The notes beneath the pieces are model-generated. The model did not search any database and had not been told where the DNA came from. It worked only from the letters and a program-made list of their open reading frames with translations. A DNA stretch of 64,000 bases, taken from NCBI GenBank assembly GCA_030729925.1, contig JANQWK010000078.1:1-64000 (forward strand), given 5' to 3'. The stretch comes from Saprospiraceae bacterium. GTDB taxonomy: Bacteria; Bacteroidota; Bacteroidia; Chitinophagales; Saprospiraceae. Below, one piece after another: positions 1-64,000 of this stretch (positions are counted from its first letter, which is position 1; each line of letters starts with the position of its first letter). Position numbers and translations under genes: made by a program.

Positions 1-55
1 CTTGCACCTGATTTATAAAAATCTGTTTTTCAAGGATTTAATCCCCGTAAAACAT

Positions 56-619
56 TCAAGGACTTTGTTTGATGGCCTGTTTCAAAGAAGTGGGATTAAA
101 GTTTTCCTGCCAGCGCCTGATTAGGATACCATTTCTGCCTATCAGCAGGTAGTCGGGATAATAGCTGCCCAGGCCGATGCTATTTTTGAAGCGATTGGGG
201 TAGGGGAGGTTATCCTGGATATGGATCCAGGGTAGTTTTTCTTTTTTAAGGAAAGCTTTCAGGGCAGCTAAGTTGTCATCTATGGAAATGCTTACCAGAT
301 GGAATTTTCCTTTTCGGTATAATTTTTTTAGCCATCTGTTATTTTCGAGACAGGGTGGGCAAGCCATAAACCAAAAATCTAGCAGCACCGGTTTTTCAGC
401 CAATAGATCGTCCAGCTCGATGGCATTCAAGTTGATGTCTAGGAAAATCAGGTTTGGTACTTCCATCCCTTCTTTCCAACCGTATAGGGTCTCCGGATAA
501 TCAAGCCTATCCCAGTGTATGTTGGGCGGGATCTGACTGATAGCTTTTGGGCTGACAATCAGCATAGCCAGTAAAAAATAAAAGGAGGAGCAGCATGGAA
601 ATTTGTAGGGATATAACAT
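56..619 (-). CDS. Exported thioredoxin-like (TlpA/redoxin) protein
   Basis: A 187-residue protein with a hydrophobic N-terminal segment (about residues 12-29, ending in A-I-S-Q) that looks like a signal peptide. A thioredoxin fold follows, with the redox motif C87-P-P-C90 preceded by F-W-F-M-A, as in TlpA/ResA-type proteins. The family reduces or exchanges disulfides in the periplasm. The partner is unknown, and the C-x-x-C residues PP are not the classic GP or PH pair. It is transcribed divergently from the VOC lipoprotein gene 37 bp away. The start is the only ATG in front of the hydrophobic segment. Family is confident; exact substrate is not known. Confidence 0.85.
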   Translation of the reverse strand: MLYPYKFPCCSSFYFLLAMLIVSPKAISQIPPNIHWDRLDYPETLYGWKEGMEVPNLIFLDINLNAIELDDLLAEKPVLLDFWFMACPPCLENNRWLKKLYRKGKFHLVSISIDDNLAALKAFLKKEKLPWIHIQDNLPYPNRFKNSIGLGSYYPDYLLIGRNGILIRRWQENFNPTSLKQAIKQSP

Positions 620-656
620 GTAACTTAGGGTTACCTTAAAAACTTTAAATTACAGC

Positions 657-1934
657 ATGATGAAGGGATTTCGAAGCATGTGCCTTTTTATTTGTATAAT
701 TATTGGGCTGCCAGGATGTAATCGCCCTGACGAGTCGGCAGCAAATTCCTATGAACTTGGAGTCATAGCTGCTTTCAGCGAGATGGTGGAGGCCGGGGTG
801 AAGCCTTTAGCGCTGAGCACACCCATGGAAACAGCTCTTATGGATGCCATTTTCCCGGAGTTTGAAAAAATTGCATCCCAGCATGGCGTCCAGGTATATC
901 GGGAAGAAGAATTTATAGCAACCGATCTTTTTCCCGCAGGGGTAGCTTCAGGAAAAGAAGTGTGCATCTTGTTCAAAGGTAATGGCCTGATCAGATACCA
1001 GCAATTAAAGCAAGACATCGCTGATCTGGTAGCGCAGCAAGCCTATACCGGAAAAGTACGCGAGGCGATTGCACGCCGCTTTGGGCGATTGCTGGGTTAC
1101 TCCCCAGAAGGGATTAATCGCTTGCTTGCCAAACAAACTGATTTTCGAACCTTGAGGGACTTTGGGGTGGAGGAGGAACGGGTGACCTTATTTTACCAGG
1201 ATCTTAAAGCTGCTGTTCATTTTTATGGAAATTTATTGGGTCTGGAAGAGGTCGCTCAAGACTCCCATAGCCATACTTTTCGCGTAGGCGCAACCTCATT
1301 GCTTACGCTCATGGATAATAGTCATGCCCTTGCGGAAAAACCTAAGGCAGTAGCGATTGCACTGTTGACAGACCAATTGGAGGCCTGGTGGGCTTATGTA
1401 CAGGAAAAACAAATTGCGGTTAAGTATCCCCTGAAGGTGAAACCTGATGGACCCCATGATGGTTTTGTCGCCGTGGACCCCGAGGGTTATCTGCTCGAAT
1501 TTGAGCGCTTCCATCAGCATCCCGAAAATGAAAAATTCATTCCTGTTTTGGACGGCAGTCCTACCGTATTGGCAAAGCCCAACTCCGCTGTACCTGATGC
1601 TATAGGTTTCAAAGGGATGATTACTTGGCTCTATTATCGCGATTTGTTGGCCATGGAGGGCTTTTACGAAGCAGTGCTGGGGTTCGAAAAGGTAGCCGAT
1701 CAGGGTTGGACTAAAATCTTTCAGGTTTCTCCGACTGGATTCATTGGCCTGGTGGATGAGCGGCGCGGGATGCTCCGTTTTTCCGAGGAAAAAGCGGTAA
1801 TCTTATCTTTTTCTTTGGAAAAACGAAGGGACTACCTTGACTACCTGTCCAAGTACCAACCCTTTATCCTGCTACAACAGGACTCCTCCGCTGTGACAGG
1901 AAAAGATCCTGAATCATACCTCATGCAGTTTTAA
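657..1934 (+). CDS. VOC (glyoxalase/dioxygenase-like) domain lipoprotein
   Basis: A 425-residue protein starting with a lipoprotein signal (hydrophobic stretch then G-L-P-G-C at residue 21). Residues about 30-165 form an alpha-rich region I do not recognise. At about 175-285 there is a vicinal-oxygen-chelate unit (F-Y-x-D-L, F-Y-G-N-L-L-G-L-E, then D-P-E-G-Y-L-L-E-F-E), and a second, more degenerate unit starts near 320 (L-Y-Y-R-D-L, F-Y-E-A-V-L-G-F-E). VOC proteins bind metals or small molecules, and a membrane-anchored version with two units and an extra N-terminal domain is uncommon. No substrate can be named. It stands alone between a divergent redoxin gene and yceI. Confidence 0.75.
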   Translation: MMKGFRSMCLFICIIIGLPGCNRPDESAANSYELGVIAAFSEMVEAGVKPLALSTPMETALMDAIFPEFEKIASQHGVQVYREEEFIATDLFPAGVASGKEVCILFKGNGLIRYQQLKQDIADLVAQQAYTGKVREAIARRFGRLLGYSPEGINRLLAKQTDFRTLRDFGVEEERVTLFYQDLKAAVHFYGNLLGLEEVAQDSHSHTFRVGATSLLTLMDNSHALAEKPKAVAIALLTDQLEAWWAYVQEKQIAVKYPLKVKPDGPHDGFVAVDPEGYLLEFERFHQHPENEKFIPVLDGSPTVLAKPNSAVPDAIGFKGMITWLYYRDLLAMEGFYEAVLGFEKVADQGWTKIFQVSPTGFIGLVDERRGMLRFSEEKAVILSFSLEKRRDYLDYLSKYQPFILLQQDSSAVTGKDPESYLMQF

Positions 1935-2022
1935 ATTTTTTTTGTCAGAATTGAACTTATCTTTTTAATTAATGTTATAACATTAATTGTATTTACATTA
2001 AAAAAACAAAAAAAATTAACTT

Positions 2023-2556
2023 ATGTCAACAGTAGCAACATGGAATATTGACCCTATGCACAGCGTAGTAGAATTTAAGGTAAAGCACCTTGTCATTTCG
2101 ACTGTTACAGGTAAGTTCAGAAACTTTGAGGGTAAGTTGGAGACAGCATCTGAGGATTTTGATGGAGCCAAAGCCCATTTTAGTTTGTCTGTGGACAGCA
2201 TAGATACAAACGTTGCAGATCGTGACGCCCACTTGAAGAGTGACGATTTTTTTGCGGCAGACCGCTTTCCAAATATCACTTTTGACGGAGTCCTAAACAA
2301 AGGGGGTGATGGTGACTATGCATTGGTAGGACATTTGACCATCCGAGACATCACCAAGGAGGTCGCTTTGGAGGTGAGCTACGGAGGGGTAATGGTAGAT
2401 GGCTATGGTCAGACAAAAGCGGGTTTTGAGATTGAGGGAAAAATCAGCCGCAAGGAATTTGGTTTGCAGTGGAATATGGTTACAGAAGCAGGTGGAGTTG
2501 TGGTATCAGATCAGGTCAAACTGAACCTGAACGTGCAGTTGGTTAAAGTGGGATAA
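2023..2556 (+). CDS. YceI family protein
   Basis: A 177-residue protein that aligns with the YceI lipocalin-like family along its whole length. It begins W-N-I-D-P-M-H-S-x-V-E-F and contains D-x-N-x-x-D-R-D-x-H-L-K-S-D-D-F-F and F-P-x-I-T-F. YceI proteins are beta-barrels that bind long isoprenoid or amide lipids. This copy has no evident signal peptide, so it should be cytoplasmic, as many Bacteroidota YceI proteins are. An A/T-rich 90-bp leader precedes the ATG. It is followed by palindromic repeat copy 1. No partner gene is linked. Confidence 0.92.
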   Translation: MSTVATWNIDPMHSVVEFKVKHLVISTVTGKFRNFEGKLETASEDFDGAKAHFSLSVDSIDTNVADRDAHLKSDDFFAADRFPNITFDGVLNKGGDGDYALVGHLTIRDITKEVALEVSYGGVMVDGYGQTKAGFEIEGKISRKEFGLQWNMVTEAGGVVVSDQVKLNLNVQLVKVG

Positions 2557-2609
2557 ATTGCGATGAGCTTCGATGTGCTGGACAAATCGGAGCGCTTGGA
2601 CCCAATAAC

Positions 2610-2637
2610 GTGGAAGTCACCTTAAGGTGGCTTCCAC
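2610..2637. repeat. Dispersed palindromic repeat, copy 1 (GGTGGAAG variant)
   Basis: A palindrome with arms GTGGAAGTCACC and GGTGGCTTCCAC around TTAA. It belongs to the G/C-swapped subfamily shared with copy 2 at 4726-4759. It lies between the convergent yceI and DUF1801 genes and lacks the upstream GGTTACTTT...TTAATAAGGGTAAT segment of copies 3, 4, 6 and 7. T-rich runs follow about 10 bp downstream, so it might also help termination. Confidence 0.8.
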
Positions 2638-2728
2638 CTGTACGGACTTTTTTCGACTTTTTTTCAGACTTTTTGTGACAAAACCAGACAAAACTATATT
2701 TTTTGGTTTTACCTTGAAAATGTGTATT

Positions 2729-3076
2729 TTATAAAGCAGATTCGCTTACTCTGTGGGCAACTATAGCGCGGATAAGGTCTTCTGGAAGTGGGCTGTCGTA
2801 TGGGAATTGTACAGCTCCTTTCGAGTACTTAAGGCCTGCAGCTTCGAATTGGGATCGAAAAGCTGTTATTCCCGATGCGGTCGGGTAGAAGCCAACATGT
2901 TTTTTGGCAGCACCAAAATAGACGAGCGGGCCGTTGAGTTTGTAAGCTGGCATACCATAACTGATCTCTTCTTTTGCTGCGGGAGCAGTATCCAAGATTA
3001 ATCTCCGTACCTGTTGCAGTATATCCTGAATTTCAGATGGAAAAGTAGCAATATAAGCGTCAACCGATGCTATCAT
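2729..3076 (-). CDS. DUF1801 (YdhG-like) family protein
   Basis: A 115-residue protein with the DUF1801 signature: an N-terminal Y-I-A-x-F-P helix, then E-x-I-S-Y-G-M-P-A-Y-K, then V-G-F-Y-P. The family is small and cytoplasmic; some members (the frataxin-like YdhG/Fra group) are proposed iron chaperones, but function is not settled. Its ATG lies inside the end of the ankyrin gene upstream (17-bp overlap, 3060-3076), so the two are translationally coupled and co-transcribed. The link to an ankyrin protein divergent from oxyR loosely suggests oxidative or iron stress, which is inference. Confidence 0.85.
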   Translation of the reverse strand: MIASVDAYIATFPSEIQDILQQVRRLILDTAPAAKEEISYGMPAYKLNGPLVYFGAAKKHVGFYPTASGITAFRSQFEAAGLKYSKGAVQFPYDSPLPEDLIRAIVAHRVSESAL

Positions 3077-3533
3077 GTGTGAGTAGGTTTACCACAGCAT
3101 CTTGCCCTCTCGCTTTAGCATGATCCAGTGCTTTAAGCCCTTGCTGATCACGTATCTCTGGATCTGCTCCGGCAGCCAGCAACAACTGCACCATTTCTTC
3201 CCTGCCAAACATGGCCGCAAACATGAGGGCGGTAGTATGGCCGAAATTCACAGCATTGACCGAAGCTCCAGCTTCAAGGAGCAAGCTTGCGATGTCCGTA
3301 AAGCCCTTAAAACTTACTCCCATTAATGCCGTATTGCCCGCGGCATCTCTAGCGTCAACTTCGGGCTTGTGGGCGAGGAGCGCATGAATAATTGCTTTAT
3401 TCCCAAGGTAAGCAGCAAGCAATAAAGGAGTGGAACCCCGCTCGTCCTGTAGTCCGAGCTGCTGTGGATTTTTTTCCAGGATTTCTCCGACCAGACTTAC
3501 ATCCTGGCTTTTTATGGCGTCAAAAATGGACAT
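3060..3533 (-). CDS. Ankyrin repeat protein
   Basis: A protein of about 157 residues with three to four ankyrin repeats; phrases such as G-x-T-P-L-L-L-A-A, G-N-T-A-L-M-G and T-A-L-M-F-A recur every 33 residues or so. I chose the ATG at 3533 (M-S-I-F-D-A-I-K) rather than the upstream one at 3572, because ankyrin homology begins right after it and the extra 13 residues look non-homologous. Ankyrin proteins bind partner proteins. In several bacteria a small ankyrin gene sits beside a catalase gene and supports it. Here the divergent neighbour is oxyR, 201 bp away, and no catalase is present in the window. Confidence 0.85.
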   Translation of the reverse strand: MSIFDAIKSQDVSLVGEILEKNPQQLGLQDERGSTPLLLAAYLGNKAIIHALLAHKPEVDARDAAGNTALMGVSFKGFTDIASLLLEAGASVNAVNFGHTTALMFAAMFGREEMVQLLLAAGADPEIRDQQGLKALDHAKARGQDAVVNLLTHDSIG

Positions 3534-3734
3534 AGTTAACTTTGATAAACAAAAGAAAGCAAGAGGCAACAATTGTGCTACCTCTGCTTTCGGCAGTATG
3601 GAAAGAAAATTTATCTGTTAATCGCTTTAATGGTCGTAGGCCTTCGCTCTAACAAAATCCGCACGATTGTTAAAAATAAAGTATAAATCTGATTGATAAA
3701 AACGATATTTTAGATTTTTTAATCGCTTTTGTCA

Positions 3735-4670
3735 ATGAATATACAACAAATAGACTATCTCCTTACGGTTGCCGAGTTGCGGCATTTTGGCCGGGCAGCT
3801 GATCAGTGCAACATTACCCAGTCCACTATAAGTACGATGGTTGCTCGTTTTGAGGAGGAGTTGGGGCTTCAGATCTTTGATCGGCGGACAAAGCCGATTT
3901 CGATTACCCGGGAGGGGGAGCAAGTGATCCAGCAATTGGAAGTTATTCGGAAAGAACTTGGCAGTCTGTCGGCCTTAGTGGCAACGCTTAAAGGAGAAGA
4001 AAAAGGGGTGTTTAAAATCGGGGTTATTCCTACGATAGGTCCGTACTTGCTCCCTTTGTTTCTGAATACTTTTGTCAGCCGATTTCCCAAAATTCGGTTT
4101 GAAGTGAGCGAACTCACTACCGATCAGATTGTACGGGATCTTAAGAATAGGGATCTGGATGTGGGGCTGGTTTCTGTTCCGTTGAAGGATTCTGCGATCC
4201 GGGAGTATTTTTTGTTCGATGAACCTTTTTGGTGTTTCGATACGAAATATTCTGATAAAGCAGGCCGAATGGAGATTCGGGAATTGGATTACGACAGACT
4301 TTGGTTGTTGGCAGAAGGACATTGTATGCGCACACAGGTTTCAAAAATATGTGCCCTGCAGGAGTCTTATGGGGGCTTGAGAAACCTCGATTATAAGGCA
4401 GCAACTTTGAACACCCTGGTAAAGTTTGTAACAGCAGGAGAGGGTGTTACCCTGCTTCCATTTCTGGCTTCTCGCGATCTGACGGAATCTGAGCGCCTTC
4501 ATCTGCGCGAGTTTGTACCACCGGCACCGTGCAGGTCAGTAGGCCTGATTACACACGAGCATTTTACCAAGAAAATTTTGCTTACAGCACTGCGACAGGA
4601 AATTCTGGCAGCGATGGAGGGGGTGTTGCCCAACTGGAATGAAAATTTTCAGAGGCTTGATCCTGTATGA
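3735..4670 (+). CDS. oxyR: OxyR-type LysR family peroxide-sensing regulator
   Basis: A 312-residue LysR-type regulator. The N-terminal winged helix covers residues 1-60 (I-D-Y-L-L-T-V-A-E...F-G-R-A-A-D, then S-T-I-S), followed by the substrate-binding-like domain. The segment G-H-C197-M-R-T-Q...C206 matches the redox switch of OxyR, including the nine-residue spacing of the two cysteines that form the disulfide with hydrogen peroxide. The start is the ATG at 3735; a TTG two codons earlier is less likely. The 11-mer TTAATCGCTTT occurs twice upstream (3618-3628 and 3719-3729). The regulon is probably peroxide defence, and autoregulation with the divergent ankyrin gene is possible. Confidence 0.92.
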   Translation: MNIQQIDYLLTVAELRHFGRAADQCNITQSTISTMVARFEEELGLQIFDRRTKPISITREGEQVIQQLEVIRKELGSLSALVATLKGEEKGVFKIGVIPTIGPYLLPLFLNTFVSRFPKIRFEVSELTTDQIVRDLKNRDLDVGLVSVPLKDSAIREYFLFDEPFWCFDTKYSDKAGRMEIRELDYDRLWLLAEGHCMRTQVSKICALQESYGGLRNLDYKAATLNTLVKFVTAGEGVTLLPFLASRDLTESERLHLREFVPPAPCRSVGLITHEHFTKKILLTALRQEILAAMEGVLPNWNENFQRLDPV

Positions 4671-4725
4671 GTATTTGTCTGGTTTTGGCGCAAAAAAGCT
4701 TGGAAAATCCCAGTTTTTTTTATTA

Positions 4726-4759
4726 CAGGTGGAAGGCACCTTAAGGTGGCTTCCACCTG
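4726..4759. repeat. Dispersed palindromic repeat, copy 2 (GGTGGAAG variant)
   Basis: A 34-bp palindrome with arms CAGGTGGAAGGCACC and GGTGGCTTCCACCTG around TTAA, with one mismatched pair. Compared with copies 3-8, the C in the left arm is G and the matching G in the right arm is C. It lies in the 243-bp gap between oxyR and the SLC13 transporter gene, which otherwise shows only A/T-rich sequence. Confidence 0.85.
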
Positions 4760-4913
4760 ATGTCTCTAACAATTTTCGATATTTCACCTTGCTGGCATGC
4801 AGAAGTATGCTCCAAAACAGTAATGGCCATTTTTTCTGTCTTGGTGGAATATTTTTTCCTTACATTTAGTGGCGATTTTACAAAATTACCAACGGTAATC
4901 AAGTCAAAGCAAA

Positions 4914-6386
4914 ATGAAAAACACCCGACAAGTAGGACTCATCCTGGGGCCTGTGCTATTTTTTTTGATTAGAATGAGTTTTTACCCGGATGGGGTAAGC
5001 GCCGAAGCGAATGCTGTTTTTGCCACTACGGTCTGGATGGCAGTATGGTGGATTACAGAAGCAGTTGCTATTGAGGTTACGGCCTTGTTGCCCGTGGTGT
5101 TGTTTCCTTTGACAGGGGCGCTTCCTTTGGCTCAAACGACGGTTACCTACGGTGATAAGTACGTATTTTTATATATGGGGGGCTTTATGTTGGCTATTGC
5201 CATCGAAAAGTGGAACCTACACAGGAGAATCGCATTGAATATTATTCGACTGATCGGTACAGATGTAAAAAAAATTATCCTGGGCTTTATGGTAGCTACG
5301 GGGTTTATGTCTATGTGGATTTCTAATACGGCTACAGCTGTGATGATGCTACCTATTGCGATGGCCATTGTAAAACAGCTGGAGGATAATCCGGATACCG
5401 TAGAGAATGAAAATCTGGTTTTTGGTAAGGCGCTGATGTTGGCTATTGCCTACAGTGCTTCGATCGGCGGAATTGCTACGTTGATTGGAACTCCGCCTAA
5501 CTTGGTATTGGCTAGTGTGGTAAAAGAACTTTACGGCATTGAAATCTCTTTTGCGGAGTGGATGATGGTAGGTCTTCCGATAGCAGTTGGCTTGTTGTTC
5601 CTTACTTGGTATTACCTGACTAACTTTGCTTTCGCCTTTCGGCAAAAAAGTTTTCCGGGAGGGCGAGAAGAAATCAACAGGCAACTGAAAAGCCTGGGTA
5701 AGATTTCTTACGAAGAGGTGTTGGTGTTGATTGTTTTTGTATTGATGGCACTGGCTTGGATTACCCGCTCTTTTTTATTGAAAAAATGGATTCCGGCGCT
5801 GGACGATACCCTGATTGCAATGATAGGCGCAATCGTGTTGTTTATGCTTCCTACTAAAGCAGCCGGGCAGAAGATTTTGGATTGGAAGAGTGCTGTTAAG
5901 CTCCCTTGGGGGATCTTGTTGTTGTTTGGGGGAGGACTCGCGCTGGCCGAAGGTTTTACTTCGAGTGGATTGGCTGACTGGATTGGCGGACAGATGACTT
6001 TGCTGGCAGGGGTACAGATTCTTTTGCTGGTGCTTATTTTGGTAACTGCCGTGAATTTTTTGACCGAGGTTACCTCCAACCTGGCTACGACAGCGATGCT
6101 GCTGCCTATTTTGGCTCCTATGGCTGTATCCATTAATGTACACCCTTATTTGTTGCTGGTTCCGGCAACCTTGGCAGCGTCCTGCGCGTTCATGCTTCCC
6201 GTTGCAACGCCACCTAATGCAGTAGTTTTTGGGTCGGGGTATCTCAGGATCCCGGATATGGTGCGCACGGGAGTAGCGTTGAATGTTTTATCTATTATCA
6301 TCGTGAGCCTGTTGGTGTATTTTCTGCTTCCCCTGATCTGGGGTTTTGAGCCGGTACCGTTTCCGGAGGCGTTTAAGTCGGAGTAA
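4914..6386 (+). CDS. SLC13/DASS family sodium:anion (dicarboxylate) symporter
   Basis: A 490-residue inner membrane protein with about 12 hydrophobic segments. Two copies of the family's anion/sodium motif are visible: S-N-T-A-T-A-V-M-M with I-G-T-P-P-N-L-V in the first half, and S-N-L-A-T-T-A-M-L-L-P with V-A-T-P-P-N-A in the second. Such proteins bring in succinate, malate, citrate or sulfate with sodium. Overall layout is closest to the SdcS/bacterial dicarboxylate type, but the substrate is inferred only. It faces the TIGR04076 gene tail to tail with a 9-bp gap and no clear terminator. Confidence 0.9.
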   Translation: MKNTRQVGLILGPVLFFLIRMSFYPDGVSAEANAVFATTVWMAVWWITEAVAIEVTALLPVVLFPLTGALPLAQTTVTYGDKYVFLYMGGFMLAIAIEKWNLHRRIALNIIRLIGTDVKKIILGFMVATGFMSMWISNTATAVMMLPIAMAIVKQLEDNPDTVENENLVFGKALMLAIAYSASIGGIATLIGTPPNLVLASVVKELYGIEISFAEWMMVGLPIAVGLLFLTWYYLTNFAFAFRQKSFPGGREEINRQLKSLGKISYEEVLVLIVFVLMALAWITRSFLLKKWIPALDDTLIAMIGAIVLFMLPTKAAGQKILDWKSAVKLPWGILLLFGGGLALAEGFTSSGLADWIGGQMTLLAGVQILLLVLILVTAVNFLTEVTSNLATTAMLLPILAPMAVSINVHPYLLLVPATLAASCAFMLPVATPPNAVVFGSGYLRIPDMVRTGVALNVLSIIIVSLLVYFLLPLIWGFEPVPFPEAFKSE

Positions 6387-6395
6387 AAAGCTGTC

Positions 6396-6749
6396 TTAGG
6401 GTTGCCATTCGACAGGACTGACATCATCGTGGTTGAGGATGCGCGATCCTGTGCGGTCAATGCGCATGATCAACTGACAGGCGGGGTCAGGGCAAATGAC
6501 CCGTGCATCGGTTTCCATCCAGTCGGCGGGATGGTTGTTCCTTTGTTTGGCCGGCAATAGTGGAATACAGGATTGCAGCGCATACAGACAAAAATTCCCA
6601 CCTTCCGGCAGAGATAGTTTTCCGCTCTTGAGGAAAAAACGATCTCCAACGCTCATGTCGCAGGTACAATGTCCGTTGATTTGCTCCACAACTATCTCGA
6701 GATCGTGTAGTTGAAATTGGTCGGGTCGGAGGTTTTCTTTATACGGCAT
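6396..6749 (-). CDS. TIGR04076 family protein
   Basis: A 117-residue cytoplasmic protein resembling TIGR04076. It has G-D-R-F-F-L-K-S-G-K, P-E-G-x-N-F-C-L-Y-A, a tryptophan-containing segment and V-I-C-P-D-P-A-C; its cysteines could bind metal or a cluster. The function of the family is unknown. I placed the start at the ATG at 6749 (11-bp overlap with nhaC). An ATG at 6797 is also in frame and is preceded by AGGAG, which would give 133 residues and a 59-bp overlap. It is the last gene of the minus-strand run that starts with the SDR gene. Confidence 0.72.
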   Translation of the reverse strand: MPYKENLRPDQFQLHDLEIVVEQINGHCTCDMSVGDRFFLKSGKLSLPEGGNFCLYALQSCIPLLPAKQRNNHPADWMETDARVICPDPACQLIMRIDRTGSRILNHDDVSPVEWQP

Positions 6750-8160
6750 GGGTCTGAAGTTTTGAGGGATCTGGATTTTGATCGGCTTTCCGGCCATAAG
6801 CTCCTACTATGGTAAGCAAAAGCATGATGAGCAGCCCCCAGGCTACAAAGTTAAATAGCCCTGCTTGCAGGGTGTTAACAGGTGCTACGCCAAAGTCGGC
6901 TCCGCTGCTGCTGGTGTTGGCCATGAGGATGACAGGGATGAAGTAAGGCAACAAAAATGGAAATACACATACCACCATACTGAGTATATTGGCTCTTCTG
7001 ACGGGACTGAGCCCCATTTTTTCACCAGTATGCCGGGCAAATTCAGTTACCATTAGAATGGCCACAATACTATGGGTAGTGAGTAACACTGCGCCGCCTG
7101 CGGTGGCAGCTATCCAGGATTCGGCGTGGAGCGGCCTTTGGGTTCGATTCGAGGCAAAACCAACCAGGCGGTCAACTAAGCCACTACTTTTTAGGGTGGC
7201 TACCATGCCCATCAGTAAAATCGTGAAAAAACTTATTCCTACTGCCCGATTGATGCCATCAATGATGAAACTCCTGGCAGTAAAGTTTTCCCGATCCAGG
7301 CTGAGTAGTTTTTCCGGAGGAAGCAGCCCCGTTAGTAGCCCCAGTATTGTACCGAAGATCAAGCCGCCAAGCAGTCCGTGGAAGAGGTGCTTGCCCCTCA
7401 AGAAAAGGAATAAGATGAACACCGGGACGAGTAACATAGGCATACCTGCAGGATCGCCACTTATGCCTTGCTGTATGGCTTCGCTTTTTTCCATGAAAAA
7501 ATAATTGCTCATCGGGTAGGCGATCATCGCTACCGCGAGTACAGGGAGGATGTATTTCAACCTGCTTCTGACAGCCCTACCCAATTCAGCATCCTGGCTA
7601 AGGGCACTGGCAATGGTGGTGTCCGATATGGGAGCGGTAAAGTCCCCAAAGGTTGCTCCTCCAATGATGGCTCCCGCAAGGGTAGGCAGATGCGCACCCA
7701 GCATGCCACCCGCAGGATAAAGGATGGGACTGCAAATGAGGATGGTGGCAAAGCTGGATCCTGTGGAGAGGGAAACGATGCAACATATTACAAAAGTAGC
7801 GAGTACAAATCCAGTCCCGGAGAGATTCATTTGGGCAGCGAGCCAGGAAAGGGCTTCGACAAAGCCGGTAAGGGTCATGAGTACGCCAATGACAGAGGCG
7901 AGCATCCAGGCCGTTATCATGATCATGACAATGGGCTGCGACATGCCTTCGATGAGTACCTGACTGTAGCGGTTTTTGTCCTTTGAGAGTAATAGCCCCA
8001 GTGCGAGTGCAGCAAGGAGTACGGGCCAGAAACCCTTTTCATCGGGCGCACCGGAAAGAGCTATGGCAATCACGCCACCGACAAACAACAAAAAAGGTAA
8101 GAGTGCTCCCATGGCTTTTCCGTGAAAAGCTAAGGGTGGGTGAATAGTCTCGGTACTCAT
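6739..8160 (-). CDS. nhaC: NhaC family Na+/H+ antiporter
   Basis: A 473-residue polytopic membrane protein with about 11-12 hydrophobic segments. It has the NhaC hallmark G-D-F-x-A-P-I-S-D-T-T near residue 175 and S-x-S-T-G-S-S-F-A-T just before it. The family exchanges sodium for protons across the inner membrane, with some members also moving malate or lactate. Its ATG overlaps the stop of the aldo/keto reductase gene by 4 bp (ATGA), so the two are translationally coupled. The family call is firm; the ion and any organic co-substrate are inferred. Confidence 0.9.
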   Translation of the reverse strand: MSTETIHPPLAFHGKAMGALLPFLLFVGGVIAIALSGAPDEKGFWPVLLAALALGLLLSKDKNRYSQVLIEGMSQPIVMIMITAWMLASVIGVLMTLTGFVEALSWLAAQMNLSGTGFVLATFVICCIVSLSTGSSFATILICSPILYPAGGMLGAHLPTLAGAIIGGATFGDFTAPISDTTIASALSQDAELGRAVRSRLKYILPVLAVAMIAYPMSNYFFMEKSEAIQQGISGDPAGMPMLLVPVFILFLFLRGKHLFHGLLGGLIFGTILGLLTGLLPPEKLLSLDRENFTARSFIIDGINRAVGISFFTILLMGMVATLKSSGLVDRLVGFASNRTQRPLHAESWIAATAGGAVLLTTHSIVAILMVTEFARHTGEKMGLSPVRRANILSMVVCVFPFLLPYFIPVILMANTSSSGADFGVAPVNTLQAGLFNFVAWGLLIMLLLTIVGAYGRKADQNPDPSKLQTHAV

Positions 8161-9212
8161 GAGGCGGATTCGTTGAGGTTGTATTTCATGATGGATCCGT
8201 GTTTGCCCGTTTTGTCCCTTTCCAGACCAAAAACAGGCCCGGAAGGACCTTTAGCCCGCCCAATGATATTATGGATGGCGGTAAGGTCTTCGGCATCGAG
8301 CACAAAACGGTCGAGTAACTGTATTTTCCGAAGATGCTGCTGGTTGCGTGCCCCTATGATAATACCTGCAACCAAGGGTTCCTGAAGCATAAATCTGCCT
8401 GCTACTTCGGCTATGTCCACTTGGTGCTTGTCGGCAATCTGCCTCAGCAGGCGGAGTGTCTCCTGGAAAAACTCATACCCGCCAAATTCATCAATGATGA
8501 GGCGGTATTTGGTGAGGGACCTATTTTCAAGCGGTTGAGGGGGATCTGGTTGGTTGAGGTAGCGGTCGCTTAGAAATCCGCCGGCAACCACTCCGTAGCA
8601 GAGGTAAGGGATGTTTTCAGACCGCGTAAGTTCGTGCATATCCTGAACGGGTCTTCTGTCGAGGATCGAAAACTGCACCTGATTGGCGATAAATTTAACT
8701 CCTGCGTCAATCATTTCACGGAGGTGAGCGGCATCGAAGTTGGTTATACCAAGGAAGCGTATTTTTCCTTCCTGCTGTAATTGTTGGAGGTGACTAGCTG
8801 CTTCCACGTAGCCCGGAACATGATAATCCCACCATGAAAACTGAACCAGGTCGAGTTGCTCGACACCCAGCCTTTTTAGCGATCGGTCAATGATCGCTGT
8901 AGTGTCTGCTTGGCGCAAACGGGACAAGCGGTCGTAATCAGGTACATATTTGGTGTGTATCTGAACGGGCTGTAAGCTACCGTTGCGAAAGGCATCTTTG
9001 TGGGTTTTCAAAAACTTTCCGATAAGGGCTTCCACTCCGGTATAAATATCGGCACAATCAAAGGTGGTCACACCAGCTTCTACAAAAGCCAACATATCCT
9101 GGATGGCCTGCTGCTGATCTACCGTTCCGTGTCCGCCGGCGAGGTGCCATCCACCCTTTAGGATTCTGGAGATCGTGTAGCCCGGCGTCAGTTCAATTCT
9201 TGATATTTGCAT
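8157..9212 (-). CDS. Aldo/keto reductase
   Basis: A 351-residue NAD(P)H-dependent oxidoreductase of the AKR superfamily with a TIM-barrel pattern. Visible catalytic positions are D52 and Y57 (F-D-C-A-D-I-Y) and K88 (H-T-K). The usual histidine in the Q-x-H segment appears to be serine here (Q-F-S126-W-W-D-Y), where related proteins read Q-F-H-W-W-D. That may alter activity or substrate choice. The C-terminal cofactor part contains G-I-I-I-G-A-R-N. It overlaps nhaC by 4 bp and follows the DUF4334 gene by 44 bp, probably in one operon. Substrate unknown. Confidence 0.88.
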   Translation of the reverse strand: MQISRIELTPGYTISRILKGGWHLAGGHGTVDQQQAIQDMLAFVEAGVTTFDCADIYTGVEALIGKFLKTHKDAFRNGSLQPVQIHTKYVPDYDRLSRLRQADTTAIIDRSLKRLGVEQLDLVQFSWWDYHVPGYVEAASHLQQLQQEGKIRFLGITNFDAAHLREMIDAGVKFIANQVQFSILDRRPVQDMHELTRSENIPYLCYGVVAGGFLSDRYLNQPDPPQPLENRSLTKYRLIIDEFGGYEFFQETLRLLRQIADKHQVDIAEVAGRFMLQEPLVAGIIIGARNQQHLRKIQLLDRFVLDAEDLTAIHNIIGRAKGPSGPVFGLERDKTGKHGSIMKYNLNESAS

Positions 9213-9256
9213 GGATGAGGGTTGTTTGGAGGGTAAAATACAAAAGGGTTGTTTGT

Positions 9257-9769
9257 TCAGGGTTCTTTTTCGAGCACAAAAAAATAAGGCATTTCCTGTC
9301 CTTTGCTATCCATGATGCCCAGTACCCTGTGGGGATCTATTTTTCTAAAAGCGTCGCAGATGGGAAGTTCGTCATAGATCATGGTGGCAGAGACTTTTCC
9401 GCGGTACTCCATCATCCGAAGTCTGGCTTTTGAGCGCTTGGTTTGTATAAGGGGTTTGATCAGCGACATCAAGAAAGGGATGAGGGGTTTAGGAACAGGG
9501 AGGCCGCTCATGCTGAATAACAATGCCGGTTTCCCGGAAAATTTATGCTTTTTACCGCTTTTGAAGACGAGCGGATGGACTTCTTCCCTGTTCAGGAAAG
9601 TTTTGCCGTGCCAGCCGGATGCTTCCAATAGTCCTTCCATGGGGTGTCCTGTAATGAGTTCCCACCCACGCCAGTTGCCCAGCATGAAAGTTTCGTCTGC
9701 GGGATCGAGTTGGTCAAAAAGAGCCAGTGCGGTCTCCCTGTCCATGGTTTTGGGTATTTCAGGGCTCAT
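9257..9769 (-). CDS. GXWXG / DUF4334 domain protein
   Basis: A 170-residue protein with two short domains known to occur together. The GXWXG motif is visible as G-N-W-R-G-W near residue 33. The DUF4334 part ends with M-I-Y-D-E-L-P-I-C-D-A-F-R-K-I and V-L-G-I-M-D. The pair is thought to be a small lipocalin-like binding module, with no firm function. Its ATG begins one base after the TAA of the SDR gene (TAA-C-ATG), so the two genes are tightly coupled and may act on the same compound. Confidence 0.85.
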   Translation of the reverse strand: MSPEIPKTMDRETALALFDQLDPADETFMLGNWRGWELITGHPMEGLLEASGWHGKTFLNREEVHPLVFKSGKKHKFSGKPALLFSMSGLPVPKPLIPFLMSLIKPLIQTKRSKARLRMMEYRGKVSATMIYDELPICDAFRKIDPHRVLGIMDSKGQEMPYFFVLEKEP

Positions 9770-9770
9770 G

Positions 9771-10553
9771 TTAGTTGGTTTTTAGCATGATATATCTCAC
9801 AAAAGCGGGGATCAGGCGATAGGCTCGGTGCATGAGATTTGCCTCCCCCGGGTACAACACTTTTTGACCCCTGGATAAGGCCTTTTCTATGGCATCAATG
9901 ACGGCTTCAGGCGGAAGCATTTTTCGGAGACCTGCCTTCATTTCCCGCAGCTGACCTGGTCCTTTGTCTGCTGCCTGGTCAATGAGTGGCGTGTTGACGG
10001 CAGGTGGACAAACCAGCAAAAATTGAATTCCGCTATGTCGGTGTTCGTCCATGAGTACGCGCATGAAATAGTTGGTTGCTGCTTTGGTGGCTCCGTAGGC
10101 ACCGAATTTGATGACAGGAACTTCACCTACAATAGATCCAAACACAACAATAGCACCTGTGTTGCGCGCCTGCATCCGCGGCAAAACGGCGTGCACGGTT
10201 TCAACGGTTCCGAAATAATTGATGTGCATAACTTTTCGGATATGTGCAGCCGACATATCGCGGAGTGCCCCACCAGGCATGATGGCAGCTCCGTGGAGGA
10301 GGAAGGTTATGGGGCCGAGGGTGGTTTCGATAGCATCTACGGTACTGGTTATTGCTGCAGTATCGGTTACATCGCAGTTAAATATTGAAATTCCGGGATA
10401 GTCGGTGGCCAGTTGTTGTAATTGCGCGTAGTTGGTGTCAAGTACGGCTACTTTTGCCCCGTACTGAAATAAGCGCAGGGCCATCACTTTTCCCATGCCA
10501 CTGGCGCCCCCGGTCACAAGAGCAGTTTTGTATTTCAGGTCGGTGAGTTTCAT
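9771..10553 (-). CDS. Short-chain dehydrogenase/reductase (SDR)
   Basis: A 260-residue classical SDR. The nucleotide-binding motif T-G-G-A-S-G-M-G is at 14-21, D61-V marks the adenine pocket, and the catalytic residues are S140, Y153 and K157 (Y-G-A-T-K). A short hydrophobic C-terminal tail could touch the membrane, as in SDRs acting on lipids or steroids. It is the first gene of the run SDR, DUF4334, aldo/keto reductase, nhaC, TIGR04076, lying 3 bp after the end of the glycosidase-like gene. Substrate unknown. Confidence 0.9.
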   Translation of the reverse strand: MKLTDLKYKTALVTGGASGMGKVMALRLFQYGAKVAVLDTNYAQLQQLATDYPGISIFNCDVTDTAAITSTVDAIETTLGPITFLLHGAAIMPGGALRDMSAAHIRKVMHINYFGTVETVHAVLPRMQARNTGAIVVFGSIVGEVPVIKFGAYGATKAATNYFMRVLMDEHRHSGIQFLLVCPPAVNTPLIDQAADKGPGQLREMKAGLRKMLPPEAVIDAIEKALSRGQKVLYPGEANLMHRAYRLIPAFVRYIMLKTN

Positions 10554-10556
10554 GGT

Positions 10557-13500
10557 TTAATTTTTCTTTTGCAAAAGTAGTACAGTTCCCTGAAGTGCAG
10601 CTACGGGGACTTCGGCGGTTGTTTCGAATTGTTCAAAAGTCTGTAATCCCTCGATAGGTGGGCGGATCAGTTCATAGTCATCGGGCTTCCAGCCGAGTGC
10701 CTGCCAGTCAATATCAAGTTGGATGCGATGAGCCTGATCCGACCAGGATCCTATGGCAATCATAGCTTTTTCCGGATGGAGGTAAAGGGTGCTTTTGAGG
10801 TCCTTTTGCTTTATTTTCAAAGGACTATGATCAACCCAGTAGCCCATCATTTTTGCGGAAGCGATATCAAAATCATCAAAAAGTTGCCAAATGGCGCTTG
10901 GATCGAAATTGCCATACACCCGGGTGGTCATGCCATAGACCAAGCCCCTGAAGGGGTGTCCGCCCTTTTCCAGCATTTCCCCACCGATTCCAAACGGGAT
11001 GCCTGAAACTTCGGTAATCCAGTAATCGGGATCGGCCGAATAGTCAAAATACTCACCAAACCACAGCCGGGTGACATAGGGAATATGCTCCATATACAGG
11101 AAGGCGCTGTTGATATAGCCATCGCGTGCATTAAATTGATTGGCGGAGTGAAGGTCAATGATCACTTCCGGTCTGTTTTGAGCCAATACCTGAGTCAGCC
11201 GTCGCACTGTTTCCCGACTGAAGGCAATATCGTCGAGGTATAGGCCGTCAATTTCCTGATTTTTGGCCAACCAATTAAGCCCTTCGATGTAGTAGTTAGT
11301 CCATCGCGAAGTGCCTTTGTTGAGTATCGCTGCATCATTGACATTGGTAGCATGCCAAGCGGCGTGGTAATGGTCGCCCAGGTGCTCTTGCAGCCATGTA
11401 TGACCGCCGCCCGCTCCGTCGTTGAGGATTTCGTCGCCCAGACTCCGCATGGGAAAGAGTTCGTAGGCTTTGTAGGTAATTTCGCGGATGGTGTTGTAGA
11501 GTTTGACTTTCACCCCCTTGCTGTGCGCTTCATCAATGTAGGCTTTTTGTTGCTCGAGTTGGTAGAATGGGTAGTTGATGTAAGGATTGATTTCGTTGGC
11601 GTGGTGTACATTGATGACTGTACCGCCTTGCGCGATGGCTGTATCCACAGGTACGTATTTGTGAACAAAACGGGTATTGAAGTGGGCTTGGGTATCTATG
11701 GATTTAAATGGCGTAATGAGAAAGCGAATCTGAAACACTAGTTTTTCTCCAGCTTTCAAAGTCCTGGAGCCGCTGTAGTTTTCTACCTTGATTTGGTCAG
11801 ATAAGGTTTGGAGGCGGATGCCGCCTTTGCCTTCGTTACCCCAAGATTCGGGGAGGAGAAGGGGTTGGTTTTGGTAAAAATTGGTATTCAGGGGTCGGAC
11901 GTATTTGTCATCGCGAAGCACGTACTGCAGACCTTTATTCACATCGCCGAGCCACAACCCTTCGTGGTGACCGGTAATATCCCAGTTCCATTCCAATCGT
12001 TCGGGTCTTCGCCCTCCTGTTTTCCCCAGCCCCAGCATATAGGTAGCAGCTTCCGGCTTCCAGGGTATTCGAAAGATGGTATTTTGAAGGGGTAAATCTT
12101 CCCGGGAGCTCAGCGTGATATTGTAGAGCAGCATACCGTCGTATTCGAGCGTGGCTTCAATGTCCTGTATGCACCGTTCCGATTGGCGTCTGAGTTGCCA
12201 TTGTATTTGTCCGTGGTTGGGTTGGGAAAAAACAATGGGATCATTTTCCCAGTTTTCGCTCTTACCATCTGCAGGAAGCACTTCAAATTCCATCGGGTAG
12301 GCAAGGATATCGGAAGGGGTATCGCTGATATAGGTCATTTCCTGCGGAAAAAAAGAACGGATTTGTTCCGGCAGTCCATTTTTACCCAGCTCGATGTCGC
12401 GACCCATGATGTGGAGAAGGGATTCGTTGCGAGTGACCGGGGTAAAGGGTGGTACGATAAAACTGGTATCTGTTCCCAGGGTTGAATTGAGCCAACGCAG
12501 GCGGGATTGTTTCCATGGTTCATCGTCGCCATGATTTGCGATGGGGGTATCTGTGACTTGGATGTTGAGGGAAAGGGTTGTCTGGAAATCACCGGCTTGG
12601 ATGGCAACTTCGCCAGTATAAATTCCCGGATGAGCGTTTTGGGGTATATCCATGCCTATCCAAAGTGCCTGTACGGTCTGTCTGGGTACCTCTAATTTTT
12701 TCCGAAAGGAATTACCGTAAAGGTCTGTACCTGAAGTATTGAAACAGGTCAGCCTGTTTGCCGAGATGGTGTGTCTGCCATTGCTGAGGTCTGAGAAATG
12801 GAGCACGACATCTTTCAAATCGCGGTTATGCGGATACAATCCAATTTGAAATGTGAAATACTCGCCCTGCTGTGCCACATCCTGGAAAACTGTCTGAAGG
12901 GGTTTACTGACCCATCGCCAGGGTAGCTGATCCTGCATGGCAATGGGATAGTCCCGGTATTCCGGGAAAAGAAATACATCTCGGGGATTGTCATTGATAA
13001 ATGCGCTAAGTTCTGCTTGGGTTGCAGGGGTTTCCATGGGATAAAAGCTGTGAAACGCATCTATAGACTGTGCGCTCAAGACTTTTGCCAACGGCAGACT
13101 TTGGATATCGGAATCGCTGAGTGCGGGAATGTTGTCGGAGGAAAAACTGATATCTGATGGCCGCAAGTAGGTCACTTTGGGATAATAGCCGCCTGTGGAG
13201 GTATGGGGCAAATAGTACACAAAGTAATCAGTGTGTTTGGGTAGGGGGCGGAACACCAGATGGCCACTTTCCTGACTGATGGAAAGCACGCTGTAATCGG
13301 AAAGCGGGGTATCGTCTTCGGTGGTAGTAATGATCAGTGCTTTTTCTTCCGGACGGTCATCGTGTCTCCTCCAGGGAAGCAGAACCTGGACGAGGGAATC
13401 GCCGGGTTGCGTCTGTATCAGAATGCGGTGATTGCCGTGGCTTTGGAAGGGTTTGTTGTAGTCGGGGTGAGTCCAGTCGCCGGATTCATAGCGCAGTCCA

Positions 13501-13601
13501 TTGATCTCTCCGCTCAGAATTTTGTCCGGTAGGATGATCACGTCGGGAGCTTGTTGGCAACTAAAGGCAAGGAGGGTCAGGAGGAAAATTGTGATACGCA
13601 T
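10557..13601 (-). CDS. Large glycoside-hydrolase-like lipoprotein (DUF6067/DUF4091 type)
   Basis: A 1014-residue lipoprotein (M-R-I-T then L-L-A-F-S-C at about residue 15). The N-terminal half is beta-rich and carbohydrate-binding-like. From about residue 660 there is a TIM-barrel-like part with V-K-V-K-L-Y-N-T-I-R-E and D-G-L-Y-L-D-D-I-A-F, which resembles retaining or inverting glycosidase acidic motifs in proteins annotated as glycoside hydrolase domain (DUF6067/DUF4091). The ATG at 13601 is preferred over 13646 because it puts the lipobox next to the start and sits 4 bp after the stop of the DUF5107 gene. Substrate is not known. Confidence 0.72.
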   Translation of the reverse strand: MRITIFLLTLLAFSCQQAPDVIILPDKILSGEINGLRYESGDWTHPDYNKPFQSHGNHRILIQTQPGDSLVQVLLPWRRHDDRPEEKALIITTTEDDTPLSDYSVLSISQESGHLVFRPLPKHTDYFVYYLPHTSTGGYYPKVTYLRPSDISFSSDNIPALSDSDIQSLPLAKVLSAQSIDAFHSFYPMETPATQAELSAFINDNPRDVFLFPEYRDYPIAMQDQLPWRWVSKPLQTVFQDVAQQGEYFTFQIGLYPHNRDLKDVVLHFSDLSNGRHTISANRLTCFNTSGTDLYGNSFRKKLEVPRQTVQALWIGMDIPQNAHPGIYTGEVAIQAGDFQTTLSLNIQVTDTPIANHGDDEPWKQSRLRWLNSTLGTDTSFIVPPFTPVTRNESLLHIMGRDIELGKNGLPEQIRSFFPQEMTYISDTPSDILAYPMEFEVLPADGKSENWENDPIVFSQPNHGQIQWQLRRQSERCIQDIEATLEYDGMLLYNITLSSREDLPLQNTIFRIPWKPEAATYMLGLGKTGGRRPERLEWNWDITGHHEGLWLGDVNKGLQYVLRDDKYVRPLNTNFYQNQPLLLPESWGNEGKGGIRLQTLSDQIKVENYSGSRTLKAGEKLVFQIRFLITPFKSIDTQAHFNTRFVHKYVPVDTAIAQGGTVINVHHANEINPYINYPFYQLEQQKAYIDEAHSKGVKVKLYNTIREITYKAYELFPMRSLGDEILNDGAGGGHTWLQEHLGDHYHAAWHATNVNDAAILNKGTSRWTNYYIEGLNWLAKNQEIDGLYLDDIAFSRETVRRLTQVLAQNRPEVIIDLHSANQFNARDGYINSAFLYMEHIPYVTRLWFGEYFDYSADPDYWITEVSGIPFGIGGEMLEKGGHPFRGLVYGMTTRVYGNFDPSAIWQLFDDFDIASAKMMGYWVDHSPLKIKQKDLKSTLYLHPEKAMIAIGSWSDQAHRIQLDIDWQALGWKPDDYELIRPPIEGLQTFEQFETTAEVPVAALQGTVLLLQKKN

Positions 13602-13605
13602 GGTC

Positions 13606-16596
13606 TTACTGGATATGTTTGAGCAGGTCGAGTACAAGTTGGTCACTTGGACGATCGGGTTGTTGGTTCAGCAATTCGAGCAAAGTATCTGCGAGTTCAG
13701 GTTCGCCTCTGTCGCGGAGAGCCAGTGCCTGAAAGACCAGTGGGGCGGAGTTTTCTGAAGGATGTTCAATCAGAAGTTGTTGATAGTCGAGTGCTGCCTT
13801 TTTGCGACCCAGTTTGTCCATACACTTGTACAGGATGTAGTAGTCCATTCGATTGTCTGTTTGATAAGGCTTGCCTACGCCAAGATTTTTGGGCCATTCC
13901 AGTGCTGCCTCTGCAAAAGTGGCCGCTTTTTTATAATCTCTTTCCAGGTAATACTGCATAGCCGTTCGGATACAAGCTTCGTGATAGACCGACCGCGCCT
14001 CGTTGGCACCTTCAAAGGGTAGGAGGGTATAATTTTTCAGTAAAGCAACTGCTTCACCGGGTTGTCCGGTATGGATGAGCGACCGTGCGTAAAGGAGTGC
14101 CATTGCCGGAGACTCCTGGAAAAACCGTTTTCCGATGGGAATCAATTCACTGAAGTGGCCATCAGTAAACAACCTTCGCGCAAAAGCGAGATTGCTGCGC
14201 CAATCTTCGGGAGCGAGGCTAATGGCTTGTTGCAGGGCGTGGAGTTGCATATCGGGATGATCCGAAAACAACTTGGCTTTGGCGAGGTGGAAAGGAGCAA
14301 AATCAGGGTCGTTTTGGCAGGCGAGCAACAACTTTCGGGCTTCTGCCAGCAGACCTTTATTCCAGTAGATAAGTGCCTGGTAATAATTGAATTTCCAGTG
14401 ACTGTAAGTCTTCATCAGGTTTTCCAGCACATGGCTGGTCTCTGTTCGGTGTGGAAAAATGAGGTAAGGATCAAGGGTCAGGGCGCGCTCGACGTAGTAT
14501 AGTTCTTCTTCTGGCAGGAGATAGGCCAGCCATACATTAGCTATGGGGTGATCGGGGATATATTGCAGTATATTGGCTGCCTCGTTGGGTTGATTGAGGT
14601 TGGCATATTGGATGGCAAGTTCCAGGTAGGACTCTGCTGCAAGTTCATTGGTCAGGAGTTGTTGCAGGTCTTGAGTCCCTTCTAGCAGATCGCGTTCATG
14701 AGCGAGGAAAGCACTCATGGGATCCACATTCTCGAGATTGCCAAGTACATTGCGTGCCTGGTTGTCCTGTTTGCGCAAGCGATATACCAAAGCCAGCATC
14801 TCTAATGCTGCGGTGTTACGGGCATTATAGGTAAGTGCCTCATAAGCCAGTCGGATGCACTCGCGGTAATCCTGCTCCAGCAATGCAATTTTCGCCAGAG
14901 CGGTAAACGCGGGAACCCGAAAAGCGGGGTCCTGGGCTGCTATCCCATAACCGCTTTTGGCAGCATTAAAGTTTTTGCGTTGCTCTTGGATCAGTCCGTA
15001 GAGGTAATTGGCTTCTGGGTCATAGGTATCAATAGCGAGGGACTGCATGACCTTGTCCAGAGCCTGATGGTAATCCATGCTGCGGTACAGCCCCATTGCA
15101 CTGCGATTGAGCGCCGGAGCGAAGGCAGGTTCGAGGTTCAGGCTGGCTGCATACCATTCCATGGCTTCCTGATATTTTCGCTGCTTTTCAGCTTCCAGTC
15201 CGCGGACAAACTTGCCATAGGCGGTTTCCCAGTTGAAATCGGGATGGGGTAATAGGGGGCGGTCAAGGTAGGTCATTGCCGGATCGGAATGGTAGTACAG
15301 CATTCGATCTCCGAGTACCAGTTCGATGTTTTGGGAAGTATCCAGGGGTACTTTGAACGAAGCCACTTCCAGGGGTGCTAAGGTAAGCAGGGTATCCAGC
15401 AACACCTGGTCTGTAGTAGCGATGCGCAGCGGGGTATTGTTCAGGGGTTGTAGGGCGCTCAGGGTAAAATGGTGTACTTTTTCCTGTTCAGTAGCATTCA
15501 ACACGGCAAAAGCGGAAGCGGCAACCATACCTCCGGTTTCTTTCAGGGGGAACCACAGATCTACCATAAAATCGGCATCATGGGCATTGAACTCTCGATG
15601 TTTGAAAGGCGTAAGCGTACTCCCTTCGGCAGCCTGGTTGAACAACTTTCCGGCTTGGTACTCCACATATTGACCATCGGTATCGGTGAGCAGGTCTTCC
15701 CAAATCATACCTTGCTCGGAAAGCCCCCAGATCCATATTTTTTTTCCGGGTTTGTCATCGTAAGCACTCAAATGTCCGAAACCGAAATCATCATCGCGCC
15801 AGTAGCCTCCGAAGAAATTGCTATAAGCATTGAGTACGTGATAAGACTTATACCCTCCGAAATTATTCGACTCGTATCGAGCAATATCCCTTCCCTGGTT
15901 GATTGGAAAATCACCGACCTCTCCATTGTGTCCGATATAGGCAGTGCCTGGATAAATAAACTCCAGGTTGCCGCTGGCTTTAGCTGCGGCGTTCATCCAG
16001 TGGTAATAGGTAACGGGTAATGGGGTAGGGTTTTGCCAGCTGACCACGGTTTCTACGTAAGCCTTTTGAGGGTGTAGATTAATGGAAACACTCCATCGTG
16101 TGCGGGAAGGCAGGTCAATGGCTCCTACGATACAGGATACGCTGCCGTTGCTGTGTTCTTTAAGCAAATAATCCACGGGGGTAGCGGTGGTAGGAATATG
16201 ACCGATATCGCCGAAATTATACTCCAATCCCCCTGAAGTCCAGGGCCCTCTCATGGCGATATCCCTGAACTTGACCACCTCGTTGAAGTACAAAAATTCC
16301 TTTCCGGTAGCTTGCTCTACGGCTCCCCATATTTTACCGCCAATTTCCGGTGCCACAAATACCTTGATATAATCATTTTCCAGAACCACCATTGTCCAAT
16401 CCCGCGGAGCTCCTTGGGAAGTGTATCCGTCGAACCGAAAGTAAGGATAAATACGGCCCATTTCTGCAACCGGATCCGGTTGGGAAAAGGGATAAGTCAG
16501 CATGGATCTTTTTTCTTCATATATTTTTGCCCTTTGGGCAAAAGAAGCGAACCAGGATAACCATACCAGACTGCAAAGCAGGGCGAATTTTTTCAT
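13606..16596 (-). CDS. Exported DUF5107 and TPR repeat protein
   Basis: A 996-residue protein with a signal peptide (about residues 1-20, ending S-F-A-Q). Residues about 40-400 match the DUF5107 domain, a galactose-mutarotase-like beta-sandwich; visible phrases include G-G-K-I-W-G-A-V, G-G-L-E-Y-N-F-G and Y-Y-H-W-M-N-A. From about 455 to the end there are many tetratricopeptide repeats. DUF5107 proteins are linked to carbohydrate-acting genes. The stop lies 4 bp before the ATG of the glycosidase-like lipoprotein, so the pair should be made together and may form one envelope sugar-processing unit (inference). Confidence 0.88.
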   Translation of the reverse strand: MKKFALLCSLVWLSWFASFAQRAKIYEEKRSMLTYPFSQPDPVAEMGRIYPYFRFDGYTSQGAPRDWTMVVLENDYIKVFVAPEIGGKIWGAVEQATGKEFLYFNEVVKFRDIAMRGPWTSGGLEYNFGDIGHIPTTATPVDYLLKEHSNGSVSCIVGAIDLPSRTRWSVSINLHPQKAYVETVVSWQNPTPLPVTYYHWMNAAAKASGNLEFIYPGTAYIGHNGEVGDFPINQGRDIARYESNNFGGYKSYHVLNAYSNFFGGYWRDDDFGFGHLSAYDDKPGKKIWIWGLSEQGMIWEDLLTDTDGQYVEYQAGKLFNQAAEGSTLTPFKHREFNAHDADFMVDLWFPLKETGGMVAASAFAVLNATEQEKVHHFTLSALQPLNNTPLRIATTDQVLLDTLLTLAPLEVASFKVPLDTSQNIELVLGDRMLYYHSDPAMTYLDRPLLPHPDFNWETAYGKFVRGLEAEKQRKYQEAMEWYAASLNLEPAFAPALNRSAMGLYRSMDYHQALDKVMQSLAIDTYDPEANYLYGLIQEQRKNFNAAKSGYGIAAQDPAFRVPAFTALAKIALLEQDYRECIRLAYEALTYNARNTAALEMLALVYRLRKQDNQARNVLGNLENVDPMSAFLAHERDLLEGTQDLQQLLTNELAAESYLELAIQYANLNQPNEAANILQYIPDHPIANVWLAYLLPEEELYYVERALTLDPYLIFPHRTETSHVLENLMKTYSHWKFNYYQALIYWNKGLLAEARKLLLACQNDPDFAPFHLAKAKLFSDHPDMQLHALQQAISLAPEDWRSNLAFARRLFTDGHFSELIPIGKRFFQESPAMALLYARSLIHTGQPGEAVALLKNYTLLPFEGANEARSVYHEACIRTAMQYYLERDYKKAATFAEAALEWPKNLGVGKPYQTDNRMDYYILYKCMDKLGRKKAALDYQQLLIEHPSENSAPLVFQALALRDRGEPELADTLLELLNQQPDRPSDQLVLDLLKHIQ

Positions 16597-16929
16597 ACCT
16601 TAAAAGTTGGCTTTTCAAAAGATGGAGAAACGGATTATAAGGTACGCAAAACTTTTTTTTGGTGAAAGCCTGAGCCTTTTGCTTTAGTCCCAATTTCTCA
16701 TTTTTCAAGGAAATAGATAGGATATAGGTCTTAGTTTACCACTATCGCGAGTGTTTGGCACTTTGAAACAGGGGTAAAATGAGGTTACTTTTTAGGATGT
16801 CGGGGTATTAATAAGGGTAATCAGGTGCAAGTCACCTTAAGGTGCCTTGCACCTGAGTTTTAAATAATTGAAAATCATTTATTTGTGTTAAAAAATTTAT
16901 GCTATTCCCCCGTTTTTCGAATTTATGGG
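16597..16929. other. 333-bp intergenic region with repeat copy 3
   Basis: No gene is seen between the LysR gene and the DUF5107 gene. The region holds palindromic repeat copy 3 with its upstream conserved block (GGTTACTTTTTAGG..., then TTAATAAGGGTAAT) and downstream A/T-rich flank. The promoter of the DUF5107-glycosidase pair should be near 16600-16700, but I cannot point to a convincing element. Confidence 0.6.
16822..16855 (+). repeat. Dispersed palindromic repeat, copy 3
   Basis: The palindrome reads CAGGTGCAAGTCACC, TTAA, GGTGCCTTGCACCTG, with one mismatched pair. Conserved sequence extends upstream from about 16777 (GGTTACTTTTTAGG, then ATTAATAAGGGTAAT directly before the palindrome) and downstream to about 16880. 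The plus orientation is defined by that upstream block. Confidence 0.9.
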
Positions 16930-17853
16930 TTAATACCCTTCGCACCAGCCAAATTGTCGTTCGGTGATCGCTGCTTTCTCACGGACTAGGTAATCCAAAT
17001 AGGCTTGGGCTACGGGCGACAATTTTTTGGCTTTTAGCCAGATCAGGTTCCACTCGCTAACGATAGGGAGACCCTTGAAGGGAATAATTTCCAATTCCTT
17101 TGATTCCAAGGCATTTTTGATTCCGATAAGGGGCACAATGGAGTAGCCCAATCCTGCGATCAGGGCTTGCTTGAGTGCTTCGTTGGAGGTGAGTTCTATT
17201 TTTTTGACTACGGGCAGCTGGTACTCGCGGATAAAATTTTCCATGGCGTTTCGCGTAGCCGACCCGGGCTCTCGGAACAAGAGCGGATACTCCTCAAAAA
17301 TAGCGGATATAGCTTTTTTTTTCACAGACCTAATCCTAGGGCTACCCACCAAAAAGAGCTTGTTTTCGAGTAGCGTGACCCGGTTCGTCTGCAGTTGCTC
17401 CGGAACAACAGAAACCAGTGCAAAATCAACTTCATTTTTTTCTAAACTATTTACCACCAGTGTTTTATTAGTTACATCCATCACTAAATCCACCCCCTTA
17501 TGCAGCTCCATAAACCCTGCCAAATAATAGGGCATGACGTATTTGCCGGTGGAGGCAATGGATATCTGGAGCTTACCGGCAAGTTGGTTTTTAAAGGCAT
17601 GGGTCTGATAGCTGATGGCCTCCACTTCTTCCAATATTTTTTGCGCAGCTTTGACAATTTCTGCTCCAAAATCTGTGACATAAACCTTTCGGCCAATCAC
17701 TTCGGTCAGGGGAATGGAAAATTGATCCTGTAATTTTTTTAGTTGCAGTGAAACCGCTGGCTGGGTTAGCAAAAGGGCGTCAGCTGCTTTTGTAATGCTT
17801 TGATAATGAGCTACTGTAAGTAGTATTTTTAGCTGGTGTAGCGTAAAATTCAT
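16930..17853 (-). CDS. LysR family transcriptional regulator
   Basis: A 307-residue LysR-type regulator. The winged helix (residues 1-60) contains F-T-L-H-Q-L-K-I-L and S-I-T-K-A-A-D-A-L-L-L-T-Q-P-A-V-S-L-Q, and the effector-binding domain follows. The sequence style is close to the CbbR/CysB-like branch of the family, but the ligand cannot be told. It is divergent from the run of two small genes plus isocitrate dehydrogenase, and a 13-bp palindrome lies just upstream of its ATG. Control of that run and of itself is a reasonable inference. Confidence 0.92.
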   Translation of the reverse strand: MNFTLHQLKILLTVAHYQSITKAADALLLTQPAVSLQLKKLQDQFSIPLTEVIGRKVYVTDFGAEIVKAAQKILEEVEAISYQTHAFKNQLAGKLQISIASTGKYVMPYYLAGFMELHKGVDLVMDVTNKTLVVNSLEKNEVDFALVSVVPEQLQTNRVTLLENKLFLVGSPRIRSVKKKAISAIFEEYPLLFREPGSATRNAMENFIREYQLPVVKKIELTSNEALKQALIAGLGYSIVPLIGIKNALESKELEIIPFKGLPIVSEWNLIWLKAKKLSPVAQAYLDYLVREKAAITERQFGWCEGY

Positions 17854-17860
17854 AAAAATA

Positions 17861-17873
17861 ACTTATGTTAAGT
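17861..17873. promoter_or_regulatory. Candidate LysR operator
   Basis: The palindrome ACTTATGTTAAGT (arms ACTTA and TAAGT) contains the T-N11-A pattern of LysR sites. It lies 8 bp upstream of the LysR ATG, in the short space shared with the divergent small-gene/IDH run. A further A/T-rich inverted repeat (ATTATAAAT...) follows. Function is inferred from position and form only. Confidence 0.4.
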
Positions 17874-17936
17874 ATTAAAATTATAAATTTTTATAAATAA
17901 TTCAAAGCATGCATTTTTGCCGGAAAAAAAGAGGAG

Positions 17937-18170
17937 ATGGAACAGGTTACAAAAGTAAAGGTCAAGGATTCGGCAGTTATCAACAGCCCGGAGGATGCTG
18001 CGGGTTCCCGGTTGGTTACTGTCAGGCAGCGATTTGCCTTACTCGGTTTTATCGTTCTCAATTGCTGGGTATTGCTTTCGCTCAAGCATGACGGTTTATT
18101 GCTGGCTCAGATTCTGCCGGCGTGTTGGATTATTGCTTGTCTCCTCTTGCTGAAATTTTTTCAGCGGTAG
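17937..18170 (+). CDS. Small membrane protein, unknown
   Basis: A 77-residue reading frame whose first 28 residues are polar and whose remainder forms two hydrophobic segments (about 32-48 and 55-75). I do not recognise a family. Support for it being real comes from its place at the head of the run leading to isocitrate dehydrogenase, divergent from a LysR gene, with no competing frame of comparable quality. It could be a small inner-membrane protein. Other frames in the same stretch look like shadows. Confidence 0.5.
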   Translation: MEQVTKVKVKDSAVINSPEDAAGSRLVTVRQRFALLGFIVLNCWVLLSLKHDGLLLAQILPACWIIACLLLLKFFQR

Positions 18171-18224
18171 TCAGGGGCAAGGTTGTTGGGGTACCAAATT
18201 GATCATCCGAAAAATTTCGAAAAC

Positions 18225-18515
18225 ATGGTAATGAAGGAAACAGTCAAGCGCATTCATCTTTCACGGGACGGTGTTAGTCCTTCACAGGCATCAGATATGG
18301 TGCATGCGCTGATCAGGGAGACCATCAACGCAAACAAGCTGGATCGTCTGCGGATCACGACCGGCAATGCGTATGCGGATACAAGTGCTTTAGATCGCCA
18401 TATTAACCAATTGTATGCCGAGAAAGAGCAGTTGAGCGGGATCATTAGCGATGCCAGGGAGCAGGGATGTCGGCTGAGTATTAAGATGAACATAGAGATT
18501 GCCTTTACCAGATAA
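18225..18515 (+). CDS. Conserved-looking small protein, unknown
   Basis: A 96-residue soluble protein, starting at the ATG at 18225 (a second ATG two codons later is possible; a TTG at 18183 is less likely). It has V-K-R-I-H-L-S-R-D-G near the start, then an alternating helical pattern with a charged middle section. No family is recognised. It lies 22 bp before the isocitrate dehydrogenase gene, so co-transcription is likely. Whether it affects that enzyme cannot be told. Confidence 0.6.
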   Translation: MVMKETVKRIHLSRDGVSPSQASDMVHALIRETINANKLDRLRITTGNAYADTSALDRHINQLYAEKEQLSGIISDAREQGCRLSIKMNIEIAFTR

Positions 18516-18537
18516 ATCTTAACACAAACCAAATTGA

Positions 18538-19983
18538 ATGAAGACAGTAACCATTGCGAGAGGCGACGGTATTGGTCCTGAAATTATGGACGCGGTTTTA
18601 GCTATTGTGAATGCCGCAGGGGCACGGGTAGTATGGGAAGAAATAGAAATTGGCGAACAGGTGTACCTTTCCGGTAATACCAGCGGGATTACGAAGGGTG
18701 CCTGGGACAGTATCCGGCGCAATAAGGTTTTCTTAAAAGCGCCAATTACTACCCCACAGGGGGGTGGATACAAGAGTTTGAATGTAACCATGCGCAAGTC
18801 GCTCGGGCTTTTTGCCAACATCAGGCCCTGCGTGAGTTATCATCCGTTTGTAGCCACCCGACATCCGGATATGGACGTGGTTATCATTCGGGAGAACGAA
18901 GAAGATTTGTATGCAGGCATTGAACATCAGCAAACGGACGAAGTGGTGCAGTGTCTGAAATTGATTTCCAGGCCTGGTTGCGAAAAAATTATCCGGTATG
19001 CCTTTGAGTATGCGCGCTTGTATAAGCGCAAAAAGGTAAGTTGCTTCATTAAGGACAACATCATGAAGCACACGGACGGGCTGTTTCACGAGGTGTTTAG
19101 GGAAGTGGCTGCTTTGTACCCGGACATTGCGACAGACAGCTGGATCATTGATATCGGAGCTGCGAGGCTGGCTGACACACCCGAAATTTTTGATGTCATT
19201 GTGACGTCCAACTTGTATGGGGACGTTATTTCGGATATTGCAGCCCAAATTTCAGGGTCAGTGGGATTGGCAGGATCGGCCAATATCGGAGCATCCTGTG
19301 CGATGTTCGAGGCAATACACGGTTCTGCTCCGGATATTGCAGGCAAGGATAAGGCCAATCCTTCCGGGTTGCTCAAAGCGGCAGTAATGCTACTCAACCA
19401 TATCGGGCAGCAAGATGTCGCCGAACGGATAGAGAATGCCTGGCTTTGTGCGATAGAGGAAGGGATTCATACTGCGGATATGTACAAAGCAGGTGTGAGT
19501 CAGGAGTGTGTAGGAACGCAAGCATTTGCAGATGCAGTAATCGCAAGGATGGGGCAACTGCCACAGCAGTTGGAAAAACAGACTTTTGCCAAAGACTTTA
19601 CCTTGAAAATGCCGGAATATCATCGTAAAGCAGCCACAAAAAAAATCCTAAAAGGGGTTGATATTTTTGTGGACTGGAAAGGAAAAAATGCGGATGAACT
19701 TGCGGCTTCCCTGAAGCAGCTCAACAATGGCATAGAGCTTACCATGATCACAAACAGAGGGGTGAAGGTATGGCCGGATGGCTTTGAGGAAACCTTTTGT
19801 ACAGATCACTGGCGCTGTCGCTTCGAAGGTCCGTCTCCCAGTGATTATCCGGAGGGAGTGGACAAAAGATGTATTCCGCAGATGCTGGAAAAAGCTGTAG
19901 CTCATGATATTGACATCATCAAGCTAGAAAATCTCTACGAATTTGACGGAAAGCGCGGTTACTCTTTAGGACAAGGGCAATAA
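18538..19983 (+). CDS. icd: Isocitrate dehydrogenase, Thermus-type (probably NADP)
   Basis: A 481-residue beta-decarboxylating dehydrogenase. Isocitrate-binding residues are visible as S80, N82, R86 and R96 (K-S-L-N-V-T-M-R...N-I-R-P), and metal-binding aspartates occur in N-L-Y-G-D-V-I-S-D. The length exceeds the roughly 330-420 residues of short IDHs: it has the extra C-terminal domain of about 140 residues typical of the Thermus thermophilus-type NADP enzyme. It converts isocitrate to 2-oxoglutarate in the TCA cycle. NADP use is inferred from the family. Isopropylmalate dehydrogenase was considered and rejected because of length and the S-x-N motif. Confidence 0.9.
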   Translation: MKTVTIARGDGIGPEIMDAVLAIVNAAGARVVWEEIEIGEQVYLSGNTSGITKGAWDSIRRNKVFLKAPITTPQGGGYKSLNVTMRKSLGLFANIRPCVSYHPFVATRHPDMDVVIIRENEEDLYAGIEHQQTDEVVQCLKLISRPGCEKIIRYAFEYARLYKRKKVSCFIKDNIMKHTDGLFHEVFREVAALYPDIATDSWIIDIGAARLADTPEIFDVIVTSNLYGDVISDIAAQISGSVGLAGSANIGASCAMFEAIHGSAPDIAGKDKANPSGLLKAAVMLLNHIGQQDVAERIENAWLCAIEEGIHTADMYKAGVSQECVGTQAFADAVIARMGQLPQQLEKQTFAKDFTLKMPEYHRKAATKKILKGVDIFVDWKGKNADELAASLKQLNNGIELTMITNRGVKVWPDGFEETFCTDHWRCRFEGPSPSDYPEGVDKRCIPQMLEKAVAHDIDIIKLENLYEFDGKRGYSLGQGQ

Positions 19984-20019
19984 AAAACGATCGGGGGTGG
20001 ATATCTTTTCTGCCCCCGA
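19982..20019 (-). terminator. Candidate intrinsic terminator after CBU_0592-like gene
   Basis: The hairpin has arms TCGGGGG (19991-19997) and CCCCCGA (20013-20019) with a 15-nt loop. Read on the minus strand it is followed by six T (19982-19987), so it best serves the minus-strand gene ending at 20022. It overlaps the stop of icd, whose own transcript lacks a T run there. Confidence 0.5.
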
Positions 20020-20021
20020 AA

Positions 20022-20270
20022 TTATTTGGGGCTGAGTGGTTTTTTGCGCAGCAAGCCATAGACAGAGATCAGGCACCAGGCACTATTGATCACAATAAAG
20101 GGCAATATCCCAGCATAAATTGCCTGAATATCCAAGAACAGCGAGCTGACCAAGTTGAGGAAGTGATAAGCGGGCTGACTGCCGGATAATTTACCTGCGG
20201 ACAAAAGAAAGTAGGCCGACAGTAGGCCGGCTGCACCGGCCATTCCTATAAAAGTTATGAGTATATCCAT
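20022..20270 (-). CDS. CBU_0592-like small membrane protein
   Basis: An 82-residue protein with three hydrophobic segments. The pattern G-L-L-S-A-Y-F-L-L-S-x-G-K-L, H-F-L-N-L-V-S-S-L-F-L and N-S-A-W-C-L-I-S-V-Y-G-L-L-R matches the CBU_0592 family of integral membrane proteins with unknown function. It follows infB by 22 bp on the same strand and may be read through from it. A terminator-like hairpin lies just after its stop. Confidence 0.75.
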   Translation of the reverse strand: MDILITFIGMAGAAGLLSAYFLLSAGKLSGSQPAYHFLNLVSSLFLDIQAIYAGILPFIVINSAWCLISVYGLLRKKPLSPK

Positions 20271-20292
20271 CGTAAAGAATCCGTTAGGGGGA

Positions 20293-23211
20293 TTACTTCA
20301 GCTTCTGTTTAACCTCAACCACCTCATAACCCTCGACAATATCACCTACTTTAATATCATTGAAATTTTTCACCGACAAACCGCATTCCATACCCGATCG
20401 CACCTCTTTGACATCCTCCTTAAATCGTTTGAGCGAAGCAATTTCGCCCACCACACCTTCACGGGTCGGATAAACCACAATACCATCTCGGATCACGCGC
20501 ACATTGGTATTCCTGCTGACCTTGCCCTCGAGCACATAACAGCCGGCGATAGTACCAATTTTGCTGATCTTATAAACTTGTCGAACCTCAATCTGAGAAA
20601 TAATACGCTCCTCCTTATCGGGCTCCAACATCCCTTCGATCGCCTTTTTGATTTCATCAATGGCCTCGTAGATAATGGAGTACATTTTGATCTGAACCCC
20701 TTCCTTTTCAGCCAGTTTTCGCGCACTTGGGGAAGGTCTCACCTGGAAACCAATGATAATCGCATCGGAAGCGGAAGCAAGCAGAACATCTGACTCGATA
20801 ATCTGACCCACAGCCTTGTGGATCACATTCACCTGGACGGTCTCCTGACTCAATTTGATCAAGGAGTCGGACAAAGCCTCGATAGAACCATCCACGTCCC
20901 CTTTCACGATTAGATTAAGCTCTTTGAACGTACCCAGAGCAAGCCTTCGGCCGATTTCATCCAAACTGATTCGTTTGGAAGCCCGGTTGCTCTGTTCGCG
21001 GGAAATCTGAGCTCTTTTAGAAGCAATAGCTTTAGCCTCCTGTTCTGTTTCTGTCTCTTTGAAGCGCTCACCTGCCTGAGGAGCACCGCCCAAACCGAGA
21101 ATCATCACAGGTGTAGCAGGGCCTGCGGACATTACGCGCTGTCCCCGCTCATTATACATCGCTTTGATTTTACCAAAAAACTCACCGGCCACAATCGTAT
21201 CACCAATATTTAGCGTACCATTTTGAACCAGGATTTTGGCGAGATAACCGCGGCCTTTATCCTTAGAAGCTTCCAACACTGTACCGATTGATCTGCGATC
21301 CGGATTGGCTTTGAGCTCTTCGAGATCGGCGGCGAGGATCACCTTCTGCAACAATTCATCTACTCCCTGGCCTGTTTTAGCTGAAATATCGTGCGACTGG
21401 TAGCTACCGCCCCAATCCTCCACCTGGAGATTCATAGATGCCAGTTCGCCCTTAATTCTTTCAGGATCTGCACCTGGTTTATCTACCTTATTGATAGCAA
21501 ACACCATAGGTACCCCTGCTGCCTGAGCGTGGCTGATTGCCTCTCTGGTTTGAGGCATAATTTTATCATCTGCTGCGATAATAATAATCGCTATATCTGT
21601 CACTTTAGCACCTCGGGCTCGCATCGCGGTAAAGGCCTCGTGACCAGGAGTATCCAAGAAAGTAATTGCACGATCACCCACTTTGACCTCGTAGGCACCG
21701 ATGTGCTGGGTAATACCCCCTGCCTCATCTCCTGCAACGTTGGCATTTCGGATATAATCCAGAAGGGAAGTTTTACCGTGATCCACGTGTCCCATAACCG
21801 TAACAATGGGGTTTCTGGTTCTCAGGAGTGCTGGATCGTCCGCTTCTTCGATCTCGACATCTGACTGTTCTTCAATAGAAATAAACTCTACCTCGTGGCC
21901 AAACTCTTCGGCAACCAGTTCAATAATCTCTGCATCCAACCGTTGGTTAATCGAAACGATATAGCCTACATTCATACAAGTATTGATCACCTCTGCAGGT
22001 GAAATATCGAGTAAGCTGGCAAGTTCCGAAACGGTAACAAACTCGGTAAGCTGTAACTTCTCATTCAGCTTATCGCGATCCAGGATTTCCTGTTTTTCGC
22101 GTAGCCGGTCTCGGTTTTCCTTTCTAAGTTTTTGTCGTTTCTTTTTCCCAGTATTACCGGAAAGTCTGGCGATAGTAGCCTTGATCTTATCTTCAATTTC
22201 TTTTTTAGAAACTGCATCTCTGGGTTCATCATCCTTTTTAGCCAGGGGTGGCTTTTTCGCTCCCGGTTTTGGTTGCGCATTACCAGTATTGGGTCTGGAT
22301 TCGCCTTCTGTCGTAATCTTTTTGCGTTTACGTTTTTTGCGTTTTTTATCCAGTTCTGCGTCGGTTGGTTTAGGAGGCGTAGTACCGGCGTCAGGTTTTT
22401 TATCTGTAGGCTGCGTCTGGGGGGTATCGGGCTTTTTCGCCTCTACTGCAGGGCGCTCTCCTGGTTTTTTCTTTTTCTTGTTCTTGGTAAACTTATCGGT
22501 ATCTATTTTACCGAGGATTTTGAGCCCCCTAAGTTCTGGGGTTTCTGCTCTCATCATCACATCGCCTGTAGATTGAGGAACAGCCAGTTCGTCTTTGGGT
22601 TTTTCCGGTACTGGTACCGGAATATCCGCTGCAGGTGGCGCTTGTTCATGAACAGGCGCAGCGGGTTGCACAGGCATAGACACAACTTCCTCTACTTGTT
22701 CGGTTTGTTGTGGTTCTGGAGCAGGTGTTTTTTCGGCAGGAGCCGGAGGAGTTTTGGCCGCATTTTCCTTTTCTTTAGGTCTTTGCGCATCCTCTGTCTT
22801 TTGCTTGAGCCTGCTTTCCAGATCAATTTTGCCTACTACCTTAAAAGAAGGTTTGAGTTTAACCCGTTCGAAGGGTTTCTCAGCTGTGCTTTCCTCTTTC
22901 GTTTCGCTTGGCTGTTTCACCCCTGGCGCGGGATCTTTGGCCACAATTTGCTCTACTGCGGGCTTTTCGAAAGGAGACACAGGAGCATCTTTCTTAACCT
23001 GTACTGGTCTTGTACCGATTACCAGCTGATCGGCTTTTTCCTTGATAGCAATAGACTTGGAGAACTCTTTCACGAGTTCATCGTACATCTCATCGCTGAT
23101 ATTGGCTGTAGGTTTATTTTCGACATCGAACCCCTTACTGTTGAGATGTTCAACAATCGTAGTTGTTCCTACATTTAGTTCCTTTGCAATCTTAACTAAC
23201 CGTCTCGACAT
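20293..23211 (-). CDS. infB: Translation initiation factor IF-2
   Basis: A 972-residue GTPase that brings initiator fMet-tRNA to the ribosome. Residues 1-50 form the small IF2_N domain ([10 protein letters not shown]). Then comes a long low-complexity Lys/Pro/Glu-rich linker to about residue 380, a second IF2_N unit, and the G domain starting near 474 ([18 protein letters not shown]). Domains II to IV complete the protein. The linker is longer than in E. coli IF-2, which is common in Bacteroidota. A candidate promoter lies about 80 bp upstream, so infB may be transcribed apart from nusA. Confidence 0.98.
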
Positions 23212-23289
23212 TATAAAATTTTAGTGCTTGAGCTTTCTATGTTTTGCGCGCCAGCAAAAGTTATCCGACCTGGGAGACACAATTCTTTA

Positions 23290-23297
23290 CAAAGATA
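23290..23297 (-). promoter_or_regulatory. Candidate Bacteroidota -7 element for infB
   Basis: On the minus strand the sequence reads TATCTTTG, matching the Bacteroidota -7 consensus TAnnTTTG, about 80 bp before the infB ATG. A T-rich stretch sits where the -33 element is expected. The same octamer occurs before serS and mqnC. Confidence 0.5.
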
Positions 23298-23384
23298 ATA
23301 GGAATGTATGCCAGTAAGTAAACAAAATCGAAAAAACCTGCAAATGCTTTTGGTCTGGTAGTGGGGTGATCGTTATCTATATAA

Positions 23385-24626
23385 CTAATCTTCCTCGAAT
23401 TCCGCTGCCAGGATATTGACAATTTCCTCGATCGTTTCCTCTTCGAGGTCTGTTCTTCGCAACAACTCAGACTTGCTGAGTGAGAGTACGCTTCTGGCGG
23501 TATCGCATCCGATATTCTTCAGGGCTTCGATGACCCAGCTATCTATTTCATCAGAGAATTCCTCCAGATCAACATCATCAATTTCAACCTCATTGGTATT
23601 TCTGTACACATCAATTTCTAAGCCAGTAAGCTGGCTGGCGAGTTTGATGTTAGTACCACCTTTTCCGATTGCCAGGGAAACCTGATCCGCTTCGAGATAT
23701 ACATTGGCCCTTTGATTGTTTGTATCGAGGTCAATGGAGGTCACCTTTGCCGGTGTCAATGCCCTTTGGATATAGAGGCTAACATTATTGGTAAAATTGA
23801 CGATATCAATATTTTCGTTTTTCAATTCGCGTACGATGCCATGTATCCTTGAACCCTTCATACCTACGCAGGCACCCACGGGGTCAATCCTGTCATCGTA
23901 GGATTCCACTGCCACTTTAGCCCGTTCGCCTGGAAGTCTGACAATCTTTTTGATGGTAATGAGGCCATCCTCGATTTCGGGAACCTCCTGTTCGAGTAAT
24001 TTTTCCAGGAAGAGCGGAGAGGTTCTGGATAAGATAATCACGGGATTATTATTTTTCATATCCACCCGTTTGATAACCCCCTTTACCATATCGCCCTTTC
24101 GGAAAAAATCGCCTTTAATCAGTTCGCTTCTCGGCATAATGAGCTCGTTGCCGGTTGCATCATCCAAAATAAGGATCTCTCTTTTGAGCACCTGGTGGAC
24201 CTCTCCGACCACGATTTCTCCAATTCGCTCCTCATATCGCTGAAAAATTTCATCTTTTTCGAGCTCCATAATTCTGGAAATCAGGGTTTGGCGCGCTGCC
24301 ATAATGGCGCGTCTGCCAAAATCCTCCAGAAACAACTGCTCGTAGCACTCCTCGCCGATCTCATAGTCATCTGAAATGCTAAGCGCTTCAGAAATAGAAA
24401 CCTGGCTTCGGTCATCGGTTACCTCCCCATCTGGCACAATTTCGCGTACGCGCCATAGTTCGAGGTCTCCTTTGGTGGTATTTACGATTACATCAAAATT
24501 TTCATCAGAGCCAAACTTCTTTCGGATCAGCGTTCGGAATACATCTTCCAAAACGCGAACCATAGTAGGCCTGTCTATGTTCTTTCCGGCTTTGAACTCA
24601 GAAAAGGTATCAACTAAATTCATCAT
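23385..24626 (-). CDS. nusA: Transcription termination/antitermination factor NusA
   Basis: A 413-residue NusA. The N-terminal RNA-polymerase-binding domain (about 1-125) is followed by an S1 domain (about 130-200) and two KH domains (about 210-345; P-G-x-R-A-K-V-A-V and G-K-G-G-x-N-I-K-L-A). A helix-hairpin C-terminal tail ends in acidic residues. It binds RNA polymerase and nascent RNA and controls pausing and termination. It follows rimP by 6 bp on the same strand, the usual rimP-nusA order. infB follows 173 bp later and seems to have its own promoter. Confidence 0.98.
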   Translation of the reverse strand: MMNLVDTFSEFKAGKNIDRPTMVRVLEDVFRTLIRKKFGSDENFDVIVNTTKGDLELWRVREIVPDGEVTDDRSQVSISEALSISDDYEIGEECYEQLFLEDFGRRAIMAARQTLISRIMELEKDEIFQRYEERIGEIVVGEVHQVLKREILILDDATGNELIMPRSELIKGDFFRKGDMVKGVIKRVDMKNNNPVIILSRTSPLFLEKLLEQEVPEIEDGLITIKKIVRLPGERAKVAVESYDDRIDPVGACVGMKGSRIHGIVRELKNENIDIVNFTNNVSLYIQRALTPAKVTSIDLDTNNQRANVYLEADQVSLAIGKGGTNIKLASQLTGLEIDVYRNTNEVEIDDVDLEEFSDEIDSWVIEALKNIGCDTARSVLSLSKSELLRRTDLEEETIEEIVNILAAEFEED

Positions 24627-24632
24627 TTTCCG

Positions 24633-25112
24633 TCAATTTTTGAATGAAACCTTAACCAGGGTTTGTTTGATGGATTCAAAAGGAATCTGTTTCGTTTTTT
24701 CTATTCGGATATTTTTTTTGCCTTCTTTGACCTTCTCTTGTTGAAAAAGCATGATGGATTCCTCGCTGACAGCTTCAAGCTTGCCCGTTTCCAAGCTGCC
24801 ATCCGTCAAAGTTACTTCCACCTCTCGGCCCACATTTTTTTGGTATTGCCGCTGCATTTTTAGGGGGCGGTCTATGCCGGGGGAGGAAACCTCCAAGACA
24901 TATTTTTCGCCAAGTACCCCTTCAGCATCTAAAAAAGCTTCCAAATGGCGGCTAATGACGTGACATTTTTCAAGGGTCAACCCTGAGTCCGCATCTACAT
25001 ATACTTCTAATTTGTTGGAGGGAGATACTTTGAGGTCCACAAGGAAGCAATCCTGGAAACCCTCTTCTCTGAACTTTTCGTCCAACAGGTCGCAAATTTT
25101 TTCTTCTATCAA
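24633..25112 (-). CDS. rimP: Ribosome maturation factor RimP
   Basis: A protein of about 159 residues, needed for 30S subunit maturation. Family features are D-C-F-L-V-D-L-K-V-S-P, V-Y-V-D-A-D-S-G-L-T-L-E-K-C and V-S-S-P-G-I-D-R-P-L, followed by the SH3-like C-terminal domain. The start is uncertain. RimP homology begins at the TTG at 25112 (L-I-E-E-K-I). The frame stays open upstream to a TTG at 25181, but those extra 23 codons include a strong terminator-like hairpin and do not resemble the family. No ATG is in frame. It heads the rimP-nusA transcript. Confidence 0.88.
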   Translation of the reverse strand: MIEEKICDLLDEKFREEGFQDCFLVDLKVSPSNKLEVYVDADSGLTLEKCHVISRHLEAFLDAEGVLGEKYVLEVSSPGIDRPLKMQRQYQKNVGREVEVTLTDGSLETGKLEAVSEESIMLFQQEKVKEGKKNIRIEKTKQIPFESIKQTLVKVSFKN

Positions 25113-25137
25113 GGTACAAACATGAATTTTAGTAACG

Positions 25138-25166
25138 AAAAAAAGGGAACGTTGGGTTCCCTTTTT
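25138..25166 (-). terminator. Terminator-like hairpin in the rimP leader
   Basis: On the minus strand the arms GGGAAC and GTTCCC enclose a 5-nt loop and are followed by seven T (25138-25144); adjacent A and T runs extend the stem. It lies about 26-54 bp before the proposed rimP start, in the direction of rimP transcription. No other minus-strand gene lies upstream, so it may be an attenuator of rimP-nusA. On the plus strand the following T run is only five. Confidence 0.5.
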
Positions 25167-25305
25167 GCTTTTGAGCTTCAAATATAGTCAATTATATCTG
25201 AATTTGCTACCCTGTTCCATTTTGATCTGGAAAATTATATTTTGCTCTGGCGGCCATGTTTGGTCTCGGGGACAAAAACGGGTTATGGGTAAACACAGGG
25301 TTGAT

Positions 25306-25313
25306 TATCTTTG
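25306..25313 (+). promoter_or_regulatory. Candidate -7 element for mqnC operon
   Basis: The octamer TATCTTTG matches the Bacteroidota -7 consensus and lies 43 bp before the mqnC ATG. The -33 region is weak. It sits in the 175-bp space divergent from the rimP promoter region, which holds no gene. Confidence 0.5.
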
Positions 25314-25356
25314 TTAGGGAAGTGTTTCACTCGATTTAACAAATAAACTCCATATC

Positions 25357-26499
25357 ATGCAGGTAGATGCGTTGCTTCATCAGGCATTAAAGGGCGAATT
25401 CTTGTCCGCAGCGGAAGGTGTATTTTTGTTTGAGCAGGCAGGTACGGCGGACTTGATGTACGTGGCGAACCGTCTCAGGCAGTTGCGGGTACCGGGCAAT
25501 TATGTCACCTGGATCATAGACCGCAATTCCAATACAACCAATGTGTGTATTGCCAATTGTAAATTTTGTAATTTTTATCGGAGGCCGGGTCATGGAGAGG
25601 CTTACATCACGACGATAGACGAGTACAAGCAAAAGATAGAGGAGACATTCCAATATGGAGGAGAGCAGTTGTTGCTACAAGGGGGGCATCACCCGGATCT
25701 GAGCTTATCTTACTATATAGATTTGTTCAAAACGCTCAAATCGCTTTATCCGCAACTGAAATTGCATGCGTTGGGTCCTCCGGAGATTGCACATATTACC
25801 AAGCTGGAGCAGTCCACCCACATCGAAGTATTGCAGGCTTTGAAAGATGCGGGTCTGGATTCTTTGCCGGGTGCCGGTGCCGAGATTTTGAGCGATCGCG
25901 TAAGGCGGTTGATTTCCAAGGGGAAATGTGGTGGGCAGGAGTGGCTGGATGTGATGCGTGCGGCGCACAAAATTGGTCTGACTACCTCAGCAACGATGAT
26001 GTTTGGTCATATCGAGACGAACATGGAGCGCATGGAGCATCTGGTGGCTATTCGTGAGGTACAGTCTGAAAAACCGGCTGATGCAAAGGGTTTTATCGCT
26101 TTTATCCCCTGGCCTTTCCAGGACGAGGACACTATATTGAAAAAACTCAAGCGCGCCAGAAACTCGAGTACGGGTGATGAATATGTGCGCATGATAGCGA
26201 TGAGCAGAATCATGTTGCCCAACGTGACAAACATACAGGCATCCTGGCTGACCGTGGGCAAACAGGTGGCTCAGGTTTGTTTGCATGCGGGTGCGAATGA
26301 TTTTGGCAGTATCATGATCGAGGAGAATGTGGTGTCGGCAGCGGGTGCTAAGTTTCGGTTTACGGCTTCCGGTATTCAGAAGGCGATTAAGGAGGCGGGC
26401 TTTATTCCGCAGCTTCGCAATCAGCAGTATGAATTCAGAGCGCTTCCTGATTCCATACGGGAGCAAGAGCTGGATGCGCTTACGATGATCGTAGATTAA
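25357..26499 (+). CDS. mqnC: Dehypoxanthine futalosine cyclase (radical SAM)
   Basis: A 380-residue radical SAM enzyme of the futalosine pathway for menaquinone. The 4Fe-4S cysteines are C64, C68 and C71 (C-I-A-N-C-K-F-C). Other family features are L-L-Q-G-G-H-H-P-D, L-P-G-A-G-A-E-I-L, T-S-A-T-M-M-F-G-H, and a C-terminal part with M-I-E-E-N-V-V-S-A-A-G. It cyclises dehypoxanthinyl futalosine. The close relatives MqnE and CofH were considered; the G-H-H-P and E-E-N-V segments and length best fit MqnC. It is followed 13 bp later by a purine nucleoside phosphorylase gene and then uvrA. Confidence 0.9.
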   Translation: MQVDALLHQALKGEFLSAAEGVFLFEQAGTADLMYVANRLRQLRVPGNYVTWIIDRNSNTTNVCIANCKFCNFYRRPGHGEAYITTIDEYKQKIEETFQYGGEQLLLQGGHHPDLSLSYYIDLFKTLKSLYPQLKLHALGPPEIAHITKLEQSTHIEVLQALKDAGLDSLPGAGAEILSDRVRRLISKGKCGGQEWLDVMRAAHKIGLTTSATMMFGHIETNMERMEHLVAIREVQSEKPADAKGFIAFIPWPFQDEDTILKKLKRARNSSTGDEYVRMIAMSRIMLPNVTNIQASWLTVGKQVAQVCLHAGANDFGSIMIEENVVSAAGAKFRFTASGIQKAIKEAGFIPQLRNQQYEFRALPDSIREQELDALTMIVD

Positions 26500-26512
26500 T
26501 CAACTTATTTGT

Positions 26513-27346
26513 ATGGATTTATTTGAAAAAATAGAACACACTGTTGCCCAGATTAGGACTTTCACGGATCATCGCCCTCAAATAGGGTTTGTGTTGGGAA
26601 CGGGATTGGGGGATCTGGAGGCAGCCATCGAGGTGAGTTGTACGATTCCCTACGAGGACATCTCTTTTTTTCCGCAGGCAACGGTAGAAAGTCACAAAGG
26701 TGAGCTTATCTTCGGGGATTTATTCGGCGTCCCGGTTGTGGCCATGTCGGGAAGGTTTCATTATTATGAAGGCCACAGTATGGAGAGCCTGACTTTTCCG
26801 ATTCGTGTGTTGAAGAAGCTGGGTATAACCGTGCTGATTCTTTCCAATGCTGCAGGCGGAACGAATGCAGATTTCCATGCGGGGGATATGGTGTTTGTGC
26901 GGGATCACATCAACTTGCACTACGACAACCCTTTGCGTGGGCCGAATGATGAACGTCTGGGGCCTCGTTTTCCGGATATGTTGCGGACGTATAACCGCCA
27001 ATGGAATGCACGGGCTTTACAAATTGCAAAGGGACATGGATTCAGGGCACATGAAGGGGTTTATTTTGGCTGGCCGGGACCTAATCTGGAAACCCCTGCG
27101 GAGTACGAATTTATCCATCGGGTGGGCGGGGATCTTGTAGGGATGTCCACTATCCCGGAGGTCTTGGTAGCCCGGCACATGGGACTACCCGTCTTTGTGG
27201 TTTCTGTGGTAACCAATGTATGTTATCCCTTGGAGGCTATTCGGGAAACCACCGTAGCGGAGGTAATCGAAGTGGCTCAGGGAGCGGCTCCCAAAGTTGG
27301 TCTGGTTTTGACGGATATGATCCGGGAAGGCGTCTTTAATCTTTAA
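26513..27346 (+). CDS. Purine nucleoside phosphorylase, trimeric type
   Basis: A 277-residue enzyme of the family that includes PNP and MTAP. Features are G-F-V-L-G-T-G-L-G near residue 25, S-H-K-G, the G-R-F-H-Y-Y-E-G-H phosphate/substrate segment, N-A-A-G-G-T-N, and a C-terminal G-M-S-T-I-P-E and V-T-N. It splits purine nucleosides with phosphate to give a free base and ribose 1-phosphate (inosine and guanosine in typical members). It lies between mqnC and uvrA with gaps of 13 and 8 bp, so the three are probably one transcript. The coupling with mqnC raises, but does not prove, a role in the purine part of futalosine metabolism. Confidence 0.9.
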   Translation: MDLFEKIEHTVAQIRTFTDHRPQIGFVLGTGLGDLEAAIEVSCTIPYEDISFFPQATVESHKGELIFGDLFGVPVVAMSGRFHYYEGHSMESLTFPIRVLKKLGITVLILSNAAGGTNADFHAGDMVFVRDHINLHYDNPLRGPNDERLGPRFPDMLRTYNRQWNARALQIAKGHGFRAHEGVYFGWPGPNLETPAEYEFIHRVGGDLVGMSTIPEVLVARHMGLPVFVVSVVTNVCYPLEAIRETTVAEVIEVAQGAAPKVGLVLTDMIREGVFNL

Positions 27347-27354
27347 AGTCATCT

Positions 27355-30237
27355 ATGGAAATCAAAAAAGCGGAATACGAAACGACAGTTCCAGGTGTAG
27401 ATCCGGATTATTTTCCGGAGGAAGCGTACATCGAAATTGTAGGTGCCAATGTGCACAACCTCAGGCACGTGAGTTTGAAAATTCCGCGGAACCAGCTGGT
27501 CGTGATCACGGGGATCAGTGGGAGCGGCAAATCTTCGCTCGCTTTTGACACGATTTATGCAGAGGGGCAGCGGCGCTACATGGAGACCTTTTCGGCGTAT
27601 GCCCGCCAATTCATCGGGGAAATGGAACGTCCTGATGTTGAACAAATTACCGGGTTAAGTCCGGTGATCTCTATCGAGCAAAAAACAACGAGCAGAAACC
27701 CGCGTTCGACGGTGGGTACGATTACAGAGGTGTATGATTTTCTTCGCTTGCTGTATGCGCGTGCAGGGGATGCTTATTCTTACCTGAGCGGTAAAAAAAT
27801 GGTTCGCTACAACGAGGATCAGATTCTGGATTTTTTATTGACAGAATTTGAGGAGCGAAAGGTTTCTTTGCTGTCACCGCTGGTGCGGGGAAGGAAAGGG
27901 CATTACCGCGAGCTGTTCGAGCAGATCCGCAAGCAGGGGTTCACAAAAGTAAGGGTAGATGGGGCGGTATTGGACATCGAACCAGGTATGCAGCTCGACC
28001 GATATAAGGTACATGATATTGAGGTAGTCGTGGATCGGCTCTCCGTCCAGGAAAACAGGAGAGACAGGATTGTTGCTTCTGTTCAGACAGCCCTTCGCAT
28101 GGGCGATGGGGTATTGCAGGTGTTGGATATGGATAGTGGTCATTTGCATACCCTAAGCAAGCATTTGATGGATCCGGACACAGGTTTGGCTTATGAAGAT
28201 CCTTCTCCGAACGCATTTTCTTTTAATTCGCCCTACGGCGCTTGTCCTGCGTGCAAGGGCTTGGGTGAAATCTATGATGTAGATCGTGCGCTGGTGATCC
28301 CGGATACTTCAAAAAGTATCAACGAGGTTGCGATTATGCCTTTGGGTGAGGTTCGCGATACTACTTTGTTTAAACAACTTCGGGCTTTGGCCAAGCAGTT
28401 TGGCTTTACTTTTTCGACCCCTGTAAAGGATATCCCGGAAAGGGCATTGCATATTATATTATATGGCGAAGAAGAGGGGGTAGGTGCCGCTTCTCAGCAA
28501 AACTACAACGACCTTGTCTTTGATCTGACTAAGGAAGGGTTGGTCAACATGCTGAAGCGGGTATATGAGACCTCAACTTCTGAAAAAATGAAGCAATGGG
28601 CCGAAGAATTTATGACGATAGACACTTGTCAGGAATGTGGCGGCCATCGGCTAAAGCGCGCATCTCTTAATTTCAGGTTGGGGGATTTGCATATTGGTGA
28701 GCTTGCGGGGATGGATATTGGTACGCTCTATGAATGGATGGTTACTTTGGAGCAAAGTTTGGACGAGCGCAAGCGGATGATTGCCGGTGAAGTGTTGAAG
28801 GAAATCAAGTTCCGGCTTCAGTTTTTGTTGCATGTAGGATTGGACTATCTGACTTTAAACCGAACAGCTCGGACTTTATCGGGAGGGGAGGCACAGCGCA
28901 TCCGGCTGGCTACCCAGATCGGGTCTCAGCTTACCGGAATTACCTATATTTTGGATGAACCCAGTATTGGTCTGCATCAGCGGGATAATCAGCGGTTAAT
29001 AGAGGCACTTCGGGAGCTCACGGACATTGGAAACTCCGTTCTTGTGGTGGAACACGACAAGGATATTATGCTGGCTTCGGATTATATCATTGACTTGGGG
29101 CCGGGGGCTGGTCAATTTGGCGGGGAAATCGTTTCGGAAGGAACTCCGGAATATTTTATCAGGCAATCTACACTTACGGCGTCGTATCTAAACAATACCC
29201 GCCGGATAGAGGTTCCTGCGATACGGAGGTCGGGTAATGGGAAGGAATTGCTTGTCAGGGGTGCCAGCGGACACAATTTGAAGGACGTTTCTGTGGCGAT
29301 TCCACTTGGTACTTTTTCCTGTATTACGGGTGTTTCGGGGAGTGGCAAATCATCGCTGATCAATGAAACTCTATATCCCTTACTGCGGCAGCATTTTTAT
29401 AAAAGCCTCAAAAAGCCTTTACCTTATGTTGCGGTAGAGGGACTGGAGCACTTGGATAAAGTAATCGAGATTGATCAGTCGCCCATCGGAAGAACTCCTC
29501 GCTCCAATCCGGCTACTTATACTGGAGTGTTCACCTTCATTCGAAAGATATTTTCTGACCTGCCGGAGTCAAAAATTCGCGGGTACAAGCCGGGGCGTTT
29601 TTCCTTCAACGTCAAGGGGGGGAGATGTGAAACCTGCCAGGGTTCGGGCATGCGCGTCATCGAGATGAATTTTTTGCCGGATGTATATGTCGAATGTGAA
29701 ACTTGTCTGGGCAGGAGGTACAACCGCGAAACCCTGGAGATCCTGTACAAAGGCAAATCCATCAATGATGTATTGGATATGTCTGTTGCAGAAGCTATGG
29801 TGTTTTTTGAGGCCATTCCCAATATTTATCGCAAATTACACACCCTGAATGAGGTAGGATTGGGATATATCACGCTGGGTCAGCAGGCGACCACGTTATC
29901 AGGGGGAGAAGCCCAGCGGGTGAAGCTGGCAGAAGAACTCTCTAAGCGCGATACCGGCAACACTTTTTACATTCTGGACGAGCCGACAACGGGTTTGCAC
30001 TTTGAAGATATCAGACATTTGATCGAAGTACTCAACCGTCTGGTCAACAAAGGCAACACAGTAGTGGTGATTGAGCACAATATGGACGTTATTAAAGTGG
30101 CTGACTATATCATTGATATGGGGCCGGAGGGTGGACATCGTGGTGGAGTAGTGGTTTGTGCAGGTACCCCGGAAGCTATTTTGGCAAACGCGGAAAGTCA
30201 CACTGCAAGGTTCCTTGCGCAGGAACTACTTCCTTGA
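27355..30237 (+). CDS. uvrA: Excinuclease ABC subunit UvrA
   Basis: A 960-residue damage-recognition ATPase of nucleotide excision repair. Two ABC modules are seen, each with a Walker A (G-I-S-G-S-G-K-S near 53-60 and G-V-S-G-S-G-K-S near 660) and an L-S-G-G-E-A-Q-R signature. Zinc-binding cysteine pairs appear as C-P-A-C, C-Q-E-C and C-E-T-C (twice). The N-terminal 20 residues before the core are longer than in E. coli. Length is slightly above the family norm of about 940. It is the third gene of the mqnC-pnp-uvrA run. Confidence 0.98.
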   Translation: MEIKKAEYETTVPGVDPDYFPEEAYIEIVGANVHNLRHVSLKIPRNQLVVITGISGSGKSSLAFDTIYAEGQRRYMETFSAYARQFIGEMERPDVEQITGLSPVISIEQKTTSRNPRSTVGTITEVYDFLRLLYARAGDAYSYLSGKKMVRYNEDQILDFLLTEFEERKVSLLSPLVRGRKGHYRELFEQIRKQGFTKVRVDGAVLDIEPGMQLDRYKVHDIEVVVDRLSVQENRRDRIVASVQTALRMGDGVLQVLDMDSGHLHTLSKHLMDPDTGLAYEDPSPNAFSFNSPYGACPACKGLGEIYDVDRALVIPDTSKSINEVAIMPLGEVRDTTLFKQLRALAKQFGFTFSTPVKDIPERALHIILYGEEEGVGAASQQNYNDLVFDLTKEGLVNMLKRVYETSTSEKMKQWAEEFMTIDTCQECGGHRLKRASLNFRLGDLHIGELAGMDIGTLYEWMVTLEQSLDERKRMIAGEVLKEIKFRLQFLLHVGLDYLTLNRTARTLSGGEAQRIRLATQIGSQLTGITYILDEPSIGLHQRDNQRLIEALRELTDIGNSVLVVEHDKDIMLASDYIIDLGPGAGQFGGEIVSEGTPEYFIRQSTLTASYLNNTRRIEVPAIRRSGNGKELLVRGASGHNLKDVSVAIPLGTFSCITGVSGSGKSSLINETLYPLLRQHFYKSLKKPLPYVAVEGLEHLDKVIEIDQSPIGRTPRSNPATYTGVFTFIRKIFSDLPESKIRGYKPGRFSFNVKGGRCETCQGSGMRVIEMNFLPDVYVECETCLGRRYNRETLEILYKGKSINDVLDMSVAEAMVFFEAIPNIYRKLHTLNEVGLGYITLGQQATTLSGGEAQRVKLAEELSKRDTGNTFYILDEPTTGLHFEDIRHLIEVLNRLVNKGNTVVVIEHNMDVIKVADYIIDMGPEGGHRGGVVVCAGTPEAILANAESHTARFLAQELLP

Positions 30238-30312
30238 TGTGCGAGGCTGCTACTATTTTTTTATATTTGAACAGGATTTGGCCGGAGCATACGCGGGTTG
30301 AATGCCGGATTT

Positions 30313-31842
30313 ATGAAGCAATGGATCAATCGAACATTCAGGTGGTATTACAAGCGAAGGTATAAACAAATCCAATATACCCACCACCATGGCATTGCTG
30401 TACAGGAGGCATGGCTGCGTTATCTGACGAAAAAAGCCGCAAGTACGCAATGGGGGATACCACACAAGCTTTCCGCTGTTCGGGACTATGCTGATTTTCA
30501 GCAATCCATGCCCATCCACGAATATGATGACCTCAAGCCTTACATCCAACGCATGATGCATGGCGAAAAAAGTGTGTTGTGGCCAGGGCAAGTTCGCTGG
30601 TTTGCCAAATCATCCGGTACGACCAGTGACAAAAGTAAATTCATACCTATTTCTTCTGAACACCTCAAGACCTGTCATATCAGGGGAACATGGGACACTA
30701 TGACGGCTGTTTATCACAACAGACCGGATGCGCGGCAGTTCGAGCTGAAAAGCATGTTGATGGGAGGTAGTGTGGAGCATTTTTCTCCTTTTCCCGAGAC
30801 AATCTTTGGCGACGTTTCTGCCATTATGATCAAGCACATGCCCCAGGTGGCTCGCCCTTTTTTTATCCCTGATTTTGAGACTGCCCTGTTGGCTGACTGG
30901 GAGAAAAAACTCGAGTTACTGGCTCAGGCAGGGAGCAGGGAGCCCAATGTAGTGATGATAGGGGGAGTGCCTACCTGGACAATCGTACTGTTTAAGCGGA
31001 TCCTTGAAATTTCGGGAAAGTCGAATATGCTGGAGGTCTGGCCGAATTTCCAAGTATATATCCATGGGGGAGTAAGTTTTAAGCCGTACCGGCCTCAATT
31101 TGAGGCTTTTTTCCCCTCTTCCGGGGTGGACTACCTGGAAATTTATAATGCTTCGGAGGGGTATTTTGCCGTGCAGGACGATCTGCGTACCCAGGATATG
31201 CTACTTTTGCTGGACAATGGAATTTTTTATGAGTTCCTGCCCATGGAAGAGTGGGGCAAAGCAAATCCTGAGGCGATTACCCTGGCAGACGTTGAGCTTG
31301 GAAGGAACTACGCCTTGGTCATTTCTACCAATGGTGGCCTTTGGCGATATGTTCCGGGTGATACCATTCAATTTACGTCAGTCAGACCCTATAAGATAAA
31401 AATTACGGGCAGGATCAAGCAATTTATCAATGCTTTTGGTGAAGAGGTCATGATTGACAACACAGACCAGGCATTAGCACTTACCTGCGAAACCATGCCT
31501 GCGAAGATTATGGACTATACGGTGGCACCCGTTTATATGGATGGTACCCATAAAGGAGGTCATCAATGGCTCATCGAGTTTAAACAAAAGCCCGACAACC
31601 TCGACGCTTTCTCGAGGCTCCTCGACGAAAATCTTCAACGCATCAACTCGGACTATGAAGCCAAGCGATTCAAAAATATCGCGCTTACTAACTTGAATAT
31701 CACCCCACTTCCGGAGGGAAGTTTTGCCCATTGGCTAAAATCTAAAGGCAAATTGGGTGGGCAAAATAAAGTTCCCCGCTTGTCCAATGACCGAAAGTAC
31801 GTGGATGAGATCTTGCATTTCCTGCAAAAATCCTCTTTTTAA
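30313..31842 (+). CDS. GH3 auxin-responsive-promoter family protein
   Basis: A 509-residue protein of the GH3 acyl-adenylating superfamily. Visible features are the nucleotide-binding F-A-K-S-S-G-T-T-S-D-K-S-K near residue 100, Y-N-A-S-E-G-Y-F, L-W-R-Y-V-P-G-D-T-I and G-R-I-K-Q-F-I-N-A-F-G-E-E. Plant members conjugate amino acids to hormones, but bacterial members have no defined substrate. The start is the ATG at 30313; a TTG at 30298 is in frame but less likely. It lies 75 bp after uvrA on the same strand. Confidence 0.92.
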   Translation: MKQWINRTFRWYYKRRYKQIQYTHHHGIAVQEAWLRYLTKKAASTQWGIPHKLSAVRDYADFQQSMPIHEYDDLKPYIQRMMHGEKSVLWPGQVRWFAKSSGTTSDKSKFIPISSEHLKTCHIRGTWDTMTAVYHNRPDARQFELKSMLMGGSVEHFSPFPETIFGDVSAIMIKHMPQVARPFFIPDFETALLADWEKKLELLAQAGSREPNVVMIGGVPTWTIVLFKRILEISGKSNMLEVWPNFQVYIHGGVSFKPYRPQFEAFFPSSGVDYLEIYNASEGYFAVQDDLRTQDMLLLLDNGIFYEFLPMEEWGKANPEAITLADVELGRNYALVISTNGGLWRYVPGDTIQFTSVRPYKIKITGRIKQFINAFGEEVMIDNTDQALALTCETMPAKIMDYTVAPVYMDGTHKGGHQWLIEFKQKPDNLDAFSRLLDENLQRINSDYEAKRFKNIALTNLNITPLPEGSFAHWLKSKGKLGGQNKVPRLSNDRKYVDEILHFLQKSSF

Positions 31843-31872
31843 GACATTTTGTCACTTGTTTTTTGTTTTTAG

Positions 31873-31885
31873 TGTCAAATTGACA
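31873..31885. promoter_or_regulatory. Palindrome upstream of hsp20
   Basis: The sequence TGTCAAATTGACA is a palindrome with arms TGTCAA and TTGACA around a central A. It lies 108 bp before the hsp20 ATG and 31 bp after the GH3 stop. The form suits a dimeric regulator, but no regulator is linked and the match to a known family is not clear. Confidence 0.35.
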
Positions 31886-31992
31886 GTCGTTTTTGATCAA
31901 ATGCTGTTGATTTGTCTGGAAATGGGGTTTGGTATAGCAATTGAGCATAGGAAAACGAATGATTGATTTACCAAACAAAAAAAAACATAATC

Positions 31993-32391
31993 ATGGTTTA
32001 CGTAAGTAATTTTCCTATCCATGCTCCAGCTAGATATGCGGCAAAAAATGTTGGAAACAAGCGTAGCGATTTGCAGGAGCGATCTTTAGTCAATGTAGCG
32101 GAGGGAGGTGATGCTTTCCGGATTGAAATGTCCTTACCTGGTTTGGAGAAAACAGATATTTCGCTGACCATTGAGTCGGGTTTACTGGTTGTGCATGCAA
32201 AAAAGGCTTTCGACTTGCCGGAGGGTTATGTTTACAAGCGCAAGGAATTGGCAGGGTATGACCTTGAGCGAAAATTTGAGTTGTCTGATTTGATAGACAT
32301 TGCACAAATCCGAGCAGAGATGCATCACGGGTTACTGGTTATCACCCTTCCCAAAAAAGTTCAGCAGGCCTTTAAGGTCGAAATTGGGTAG
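31993..32391 (+). CDS. Hsp20/alpha-crystallin family small heat shock protein
   Basis: A 132-residue small heat shock protein. The alpha-crystallin domain covers about residues 30-125: F-R-I-E-M-S-L-P-G-L-E-K-x-D-I-S-L-T-I-E, then V-Y-K-R-K-E, F-E-L-S-D-L-I-D, and the closing G-L-L-V-I-T-L-P-K. These proteins hold unfolding proteins in a soluble state. The ATG at 31993 is chosen over an ATT-adjacent in-frame start at 31963 because it lies directly before the homologous part. A strong plus-strand terminator follows about 140 bp downstream. Confidence 0.9.
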   Translation: MVYVSNFPIHAPARYAAKNVGNKRSDLQERSLVNVAEGGDAFRIEMSLPGLEKTDISLTIESGLLVVHAKKAFDLPEGYVYKRKELAGYDLERKFELSDLIDIAQIRAEMHHGLLVITLPKKVQQAFKVEIG

Positions 32392-32527
32392 TGTAAAAAT
32401 GTCTGTTTGTTCTCCGAACAGAATACAAGTAGTGGCTGTTAGTATTTCCGATGAGCACATTTGATGCAAGTGCGCATCAACCAGGAAGTCAATTAAGTTT
32501 AGTTAATAGGGTTTTAGGTGTTTATAT

Positions 32528-32557
32528 GGCCGGTGCTCAGGTACTGGCCTTTTTTTT
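32528..32557 (+). terminator. Intrinsic terminator, plus strand
   Basis: The arms GGCCGGT (32528-32534) and ACTGGCC (32543-32549, one G-T pair) form a 7-bp stem with an 8-nt loop. Eight T follow at 32550-32557. It should end the hsp20 transcript. Confidence 0.75.
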
Positions 32558-32561
32558 GGGT

Positions 32562-32601
32562 AAAAAAAAGCAGCCTCATTCGCTTGTCGAATGAGGCTGC
32601 T
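32562..32601 (-). terminator. Intrinsic terminator, minus strand
   Basis: A 14-bp perfect stem (AGCAGCCTCATTCG with CGAATGAGGCTGCT, 32569-32601) has a 5-nt loop. On the minus strand it is followed by eight T (32562-32569). It should end a minus-strand transcript, either the DUF3109 mRNA with a 350-nt trailer or an unannotated RNA. Confidence 0.8.
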
Positions 32602-32865
32602 AAAACCACTGCCTGAACGAAGGGGTTAAGGCACAAATTGTAGTCAGAAAAACCTTACTTACCCTTAGTCAGATATCCGAGTGATTATTATAGGTTGTTT
32701 TCGTATCCATTGAAAATTAACCTGTTTCTGATTTCACTGATAGTATAACAACATTCGTGCCAAGCTTGTGATTGGCGTGAAAAAGTTCTTTGGAAGTAGG
32801 GGGGTAGAAAATAACCTTTTAAAGAGGGTTACTTTTTAGAGATTGGTGGGATTAATAAGGGTAAT

Positions 32866-32899
32866 CAGGTGCAAGGCACCTTAAGGTGCCTTGCACCTG
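32866..32899 (+). repeat. Dispersed palindromic repeat, copy 4 (perfect palindrome)
   Basis: The arms CAGGTGCAAGGCACC and GGTGCCTTGCACCTG around TTAA pair without a mismatch over the full 34 bp. Conserved flanks: GGTTACTTTTTAGAG and ATTAATAAGGGTAAT upstream from about 32827, and ATTCTTAAATCACTGATTATCA-like sequence downstream to about 32921. It lies between the convergent hsp20 and DUF3109 genes. Confidence 0.92.
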
Positions 32900-32949
32900 A
32901 TTCTTAAATCACTGATTATCAAATTTTTGAATTAAAAACTTACCTTGTT

Positions 32950-33540
32950 TCAGGATTTAAGGTGTTGAGCGGCAGCATCGAGTTCTTCAAAAAAAGCCTG
33001 TCCATATTTGCGTATGATGCCATCTTTGACGAATTGATAAACGGGGACTTGTGCCTTATCGCCGAGGGTGCAGGCGGCGGAGCAGATATCCCATTCATCG
33101 TAGTGCATGACTTCGAATCCGTTGTGGTGGTTTTCTTGAATCCGGATAGGATACAGATGGCAGCTGACGGGTTTTTGAAAATCAATTTTTTGATCTCTCC
33201 AGGCTTGTTCTATGCCGCATTGAGCAATGCCTTGTTCGTTGAGGGTCATAAAAGCGCATGCGGCATTTTCTACCAGGGTAGTTCCGAACTCTTTGAGTTC
33301 CTTGGAATAGGAAAAAAGGCCTTGTTCCTCGATAGCTTGTCGGCCGGCCGGAGTGAGATAAGGTTGAACAATTGGATAAATCTTTTCGAGGATTTCCAAT
33401 TCTATCTTTTCGAGGGGGGCTCCATAATCCCCTTCCCAGCAGCACGCGCCTTTGCAAGCATTGAGGTTGCAGACAAAATTGTTTTCCAGGATTTCTTCGC
33501 TGACAATGACATTGCGGATGATGAGCATAGGTGCAAACAA
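32950..33540 (-). CDS. DUF3109 family cysteine-rich protein
   Basis: A 196-residue protein of the DUF3109 family. Cysteines cluster at the N-terminal C-N-L-N-A-C-K-G-A-C-C and recur later (A-A-C-A-F, Q-C-G-I-E, V-S-C-H-L-Y-P, C-S-A-A-C), a pattern expected to hold metal or an iron-sulfur cluster. The family is widespread in Bacteroidota, and its function is not established. A start five codons in (M-L-I-I-R-N) is possible. It stands alone, convergent to hsp20 and divergent from the small exported protein gene. Confidence 0.88.
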   Translation of the reverse strand: MFAPMLIIRNVIVSEEILENNFVCNLNACKGACCWEGDYGAPLEKIELEILEKIYPIVQPYLTPAGRQAIEEQGLFSYSKELKEFGTTLVENAACAFMTLNEQGIAQCGIEQAWRDQKIDFQKPVSCHLYPIRIQENHHNGFEVMHYDEWDICSAACTLGDKAQVPVYQFVKDGIIRKYGQAFFEELDAAAQHLKS

Positions 33541-33630
33541 ATTTATGTGGGTAAATATACCGGTAGTTTCAGGAATAATTTGTAAAAATTGTATTTTAGC
33601 GAGCCAAGCAGTAACTAAAAATGTTATCCT

Positions 33631-34050
33631 ATGAAATGGTCATTGGCGTGTTTTCTTTGGTGTTCAACTCTATTGACGTTATACGCCCAGGACGATCATA
33701 AGCGAGCTGAAAAAATAGCGAAAGACATGGCGAAGGCCTATGACCTGAGTGCAGTGCAAAGAGAGCTGGTGCGGGATATTCAGGTAGCCTATTTCAGGAA
33801 CCACCGTGAAATTGCATCTTTGGAGAAGGACAATGAGGTTTTATTTATCCAAAAGCGCAGGAATATCGAGGCGGGTATGGAGCAGCAGGTGCTGAAGGTG
33901 CTGGATGAGCGGCAGAGGATGGCATTTCAGAAATTTATTGCGGAGCGTGCTGCTGCGTTCGAGTCGGCCGTGGATGGAATCGAAGATCGGGGGGAATCCA
34001 AGCGGATGTTTGAGCGGAGGGGTATGCAGCGTTCCAACCCTGAGCGTTAG
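33631..34050 (+). CDS. Small exported helical protein, unknown
   Basis: A 139-residue protein with a signal peptide (hydrophobic residues 3-18, ending L-Y-A-Q). The rest is highly charged and predicted helical, with the pattern L-V-R-D-I-Q...F-I-Q-K-R-R-N-I-E...V-L-D-E-R-Q-R-M-A-F-Q-K-F. This resembles Spy/CpxP-like periplasmic proteins in style, particularly the D-E-R-Q-R helix, but the match is too loose to name. It lies 27 bp before the citrate synthase gene on the same strand. Confidence 0.65.
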   Translation: MKWSLACFLWCSTLLTLYAQDDHKRAEKIAKDMAKAYDLSAVQRELVRDIQVAYFRNHREIASLEKDNEVLFIQKRRNIEAGMEQQVLKVLDERQRMAFQKFIAERAAAFESAVDGIEDRGESKRMFERRGMQRSNPER

Positions 34051-34077
34051 GTTGACATAACTCAAAAAAACTAATAA

Positions 34078-35388
34078 ATGGATCATCTCAAGAAGAAATT
34101 TTTTGAACAGACAAGCACATTAAAGGGTGAGATCAGGTCACTATTGAAAGAATATGGCGATGTAAAAGTGGATGAGGTCACTCTTAGCCAGGTATTTGGT
34201 GGAGCGAGGAGTATCAAAATGATGATATGGGAGCCATCAAGTCTGGATCCGGTAGAGGGGATCAGGTTCCGCGGCTACAGTATCCCTGAGCTTAGGGAGC
34301 TTTTGCCGAAAGGGAGCTGTGGCGAGGAGCCGCTTCCTGAGGGTTTATTTTGGTTGTTGATGACGGGTGAAATTCCAACGGAGGAGGATGTAAAATGGGT
34401 TTCAGGCCAGTGGGCTTCGCGCAGCCATGTTCCGCAATATGTTTTTCAGACATTGGATGCGCTGCCAAAAGATACACATCCGATGACGCAGTTTGTGATT
34501 GCAATAACGGCACTTCAGAACGACAGCATTTTTGCGCGCCGTTATGCTGAGGGCTTTGACAAATCGGAGTACTGGGATCCTTCGTATGAGGACACGATGA
34601 ACCTGATTGCACGTTTACCGCGGGTAGCTGCTTATATTTACAGGAGAAGCTTCCACAATGATGTACATATTCACCCTGATGTATCGTTGGATTGGTCTGC
34701 CAATTTTGCGCACATGTTGGGTTTCCCGGATGCCGATTTCCAGAAATTGATGCGTTTATACCTGACTATTCACGCGGATCATGAGGGGGGTAATGCGTCT
34801 GCACATACCACTCACCTGGTGGGATCTACCTTGAGTGATGCGTATCTGTCTTTTGCCGGAGGCATGACTGCCCTTGCAGGTCCTTTGCATGGGTTGGCTA
34901 ACCAAGAGGTAATTGGGTGGATATTTAATATGTTAGAGCAGATTGGCACCAATAATCCGGATAAGGAGCAGATTGTGAAGTATGTCAATGAAACCCTTGC
35001 AGCTGGAATGGTAGTTCCCGGCTATGGGCATGCCGTTCTGAGAAGACCCGACCCCCGGTTTATGGCGCAGAAGGAATTTGCCGAGCGGAATATTAAGGGA
35101 GACCCAATCGTGGAGGTGGTATGGAAGATTTTCGATGTGGTTCCTGGAATATTGGAGGGTTTGGGTAAGGTGAAAAATCCATGGCCGAATGTAGATGCGC
35201 ACTCAGGTGCACTCTTGGTGCACTACGGAATGAAAGAGCACGAATTTTACACGGTTCTGTTTGGGGTTTCCAGAGCACTTGGGGTATTGGCGTCGCATTG
35301 TTGGTCCAGAGCGCTCGGTATGCCTTTGGAGCGACCAAAATCGCTGACCTACAAATGGGTGAAGGAGGAATTTCTCAAGCTTTCCTGA
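34078..35388 (+). CDS. Citrate synthase, eukaryotic/mitochondrial-like type
   Basis: A 436-residue citrate synthase condensing acetyl-CoA and oxaloacetate. Catalytic segments are visible: H232-A-D-H235-E-G-G-N, G-Y-G-H318-A-V-L-R, and P-N-V-D373-A-H-S-G. The sequence is of the type related to mitochondrial citrate synthases (G-I-R-F-R-G-Y-S-I-P-E near residue 62 and P-L-H-G-L-A-N-Q-E-V) rather than the hexameric E. coli type. This type is common in Bacteroidota. With icd in the same window it supports an oxidative TCA cycle. Confidence 0.95.
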   Translation: MDHLKKKFFEQTSTLKGEIRSLLKEYGDVKVDEVTLSQVFGGARSIKMMIWEPSSLDPVEGIRFRGYSIPELRELLPKGSCGEEPLPEGLFWLLMTGEIPTEEDVKWVSGQWASRSHVPQYVFQTLDALPKDTHPMTQFVIAITALQNDSIFARRYAEGFDKSEYWDPSYEDTMNLIARLPRVAAYIYRRSFHNDVHIHPDVSLDWSANFAHMLGFPDADFQKLMRLYLTIHADHEGGNASAHTTHLVGSTLSDAYLSFAGGMTALAGPLHGLANQEVIGWIFNMLEQIGTNNPDKEQIVKYVNETLAAGMVVPGYGHAVLRRPDPRFMAQKEFAERNIKGDPIVEVVWKIFDVVPGILEGLGKVKNPWPNVDAHSGALLVHYGMKEHEFYTVLFGVSRALGVLASHCWSRALGMPLERPKSLTYKWVKEEFLKLS

Positions 35389-35485
35389 TTGCGGAAAAAG
35401 TTTTAGAGAGCCAGGTATTTGGCACAAACAATTTATTTTACTTTTATCGGGCTAAATTTATTTCACCATTAAATGCAATGCAGGT

Positions 35486-35878
35486 ATGCAAATTCCTTCT
35501 CATTTGAAGTACACAGAAGAACACGAGTGGATCCGTGTGGAAGCCGACAATACCGCTTACATCGGAATTACTGATTTTGCTCAGGGCGAGCTCGGAGAAC
35601 TGGTTTATGTTGAGGTTGATACAGTTGGCGAAACGATCGAACGGAATGAAGTTTTTGGAACGGTAGAGGCTGTGAAGACAACAGCTGATCTTTACATGCC
35701 AGTGAGTGGTACGATCCTCGAGTTCAATCCTGCTATTGATGAGGCTGAAGGAGATGAACCCACCTTGGTCAACGAATCTCCGTATGACAAAGGGTGGATC
35801 ATCAAAATTAAGCTCATTGATCCTTCAGAGTTGGAGGGCTTGATGGATGCTGCTGCTTATCAGGAGCTGGTCGGATAA
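35486..35878 (+). CDS. gcvH: Glycine cleavage system H protein
   Basis: A 130-residue lipoyl carrier of the glycine cleavage complex. The lipoylation lysine is K64 in V-E-A-V-K-T-T-A-D. Flanking family features are Y-T-E-E-H-E-W-I and [15 protein letters not shown]. It moves the aminomethyl group between the P, T and L proteins, none of which is in this window. It follows citrate synthase by 97 bp on the same strand. Confidence 0.97.
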
Positions 35879-35922
35879 AAAAATGTGGGTATGCACACAC
35901 CAAAATTATCAACTCCTGCATC

Positions 35923-36297
35923 TTGTCTCTTAGATTAAAGCATCTAATTTGGTTTTTGCCTGCAGCTATCTGGACTTTTGTTATCCTTGTGCTTTCAACG
36001 CGGGATAATGTTGCGCTGCCTCCAGGTCTTGCAAGCACTTTCGGAATAGATAAGATCGGCCATGCCGGAGCCTATTTTGTTTGGTGCATGCTTGTTTTTG
36101 CTGCTTTGAATAGGTTTGCATTGTTGAATCGGATCAATGCGTTAACCGTAGTTTTATTGGCAATTTTATTGGGAACCATGATGGAATTTGTCCAATATTG
36201 GTTTTTCCCGACAAGATTTTTTGAAGTATTAGACATTATTTCTAATATTATAGGCGCTTTAAGCAGCCTTTTAGCGAAGCGATTTTTAACACCGTAA
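35923..36297 (+). CDS. VanZ-like family membrane protein
   Basis: A 124-residue protein with about four hydrophobic segments. The VanZ-like signature is visible as I-D-K-I-G-H-A-G-A-Y-F and a late D-I-I-S-N-I-I-G-A. The function of the domain is unclear. The first usable start is a TTG at 35923, giving S-L-R-L-K; no ATG is in frame, so start confidence is moderate. It lies between gcvH and the TonB gene with 44- and 12-bp gaps. Confidence 0.82.
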   Translation: MSLRLKHLIWFLPAAIWTFVILVLSTRDNVALPPGLASTFGIDKIGHAGAYFVWCMLVFAALNRFALLNRINALTVVLLAILLGTMMEFVQYWFFPTRFFEVLDIISNIIGALSSLLAKRFLTP

Positions 36298-36309
36298 ACC
36301 TTAATCAGT

Positions 36310-37233
36310 ATGGGTAGCGATTTTGCAATCGGTGGGAATCAGTTGTTAGGACTTTTGGTATTGATCCTCGCGATCGTAGTAGGTCTCATTTATTTTATGA
36401 GATCTTCTTTTGCCAAGAACTCTGCAGCAGATCTCGCCTCAAAACACGATGCAAAGTCAGGGAAATCGCCACTGGTAGGAAGAAATAAGTACCCTGAGGT
36501 TGATGCATTCGGCCTTAGTGGAACTTTTTTCAACCTGGGATTGGCAATTTCTGTTGGCTTGATCGTGCTTGCGTTCAGTTGGACCCAGTTTGAGGAAAAA
36601 ATTAATATCCCGGAAGATGCTCTGCTATTGGATGAGGATATTGAGATGGAACCTCCCCGTACAGCTGAACCCCCCCCGCCACCACCTCCACCACCACCAC
36701 CGGTGATTGAGGAAGTGCCGGAAGAAGAAATTCTGGAAGAAGAAGAGCCAGAGTTCCTTGACATGAGTGTGGATGAGGATACAGAGGTGGATCGTCCGGA
36801 TCCCATTGTAGATGCGCCACCACCACCACCACCGCCACCGCCACCGCCACCAGAGCCTAAGGTGGAGGAGATTTTCAAAGTGGTGGAGGACATGCCTAGA
36901 TTCCCAGGCTGCGAAGATTTGGGGTCAAAGCAGGAAAAAGAGCAGTGTGCTACCAAAAAAATGCTTGAGTTTATCTACGGTAACATCAAGTATCCCGCTA
37001 TCGCCAGAGAAAACGGCGTAGAAGGTATGGTTGTAGTAACTTTCGTTGTTGAAAAAGACGGAACAGTTACGGATGCCAGAGTTGTGCGGGATATTGGTGC
37101 ACAGTGCGGACAGGAAGCGCTTAGGGTTGTGAACCTGATGAATGAGAAATCAGTCAAGTGGGTTCCTGGAAAACAACGGGGAAGGGCTGTACGTGTACAG
37201 TTCAACTTGCCTGTTCGCTTCAAACTTGAGTAA
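36310..37233 (+). CDS. TonB family energy transducer with two membrane segments
   Basis: A 307-residue TonB-type protein that transmits the proton-motive force to outer-membrane receptors. Unlike classic TonB with one N-terminal anchor, two hydrophobic segments are seen (about 10-30 and 73-90), separated by a polar loop. A periplasmic spacer then carries P121-P131 (11 Pro) and P170-P181 (12 Pro), split by an acidic stretch. The C-terminal domain is at about 200-307 (Y-P-A-I-A-R-E-N-G-V-E-G and a closing V-R-F-K-L-E). Long proline runs would need EF-P during synthesis. A terminator follows. Confidence 0.92.
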   Translation: MGSDFAIGGNQLLGLLVLILAIVVGLIYFMRSSFAKNSAADLASKHDAKSGKSPLVGRNKYPEVDAFGLSGTFFNLGLAISVGLIVLAFSWTQFEEKINIPEDALLLDEDIEMEPPRTAEPPPPPPPPPPPVIEEVPEEEILEEEEPEFLDMSVDEDTEVDRPDPIVDAPPPPPPPPPPPPEPKVEEIFKVVEDMPRFPGCEDLGSKQEKEQCATKKMLEFIYGNIKYPAIARENGVEGMVVVTFVVEKDGTVTDARVVRDIGAQCGQEALRVVNLMNEKSVKWVPGKQRGRAVRVQFNLPVRFKLE

Positions 37234-37267
37234 TACGCTCTTCTGCTATGTTTTCGCGTCAGCGCGT

Positions 37268-37302
37268 AACGGCCAGGTTCTGTAGAATGCTGGCCGTTTT
37301 TT
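37268..37302 (+). terminator. Intrinsic terminator after tonB-type gene
   Basis: The arms AACGGCCAG (37268-37276) and CTGGCCGTT (37290-37298) form a 9-bp stem with a 13-nt loop. A run of six T, mostly beyond the stem, follows (37297-37302). Confidence 0.8.
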
Positions 37303-37394
37303 ATTTTTGAGACTTAGCTGGAAGGCAGGGAGCAGGTAGCAACAATTGTCTGTTTTGATCGTTTTTATAGATTGGATATATTAACTTAGAAGCC

Positions 37395-39203
37395 ATGAGA
37401 CCATTCCTTTTCGTTTGTCTGTTTTTTGCCGCAATTGCGATAGGCCCGCTTCATGCACAGGAAGCACAGCTTGCGCAGCAATACTTTGAAAACGGGGAAT
37501 ACGAAAAAGCGGCTGTTTTGTACGATAAGCTGTTTGAAGAAAACAACCGCAATGATTTTTTCTTTGAACGCTATGTGGACTGTCTTTTCTTTATGGAAGA
37601 CTATGACCGGGCAGAAAAAGCCATCAGGCAGGAGTTGAAACGGAATCCTGCCAACAGCAGCTTGTTGGTATTGTATGGCAACCTGTACGAGCGCCAGTTT
37701 AGAGAGGATGAAGCGAATCAAAAATATGCGGAGGCGATTGCGAGTCTCAAGAAAGACCGATACCAGATCAATAAACTGGCCTATGCATTTATTGGGCTGA
37801 CTAAGTTTGATTTTGCCATTCAGGCGTATGAAAAGGGGGCGGAGTTGCTCAAAGACAATGAAATATTTTCTTTTAGTCTGGCTGAGCTGTACCGCCGCAA
37901 GGGCGATACACCCAACATGATCCGGTACTACCTGCTGAGTTTGGTGCAAAACCCGACCCGTGAAGACCAGATCAAAACGATTTTTCAACGCTTCCTGCAG
38001 GGGTCCTCTGACTTTGAAGAACTCCAAAAACAGTTATATGCAAATATCCAGGTTGACGGGGAGTCTGTCATCTACCCCGACATGCTTTCCTGGGTCTTTA
38101 TCCAACAAAAGGATTACAAAAACGCTTTTCGGCAGATGCGGGCATTGGATCGCCGCATGCAGGAAGACGGGCAGCGCATCTATCGGTTGGGGCGCATAGC
38201 CGCGAACGAAGGCGATTTTGACGCAGCCATCGAGGCCTTTCAATATGTCTATCAGACAAAAGGCCCTGGTTCGGGCTATTATGTTGAATCGAAGCGTTTG
38301 TGTATGTTGAGTAAACGCGAAAAAATCGTAGGGGGGTTCCAATACACGCGTGAGGAATTGGAAACGCTGGAACTAGAATACGAACAGTTTTTGGATGAAT
38401 TCGGCCGCTCTACTGCTACGGCAGCCATTATGGCAGAGTTGGCAGAGTTGGAGGCTTTTTACCTGGATGACCTTGATCAGGCGGTCAGTTTGTTGAGCAG
38501 CGTGGTGGCGCTTCCGGGCTTGGATGCCCAGATACAGGCAGAAGCAAAACTCGATTTGGGCGATTTTTATTTGATGAAAGGCGATATATGGGAAGCAACC
38601 CTGTTGTATAGTCAGGTGGATAAGGCATATAAAGAAGACCTACTGGGGCATGAGGCAAGGTTCAAAAATGCAAAATTGTCTTATTACAACTCGGACTTCC
38701 AATGGGCACAAGCCCAGTTCGATGTCCTGAAAGCATCTACCTCCAGGCTAATTGCCAATGATGCACTGGATCTTTCCGTTTTTATCATGGATAACCTCAA
38801 CCTCGATACTACCGTGCTGGCCATGAAAATGTACGCTACGGCAGAGCTGTTGCTTTTCCAAAATAAATTCGAAGAGGCCTTTCTGCAACTGGATAGCCTA
38901 ATGGCAAGTTTTCCGGGACATAGCTTGGAAGACGACGTATTGTACCTTAAAGCAGAGATATACCGGAAAACGAACGACTATTCCAGTGCAGCCGAAACCT
39001 ATCAACGTATAGTAGAAACCTATAAAGAAAGCATACGGGCAGACAATGCGCTTTTCGCGCTGGCGGAAATATATGAATACCACCTTAAAGATGTGGAAGC
39101 AGCCAAAAAATACTATGAAACTATCTTTATTGACTACTCTGACAGCACGTTCGCTGTGGAAGCTAGGAAAAAATTCAGGCTACTGAGGGGAGATAACTTA
39201 TAA
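37395..39203 (+). CDS. Exported tetratricopeptide repeat protein
   Basis: A 602-residue protein with a signal peptide (about residues 1-20, ending L-H-A-Q). Many tetratricopeptide-like helical repeats follow, such as Y-F-E-N-G-E-Y-E-K-A-A-V-L-Y near the start and Y-S-S-A-A-E-T-Y-Q-R-I-V-E-T-Y-K near the end. No enzyme motif is seen. It is probably a periplasmic or outer-membrane scaffold. The gene starts 92 bp after the tonB terminator, so it likely has its own promoter, and it converges on rpmH. Function unknown. Confidence 0.88.
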   Translation: MRPFLFVCLFFAAIAIGPLHAQEAQLAQQYFENGEYEKAAVLYDKLFEENNRNDFFFERYVDCLFFMEDYDRAEKAIRQELKRNPANSSLLVLYGNLYERQFREDEANQKYAEAIASLKKDRYQINKLAYAFIGLTKFDFAIQAYEKGAELLKDNEIFSFSLAELYRRKGDTPNMIRYYLLSLVQNPTREDQIKTIFQRFLQGSSDFEELQKQLYANIQVDGESVIYPDMLSWVFIQQKDYKNAFRQMRALDRRMQEDGQRIYRLGRIAANEGDFDAAIEAFQYVYQTKGPGSGYYVESKRLCMLSKREKIVGGFQYTREELETLELEYEQFLDEFGRSTATAAIMAELAELEAFYLDDLDQAVSLLSSVVALPGLDAQIQAEAKLDLGDFYLMKGDIWEATLLYSQVDKAYKEDLLGHEARFKNAKLSYYNSDFQWAQAQFDVLKASTSRLIANDALDLSVFIMDNLNLDTTVLAMKMYATAELLLFQNKFEEAFLQLDSLMASFPGHSLEDDVLYLKAEIYRKTNDYSSAAETYQRIVETYKESIRADNALFALAEIYEYHLKDVEAAKKYYETIFIDYSDSTFAVEARKKFRLLRGDNL

Positions 39204-39275
39204 AAACTGCAACTACATGAGGTAATAAAAAATGCATATTACCTCCCTTCAGTTAAGCGTACCGCTAAAAATGCC

Positions 39276-39431
39276 TTATTTCAATCGTTTCTCATCTGAA
39301 ACAGTCAGTTTGTGTCTGCCTTTGGCACGACGACGAGCCAACAGCTTTCTCCCATCCTTACTTTTCATCTTTGACCTGAACCCGTGTTTGTTTGCGCGCT
39401 TCCTTCTTGAAGGCTGATAAGTCCGTTTCAT
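39276..39431 (-). CDS. rpmH: 50S ribosomal protein L34
   Basis: A 51-residue, strongly basic protein that reads [12 protein letters not shown] at its start and then H-G-F-R-S-K-M-K and [12 protein letters not shown]. This is the full-length conserved L34 sequence. It is easily missed because of its length. It lies 99 bp downstream of frr on the same strand. In many bacteria rpmH is near the origin with dnaA or rnpA; neither is in this window. Confidence 0.96.
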
Positions 39432-39530
39432 AACAAGTTTTTTTCACCTATAAAAAAAGTGGGACAAAGATACACTTTTTGTGTGCATTAACGCTATCCC
39501 GTTAGTCTTTTTTGTAGATTAAATTAATTT

Positions 39531-40091
39531 TTATATAGTCATGATATCCTTTTCCTTAGCTAGGATAAGTTTGTCCACTTTTTCGTTGTAGGCATTGGTT
39601 GTATCTTGTACATCTGACTCTGACTTTTTTCCGGCATCCTCGGGGAAACCGTCTTTCACAGCCTTTTTGATATACTCCATAGCATCTCTTCGCGCATTGC
39701 GTATGCTTATTTTAGCCTCTTCGCCCAGGGCTTTGGCTTTTTTGACGAAGTCTTTTCTGCGTTCTTCGGTTAAGGGAGGAATGCTGATGCGGATCAATTC
39801 ACCATCGTTCATAGGAGTCATTCCCATATTTGACTCGAAGATTGCTTTTTCGATAGGCCCCAGCATATTTTTTTCCCAGGGTTGGATGGTGATGGTACGG
39901 GCGTCTGCTGTAGCGACGTTAGCCACCTGGTTTAGCGGAGTGGGGGTTCCGTAGTAGGACACCATAATTCCTCCGAGGACAGCGGGAGAAGCTTTACCCG
40001 TTCTGATTTGAGCCAGTTCGTGATTGAGGTGATCTATGGCTTTTTCCATACTTTCCTCAGCGATCGCGATATATTCATTGATGTCATTCAT
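39531..40091 (-). CDS. frr: Ribosome recycling factor
   Basis: A 186-residue factor that, with EF-G, splits post-termination ribosomes. The family's two-domain layout is plain: helices with R-T-G-K-A-S-P near residue 31, the beta domain Y-Y-G-T-P-T-P-L-N-Q-V-A-N, and the conserved long helix with P-P-L-T-E-E-R-R-K and I-R-N-A-R-R-D-A. It is transcribed with the zinc peptidase (48-bp gap) and probably serS upstream, and rpmH follows. Confidence 0.98.
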   Translation of the reverse strand: MNDINEYIAIAEESMEKAIDHLNHELAQIRTGKASPAVLGGIMVSYYGTPTPLNQVANVATADARTITIQPWEKNMLGPIEKAIFESNMGMTPMNDGELIRISIPPLTEERRKDFVKKAKALGEEAKISIRNARRDAMEYIKKAVKDGFPEDAGKKSESDVQDTTNAYNEKVDKLILAKEKDIMTI

Positions 40092-40139
40092 GATCCGAAA
40101 TTTTTGGAAACAAATGCAAAATTATCCAATTTCCTGGAA

Positions 40140-40832
40140 TTACTCATTATTGGCTGAAACATATCTCAATACCAGGTAAACCAGCATGACGAGTGAAGAG
40201 AGTGCAGCGGATACGTAGGTCATGGCTGCCCACCAAAGTGCATCTTTGGCACCGTCGTGTTCTTTGCCTTGCATAATACCGCTTTTATCGAGCCATGCGA
40301 GTGCCCGGTTGCTGGCGTCGAATTCTACGGGGAGGGTAACCAAACTAAAAGCGGTTGTTACGGAGAAAGCGATGATTGTCAGCATGATGAGAGACGGAAT
40401 GGATCCTATTAGTGCGATGACGAGCAGCCATTGCTGTGCCATGGAGGCAAACTGTACAACGGGTACCAGTGCTGAGCGAACCTGGAGCATCGAATAGGCG
40501 CGGGCGTGCTGTACTGCGTGTCCACATTCGTGGGCTGCTACAGCTGCTGCGGAAATAGATCTTCCGTGGAAAACATCAGCACTAAGACTTACGGTTTTGG
40601 TAAGGGGATTATAGTGATCGGTCAGGAAACCATGTCCTTCGACGATTTTCACATCGGAGATATTGCTTTGGCGAAGCATGGCAGCTGCTATTTCTGCGCC
40701 ACTCATACCGGAGCGAGTACCGATTTGGCTGTACTGGTGAAATTTTGCCTTTAGGCGTTGGCTAACCAGCATACCGACCAGGGAAAGAACCCCTGCAAGA
40801 ACATAATAACCAAGATAGCTTGCGGAAAACAT
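40140..40832 (-). CDS. Membrane zinc metallopeptidase (YugP/DUF2268-like zinc peptidase 2)
   Basis: A 230-residue membrane protein with hydrophobic segments at the N-terminus and three more after the active site. The zinc motif is H101-E102-C-G-H105. It matches the neutral zinc metallopeptidase type 2 family (YugP in Bacillus), with G-x-S-G-A-E-I-A-A-A-M-L and D-H-Y-N-P-L ahead of the motif. Role is unclear; some relatives act in membrane protein quality control. It lies between serS and frr (21- and 48-bp gaps). Confidence 0.9.
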   Translation of the reverse strand: MFSASYLGYYVLAGVLSLVGMLVSQRLKAKFHQYSQIGTRSGMSGAEIAAAMLRQSNISDVKIVEGHGFLTDHYNPLTKTVSLSADVFHGRSISAAAVAAHECGHAVQHARAYSMLQVRSALVPVVQFASMAQQWLLVIALIGSIPSLIMLTIIAFSVTTAFSLVTLPVEFDASNRALAWLDKSGIMQGKEHDGAKDALWWAAMTYVSAALSSLVMLVYLVLRYVSANNE

Positions 40833-40853
40833 GACTTTCGGGTTAGGTTTTGG

Positions 40854-42131
40854 TTAAGCAATAATATCGAATCCTGTATAGGGCCTTAAAACACTTGGAA
40901 TAACAATTCCCTCTGGGGTTTGGTTGTTTTCCAGGATAGCTGCTACAATTCGAGCCAAAGCAAGCGCACTTCCGTTGAGGGTGTGCAGGAGTTGTATTTT
41001 TTTCCCTTCGCGGTAGCGTATTTTCATGCGATTGCTCTGAAAGGTCTCAAAATTAGAGACGGAGCTTACCTCCAGCCATCTCTGCTGGGCTGCGGAATAC
41101 ACTTCGAAATCGAAGGTCAGTGCGGAAGTAAATCCCATATCTCCACCACAGAGGCGAAGGATGCGGAAAGGCAATTCGAGTTTGTTGAGAAGCCCCTCTA
41201 CATGCGCCACCATTTCCTGGAGGGTTTCGTAAGACTTGTCGGGGTGCTGGAACTGAACAATCTCCACCTTATCGAACTGATGCACCCTGTTGAGACCCCT
41301 TACATGAGCGCCGTAAGATCCGGCTTCTCTTCGGAAGCAGGGCGTGTAGGCCGTCATTTTCACGGGTAATTGTTCTACATCCAGGATGACATCGCGGAAA
41401 ATATTAGTAACGGGCACTTCTGCTGTGGGAATCAAGTAAAGATCGTCTTTGGTCACGTGGTACATCTGAGCTTCTTTGTCCGGAAGCTGGCCAGTACCCC
41501 TTGCGGTTGCTTCATTGACCATCAAAGGCGGCATGATCTCCTCGTAGCCTGCTTTTGTAGCTTCATCCAAGAAAAAGCTGATCAGGGCACGTTCCAGTCT
41601 GGCTCCCTTTCCCCTGAAAACGGGAAAGCCTGATCCGGTCAATTTTGTACCCAGCTCAAGGTCGAAAATCTGGTATTTGGATGCCAGTTCCCAATGTGGG
41701 AGCGCTTGTTGTTCCAAAACAGGTAGTGCTTTATCCCAGGCCTGAGCCACTTCGTTATCTTGTTCTGAACTGCCGGCGGGCACACTCTCATGCGGGATAT
41801 TGGGGATGGTCAACAACAAGCTATCCAGCCTGTCCATGGTATCTTTGAGTTGCGATTCCAGCTCCGAGATGCTGTCCTTCAGTTGGTTTACCTTATCTTT
41901 AATAACATCAGCCTCCTGGTGCGCACCTTTTTTAAACAATTCGCCCACCTCTTTCGAAAGCTTGTTGCGTTCCGCGAGCGAACCGTCCAACGTGGTCTGA
42001 ATTTGCCGACGCTGGTCATCTAAGGACAAAACCTGCGTCAGTACAGCAAGTTTTTCTTCCGTAAAATTTCTTTTTTTTAAGCCATCAACAACGGTCTGCT
42101 GATTTTCGCGGATAAAGTTGAGTTGTAACAT
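40854..42131 (-). CDS. serS: Seryl-tRNA synthetase
   Basis: A 425-residue class II synthetase charging tRNA-Ser. The N-terminal long antiparallel coiled coil (about 25-110) binds the tRNA. The catalytic core shows motif 2 (F-R-R-E-A-G-S-Y-G) and motif 3 near the C-terminus (N-G-S-A-L-A-L-A-R). Length is normal for bacteria. A candidate promoter is 78 bp upstream. It is divergent from rho and is the first of the serS, zinc peptidase, frr, rpmH series. Confidence 0.98.
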   Translation of the reverse strand: MLQLNFIRENQQTVVDGLKKRNFTEEKLAVLTQVLSLDDQRRQIQTTLDGSLAERNKLSKEVGELFKKGAHQEADVIKDKVNQLKDSISELESQLKDTMDRLDSLLLTIPNIPHESVPAGSSEQDNEVAQAWDKALPVLEQQALPHWELASKYQIFDLELGTKLTGSGFPVFRGKGARLERALISFFLDEATKAGYEEIMPPLMVNEATARGTGQLPDKEAQMYHVTKDDLYLIPTAEVPVTNIFRDVILDVEQLPVKMTAYTPCFRREAGSYGAHVRGLNRVHQFDKVEIVQFQHPDKSYETLQEMVAHVEGLLNKLELPFRILRLCGGDMGFTSALTFDFEVYSAAQQRWLEVSSVSNFETFQSNRMKIRYREGKKIQLLHTLNGSALALARIVAAILENNQTPEGIVIPSVLRPYTGFDIIA

Positions 42132-42524
42132 AAGTGGACAATGGGCTATTAAAAAAGCTTTTTTTGCCTGAAGAACAAAAAAATTGTTTGAAAACAGGAA
42201 TGTTTTTGCAAAGATACTATTTGAATTAAAAAAAATAAATGTATTTTTGAGCCGTTAAAACGTACTGAAAACACATCCTCCACTTTTCACAGTTTTTTCG
42301 TCGCATCAGTTATTTTCAAACCTCTGTTTTTTTCCCGCTCAATTTGAAAAACTGTTTGTCGGTCGAGTTTGTGACAATAGTGGTTCTTAAGCACCTTTTC
42401 GCGTTTGAATAATTGACTTACCCCTACATATTAGTTCTGCTTTACCAGAAGGGCATAGGTTCTTCCTGCAGAAATTGTATGGTGATTTTCCAAACCTAAC
42501 ATGCAAAACACATTCTATTAACGT
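42132..42524. other. 393-bp intergenic region between serS and rho
   Basis: It holds the divergent promoters of serS and rho. Apart from the serS -7 candidate I see no gene, no strong hairpin and no repeat. The rho side leaves a leader of perhaps 100-300 nt, consistent with a long untranslated region such as those used for rho autoregulation elsewhere, but no element is identified. Confidence 0.4.
42209..42216 (-). promoter_or_regulatory. Candidate -7 element for serS
   Basis: On the minus strand the octamer TATCTTTG (TAnnTTTG) lies 78 bp before the serS ATG. The upstream A/T-rich stretch could carry the -33 element. It is the same octamer as before infB and mqnC. Confidence 0.5.
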
Positions 42525-44237
42525 ATGTATGATATTATCCAACTAAATGATATGCTTGTCCCCGAGCTGAGAGAAATTGCCGAGCAAATTGGTTTATCGG
42601 GGTTCAAGAGATTGAATAAGCAAGAACTTATCCATAAAATTCTGGACACTCAGGCTATTGCTGGTGCTTCTGGTAGTGGAGAGCGGGAGTCCGGACAGGA
42701 AAATGGCTCTGGCGACGCTGGCCGCAAGCGGATGCGCATGCGAAGGGGTTCGGAGGAGTATGAATTATTTGAGGCGGAGGACGCACCTGCTCCTGCAGTA
42801 GTTACTCCTGAGGTAGTTGCTCCTGAGGCGGTAGATCCTGTTGAGGAAGAAGAATCTCAGTCAGATGAGAAGTCGTCAAAAAGAGGAACTAAAGTAGAAT
42901 TCCGGAGAAGAGATGATTTTCGGGACCGCAAGCCGCATCCCCGTGACCGCGAGAGGTCTCCGGAAGACAGAGAGCGGGACGGACGGGAAAGAGAAAGGGA
43001 CAGAGAAAGAGATAATAGAGACAGAGACAGAGAGCATCGCGATAGGGAGAAGGAAAGGATGGTTCATGAGAAACCCGTTGTGGAAGAATCACCGGAAGAT
43101 AAGTTTGACATCGAGTTGGATGGATTGATCGAGGGTGAGGGTATTCTCGAGATGATGCCCGACGGTTATGGGTTTTTGCGGTCTTCAGATTACAACTACC
43201 TGACGTCTCCCGATGATATTTATGTATCTCCTTCTCAGATTAAGTTGTTTGGTCTGAAAACAGGTGATACAGTTTGTGGAGCCATACGGCCTCCGAAAGA
43301 GGGTGAAAAATATTTTGCGTTGTTGCGCGTATCTAAAATAAATGGGCTCTCCCCTGCTGATATACGCGACCGAGTTCCTTTTGATTACCTGACGCCACTT
43401 TTCCCGCATGAAAAATTCAAATTGACCTCTTCACCTGCGGGTAAGGATGTTGGCAATCGGATGATTGATCTGTTCACGCCAATTGGTAAGGGGCAGCGGG
43501 GATTGATTGTGGCACAGCCGAAGACGGGTAAAACTTTCCTGTTGAAGGATGTGGCCAATGCTATCGCAAAAAATCACCCTGAGTGCTATCTGATTGTACT
43601 TTTGATTGATGAGCGCCCGGAAGAGGTTACGGATATGCGTCGGAGTGTGAACGCAGAGGTGGTGGCTTCTACTTTCGACGAGCCTGCTGAGAACCACGTC
43701 CGGGTTGCCGGAATTGTGCTCGAAAAAGCGAAAAGGTTGGTGGAGAGTGGTCACGATGTCGTGATTCTGCTGGATTCGATCACGCGTTTGGCGAGGGCTT
43801 ACAATACGGTTGCGCCTGCGAGTGGTAAGGTGCTTTCCGGGGGTGTGGAGGCCAATGCTTTGCACAAGCCTAAAAAATTCTTTGGAGCAGCGAGAAATAT
43901 CGAGGATGGCGGTTCTTTGACCATATTGGCGACCGCGCTTATAGATACCGGATCTAAAATGGACGGTGTGATCTTTGAAGAGTTTAAGGGGACAGGTAAC
44001 ATGGAGCTACAGCTCGACAGGAACCTGGCCAACAAGCGTATGTATCCTGCGATTGATTTGACCAAATCAAGTACGAGAAGGGATGATCTGTTGCTGGACA
44101 AGGATACGCTTCAGCGGATGTTTATCCTGCGCAATCATTTAGCGGACATGAAACCCGACGAGGCGATGGAGTTTTTGCGCAAGCACATGATCCATACGAG
44201 TACCAATGAGGAGTTTCTGACTTCCATGAATGGGTAG
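42525..44237 (+). CDS. rho: Transcription termination factor Rho
   Basis: A 570-residue hexameric RNA helicase. It has the Rho_N motif near residues 5-35 (L-V-P-E-L-R-E-I-A), then a long charged insertion (about 60-190) with an Arg/Asp/Glu-rich run in the middle. The cold-shock-type RNA-binding domain follows at about 200-270, and the ATPase core has P-K-T-G-K-T near 330 and [10 protein letters not shown]. coli Rho is about 420 residues; the insertion is a known feature of Bacteroidota and Actinobacteria Rho and is thought to widen RNA binding. Confidence 0.97.
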
Positions 44238-44247
44238 TTTTTAGGTT

Positions 44248-46935
44248 ATGATGAAATTATACAGCCTGCTCGTAGTGTTGTTTGCGTTTGCGTTTTCGGT
44301 GAAAGCTCAAAAGCTTGAATATGAGCAGGGCAGGTTGTTGGTTCAGCTAAAGGATAAAGACAAACTCAAGGCAGTTGCTGCAGATTTGTCTCGGTTCGAT
44401 GGTCAGTACACCGGGTTTGCCTTTGAAGAGTGTCTTTCCAGGTCGCTCAATATCTGGAAGGTACGGTATGATCATACCCGAATCAGCAGTTCGTTGTTGT
44501 TGGAATTTCTGCACAAAAACCCATCTGTAGTTTCAGCTTCTTATAATCATTTGTTGGAGTCCAGGGCAACGGTGCCCAACGATCCTGAGTTTTCACGACA
44601 GTGGCCTTTTCTCAATACCGGGCAAAGTGGAGGTTTGGTTGGAGAAGATTTGGATATGGATAGGGCTTGGGATCTGACCACCGGAGGAATTAGTGCTACC
44701 GGTGATACGATCGTGGTCTGTGTGATTGACGATGGTTTGGATGTTCTGCACCGGGATTTTGAAGGAAATATCTGGAAAAATTACGGGGAAATACCAGACA
44801 ATGGATTGGACGATGACGGAAATGGTTATGTGGACGATTTTCGGGGTTGGAATACGGCGATGGACAATGACCAGATTTCGGATAAAAACCAGCATGGAAC
44901 TCCGGTGGCAGGAGTGATCGGTGCCCGGGGAAACAATGGACTTGGGGTGACTGGGATCAACTGGCAGGTGAAACTGATGATCGTTGCGGCGAATAATCTT
45001 CTGAATACTGTTACGGAGGCGGAACTGCTGCAGGCTTACGATTATGTGCTGGAAACGAGAAAGTTGTACAACGAAAGCGGTGGTGCAAAAGGGGCATTTG
45101 TGGTAGCTGCGAATTCTTCTTGGGGCAGCAGTCGCAATTTTCCTTCGGATGCTCCGTTTTGGTGTGCGCTTTTCGATGCATTGGGTGAAGAGGGGGTGAT
45201 CAGTGTGTCTGCAACGGCAAACGAAAATACAAATGTAGAAACGGAGGGCGATTTGCCTAGTTTGTGTACGAGCGATTATCTGATGGTGGTCACGAATGTG
45301 AACCGCTTTGGGCAGAAGGTGGAGAAGGCTGCTTACGGTGCCTATTCCGTTGATCTTGGTGCTTACGGACAGGAGGTCTATACCACGGCTAATCTGGATG
45401 CGTACAGCAATTTTTCGGGGACCTCTTTTGCGGCTCCACAGGTGGCGGGGGCAATAGCTTTGTTATATGCTGCTCCCTGTAATAATCTTTCGCTGATCGC
45501 AAAATCGGATCCTGCTGCTGCCGCTATGCAGGCAAAATCGTATATCTTAAATGGTGTGGTGGCGAATGCCGCTTTGGAAGATAAAACGCTTACCGGGGGG
45601 GTGTTGAATGTATATAACAGTCTTCGGCTGTTGACGGACAATTGCCAGGATTGTGTGCCTGTTACAGGAGTGGCGGCAGGGGAAGTGACGGTCAACAGTG
45701 CGTCTATTTCCTGGATCAATCATTTGGATCACACAACAACAGATCTTCGCTGGAGAGCAGTAGGGGATACTGTTTGGAATTTAGTGAGCGGCTTGTCCGG
45801 TTCTTACAAACTTGATGGTCTGATGGCATGTACGGGCTATGAGGTTCAGCTTCGGCCTTTCTGCGGTGACAGCAGTCCTGGATTTTCCGCGAGTTTGGTA
45901 TTTACCAGTGATGGTTGCTGCAAGGCTCCTGAGTTTATCAACGTTGCGCCGGGTTTTGTTTCGGAGTCTCGTGCTTTTGTGTCGTGGCCTGCGGTTACGG
46001 CTGCGCTGGGTTATGTGTTGCGCTACCGGGCTTTTGGAGCGCAGAACTGGGATAGCCTGGGACTTACCACCAATCAGTATTATTTATCGGGGCTTGATCC
46101 TTGTACGGTATATGAACTGGAAGTCGAGACGCTTTGTGCGGGTGAAACGGCGCCGCCTTCCGAGCGGGTGAGTTTCAGGACGCTGGGCTGTGGGGCTTGT
46201 TTGGAGGCCAATTATTGCGCACCTTCCAATATGGACGCCTCGGTAGAATGGATTGCCGGAGTTAAAATTGGGTCTTTAGCGCAGTATTCCGCCGGTAATG
46301 GCGGGTATGGCGACTTTACAGGGGCAACTGCATCAACGGGATTGGATCGCGGTATAACCTATGAAATAGAACTCACTCCGGGGTTTTCGGGGAGTGTGGG
46401 TTTTAGCGAATATTTCAGGGTGTGGATAGACTTTAATCAGAATGGCCTGTTTACCAGTTCTGAATTGGTATGGCAGTCTGTTGCTGCTTCCCGGGATCCT
46501 CAAAAAGGGAGTTTTACGATTCCGGTTACGGCTATTACGGGTGCTACCCGGATGAGGATTGGTATGTTTTCCCAGCCGGGCATAGGACCCTGCAATTTTT
46601 CGAGTGTGGTTTTTGGTGAATACGAGGATTACTGTGTAGAAATCAAGGACACCAGCACCGCTGTAGAAGATAATCTTCATGACTTCCCCGTCACATACGG
46701 ACCTAATCCGGTGAGTGATGTTTTGCAGCTTCAGGTAGGTCGCGTGGCAGAACCTTTATGGTTAGAAATATGGGATGTCAAGGGCAACAGACACGGGAAA
46801 TCCCTACAGATAGAACCTGGTTTGGGAAGTACTTTTTCTTTGGACTGTACTGATTTACCAGCGGGGATCTACTGGATTCGCCTGCAGGGCAGGCAATCCG
46901 GAACAACGGCGTTCCGGATTGCTGTTATGCGTTGA
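44248..46935 (+). CDS. Secreted subtilisin-like serine protease with T9SS sorting domain
   Basis: An 895-residue secreted protease. After a signal peptide (1-21, K-A-Q) and a propeptide-like part, the S8 catalytic triad is D161 (V-I-D-D-G), H216 (H-G-T-P-V-A-G) and S393 (G-T-S-F-A-A-P). Two fibronectin type III-like domains follow (about 470-645), then a GEVED-type domain (V-W-I-D-F-N-Q-N-G near 730). The last 75 residues form a type IX secretion C-terminal sorting domain (Y-G-P-N-P-V-S-D...G-I-Y-W-I-R). It starts 11 bp after rho. Confidence 0.92.
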   Translation: MMKLYSLLVVLFAFAFSVKAQKLEYEQGRLLVQLKDKDKLKAVAADLSRFDGQYTGFAFEECLSRSLNIWKVRYDHTRISSSLLLEFLHKNPSVVSASYNHLLESRATVPNDPEFSRQWPFLNTGQSGGLVGEDLDMDRAWDLTTGGISATGDTIVVCVIDDGLDVLHRDFEGNIWKNYGEIPDNGLDDDGNGYVDDFRGWNTAMDNDQISDKNQHGTPVAGVIGARGNNGLGVTGINWQVKLMIVAANNLLNTVTEAELLQAYDYVLETRKLYNESGGAKGAFVVAANSSWGSSRNFPSDAPFWCALFDALGEEGVISVSATANENTNVETEGDLPSLCTSDYLMVVTNVNRFGQKVEKAAYGAYSVDLGAYGQEVYTTANLDAYSNFSGTSFAAPQVAGAIALLYAAPCNNLSLIAKSDPAAAAMQAKSYILNGVVANAALEDKTLTGGVLNVYNSLRLLTDNCQDCVPVTGVAAGEVTVNSASISWINHLDHTTTDLRWRAVGDTVWNLVSGLSGSYKLDGLMACTGYEVQLRPFCGDSSPGFSASLVFTSDGCCKAPEFINVAPGFVSESRAFVSWPAVTAALGYVLRYRAFGAQNWDSLGLTTNQYYLSGLDPCTVYELEVETLCAGETAPPSERVSFRTLGCGACLEANYCAPSNMDASVEWIAGVKIGSLAQYSAGNGGYGDFTGATASTGLDRGITYEIELTPGFSGSVGFSEYFRVWIDFNQNGLFTSSELVWQSVAASRDPQKGSFTIPVTAITGATRMRIGMFSQPGIGPCNFSSVVFGEYEDYCVEIKDTSTAVEDNLHDFPVTYGPNPVSDVLQLQVGRVAEPLWLEIWDVKGNRHGKSLQIEPGLGSTFSLDCTDLPAGIYWIRLQGRQSGTTAFRIAVMR

Positions 46936-46938
46936 TCT

Positions 46939-47640
46939 TTAAGAAGCAAGGGTGGACTGTCCGCCATCCAAGCCGATCACCTGTCCACTCATCCAACTAC
47001 TTTCCTCTCCCAGCAAATAGGTGGCCAGGTTGGCAACATCCTGGGGTTCTCCAACCCGTTTCAGCGGAAAACGCGCACCTGCAGCTTCTTTTTTCTCGGC
47101 CGAGGAGAGCAATTTACCCGCTAAAGGGGTATCGGTAAGAGAGGGGGCAATGCAATTCACTCGAATACCGGGTGCCAGTTCTGCGGCCAGTGACCGGGTT
47201 AACCCCTCTACGGCTCCTTTGGCGGCTGCAATGGATGCATGAAAAGGCATTCCTTTGCCTACGGCCACCGTACTAAAAAGCAAAATGCTCGATTGATCGG
47301 CTTGTTGTAATTTTTTGAGTACAGCTTGAATAGCCTTAACAGCTCCCAGCAGATTGATTTCGAAATCTTCCAGGAACTGGGTTGTCTTGAGCGCGCGAAA
47401 AGGTTTGAGGACGATGCTTCCCGGACAATAGGCAAGTCCATGAAGGGTATCCGGCAGGTGATCCACCGGTAAACTCTCCTGTAAGACATCTGCTGCGACG
47501 TGGGTAATGAGCGGATGATCCTCGAGTTGTCCCTTCGTGCGAGACAGGACAAACACGTTGTGACCCTGTTCTACCAGGCGTTTGACAATGGCCAGCCCTA
47601 TGCCGGTGCTTCCTCCTATAATCAGATAATTTTTTTGCAT
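46939..47640 (-). CDS. SDR family protein lacking the catalytic tyrosine
   Basis: A 233-residue SDR-fold protein. The dinucleotide motif G-G-S-T-G-I-G is at residues 9-15. The usual Y-x-x-x-K active site reads I137-A-A-A-K141, so the tyrosine is replaced by isoleucine while the lysine remains; S123 is in its usual area. The C-terminal P-x-D-V-A-N-L and S-S-W-M-S-G-Q-V-I-G-L-D-G-G are typical of the FabG-like group. The ATG at 47640 is chosen; an upstream start at 47727 adds unrelated residues. It converges on the subtilase gene with a 3-bp gap and is divergent from the acyl-CoA synthetase. Confidence 0.88.
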   Translation of the reverse strand: MQKNYLIIGGSTGIGLAIVKRLVEQGHNVFVLSRTKGQLEDHPLITHVAADVLQESLPVDHLPDTLHGLAYCPGSIVLKPFRALKTTQFLEDFEINLLGAVKAIQAVLKKLQQADQSSILLFSTVAVGKGMPFHASIAAAKGAVEGLTRSLAAELAPGIRVNCIAPSLTDTPLAGKLLSSAEKKEAAGARFPLKRVGEPQDVANLATYLLGEESSWMSGQVIGLDGGQSTLAS

Positions 47641-47811
47641 GTGTGCAAGGATGAGGTTAGTTAGAAAGTAGCATTCTAACATTATTATCCCGACTTTGTT
47701 TGCACATTTTGGATTGTGGGTTGACAAAAGTCACTGGTCGTAACGGTGCAATTTAGTGAACAATCAAAGGCTTATGGTGTAATTTACCTTTCAAAACAAA
47801 TTTCGGTCAGG

Positions 47812-49470
47812 ATGGAGTTACTGGAAACAACAATTGGAGCCTTGTTAAAGGAGAAAGTGGAGCAACATCCCAACAGAGATGCAGCTATTTTCCATGCGGA
47901 CAGGGTTCGTTACAGTTGGGAAGAATTAGATGTCCTGTCGGAAAAAATAGCCAAAGCATTTTTGGGTCTTGGTGTCGCACATGGCACCCATGTTGCTTTG
48001 TGGGCCAACAATATTCCGGAATGGGTTTTTGTCCAGTATGCGCTGGCTCGTATTGGTGCCGTGTTGGTTACCATCAATCCGGAGTGGAAGCAGGAGGAAC
48101 TCGCTTTTGCACTGCGGCAATCGGACGCAGATTTTCTGGTAATGTGTCCGGGTTTTGTGAAGCAAAGTGGCACCCGGGTGCACCACTACGATTATATTGG
48201 GATGGTCAAATCGCTTTGTCCCAACGTAACAGAAGGAGCTTGCGAAGCCGCTTTTCCCCGACTGAAAAAAATTGTTCTGACTCCGGGAGCCAATGAGCGG
48301 GGTATGCTCGATTGGCAAGATTTTCTTGCGGGTGGCCAGGGGGTCAGTAACCGAACCCTGGAGGAGGCTTCCCGTAGGGTCGCTACCCACGACCCGGTAA
48401 TGATTCAATATACCTCAGGAACCACTGGTTTTCCCAAAGGGGCAGTACTTAGCCATTACAACGTCCTCAATAATGCCCGGATAGCTGCCGGTTTGCAACA
48501 TCTCGGCCCGGAGGACCTCATTTGTGGCCCGGTCCCCTTTTATCATTGTTTTGGTTCCATCTTATTAAATTTGGGGAGTTTGGTGAGTGGTGCGGCGATG
48601 GTCATACCCGACCATTTTTTTAACAGTCAGGCGACCTTAAAAGCTGTATCGGAATACGGATGTACCGCACTTTTTGGGGTACCCACCATGTTCATTGGCA
48701 TGCTGGCACTGTCTGATTTCGAACAATACAATCTGCGTACATTGCGTACGGGGATTATGGCTGGTGCGCCTGTGGACAAGGAGTTGTTTGAGGCGGTGAC
48801 AGAAAAGATGGGTGCGTATGAGATGACCATTGCGTATGGCCTTACAGAGGCCTCTCCCGTGACTCATCAGACTTGCAGTACTGACCCGAAAGAGAAGCGA
48901 TTTGCCACGGTGGGGCGTCCTATTGAACACACCTTTGCGAAAATCATTGATCCGGAAACCAAGGAGGAGTTGCCGGACGATCAGGTAGGGGAGGTGCTCG
49001 TAAAGGGATTTCACGTTATGAAAGGATATTATAACAATCCAGAGGCTACCGCCAAAACCATGCATCGGGGTTGGTTGCGCACGGGGGATCTCGCCGTTCG
49101 GGATGCTGAGGGGTATTACCGCATTGTGGGTCGGCTAAAAGAAATGATTATTGTTGGAGGGCATAACGTATATCCTGCGGAAGTGGAACAATCTTTGCAT
49201 ACCTTGCTGGAGGATGAGGTAGAATTGCTCCAGATAGTAGGCGTCCCCCACGCGGTTTTACAGGAAGTAACGGGGTTGGTGGTCAAACTAAAGCCTGGTC
49301 GGAAATTGACGCTGGAGGAGGTGAAGTTGCGGTGTGAAGGCAAGCTGGAGTGGCCAAAGATACCGAGGCATTTGAAAATATTGAAAGACTTTGAGCCGTA
49401 CATGACGGTGACCGGCAAAATTCAGAAATTCAAACTGAGCGAACTATTTGCTTCCAGTTTGGTGATTTAA
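47812..49470 (+). CDS. AMP-binding acyl-CoA synthetase
   Basis: A 552-residue adenylate-forming enzyme (ANL family) that activates a carboxylic, probably fatty, acid to its CoA ester. The P-loop-like Y-T-S-G-T-T-G-F-P-K-G is near residue 200, A-Y-G-L-T-E-A-S-P near 340, and G-W-L-R-T-G-D-L-A-V-R-D near 420. The catalytic C-terminal lysine lies in T-G-K-I-Q-K-F. It is closest in form to medium/long-chain acyl-CoA synthetases. The ATG at 47812 begins the homologous part; an earlier start at 47746 is less likely. It is divergent from the SDR gene and may share its promoter region. Confidence 0.93.
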   Translation: MELLETTIGALLKEKVEQHPNRDAAIFHADRVRYSWEELDVLSEKIAKAFLGLGVAHGTHVALWANNIPEWVFVQYALARIGAVLVTINPEWKQEELAFALRQSDADFLVMCPGFVKQSGTRVHHYDYIGMVKSLCPNVTEGACEAAFPRLKKIVLTPGANERGMLDWQDFLAGGQGVSNRTLEEASRRVATHDPVMIQYTSGTTGFPKGAVLSHYNVLNNARIAAGLQHLGPEDLICGPVPFYHCFGSILLNLGSLVSGAAMVIPDHFFNSQATLKAVSEYGCTALFGVPTMFIGMLALSDFEQYNLRTLRTGIMAGAPVDKELFEAVTEKMGAYEMTIAYGLTEASPVTHQTCSTDPKEKRFATVGRPIEHTFAKIIDPETKEELPDDQVGEVLVKGFHVMKGYYNNPEATAKTMHRGWLRTGDLAVRDAEGYYRIVGRLKEMIIVGGHNVYPAEVEQSLHTLLEDEVELLQIVGVPHAVLQEVTGLVVKLKPGRKLTLEEVKLRCEGKLEWPKIPRHLKILKDFEPYMTVTGKIQKFKLSELFASSLVI

Positions 49471-49491
49471 CCCATTTATATCAAATTGTTT

Positions 49492-51576
49492 ATGAAGAAG
49501 ATTATCTATTTTATTGGAATAGTGCTGTCATTGCTGAGTGCATGTAGTACTCCCGAGCAGGAATCAACGCAGATTGTATGGGATACCTGGGGCGTCCCTC
49601 ATATCTATGCAGCCAACGAAACCGACTTATTCAAGGCCCAGGGCTATGCTCAGATGCAGCTACACGGCAACATGATCCTCGAAATGTACGGCAGCTCGCG
49701 TGGTCGGGGTGCGGAGTACTGGGGGAAAGGCTATTTGGAAAACGACATGTTGGTGCATGCGGTGCGCATCCCTGAAATGGCGCAACTTTGGGAGCAGCAG
49801 CAGGATCCTCAGCTGGCTGCTATTGCTGCTGCATTTGCAGAAGGCATGAACTTATATGCTACCCAGCATCCGGAGGCGTTGGATGAGGACAAAAAAGTTG
49901 TTTTGCCCTTATCGGCCACTGACTTTATCCAGCATGCGATGTATGTGATTTTTACCAGATTTATTGGGGGCAACGACTTGGGTAGAGTAACCGAATGGCC
50001 GGAACTGGGATCCAATGCCTATGCGGTAGCGGGGTCGCGTTCTGCAAGTGGCAATGCCATGTTGGTTCAGAACCCTCACCTTCCATGGTATAAGGAATTT
50101 ACATTTACCGAACAGCAACTCAACCTTCCCGATCACAGCATATATGGTGCAACCCTGGTCGGATTTCCGGGTATAGCTATTGGTTTTAGTGAGCACTTGG
50201 GTTGGAGTCACACCAACAACACCATTGATAACGCAGATACCTATGAGTTGGAGGTAAAGGATGGCAATTATATGCTTGATGGTGTCCCCAAAGCGTTTGA
50301 AAAAACGACCAAGACCTTGCAGGTCAAAGGGGAAGACGGTGCGTTGAGCCCGATGGACATAGATTTATATACTTCGGATTTTGGTCCGGTGGTAAAAATG
50401 AACGGCGATAAGGCTTTGGCGGTAAGATTGGCGGGAACTGACAGTGCGAATGCAGCCCTCCAATGGTGGAAGATGGCCAGTAGTAAAGATATGGTTCAGT
50501 TTGAGGAGGCGCTGCAGATGGCACAAATTCCCTTTTGGAATGTCATGTATGCGGATAAGACGGGCAATATATTCTATCTGTTTAACGGATTGGTGCCCAA
50601 AAGGAGCACGGATGCCTGGGAATATTGGGATCGGGTAATTCCTGGCGGAAAATCGGAAGATATCTGGAACAGTTACCACGCTTATGCAGAACTTCCGAAA
50701 GTAACAAATCCTGTTCAGGGTTGGTTGCAAAATGCCAATGATCCTCCCTGGACCAGCACCTTGCCCAAGGCCTTGAACAGAGCTGATTTTCCCGGATATA
50801 TGTCGCCAGATTTCATGCACTACCGCGCTCAGCGATCTGCTCGGATGTTGATGGAAGATGAGTCTATCACTTTCGACGAACTCGTAGCGTACAAGCATTC
50901 CACGCGTTTGGAGTTTGCAGATAAAATCCTCGATGACTTGTTTGTTGCTATTGACGCTCACGGTTCTGAGTTGGCTATGGAAGCGAAGGCGGTCTTGGAA
51001 GGTTGGGACAGGAATGCAGATGCGGACAGTAAGGGAACCCTCCTTTTTGCCCAATGGGCGAAAGCCTTTGATCCAGAGAAGGCTGATAACTTTGTCAAGC
51101 CTTGGGACAGTAACGATCCTGTGGCCACACCTGATGGCCTTGCGGATCCGGCTGCTGCTGTTGCCATACTGGAGAACGTAGCGAAGGGGATGAAAGAAAA
51201 ATTTGGAAAGCTTGATGTTGCCTGGGGTGACTACTTCAGGATCAATTACAATGGTAAGAATCTCCCTGCTAATGGCATGGATGGCTCGCTTGGCGTTTTT
51301 CGGGTTTTGTGGCCGGGTGGTGGCACAGCGGAAAACCTTTTTGCCGGAGGCGGCGACTCCTGGGTAGGTGTGATAGAATTTGGAGATCAGGTTAAGGCTA
51401 AAGTGTTATTGAGTTATGGCAATGCTACGCAAAAAGATAGCCCTCACAATGGCGACCAGCTGGAGTTATTTGCGAAAAAAGAACTGAGGGATGCCTGGTT
51501 CTACAAGGCGGACGTGATGCAGCACAAGGCGCGTGTAGAGACACTAACCCAGGAGGGCTTTGTGGAGCAGCAGTAA
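49492..51576 (+). CDS. Penicillin acylase family lipoprotein (Ntn hydrolase)
   Basis: A 694-residue lipoprotein (lipobox L-L-S-A-C18) of the penicillin amidase family. These are made as one chain and self-cut so that a serine becomes the N-terminal nucleophile. The expected site is G-S174-N-A-Y-A-V-A-G-S, which matches the S-N-x-W/Y pattern. Other features are H-T-N-N-T-I-D-N-A-D and a C-terminal G-N-A-T-Q. Substrates may be acyl-homoserine lactones, beta-lactams or lipoamides; which is unknown. It follows the acyl-CoA synthetase by 21 bp and precedes a beta-lactamase-like lipoprotein. Confidence 0.92.
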   Translation: MKKIIYFIGIVLSLLSACSTPEQESTQIVWDTWGVPHIYAANETDLFKAQGYAQMQLHGNMILEMYGSSRGRGAEYWGKGYLENDMLVHAVRIPEMAQLWEQQQDPQLAAIAAAFAEGMNLYATQHPEALDEDKKVVLPLSATDFIQHAMYVIFTRFIGGNDLGRVTEWPELGSNAYAVAGSRSASGNAMLVQNPHLPWYKEFTFTEQQLNLPDHSIYGATLVGFPGIAIGFSEHLGWSHTNNTIDNADTYELEVKDGNYMLDGVPKAFEKTTKTLQVKGEDGALSPMDIDLYTSDFGPVVKMNGDKALAVRLAGTDSANAALQWWKMASSKDMVQFEEALQMAQIPFWNVMYADKTGNIFYLFNGLVPKRSTDAWEYWDRVIPGGKSEDIWNSYHAYAELPKVTNPVQGWLQNANDPPWTSTLPKALNRADFPGYMSPDFMHYRAQRSARMLMEDESITFDELVAYKHSTRLEFADKILDDLFVAIDAHGSELAMEAKAVLEGWDRNADADSKGTLLFAQWAKAFDPEKADNFVKPWDSNDPVATPDGLADPAAAVAILENVAKGMKEKFGKLDVAWGDYFRINYNGKNLPANGMDGSLGVFRVLWPGGGTAENLFAGGGDSWVGVIEFGDQVKAKVLLSYGNATQKDSPHNGDQLELFAKKELRDAWFYKADVMQHKARVETLTQEGFVEQQ

Positions 51577-51600
51577 TTCGAGAGACTAAAATTCGATGAT

Positions 51601-52839
51601 ATGAAAAAAAATTATAAGTTGTTGCTGTTGTTGGCTTTGTTTTTTGTTTGGGCCTGTACTTCAGAAACACAGCCAGAACAATCAAGCCAGTTATCTCCCG
51701 AATTGCAAGCGCGGGTAGCCTTTGTATCCACCTTGTTTGATCCGGACAAAATTGTAGATAACTTTTTGAATCTGGATCAGCGGATAGCAGTTCGGGATAT
51801 TGCTGCTGCTTCGGAGCCGGTAATGTTGGAGCGGGAGGATCGCGGATTTAGTTTGCCTGAAACCTTTGTGAGTCGCGACTCGGTGATGAATACCCGGGAT
51901 TTTCTTGACGTGACGCAGTCCACCGGGATGTTGGTTTATCATAAGGGTAAGATCATTTACGAGGCGTATGAGCGAGGGATGAGTGACACTACGACTCATA
52001 TTTCGTGGTCCTTAGCAAAATCAGTGGTTTCGGCGCTGATCGGTATTGCCATGGACGAGGGGTTGATCACCAGTGAAGAGGAGTTGGTTACGCAGTATGT
52101 TCCTTCGTTGAAGGGAAGCGCCTATGATGGGGTAACGATCAAGCAATGTTTGCAAATGAGTTCGGGCGTGAAGTTTGACGAAACTTACGGAGATCCCAAC
52201 TCGGATATTACCCGCTTTTCCAAGAGCTTGGCGCTCAATCAATCGTTTGCTGATTTCATTATGACCTTAGGGCGAGAGCGAGAACCTGGGACATACAATC
52301 ATTATGTAAGTATGGATACCCAGGTGCTGGGAATGGTGCTGAAAGCAGCTATCGGGGAAAGGACCTTATCGGGTTACCTGAAGGAAAAAATTTGGGACCC
52401 GATGGGTATGGAATATCCGGCGCGTTGGATTGTTGACAATACGGGTATGGAAATGGCACTGGGTGGACTGAATATCACCTTGCGGGACTACACCAGACTG
52501 GGGATTTTGTTTTTGAACAAAGGCCAATACGGCGACCGGCAAATTCTCTCTGAGGAGTGGGTTGCAAAGTCCATTACCCCGGATGCGCCGCACCTGTTAC
52601 CTGGCGAAAACCCGGCTTCTTCCAATCCATTTGGCTACGGTTACCAATGGTGGATACCTGTACAGCAGTCTGGCGGTGATTTTTTTGCCGCAGGTATTTA
52701 CAACCAGTACATTTATGTAAATCCGGAAAAAGATCTCGTGATTGCCAAGACTTCGGCGAACCCCAACTTTACTTCAAAGTCTGATCATTCCAAAATCAAT
52801 TACATTGATCTCTTTCAGACCATAGCAAGGGGGTTGTAG
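51601..52839 (+). CDS. Beta-lactamase-like serine hydrolase lipoprotein
   Basis: A 412-residue lipoprotein (lipobox F-V-W-A-C19) of the class C beta-lactamase/transpeptidase-like family. The nucleophile motif is S137-L-A-K140. The tyrosine motif appears as Y-N-H-Y. Family members include esterases, D-aminopeptidases and 6-aminohexanoate-dimer hydrolases as well as beta-lactamases, so substrate is open. It lies 24 bp after the penicillin-acylase gene, and the two probably form one transcript of membrane-anchored amide or ester hydrolases. Repeat copy 5 and a bidirectional terminator follow. Confidence 0.9.
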   Translation: MKKNYKLLLLLALFFVWACTSETQPEQSSQLSPELQARVAFVSTLFDPDKIVDNFLNLDQRIAVRDIAAASEPVMLEREDRGFSLPETFVSRDSVMNTRDFLDVTQSTGMLVYHKGKIIYEAYERGMSDTTTHISWSLAKSVVSALIGIAMDEGLITSEEELVTQYVPSLKGSAYDGVTIKQCLQMSSGVKFDETYGDPNSDITRFSKSLALNQSFADFIMTLGREREPGTYNHYVSMDTQVLGMVLKAAIGERTLSGYLKEKIWDPMGMEYPARWIVDNTGMEMALGGLNITLRDYTRLGILFLNKGQYGDRQILSEEWVAKSITPDAPHLLPGENPASSNPFGYGYQWWIPVQQSGGDFFAAGIYNQYIYVNPEKDLVIAKTSANPNFTSKSDHSKINYIDLFQTIARGL

Positions 52840-52921
52840 TGCGTTTGGGCAGGTTGAGCAAAAAAGGCAGGAGGACTTGAGGGTGGTTACCTTTTTGGAG
52901 GAAATGGTATAAACAAAGGGT

Positions 52922-52955
52922 AACGTGCAAGGCATCTTAAGGTGCCTTGCACCTG
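52922..52955 (+). repeat. Dispersed palindromic repeat, copy 5 (diverged)
   Basis: The arms are AACGTGCAAGGCATC and GGTGCCTTGCACCTG around TTAA, so the left arm has changes at its outer end and one inner base (T for C, still able to pair as G-U in RNA). The upstream block is present in altered form (GGTTACCTTTTTGG, then AAAGGGTAA). Confidence 0.82.
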
Positions 52956-53080
52956 TAGTTAGTAATCTGGAATTTTCACAGCTCTTTTTGGAACTTTTTT
53001 GGACATTTTAGGACGTTTTGATGTTGAAATTTTTCAAAAAAACGTAAAAAGCGGGATACCCTGGCCTTTGGCTCAAAAAA

Positions 53081-53126
53081 AGAAAAGCTGTTTCAGACCA
53101 TTTTGTCTGAAACAGCTTTTCTTTTT
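53081..53126. terminator. Bidirectional terminator
   Basis: An 18-bp perfect stem pairs 53081-53098 (starting AGAAAAGCTG) with 53105-53122 around a 6-nt loop. T runs follow on the plus strand and A runs precede, giving T on the minus strand. It serves the converging beta-lactamase-like and DUF2911 genes. Confidence 0.85.
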
Positions 53127-53154
53127 GGCAGATGCAAGAAAAATTTTCTTTGGA

Positions 53155-53703
53155 TTACCAGGTTTTTTCTACGCTGATGGGCACCTTAACTTTAGTATTT
53201 TCCCATGCAATCCACAGTTCTGTCATGGTATCTGTTACCGTTCCGAAGTAAATTTTGAAGGTCTCCACCAATGCTGGTGCAGCACTAACGGGTACATTGA
53301 TACGGACTGCGTCTTTGGCTTCGCTGTAACCGCCTGTACCACGCAAGGAAGCGTCTGAGTTGAAAATAATAGTCCACTCATTTGCAGCCGGAATAGATAA
53401 TATGGAATAAGTGCCTGCATCCAGTTTTTGATCGCCGATCATAACTGCCGTGCTAACAGAAATCGTAGTAGCTCCATTGGCACCCGTACGCCACAACTTG
53501 CCAAATGGCACCAGACCATTATCAGCAAAAATAGTGCGGCCTTTCGCGCTGGGTCTGGAATAGCTAACTTCCACATCAGTAACGCCCACACGCTGGTAAA
53601 CTTTACCCAGAGGACTTGCAGCCGGCTTATCCTGGGCGCTTAGCTGGAAAGTAAAAAGCATGGCAAATGCCAACGTGAGTAATTGAAATCCCAATTTTTT
53701 CAT
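53155..53703 (-). CDS. Exported DUF2911 protein
   Basis: A 182-residue protein with a signal peptide (about 1-23, ending L-S-A-Q) and the DUF2911 domain. Typical phrases are V-S-Y-S-R-P-S-A-K-G-R-x-I-F, P-F-G-K-L-W-R-T-G-A-N, A-G-T-Y-S-I-L-S-I-P and W-T-I-I-F-N. The family is common in Bacteroidota, and its function is unknown. The ATG at 53703 begins the signal peptide; a start at 53745 would precede it with polar residues. It is divergent from arsR with about 117 bp between the starts. Confidence 0.92.
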   Translation of the reverse strand: MKKLGFQLLTLAFAMLFTFQLSAQDKPAASPLGKVYQRVGVTDVEVSYSRPSAKGRTIFADNGLVPFGKLWRTGANGATTISVSTAVMIGDQKLDAGTYSILSIPAANEWTIIFNSDASLRGTGGYSEAKDAVRINVPVSAAPALVETFKIYFGTVTDTMTELWIAWENTKVKVPISVEKTW

Positions 53704-53790
53704 GATAAAACTACTTTGGTGATGTAATGAGGAATTATTCTTCACCCCAAACGCGATTTATGGCGATAATGTTTGATTCTCGAAAATTCT

Positions 53791-53806
53791 ATCGTAATAT
53801 TGCGAT
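53791..53806. promoter_or_regulatory. Candidate ArsR operator
   Basis: The 16-bp sequence ATCGTAATATTGCGAT is an inverted repeat (arms ATCG-x-AAT and ATT-x-CGAT with one mismatched pair) ending 13 bp before the arsR ATG. ArsR proteins bind such A/T-rich dyads over their own promoters. Autoregulation of the operon is inferred from form and place. Confidence 0.65.
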
Positions 53807-53819
53807 ATTAAAATTAGCT

Positions 53820-54152
53820 ATGGGGCTTACCAAAACAGAAGCTTTTTCCGAAGATCAGAACGAACTTGCCAGCTTGGCGAAGGCGCTCGCGCATCCCGCG
53901 CGTATTGCCATCTTGCAGCATCTCCTGAAAATCAATGCCTGCATTTGTGGGGATCTGGTAGATGTGTTGCCCTTGTCCCAGCCAACGGTAAGTCAGCACT
54001 TGAAGGCACTCAAATCGGTAGGATTGATCAAGGGGTGTATAGAGGGAACCAGTGTGAGTTACTGTATTGATGCAGCGCGATGGAACCTGGTTCGTGAAAG
54101 GTTTGGAACATTCTTTGACACCCTTGTTGCCGAACAGGATTGCAGTTGTTGA
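53820..54152 (+). CDS. arsR: ArsR family metalloregulator
   Basis: A 110-residue winged-helix repressor. The helix-turn-helix contains [13 protein letters not shown]. The sensing motif is C41-I-C43-G-D-L, like the C-x-C-D/E-L of arsenic sensors, and the C-terminus ends with D-C108-S-C110, which could add ligands. Binding As(III) should release the operator. The ATG at 53820 is chosen because the 31 residues encoded upstream would cover the operator-like dyad. It heads the arsenic operon. Confidence 0.92.
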
Positions 54153-54199
54153 TTTTTTTTGGATAAATATATTTGTTTATTGCTATTTAACAATTAATT

Positions 54200-54937
54200 A
54201 TGAAAAAAGTAATTTTACTTGGTTGGATTTTGGTTGGATTGTTGGTTTTTTCGGTTGATGCAGAAGGTCAAACTCGAAAATTGAGGAAGGAGTTGGAGGA
54301 TCGCATTGAGGTTTTGAGTGGGGAGTTTGGCGAAATTCCCGAGGATCGGAAGCGGGTATTGGAGGAGTTGGGTGATTACATTTACGAAAGTGCGGTTGCC
54401 GAAGTCCCTGCGAAGTTGTTGGTGATTTGCACCCATAACTCTCGTCGCAGTCATATTGGTCAGCTTTGGCTTCACGCGGCTGCTGCTTGGTATGGGGTAG
54501 GGGATGTACAGGTTTTTTCTGGCGGTACCGAAGCGACTGCTTTCAATCCCCGTGCGGTACAAGCGCTTAAGCGATCTGGTTTTGCGTTTCAAAAGACAGC
54601 AGGAGGGGAAAATCCCTCTTACAGTGCATTTATTATGAGGGATGGGGCTAAAGATTCCGGTATTTTGATGTTTTCCAAAAAATTTGGTCATTCTCAGAAC
54701 CCTTCTGAAGGTTTTGCCGCGCTAATGGTTTGCAGCGATGCGGACAAGTCCTGTCCAATTGTACCGGGGGCTGATTTCCGGTTTTCGCTGCCTTACGATG
54801 ATCCCCGCTACTTCGACGGGACACCTTCGGAGGCCATGCAGTACGATGCAACGGTTCAGTTGATTGGCAGGGAAATGCTCTATGCCGTTTTTCAGGCCAA
54901 GCAAAAGCTCATCCTTGCAGGCGAAAAGCAAAAATAG
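54200..54937 (+). CDS. Exported LMW-phosphatase-type arsenate reductase-like protein
   Basis: A 245-residue protein with a signal peptide (hydrophobic 4-18, then V-D-A-E-G-Q) followed by a low-molecular-weight protein tyrosine phosphatase domain. The active-site loop is C77-T-H-N-S-R-R-S (C-x5-R-S), and a candidate catalytic aspartate lies in Y-D-D-P. The next gene codes for a paralogue without signal peptide. Both resemble the phosphatase-like proteins found with ACR3 in Bacteroidota arsenic operons. An exported arsenate reductase would need a periplasmic thiol source, so the true role may differ. Confidence 0.82.
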   Translation: MKKVILLGWILVGLLVFSVDAEGQTRKLRKELEDRIEVLSGEFGEIPEDRKRVLEELGDYIYESAVAEVPAKLLVICTHNSRRSHIGQLWLHAAAAWYGVGDVQVFSGGTEATAFNPRAVQALKRSGFAFQKTAGGENPSYSAFIMRDGAKDSGILMFSKKFGHSQNPSEGFAALMVCSDADKSCPIVPGADFRFSLPYDDPRYFDGTPSEAMQYDATVQLIGREMLYAVFQAKQKLILAGEKQK

Positions 54938-54960
54938 CTCCTATTCAAAATATTACAGTT

Positions 54961-55590
54961 ATGTTGTTCGATGCTTTAGACAAGTATGTTTCTGAATTGG
55001 GTACCGTAGTGGAGGCACTTCATCCGGATCGAAAGGCGCTGCTGGATCATTTTGCAGGAATGATCGTGCTGGCGCACAAAAAAGGCGATGTGCGGTTGGT
55101 TTTTATTTGTACGCACAACTCGCGCAGGAGTCACTTGGCTCAGGTTTGGGCGACTTCCATGGCTAAGTTTTTTGGGCTTGACGGTATTTATTCTTGGTCG
55201 GGTGGTACGGAAGTGACTGCTTTTCATCCCAACGCGATTGCAGCGTTGAGAAGAGCAGGTTTTAGCGTAGCTGATGCTGAAGGGAAAAACCCGGTTTACG
55301 AGGTTCGGTATTCGGAATATGCGCCTCCGATAGGGTGTTTTTCCAAGGTCTATGATCACCCTGACAACCCTTCCCGGGATTTTGGGGCAGTCATGACGTG
55401 TTCGGATGCCGATGAAAACTGTCCGATTGTTTCCGGAGCTTCCTGGCGTTTGTCGTTGACCTATGACGACCCTAAGCTGTCGGATGGCACGCCGGAAGAA
55501 GCTGCGGTTTATGACGCCCGGGTGAAAGAGATTGGTGCGGAGCTTTGGTATGTGATGGATAAAGTTCGCCAAATGATAACCACGATATGA
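54961..55590 (+). CDS. LMW-phosphatase-type arsenate reductase-like protein (cytoplasmic)
   Basis: A 209-residue protein with the same domain as its neighbour: C50-T-H-N-S-R-R-S loop, F-S-x-x-Y-D-H-P-D-N-P, C-S-D-A-D-E-N-C and T-Y-D-D-P. It has no signal peptide, so it should work in the cytoplasm, where it could reduce arsenate to arsenite for export. The reduction would use the loop cysteine and other cysteines (C-S-D-A-D-x-x-C). Its stop overlaps the ATG of the ACR3 gene by 4 bp, which supports coupled action. Confidence 0.88.
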
Positions 55591-56618
55591 AAAAACGGCT
55601 TTCTTTTCTCGACAGGTATTTGACCATTTGGATCTTGACTGCTATGCTTGTAGGTGTTGCCATTGGATATTTTTTGCCGCAGGCGTCAACCGTTATACAG
55701 TCTTTCCGGCGTGGCACCACCAATATTCCGATAGCGATTGGTTTGATTTTGATGATGTATCCGCCTTTAGCGCGGGTGGACTATCAGTTACTGCCCAAGG
55801 TGTTTAAAAATGTACGCATTCTGGGTTTGTCGCTGGCACTCAATTGGATCATAGGGCCATTGCTGATGTTTGTTTTGGCTATTATTTTTCTGCGCGATTA
55901 CCCGGAGTACATGACGGGTTTGATTTTGATTGGCTTGGCGCGATGTATAGCGATGGTCATTGTGTGGAACGACTTGGCAGACGGGAGTCCGGAGTACGGG
56001 GCGGGATTGGTGGCTGTAAACAGTATTTTTCAGGTGTTTTTCTACAGCTTTTATGCTTGGGTTTTTGTGACGGTGTTGCCGCCGTTTTTTGGTCTGGAAG
56101 GAGCGATTGTGGATATATCCATCCTGACGGTGGCCGAAAGCGTATTGATCTATCTGGGCATACCGTTTTTGGCGGGTATATTGAGTCGCGTGCTGCTGGT
56201 GCGTTGGAAAGGAATAGCTTGGTACCAGCAGACTTTTATTCCGACGATCAGTCCGCTCACTTTGTTGGCCTTATTGTTTACCATTGTGGTCATGTTTAGC
56301 CTTAAAGGTGAGTTGATTGTCAACATACCCGGCGACGTATTGCGCATTGCAATCCCTTTGGTCATCTATTTTTTGGTGATGTTTTTGCTGAGTTTTTTCA
56401 TCGGAAAGGCTTTGGGGGCGGATTATCCGCGCAACACAGCGATTGCGTTTACGGCTGCCGGCAATAACTTTGAGTTGGCCATAGCGGTAGCCATCGGCGT
56501 CTTTGGCATATCGTCCGGACAAGCATTTGCGGGAGTGATCGGGCCGCTGGTAGAAGTCCCTGCACTCATTGCGTTGGTTCAGGTCGCTTATCGCTTAAAA
56601 AGAGTGTATTACGCGTAG
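55587..56618 (+). CDS. acr3: ACR3 family arsenite efflux transporter
   Basis: A 343-residue membrane protein with about 10 hydrophobic segments. It carries the ACR3 hallmarks M-M-Y-P-P-L-A near residue 57, G-L-A-R-C120-I-A-M-V-I-V-W-N with the essential cysteine, and [14 protein letters not shown] in the second half. It exports arsenite using the proton-motive force. It overlaps the preceding reductase-like gene by 4 bp and is the last gene of the operon. Confidence 0.96.
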
Positions 56619-56690
56619 GGAAGGGTGCCGGGTTTTTGCAAAAAAAGCTTACATTCACTTTTTTGTTAACTGATTAAGCAACTACCCGGT

Positions 56691-58508
56691 ATGAAATACG
56701 TCGCCTCTTTTTTGTTGATGTTGGTACTTTTTATGCAGGCCTGTGCGCCGGACAAGCCGGCAAAAGAAAACCAGGCTTTGCAGGAACAAGTGGATCAACT
56801 TTTCGAAGACTTTCATGCGTTTAAGCTTCGCATCAATCCTATTGAGGCTTCCAAGGGGGGCGATTACCGGTACAATGACCAGATTGCCAATTTTATTTCG
56901 GATGCCTATCAGGAAGAGTTGATCCGATCCTATGAAGGATTTATTCAGGCAATTGATGCCATAGATATGGGTGTTTTGCCGCAGGCAAAACAAATGAGCC
57001 TGAAGGTCATGCGCTGGGATTGTGCCATGAAAAAAGAAGGTCTGGAAAACGATATTCCCACAGTGGCTTCTCCCATTTATGACTTACCCAACTTCAAGTG
57101 GATGCCGGTTACCCAGATTACCTCGCTTCCGTTGTATGTAAGCCAGTTGGCATCCGGCAGCAGTGTACATCCCTTCGCCGAACTCGATGACTATGAGGAT
57201 TGGTTGCAGCGGGTGGATGATTACCTGGATTGGATAGATACTGCCATGGAAAATATGCAGACCGGTATAGAAAAAGGGGTTGTTTTGCCGCGTATTCTGG
57301 TAGAACGCGCAATTTCCCAACTCGATCCGTTTATAGATACCCCTGTTGAAGACCATCTGTTTTACCAGCCGATTTCCATGTTGAGTGTAGAGATTGCCGA
57401 ATCGGAACGCAAGCGGCTGGACATGGCGTATCGAGACATGATTGTGGAAAAATTGATTCCAAAGTATCGCGCGCTTCGCACTTTCATGCAGGAAACTTAC
57501 CTGCCTGCAAGTCGGACAACCGCAGGTTTGTTGCACCTGCCCAATGGAAAACAAACCTACGACTATCTGATTCGCTTGCATACCAGTACGGATATGACGG
57601 CTGATGAAGTCTTTGAACTGGGACAGCGGGAAGTGGCTCGCATTCGGGGTGAAATGGAGGGAGTCATGCAGGAAATCGGCTTTAGTGGAGACCTGGACGC
57701 CTTCCTGGAGCATGTGCGCAATAAGCCAGAGTTGATGCCCTTCCAGGAACCAGAGCAGGTGATTGCTCATTTTAATGCGATTCATGAGCAAATGAAGCCT
57801 CAGTTGGAGCGTTTGTTCCAAAAAACGCCTAAGGCGGGGTTTGAGGTAAGGAGAACGGAAGCCTTCCGGGAGCAATCGGCCAGTGCCGAATATGTGCCTG
57901 GTACCAAAGATGCCAGCAGACCCGGGGTGTTTTATGTCCCCATTCCGGACGTTAAGAGCTACAATATTGTTTCTGATGAAGCGCTGTTCCTGCACGAAGC
58001 CATCCCCGGGCACCACTATCAGTTGTCGCTCCAGCAGGAAAACCAGGAACTGCCCGAATTCCTCCATCCGGAAGGAATGGGGGTTTTTGTAGAGGGCTGG
58101 GCTTTATATGCCGAGTCTCTGGGTAAAGAACTGGGATTATACACCGATCCCTATCAATACTTTGGTATGCTCAGCATGGAAATGCACCGGGCTATTCGGC
58201 TCGTGGTAGATGCGGGGATCCATGCCAAAGGCTGGACAAGGGAACGGGCCATTCAGTATTCCCTGGAGAATGAAGCCGAGTCGGAGGCCGCCATTACCTC
58301 TGAAATCGAGCGTTATATGGCAACACCCGGACAGGCACTTTCTTATAAGGTAGGTCAGTTGAAAATCCGGGAGCTGCGTACGAAAGCGGAAGCAGCATTA
58401 GGCGATAAATTCGATGTTCGGGAATTTCACAACCAGGTTCTCGGCTCTGGGAGTTTACCGCTGAGTCTGCTCGAAGAAAAAATTGAAAACTGGATAGCGC
58501 TGCAGTAG
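56691..58508 (+). CDS. DUF885 family zinc-peptidase-like lipoprotein
   Basis: A 605-residue lipoprotein (lipobox F-M-Q-A-C, about residue 18) of the DUF885 family. The metal motif is H435-E436-A-I-P-G-H441-H442, and a downstream E-G-W-A-L-Y-A-E supplies a further ligand, as in gluzincin-like peptidases. The family is widespread; some members are taken to be dipeptidases or carboxypeptidases. It lies 72 bp after acr3 and looks independent of it. Repeat copy 6 follows. Confidence 0.92.
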   Translation: MKYVASFLLMLVLFMQACAPDKPAKENQALQEQVDQLFEDFHAFKLRINPIEASKGGDYRYNDQIANFISDAYQEELIRSYEGFIQAIDAIDMGVLPQAKQMSLKVMRWDCAMKKEGLENDIPTVASPIYDLPNFKWMPVTQITSLPLYVSQLASGSSVHPFAELDDYEDWLQRVDDYLDWIDTAMENMQTGIEKGVVLPRILVERAISQLDPFIDTPVEDHLFYQPISMLSVEIAESERKRLDMAYRDMIVEKLIPKYRALRTFMQETYLPASRTTAGLLHLPNGKQTYDYLIRLHTSTDMTADEVFELGQREVARIRGEMEGVMQEIGFSGDLDAFLEHVRNKPELMPFQEPEQVIAHFNAIHEQMKPQLERLFQKTPKAGFEVRRTEAFREQSASAEYVPGTKDASRPGVFYVPIPDVKSYNIVSDEALFLHEAIPGHHYQLSLQQENQELPEFLHPEGMGVFVEGWALYAESLGKELGLYTDPYQYFGMLSMEMHRAIRLVVDAGIHAKGWTRERAIQYSLENEAESEAAITSEIERYMATPGQALSYKVGQLKIRELRTKAEAALGDKFDVREFHNQVLGSGSLPLSLLEEKIENWIALQ

Positions 58509-58601
58509 TTTTGGTATTTTTTATCAGCAAAAAATTGGGTTAAAAAAAACCTGCTCTTTGTGGTTACTTTCGGAGGGGGTGGAGGAATTAATAAGGGTAA
58601 T

Positions 58602-58635
58602 CAGGTGCAAGGCACTTTAAGGTGCCTTGCACCTG
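58602..58635 (+). repeat. Dispersed palindromic repeat, copy 6
   Basis: The arms are CAGGTGCAAGGCACT and GGTGCCTTGCACCTG around TTAA (one inner G-U-type pair). The upstream block (GGTTACTTTCGG, ATTAATAAGGGTAAT) and the downstream ATTCA...CACTGAATTTCA flank are present. It lies between the DUF885 and rrf2-type genes. Confidence 0.9.
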
Positions 58636-58690
58636 ATTCAAAAAACACTGAATTTCAGCAATTTAAATAATATACGACCACCAAATTGCT

Positions 58691-59098
58691 ATGATCTCAA
58701 AAAAAATGAAATACGCACTGAAGGCACTGCTCTTCATTGCAGCGCAGGAAGGCGAACAGGTGAAGACGAAGGATATTGCCGAGCAGGCCATGATCCCTAA
58801 AAAATTCTTGGAACAGATTCTGTTGGAACTCAAAAAAGGGGGGATTATTGCCAGCAGACAGGGCAACACCGGAGGATATTATTTTCTCAAAAAACCTTCG
58901 GAGGTTTCGGTTGCAGATGTGTACCGACTTATTGACGGCCCCATAGCACTCATATCCTGCATCTCAAAAAATTTCTACGAACCTTGTTCGGATTGTCCCG
59001 ATGAAGCTTCCTGTACGATTCGTCAGACTATGCTCGAAGTTAGGGATCAAACCCTTGCTGTTATGGAAAAAACCAGCATAGCAGATATGATGAATTAA
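58691..59098 (+). CDS. Rrf2 family transcriptional regulator
   Basis: A 135-residue Rrf2-type winged-helix regulator. The start M-I-S-K-K-M-K-Y-A-L-K-A-L, the recognition region I-P-K-K-F-L-E-Q-I-L, and the wing S-R-Q-G-N-T-G-G-Y are typical. Four cysteines (C90, C99, C102, C108) lie in the region where IscR/RirA-type members hold an iron-sulfur cluster, but the spacing is not that of classic IscR. It is followed by the yeiH-like gene, with a candidate operator between. Confidence 0.92.
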   Translation: MISKKMKYALKALLFIAAQEGEQVKTKDIAEQAMIPKKFLEQILLELKKGGIIASRQGNTGGYYFLKKPSEVSVADVYRLIDGPIALISCISKNFYEPCSDCPDEASCTIRQTMLEVRDQTLAVMEKTSIADMMN

Positions 59099-59101
59099 CA
59101 A

Positions 59102-59122
59102 ATTCTACTAATCTTATAGAAT
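59102..59122. promoter_or_regulatory. Candidate Rrf2 operator before yeiH
   Basis: An inverted repeat ATTCTA-N9-TAGAAT whose spacer begins CTAAT. Nearly the same 21-bp sequence lies at 60612-60632 before the TlpA-like gene, and I saw no third copy in the window. Its place right after the rrf2 gene suggests a site for that regulator. Confidence 0.5.
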
Positions 59123-59236
59123 AAATAAAAAATAATTTTAACTTCGCGGAAATCGTACAAAACTTGGACATGAGTTAGTGTGCATGACTTGTATGTGGCT
59201 AATTAACGATGGTGTAACGAGACAAATAGTTAGGAT

Positions 59237-60553
59237 ATGGAAGTTGGTTTGGAAAGCAAGGCCAAGCGGGAGGGTGTATCGGAGGATATGCGTGCATTGG
59301 GAATAGGGGGATTGCTTATTTTGGGGGTTTGGGGTGTAGCGTTTATTTTTCCGGATCTGGTTTTTCCCCGGATTGATTTTTCCTGGTCGGATGCAGAGGA
59401 TTTGTTGGGAAAGGTATTGAGCTGGAATCAGTTTTATTTTTTGGTTTTTTCTGGTCTGTTATTTGGCGGGTTGCTTGGAGCGGTACAGGTTTTTTCGGGA
59501 GGGGTATCGGGGACTTTTGTCAAGCAATTTGTAGTCATATATCTACTGGCCATTGCATCGCTGGTGATTGCAGGTCAGGCGGGTATAGATGCCTGGGGGA
59601 TAGAATACGTTTTGGTTGCGCTGGCACTTGGGTTGGTAGGTAGCAATTTGTTGGGGATCCACTTAGCTGGTGTTGCACAGGCCGAATTTTATATCAAAAC
59701 GGGACTGGTGATTATGGGTAGTGGGATGCTTTTTGGCGACTTGTTACAGGCTGGGGTGGCGGGTATGCTGCAAGCCTTGGCAGTGGTGGGGGTGGTTTGG
59801 ATATTTTCTTTGTGGCTATCGCGAAAACTGGGGATAGATGATGAATTTGGAGTGATATTGGCTTCGGCTGTTTCTATTTGTGGGGTTTCGGCGGCGATTG
59901 TAGCAGCCGGAGCCATTCAGGGTGACAAGAAGAAACTATCTTATGTCACGACGCTCGTTTTGTTGGTAGCCATACCAATGCTTATTTTTCAGCCGTGGCT
60001 GGCTCAGTTGTTCGAAATACCCCCGCTGGTAGCAGGCGCTTGGCTTGGGGGTACACTTGATACAACGGCATCAGTAGCTGCTGCGACAGAGATATTGGGG
60101 CCGGCAGCGACCAAAGTAGGAATTGTTGTAAAATTTTCACAAAATGTGCTGATTGGTGTGGCAGCATTTTTTATTGCGACCTGGTGGGTGCTGAGAAAAA
60201 AGCCAGCGCAAGAGGCTGATCCGGTGTCCAAACCTGGATTTGGTGTAATTTGGGAGCGATTTCCCAAGTTTATCCTTGGCTTCCTGGCTGCTGCACTGGT
60301 CAGTTCTTTTTTCGTACCTGGCGAAATTACCAGTCAAACAGGCGCTTTTTTGAAGTCGCTTCAAAAAATATGGTTTGCATTGGCTTTTGTCGCTATTGGT
60401 CTGGAAGCCAGGTTTGCCGAGCTTTGGCAGCTCCAAGGCGGCAAACCAGCGCTCGCTTTCATAACAGCTCAGTTTTTTAACATCGCGTGGACGCTGCTTT
60501 GGGCCTATTTGTTGTTTGGTGGGTATCTGCTCGATCCCCCCTCGATTCAATGA
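59237..60553 (+). CDS. YeiH-type putative sulfate/sulfur-compound exporter
   Basis: A 438-residue membrane protein with about 11 hydrophobic segments. It matches the YeiH family (Cons_hypoth698): residues about 85-330 include V-G-S-N-L-L-G, F-Y-I-K-T-G-L-V-I-M-G, S-I-C-G-V-S-A-A-I-V-A-A-G and T-L-D-T-T-A-S-V-A-A-A. The family is annotated as a putative sulfate exporter on limited evidence. An extra N-terminal stretch with one or two more membrane segments precedes the core. The Rrf2 gene next door and a thioredoxin-like gene downstream hint at sulfur handling. Confidence 0.88.
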   Translation: MEVGLESKAKREGVSEDMRALGIGGLLILGVWGVAFIFPDLVFPRIDFSWSDAEDLLGKVLSWNQFYFLVFSGLLFGGLLGAVQVFSGGVSGTFVKQFVVIYLLAIASLVIAGQAGIDAWGIEYVLVALALGLVGSNLLGIHLAGVAQAEFYIKTGLVIMGSGMLFGDLLQAGVAGMLQALAVVGVVWIFSLWLSRKLGIDDEFGVILASAVSICGVSAAIVAAGAIQGDKKKLSYVTTLVLLVAIPMLIFQPWLAQLFEIPPLVAGAWLGGTLDTTASVAAATEILGPAATKVGIVVKFSQNVLIGVAAFFIATWWVLRKKPAQEADPVSKPGFGVIWERFPKFILGFLAAALVSSFFVPGEITSQTGAFLKSLQKIWFALAFVAIGLEARFAELWQLQGGKPALAFITAQFFNIAWTLLWAYLLFGGYLLDPPSIQ

Positions 60554-60611
60554 CCTTTTTTCCTGCTTTTTTAGTTTTGGCTTTCTCGCCGGTATATTTT
60601 TTGCATTTTTA

Positions 60612-60632
60612 ATTCTACTAATTTTATAGAAA
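60612..60632. promoter_or_regulatory. Candidate Rrf2 operator before TlpA-like gene
   Basis: The sequence ATTCTA-N9-TAGAAA differs from the site at 59102-59122 at two positions. It lies 17 bp before the ATG, in position to block transcription. Confidence 0.5.
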
Positions 60633-60648
60633 AAATATAATTAAAAAA

Positions 60649-61899
60649 ATGAAACAACTAATTTTTACCCTTTTCTTTGTTGGATGGTATTGTTTTGCCG
60701 AAGGCCAGGAAAAAAACACCTTATGGCGGGGTGAATTTGAGATTGGCGAGATGCGTATTCCTTTTCGGTTTGAGCTATTAGATAGTGCTGATGATCGTGG
60801 GTTTGTAGTATTTGTGAATGGTTTGCGCCGCGACAGTTTTTCTTTTTCCCGACAGGGAGATCTTATCCACATTGACCTTTCTCTGTATGATGCGGAGATT
60901 CGGGCGAGCGAGGGGATTACGGGGCAACTTTCGGGATGGTATAGAAGGCAAACGGTTTCAGGTACACAGCAATTGTCTTTTATCGCTCATCCCTTGCAGG
61001 TTGTGGATTCCGTGGGGGCGACTGATATTGTGTTATCAGGTCAGTGGACATTAGCCGTAAATGGAGAAGATCAGGCTCGGGTGTTGTTGCTGGAGCAAAG
61101 CGGAAAGCGACTGAGGGGGGTGGTTCATACGGTGACGGGGGATAGCCGGGAATTGGAAGGCGAGCTTACTGATAGTAGTTTTTACCTGAGCGGCTTTACC
61201 GGATCAAAACCGGTGTATTTGAGCGGAAAGCTGTTGCCCGAGGGAGCACTGGAAGGTCGTTTGGGTTGGGAGCCGGATCGGATTCATGCTTTTGCAGGCC
61301 AGCGATCAGCGGCGGGTGCATCCATCTTACCGGATCCTTACCATCTTACCTCGCTAAAGCCGGAATTTGACAACATTGACTTTTCCTTCCCGGATCTGGA
61401 GGGTCGGATGGTCAGTCTGTCCGACGAACAATTTCGCGACAAGGTCGTCGTCATCGAAATTCTGGGTTCCTGGTGCCCGAACTGCATTGACCAGATTCGA
61501 TTTTTGGCCCCTTGGTACAGGGCGAATAAAGACCGCGGAGTAGCTATCATAGGGGTAGGCTTTGAGCTAAAAGACGACCTTGCATTTGCCCAAAAAACAC
61601 TTGGTAGGCTACGTGACCAGCTTGACATTACTTATCCCTTACTTTTTGGCGGTTATGCTGACAAAGCGCTTGCCGCTGAAAAATTCCCTGCACTTAGTCA
61701 GGTACTTGCTTTTCCTACCACGATCATTTTGGACAAAAAAGGTAATGTGCGTTACATCCATACGGGGTATGCCAGTGAAAGCACGGGAAACTATTATACA
61801 ACGTATATTAATGAGTTTAATGCTACCATTGATGCTTTGCTGAGCGAGCCTCGTCTGGACTTGGAAGGGCAAAGTCCTGTTTCGAATTTGAAAAATTAA
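60649..61899 (+). CDS. Exported TlpA-like thiol-disulfide protein
   Basis: A 416-residue exported protein with a signal peptide (about residues 1-18, ending A-E-G). Residues about 25-230 form a beta-rich region without a clear family. Residues about 240-400 are a TlpA/ResA-type thioredoxin fold with C276-P-N-C279 and a late cis-proline F-P-T-T. It should reduce or exchange disulfides in the periplasm. A copy of the candidate Rrf2 site just upstream suggests shared control with yeiH. Repeat copy 7 follows. Confidence 0.9.
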   Translation: MKQLIFTLFFVGWYCFAEGQEKNTLWRGEFEIGEMRIPFRFELLDSADDRGFVVFVNGLRRDSFSFSRQGDLIHIDLSLYDAEIRASEGITGQLSGWYRRQTVSGTQQLSFIAHPLQVVDSVGATDIVLSGQWTLAVNGEDQARVLLLEQSGKRLRGVVHTVTGDSRELEGELTDSSFYLSGFTGSKPVYLSGKLLPEGALEGRLGWEPDRIHAFAGQRSAAGASILPDPYHLTSLKPEFDNIDFSFPDLEGRMVSLSDEQFRDKVVVIEILGSWCPNCIDQIRFLAPWYRANKDRGVAIIGVGFELKDDLAFAQKTLGRLRDQLDITYPLLFGGYADKALAAEKFPALSQVLAFPTTIILDKKGNVRYIHTGYASESTGNYYTTYINEFNATIDALLSEPRLDLEGQSPVSNLKN

Positions 61900-61960
61900 T
61901 TTTCGAAAGCCTGTAAAAGGAGGTTACTTTTTAAGGTGTTGGGGGATTAATAAGGGTAAT

Positions 61961-61994
61961 CAGGTGCAAGGCACTTTAAGGTGCCTTGCACCTG
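61961..61994 (+). repeat. Dispersed palindromic repeat, copy 7
   Basis: The arms are CAGGTGCAAGGCACT and GGTGCCTTGCACCTG around TTAA, identical to copy 6 in the palindrome. The upstream block (GGTTACTTTTTAAGG, ATTAATAAGGGTAAT) and downstream ATTCATAAATATTTGATTATCA are conserved. It lies between the converging TlpA-like and glycerate kinase genes. Confidence 0.92.
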
Positions 61995-62076
61995 ATTCAT
62001 AAATATTTGATTATCATCATCTTGTTTGAGTAAAAAATATTAAAAACCCCAAAAACTCCCCTATTCCACTGAAAGA

Positions 62077-63213
62077 CTATTGGCGTCGAAGTTTCTCTTG
62101 AAGGGGTATTTTTTTTCCTATTTTTTGCAAGGTTGGGAGGGTATGAGCGATGGATGTCTCTATATCGGTGTGGTAATCCTGAACGGTAAAAATACTGTTT
62201 ACCCCTTGTTGTTTCAGGGCATCTGCTGATAAACGAGACTGGCCGCAGACCAGGTAGCATGGCTTTTGATGTTGACGGCAGCGTTGAACGATGCCGGATA
62301 GCAATTTGCCGTTAAAACTGGTTTCATCCACGCATCCTTCGCCGGCGATCACGGCATCTGCTTGCTGTATGGCGTTGTCTAAGTCTGTCATAGATAGGAT
62401 ATGCTGTGTTCCGGACTGTATTTGAGCGTTGAAAAAGGCCATGCAGCCGGCTCCAATGCCACCTGCTGCACCGGTTCCCGGGGTATCTGCTACATTTTTG
62501 TGTAGTTGTGTTTTCCACAGGTGGGCCAGATGCTGCATACCTGCATCTATGGCGGGTAGCGCTTCCAGGGGTATTCCCTTTTGTGGACCGAAAGCGAAAG
62601 TTGCACCCTGGGAGCCGCACAAAGGGTTACTCACGTCGCTTAACGCAATAAACTGTATATCAGAGAAAATACTTGTTTCAGGGATTTGGATGTTTGAGAT
62701 CAGGCGTAAGGTTGCGCCTGTCGGCAAAAAATAATTGCCCTGTGTGTCTTCAAAGCGAATGCCCAAAGCATGAGCCATTCCACAGCCGCCATCGTTCGTG
62801 GCACTTCCTCCAAGTCCCAAAAAAATTTTTCGTGCACCTTTGTTAATGGCATTTCTGAGCAATAGTCCCGTTCCCAAAGAAGTGGTGATTCGACCATCGC
62901 GCTCAAAGGGTCGTAGTTCCTGAATCCCCGATGCCTCTGCTACTCCAACCCAAGCAGTCGCCGTTGCGCTATGCCAGAGGTAAGCTGCTTTTGTTTTTCG
63001 CTGCAGCGCATCACAAGTTTCCACAACAACAGTTTCTCCCCAGCCCAATGCTTTGCCCAAAGCGATAAATCCGTCACCGCCATCACTTAGGGGGACAGAC
63101 TTTGTTGTCAGATTTACGCCTGATTGCCGGAGGCCCAAAGTGAGCGCATCACAAACTGCAGCTGCCGAAGCTGCATCCTTAAAACTGTCGGTACAAATAA
63201 GCCAATGCTGCAT
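62077..63213 (-). CDS. glxK: Glycerate kinase (GlxK/GarK family)
   Basis: A 378-residue glycerate 2-kinase of the GlxK/GarK family. Visible features are D-S-F-K-D-A-A-S-A near residue 10, L-S-D-G-G-D-G near 43, G-L-G-G-S-A-T-N-D-G-G near 133, and G-A-A-G-G-I-G-A-G near 255. It phosphorylates glycerate with ATP to feed glyoxylate/serine carbon into glycolysis. The start M-Q-H-W-L-I-C-T-D-S fits the family N-terminus. It stands alone between repeat copies 7 and 8. Confidence 0.94.
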   Translation of the reverse strand: MQHWLICTDSFKDAASAAAVCDALTLGLRQSGVNLTTKSVPLSDGGDGFIALGKALGWGETVVVETCDALQRKTKAAYLWHSATATAWVGVAEASGIQELRPFERDGRITTSLGTGLLLRNAINKGARKIFLGLGGSATNDGGCGMAHALGIRFEDTQGNYFLPTGATLRLISNIQIPETSIFSDIQFIALSDVSNPLCGSQGATFAFGPQKGIPLEALPAIDAGMQHLAHLWKTQLHKNVADTPGTGAAGGIGAGCMAFFNAQIQSGTQHILSMTDLDNAIQQADAVIAGEGCVDETSFNGKLLSGIVQRCRQHQKPCYLVCGQSRLSADALKQQGVNSIFTVQDYHTDIETSIAHTLPTLQKIGKKIPLQEKLRRQ

Positions 63214-63281
63214 GGGACAGAGTTTGGGAGTTTTGAGTAGAAAATTTTTTATTGATATATGAAAATCAGTGTGTTATTAAA

Positions 63282-63315
63282 CAGGTGCAAGGCACCTTAA
63301 GGTGACTTGCACCTA
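63282..63315 (-). repeat. Dispersed palindromic repeat, copy 8 (inverted)
   Basis: Read on the minus strand the palindrome is TAGGTGCAAGTCACC, TTAA, GGTGCCTTGCACCTG, and the conserved block (GGTTACTTTAT..., TTAATAGGGGTAAT) lies on its right at about 63317-63358, so this copy is inverted relative to copies 3-7. It lies in the 296-bp divergent gap between glycerate kinase and the GNAT gene, where promoters are expected. Confidence 0.88.
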
Positions 63316-63509
63316 GATTACCCCTATTAATACTTTTTACGCTTATAAAGTAACCCATTTTGGCGCGAAAATTTTCAATTCTAATCTAATGGGGGGAATA
63401 AGCACCATATATCTTGTGTTTCAAACGATCAAAATTATTCCGGGATGCTTGCTGCGGTTAGTCAATCTGGAATCGTGATGGTATCTTCGGCAAAAATAAA
63501 TTAACACTT

Positions 63510-63965
63510 ATGCAGAAGCTGAAGATCCGGCGCGCTGAAATTGGCGATCTGGAACGATTGAGCGGTCTTTTTGACGATTACCGGGTGTTTTATGGCAAGC
63601 TACCTGATCGGGAGGGCGCCAAAACGTTCTTATTCGACAGATTGCGATATGAGGAGTCTGTGATTTTTGTGGCAGCATCGGCTGGGGATGTCTTGGTGGG
63701 ATTTGTACAACTCTACCCACTGTTTTCTTCGACACGCATGGCCAGGTTGTGGTTACTAAATGACTTATACGTGGAATTGCGGTACAGGGGCAAAGGTGTG
63801 GCGACACAACTGATTGAAGCAACCAAACAATTGTGCCGCCAAACTGGATCTTGCGGCTTGTTGTTGGAAACCGCCAAGGACAATGATCCTGCCAACGGAT
63901 TATACCTGTCAACCGGGTTTAACCTGGATGTGGATCATCATTATTACACCTGGAATGTTGAATAG
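63510..63965 (+). CDS. GNAT family N-acetyltransferase
   Basis: A 151-residue acetyltransferase. The acetyl-CoA motif A is visible as L-N-D-L-Y-V-E-L-R-Y-R-G-K-G-V-A-T-Q-L, and the C-terminal part has L-E-T-A-K-D-N-D-P-A-N-G-L-Y-x-x-x-G-F. The substrate is not recognisable. The start gives M-Q-K-L-K-I-R-R-A-E, right before the fold. It is the last gene in the window. Confidence 0.9.
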   Translation: MQKLKIRRAEIGDLERLSGLFDDYRVFYGKLPDREGAKTFLFDRLRYEESVIFVAASAGDVLVGFVQLYPLFSSTRMARLWLLNDLYVELRYRGKGVATQLIEATKQLCRQTGSCGLLLETAKDNDPANGLYLSTGFNLDVDHHYYTWNVE

Positions 63966-64000
63966 TATTTCAATTACTTGATAATCAATTTATGAGAGCC

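Follow-up and report, generated by a model that had tools for sequence, protein, structure and literature searches.

Sulfur assimilation is regulated by CysB in Proteobacteria and by CymR in Firmicutes. CymR, the cysteine regulator of Bacillus and Staphylococcus, has the Rrf2 fold, binds no Fe-S cluster and works together with CysK (PMC9338935). Other regulators of the Rrf2 family, those with three cysteines in their loop, do bind Fe-S clusters (PMC5863699). A cysteine loop placed between the DNA-binding domain and the dimer helix is found, together with the Rrf2 fold and a palindromic operator, in IscR, RirA and NsrR, which govern Fe-S assembly, iron or NO genes. In Salmonella, a sulfur-responsive activator of the LysR type, YeiE, governs the membrane protein YeiH, which gives resistance to sulfite (PMC12880088).

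We analysed a 64-kb stretch of Saprospiraceae DNA, hereafter the window, in which an rrf2 gene (58691..59098, + strand) coding for a winged-helix regulator of 135 aa is followed on the same strand by yeiH (59237..60553, 438 aa) and by a gene for a TlpA-like protein (60649..61899, 416 aa). A predicted operator, to which no strand is assigned, stands before each of the last two genes. Operator 1, ATTCTACTAATCTTATAGAAT (59102..59122), lies 3 bp 3' of rrf2 and 114 bp 5' of yeiH, and operator 2, ATTCTACTAATTTTATAGAAA (60612..60632), is separated by 16 bp from the start codon of the tlpA-like gene. A preliminary description of the locus had placed all three genes correctly, and had noticed that the dyad before yeiH recurs with two changes before the TlpA-like gene. 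The two dyads are indeed the same at 19 of 21 bases, spacer included, with one of the two changes falling in an arm, and their likeness extends to 27 of 30 nt. Upstream of the locus, at 54961-56618, we also observed an ACR3 arsenite efflux gene, which scores above cut-off, and an arsenate-reductase-like gene, which stays below the cut-offs of the models.

Assignments of the three proteins by Pfam and NCBIfam models are clear. The regulator belongs to the Rrf2 family (PF02082, 129.7 bits for a cut-off of 30, E 1e-37; TIGR00738, 118.4 bits for a cut-off of 73.3), and misses the models of the described members: it scores 65.4 bits with the CymR model NF047409 (cut-off 195) and falls far short with those of IscR (TIGR02010, 59.9 bits, cut-off 207.55), RirA (NF008886, 61.9 bits, cut-off 193) and NsrR (NF008240, 38 bits, cut-off 182). 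CymR is among the closest solved structures by sequence (3t8r, 2y75). The four clustered cysteines pointed out in the preliminary description form a loop, C90-x8-C99-x2-C102-x5-C108 (58958..59014, + strand), and all four are kept in the 25 close orthologues; at least three conserved loop cysteines are expected of an Fe-S Rrf2 protein. Their spacing is unlike that of IscR, RirA and NsrR, and their presence sets the window protein apart from the cluster-free CymR. The loop is probably a sensor, working through an Fe-S cluster or through its thiols. In a tree, the window Rrf2 was placed inside a supported clade of 22 rows (99/98), which is mostly transporter-linked.

The genome of the window has a second Rrf2 (G000:C19, locus L083, 93.7 bits), which lacks C90 and C99. 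Its gene ends a suf-like operon, in which sufS, sufE and a DUF59-like gene were recognised by eye (~4883-7396 in the rrf2-oriented sequence), and the protein probably regulates Fe-S assembly in this genome. The suf linkage that is typical of IscR belongs, in other words, to a different rrf2 gene than that of the window.

YeiH is a membrane anion transporter and a divergent member of PF03601 (138.8 bits, E 2.5e-40, cut-off 24.5), reaching only 68.5 bits with TIGR00698, the putative sulfate exporter subfamily, whose cut-off is 232.6. No relative of it was found by sequence in the PDB. It had been taken for a putative sulfur-anion exporter: the anion transporter family holds, but export is not established, because importer-type families fill the slot after rrf2 in relatives (see below). 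As in Salmonella, a sulfur-responsive regulator would govern a YeiH membrane protein; that regulator is here an Rrf2 protein, whereas YeiE is of the LysR type, and the YeiH is a divergent one. The TlpA-like protein is of the thiol-handling type, as was proposed earlier. It has the TlpA/ResA fold (Redoxin/AhpC-TSA models PF08534 and PF00578, 54.8 and 50.8 bits, both above cut-off) with a CxxC motif, CPNC, read from the translation, and misses the ResA subfamily model (45 bits, cut-off 170). Its N terminus is signal-peptide-like, and an extra N-terminal domain is present.

The arms of the dyad, taken alone, are not significant. With up to 2 mismatches they match 5 times in the 64-kb window for 2.9 expected, a number reached in 17 of 100 shuffles, and they match at 57 places in the whole genome, where the reversed control matches at 68. 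When at most 1 mismatch is allowed, 3 places are seen in the genome for about 3-4 expected from the reversed-control ratio. The genome-wide count of arms, not being above its reversed control, was dropped as evidence. A looser family consensus, searched in ten genomes with as many as 3 mismatches allowed, gave mostly background and was rejected as well, and its match in G107:C243 falls inside a coding sequence. Since the arms occur at chance frequency, conservation was tested instead. Scored with a matrix trained solely on loci outside the family, operator 2 reaches 20.0 bits and is the top-scoring place of the window, operator 1 reaches 19.3 bits, and the next place in the 64 kb has 8.9. The preliminary description would have been refuted by a dyad common before unrelated genes: this condition applies to loose arm matches, but not to the full motif. 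Judged by sequence comparison, what goes beyond chance is the near-identity of the two sites including the spacer, their location before genes, and their conservation across genera and families.

A close Rrf2 was found in 22 of 120 genomes of Saprospiraceae. Scanning the collection with an Rrf2 alignment of 6 rows as query brought in a further 80 named loci, which are mostly Flavobacteriaceae and mutually related; their genera include Flavobacterium, Algibacter, Seonamhaeicola, Maribacter, Thermoflavifilum and Flammeovirga. A site was counted when it scored at least 16 bits within 300 bp of rrf2. Such an operator is present at most 300 bp 3' of rrf2 in 63 of the 80 named loci, against 0 in shuffles and 1 of 80 on the 5' side. 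Because most of the named loci trained the matrix and are interrelated, the fair number is that of the held-out family loci, which were outside the training: 9 of 24 have the operator 3' of rrf2, and shuffles again 0. Loci without a strong site beside rrf2 (14 of the 24 family loci, 17 of the 80 named loci) count against the proposal, as do genome G107, in which yeiH follows rrf2 with no site between, and genome G073, whose rrf2 is not accompanied by a yeiH. The operator has the consensus core CTAYTAANTYNATAG. At its outer pairs 2-20 and 3-19, complementary bases occur more often than in shuffles (p 0.0005 or less, a value weakened by the kinship of the sites), and such symmetric covariation is what the operator of a dimer predicts. 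Eleven tlpA homologues have no site in front, and thus served as a negative control. Sites were also looked for, as a footprint, in front of the yeiH genes of other family genomes, and none was found there.

Core sulfate-assimilation genes are present within 7 kb of rrf2 in 29 of the 80 named loci, and some sulfur gene of the seed set in 35. The neighbours are sulfur genes, unlike the Fe-S assembly, iron or NO genes that go with IscR, RirA and NsrR. The typical gene order is metX and metY, rrf2, the operator, and then cysH-cysD-cysN-sulfite reductase. Orthologues also lie beside cysJ-cysI, the gene 3' of rrf2 in L045 coding for a CysJ-type flavoprotein, and beside cysE-cysK, with a serine acetyltransferase and a cysteine-synthase-like enzyme in that position in L221. 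Predicted sites precede genes of the PAPS-reductase family in L126, L136 and L146, and sulfite reductase in L237. In other loci the gene 3' of rrf2 codes for a transporter, which may be of the SulP (L044), PiT/PHO4 (L084), TauE/SafE (L034, L036 and, in the same slot, L155), SLC13 (L225, L218, and L046, a fragment with a weak match) or chromate type (L195, L201), or a PBP-type ABC system (L160, L158). The transporter of L034 and L036 had been called DoxX-like by eye, wrongly, Pfam giving TauE/SafE. YeiH itself is encoded near rrf2 in G107 and G024, with 57-59% identity to the window YeiH. The gene after yeiH in G107, once taken for a TlpA, matches the outer-membrane alginate-export porin family. 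Among the loci examined, a tlpA-like gene adjoins rrf2 in that of the window alone, which counts against the proposal.

A TonB-dependent receptor gene is directly 3' of rrf2 in 26 of the 80 named loci. In L163, L182, L205 and similar Flavobacterium loci, and in L041, the genes that come after rrf2 and the operator code for a TonB-dependent receptor together with a DUF2490 protein; these two may form a pair that takes up a sulfur compound across the outer membrane.

G073, a genome of the same genus as the window's, has rrf2 but, at that locus, neither yeiH nor the tlpA-like gene nor the hairpin repeats described below. Comparison of this locus (L032, G073:C238) with window positions 58691-63213 has rrf2 followed directly by a glycerate kinase gene. 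The yeiH-tlpA block has thus been gained or lost within the genus.

The hairpin repeat is a dispersed, near-perfect palindrome of 40 bp, AATCAGGTGCAAGGCACYTTAAGGTGCCTTGCACCTGATT, which occurs about once in every 10 kb of the stretches examined. Copies are located in the window at 16819-16858, 32863-32902, 58599-58638, 61958-61997 and about 63278-63314, and elsewhere at L082:9907, L083:7433 and L089:7760. It appears to be an unnamed element of the REP or MITE kind. The rrf2-yeiH-tlpA block is flanked by two copies in the same orientation, which are 86% alike over 85 nt.

The third place of the genome with at most 1 arm mismatch is located 49 bp before metY, the gene for O-acetylhomoserine sulfhydrylase (TIGR01326, 661.7 bits, cut-off 495.1). 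This site is weaker (15.0 bits) and has two mismatches to the full consensus, like background places, so that it is not unique by score alone; its position and its conservation support it as a predicted site. In G073, one site stands in front of that genome's metY, and another in front of a peroxiredoxin gene beside metX. Of 17 genomes, 7 have a predicted site before metY, among them G073 and that of the window. At six loci from other genera, the metY leader contains a SAM riboswitch (RF00162). The site lies upstream of this riboswitch in L094, L095, L096, L098 and L099, and in L100 just outside the scored stretch. Such an order of elements suggests a two-layer control of metY, by the operator and by the riboswitch downstream of it; in the genus of the window, no SAM riboswitch was found before metY.

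As to the sulfur physiology of the window's genome, it encodes CysD (NF003587), with CysC-like and CysN-like genes alongside (by eye), and six SulP genes. Neither a CysH-type PAPS reductase nor a sulfite/nitrite reductase domain (NIR_SIR) was detected in this genome or in G073. The assembly being 99.8% complete, a real loss of CysH and sulfite reductase is likely, and sulfate activation probably serves sulfation. With these two enzymes not detectable, the regulon seems to have shrunk to metY, yeiH and the TlpA-like gene.

Genes, sites and neighbourhoods, compared across genomes, make it very likely that the window Rrf2 represents, at this locus, a regulator that controls sulfur acquisition in Bacteroidota, acting through the predicted dyad operator and probably sensing through its cysteine loop. 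The preliminary description had proposed a small sulfur or redox regulon under the adjacent Rrf2; comparative genomics supports it well, both by the metY site and by the same motif found beside orthologous rrf2 and sulfur genes. It had also called the combination unfamiliar. We found no description of a Bacteroidota Rrf2 sulfur regulator in the open-access literature, and Rrf2 is not mentioned in a paper on the F. psychrophilum transcriptome (PMC9723704). The locus is, however, less a local oddity than what appears to be a reduced version of a phylum-level system.

We infer that an Rrf2 dimer would bind the palindromic operator NNYCTAYTAANTYNATAGRNN and would, most likely, keep yeiH, the tlpA-like gene and metY repressed as long as reduced sulfur abounds, releasing them when sulfur is short or oxidised. 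Repression, rather than activation, fits the 16 bp between site 2 and the start codon. Sensing would most likely be done by the conserved four-cysteine loop, either with an Fe-S cluster or as a thiol switch. An Rrf2 fold would here be devoted to the control of sulfur uptake and assimilation, as it is in CymR. The same regulator and operator would, in relatives, govern the operon for sulfate reduction together with an anion transporter, which can be any one of several. The genus of the window has apparently lost sulfate reduction, and what would be left is sulfide incorporation by MetY, YeiH and a thiol protein.

Might the two dyads be due to chance, or be a functionless piece of a recently copied repeat? 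Their arms, taken alone, are no more frequent than expected by chance in either the window or the genome, and copies of the dispersed hairpin repeat bracket the region, but the dyad is unrelated to that repeat and has two strong copies only in the genome. Moreover, the same 21-mer stands beside rrf2 in other families with symmetric variation, and we regard this explanation as hardly credible. It is also improbable that the operator belongs to another regulator, for instance the second Rrf2, with the adjacent rrf2 a bystander and Fe-S status, instead of sulfur supply, as the signal. IscR-type regulators bind similar dyads, and the second Rrf2 does exist beside its suf-like operon. However, the operator accompanies orthologues of the window rrf2 and not the suf operon: no comparable site stands beside that operon (the best in its region, of 11.1 bits, is elsewhere in the stretch), and the genes neighbouring the operator belong to sulfur uptake and assimilation, not to suf.

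Defence against sulfite or oxidative stress would give the same genes another meaning: Rrf2 would sense sulfite, electrophiles or oxidants, YeiH would export sulfite, and the TlpA-like protein and peroxiredoxin would repair thiols. Several observations point this way, among them the sulfite resistance conferred by Salmonella YeiH (PMC12880088), the response of S. aureus CymR to oxidation (PMC9338935), the occupation of the same slot by TauE/SafE in the three loci named above, the site borne by a peroxiredoxin gene in L044 as in G073, and the fact that a sulfite reductase to remove sulfite was not detected in the window's genome. Elsewhere, however, most operator-linked genes act in sulfate uptake and reduction or in methionine and cysteine synthesis, which a supply signal explains better. 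Stress defence thus appears rather unlikely to us, and the two readings can overlap.

Sulfur supply being our preferred signal for this regulator, a wider proposal can be put forward tentatively: the Rrf2 clade may be the missing master regulator of Bacteroidota sulfur assimilation, sensing supply by its cysteine loop (Fe-S), and controlling not only cys and met genes but also a transporter slot that many unrelated families occupy, in which YeiH and TauE would import sulfur anions instead of exporting them. Bacteroidota are prominent in soil, sea and gut, and we found no regulator of sulfur assimilation described for this phylum. The regulator, its operator and its predicted regulon are directly testable in laboratory strains of Flavobacterium, and sulfur transporters that are poorly understood, YeiH among them, could be assigned with the help of the operator.
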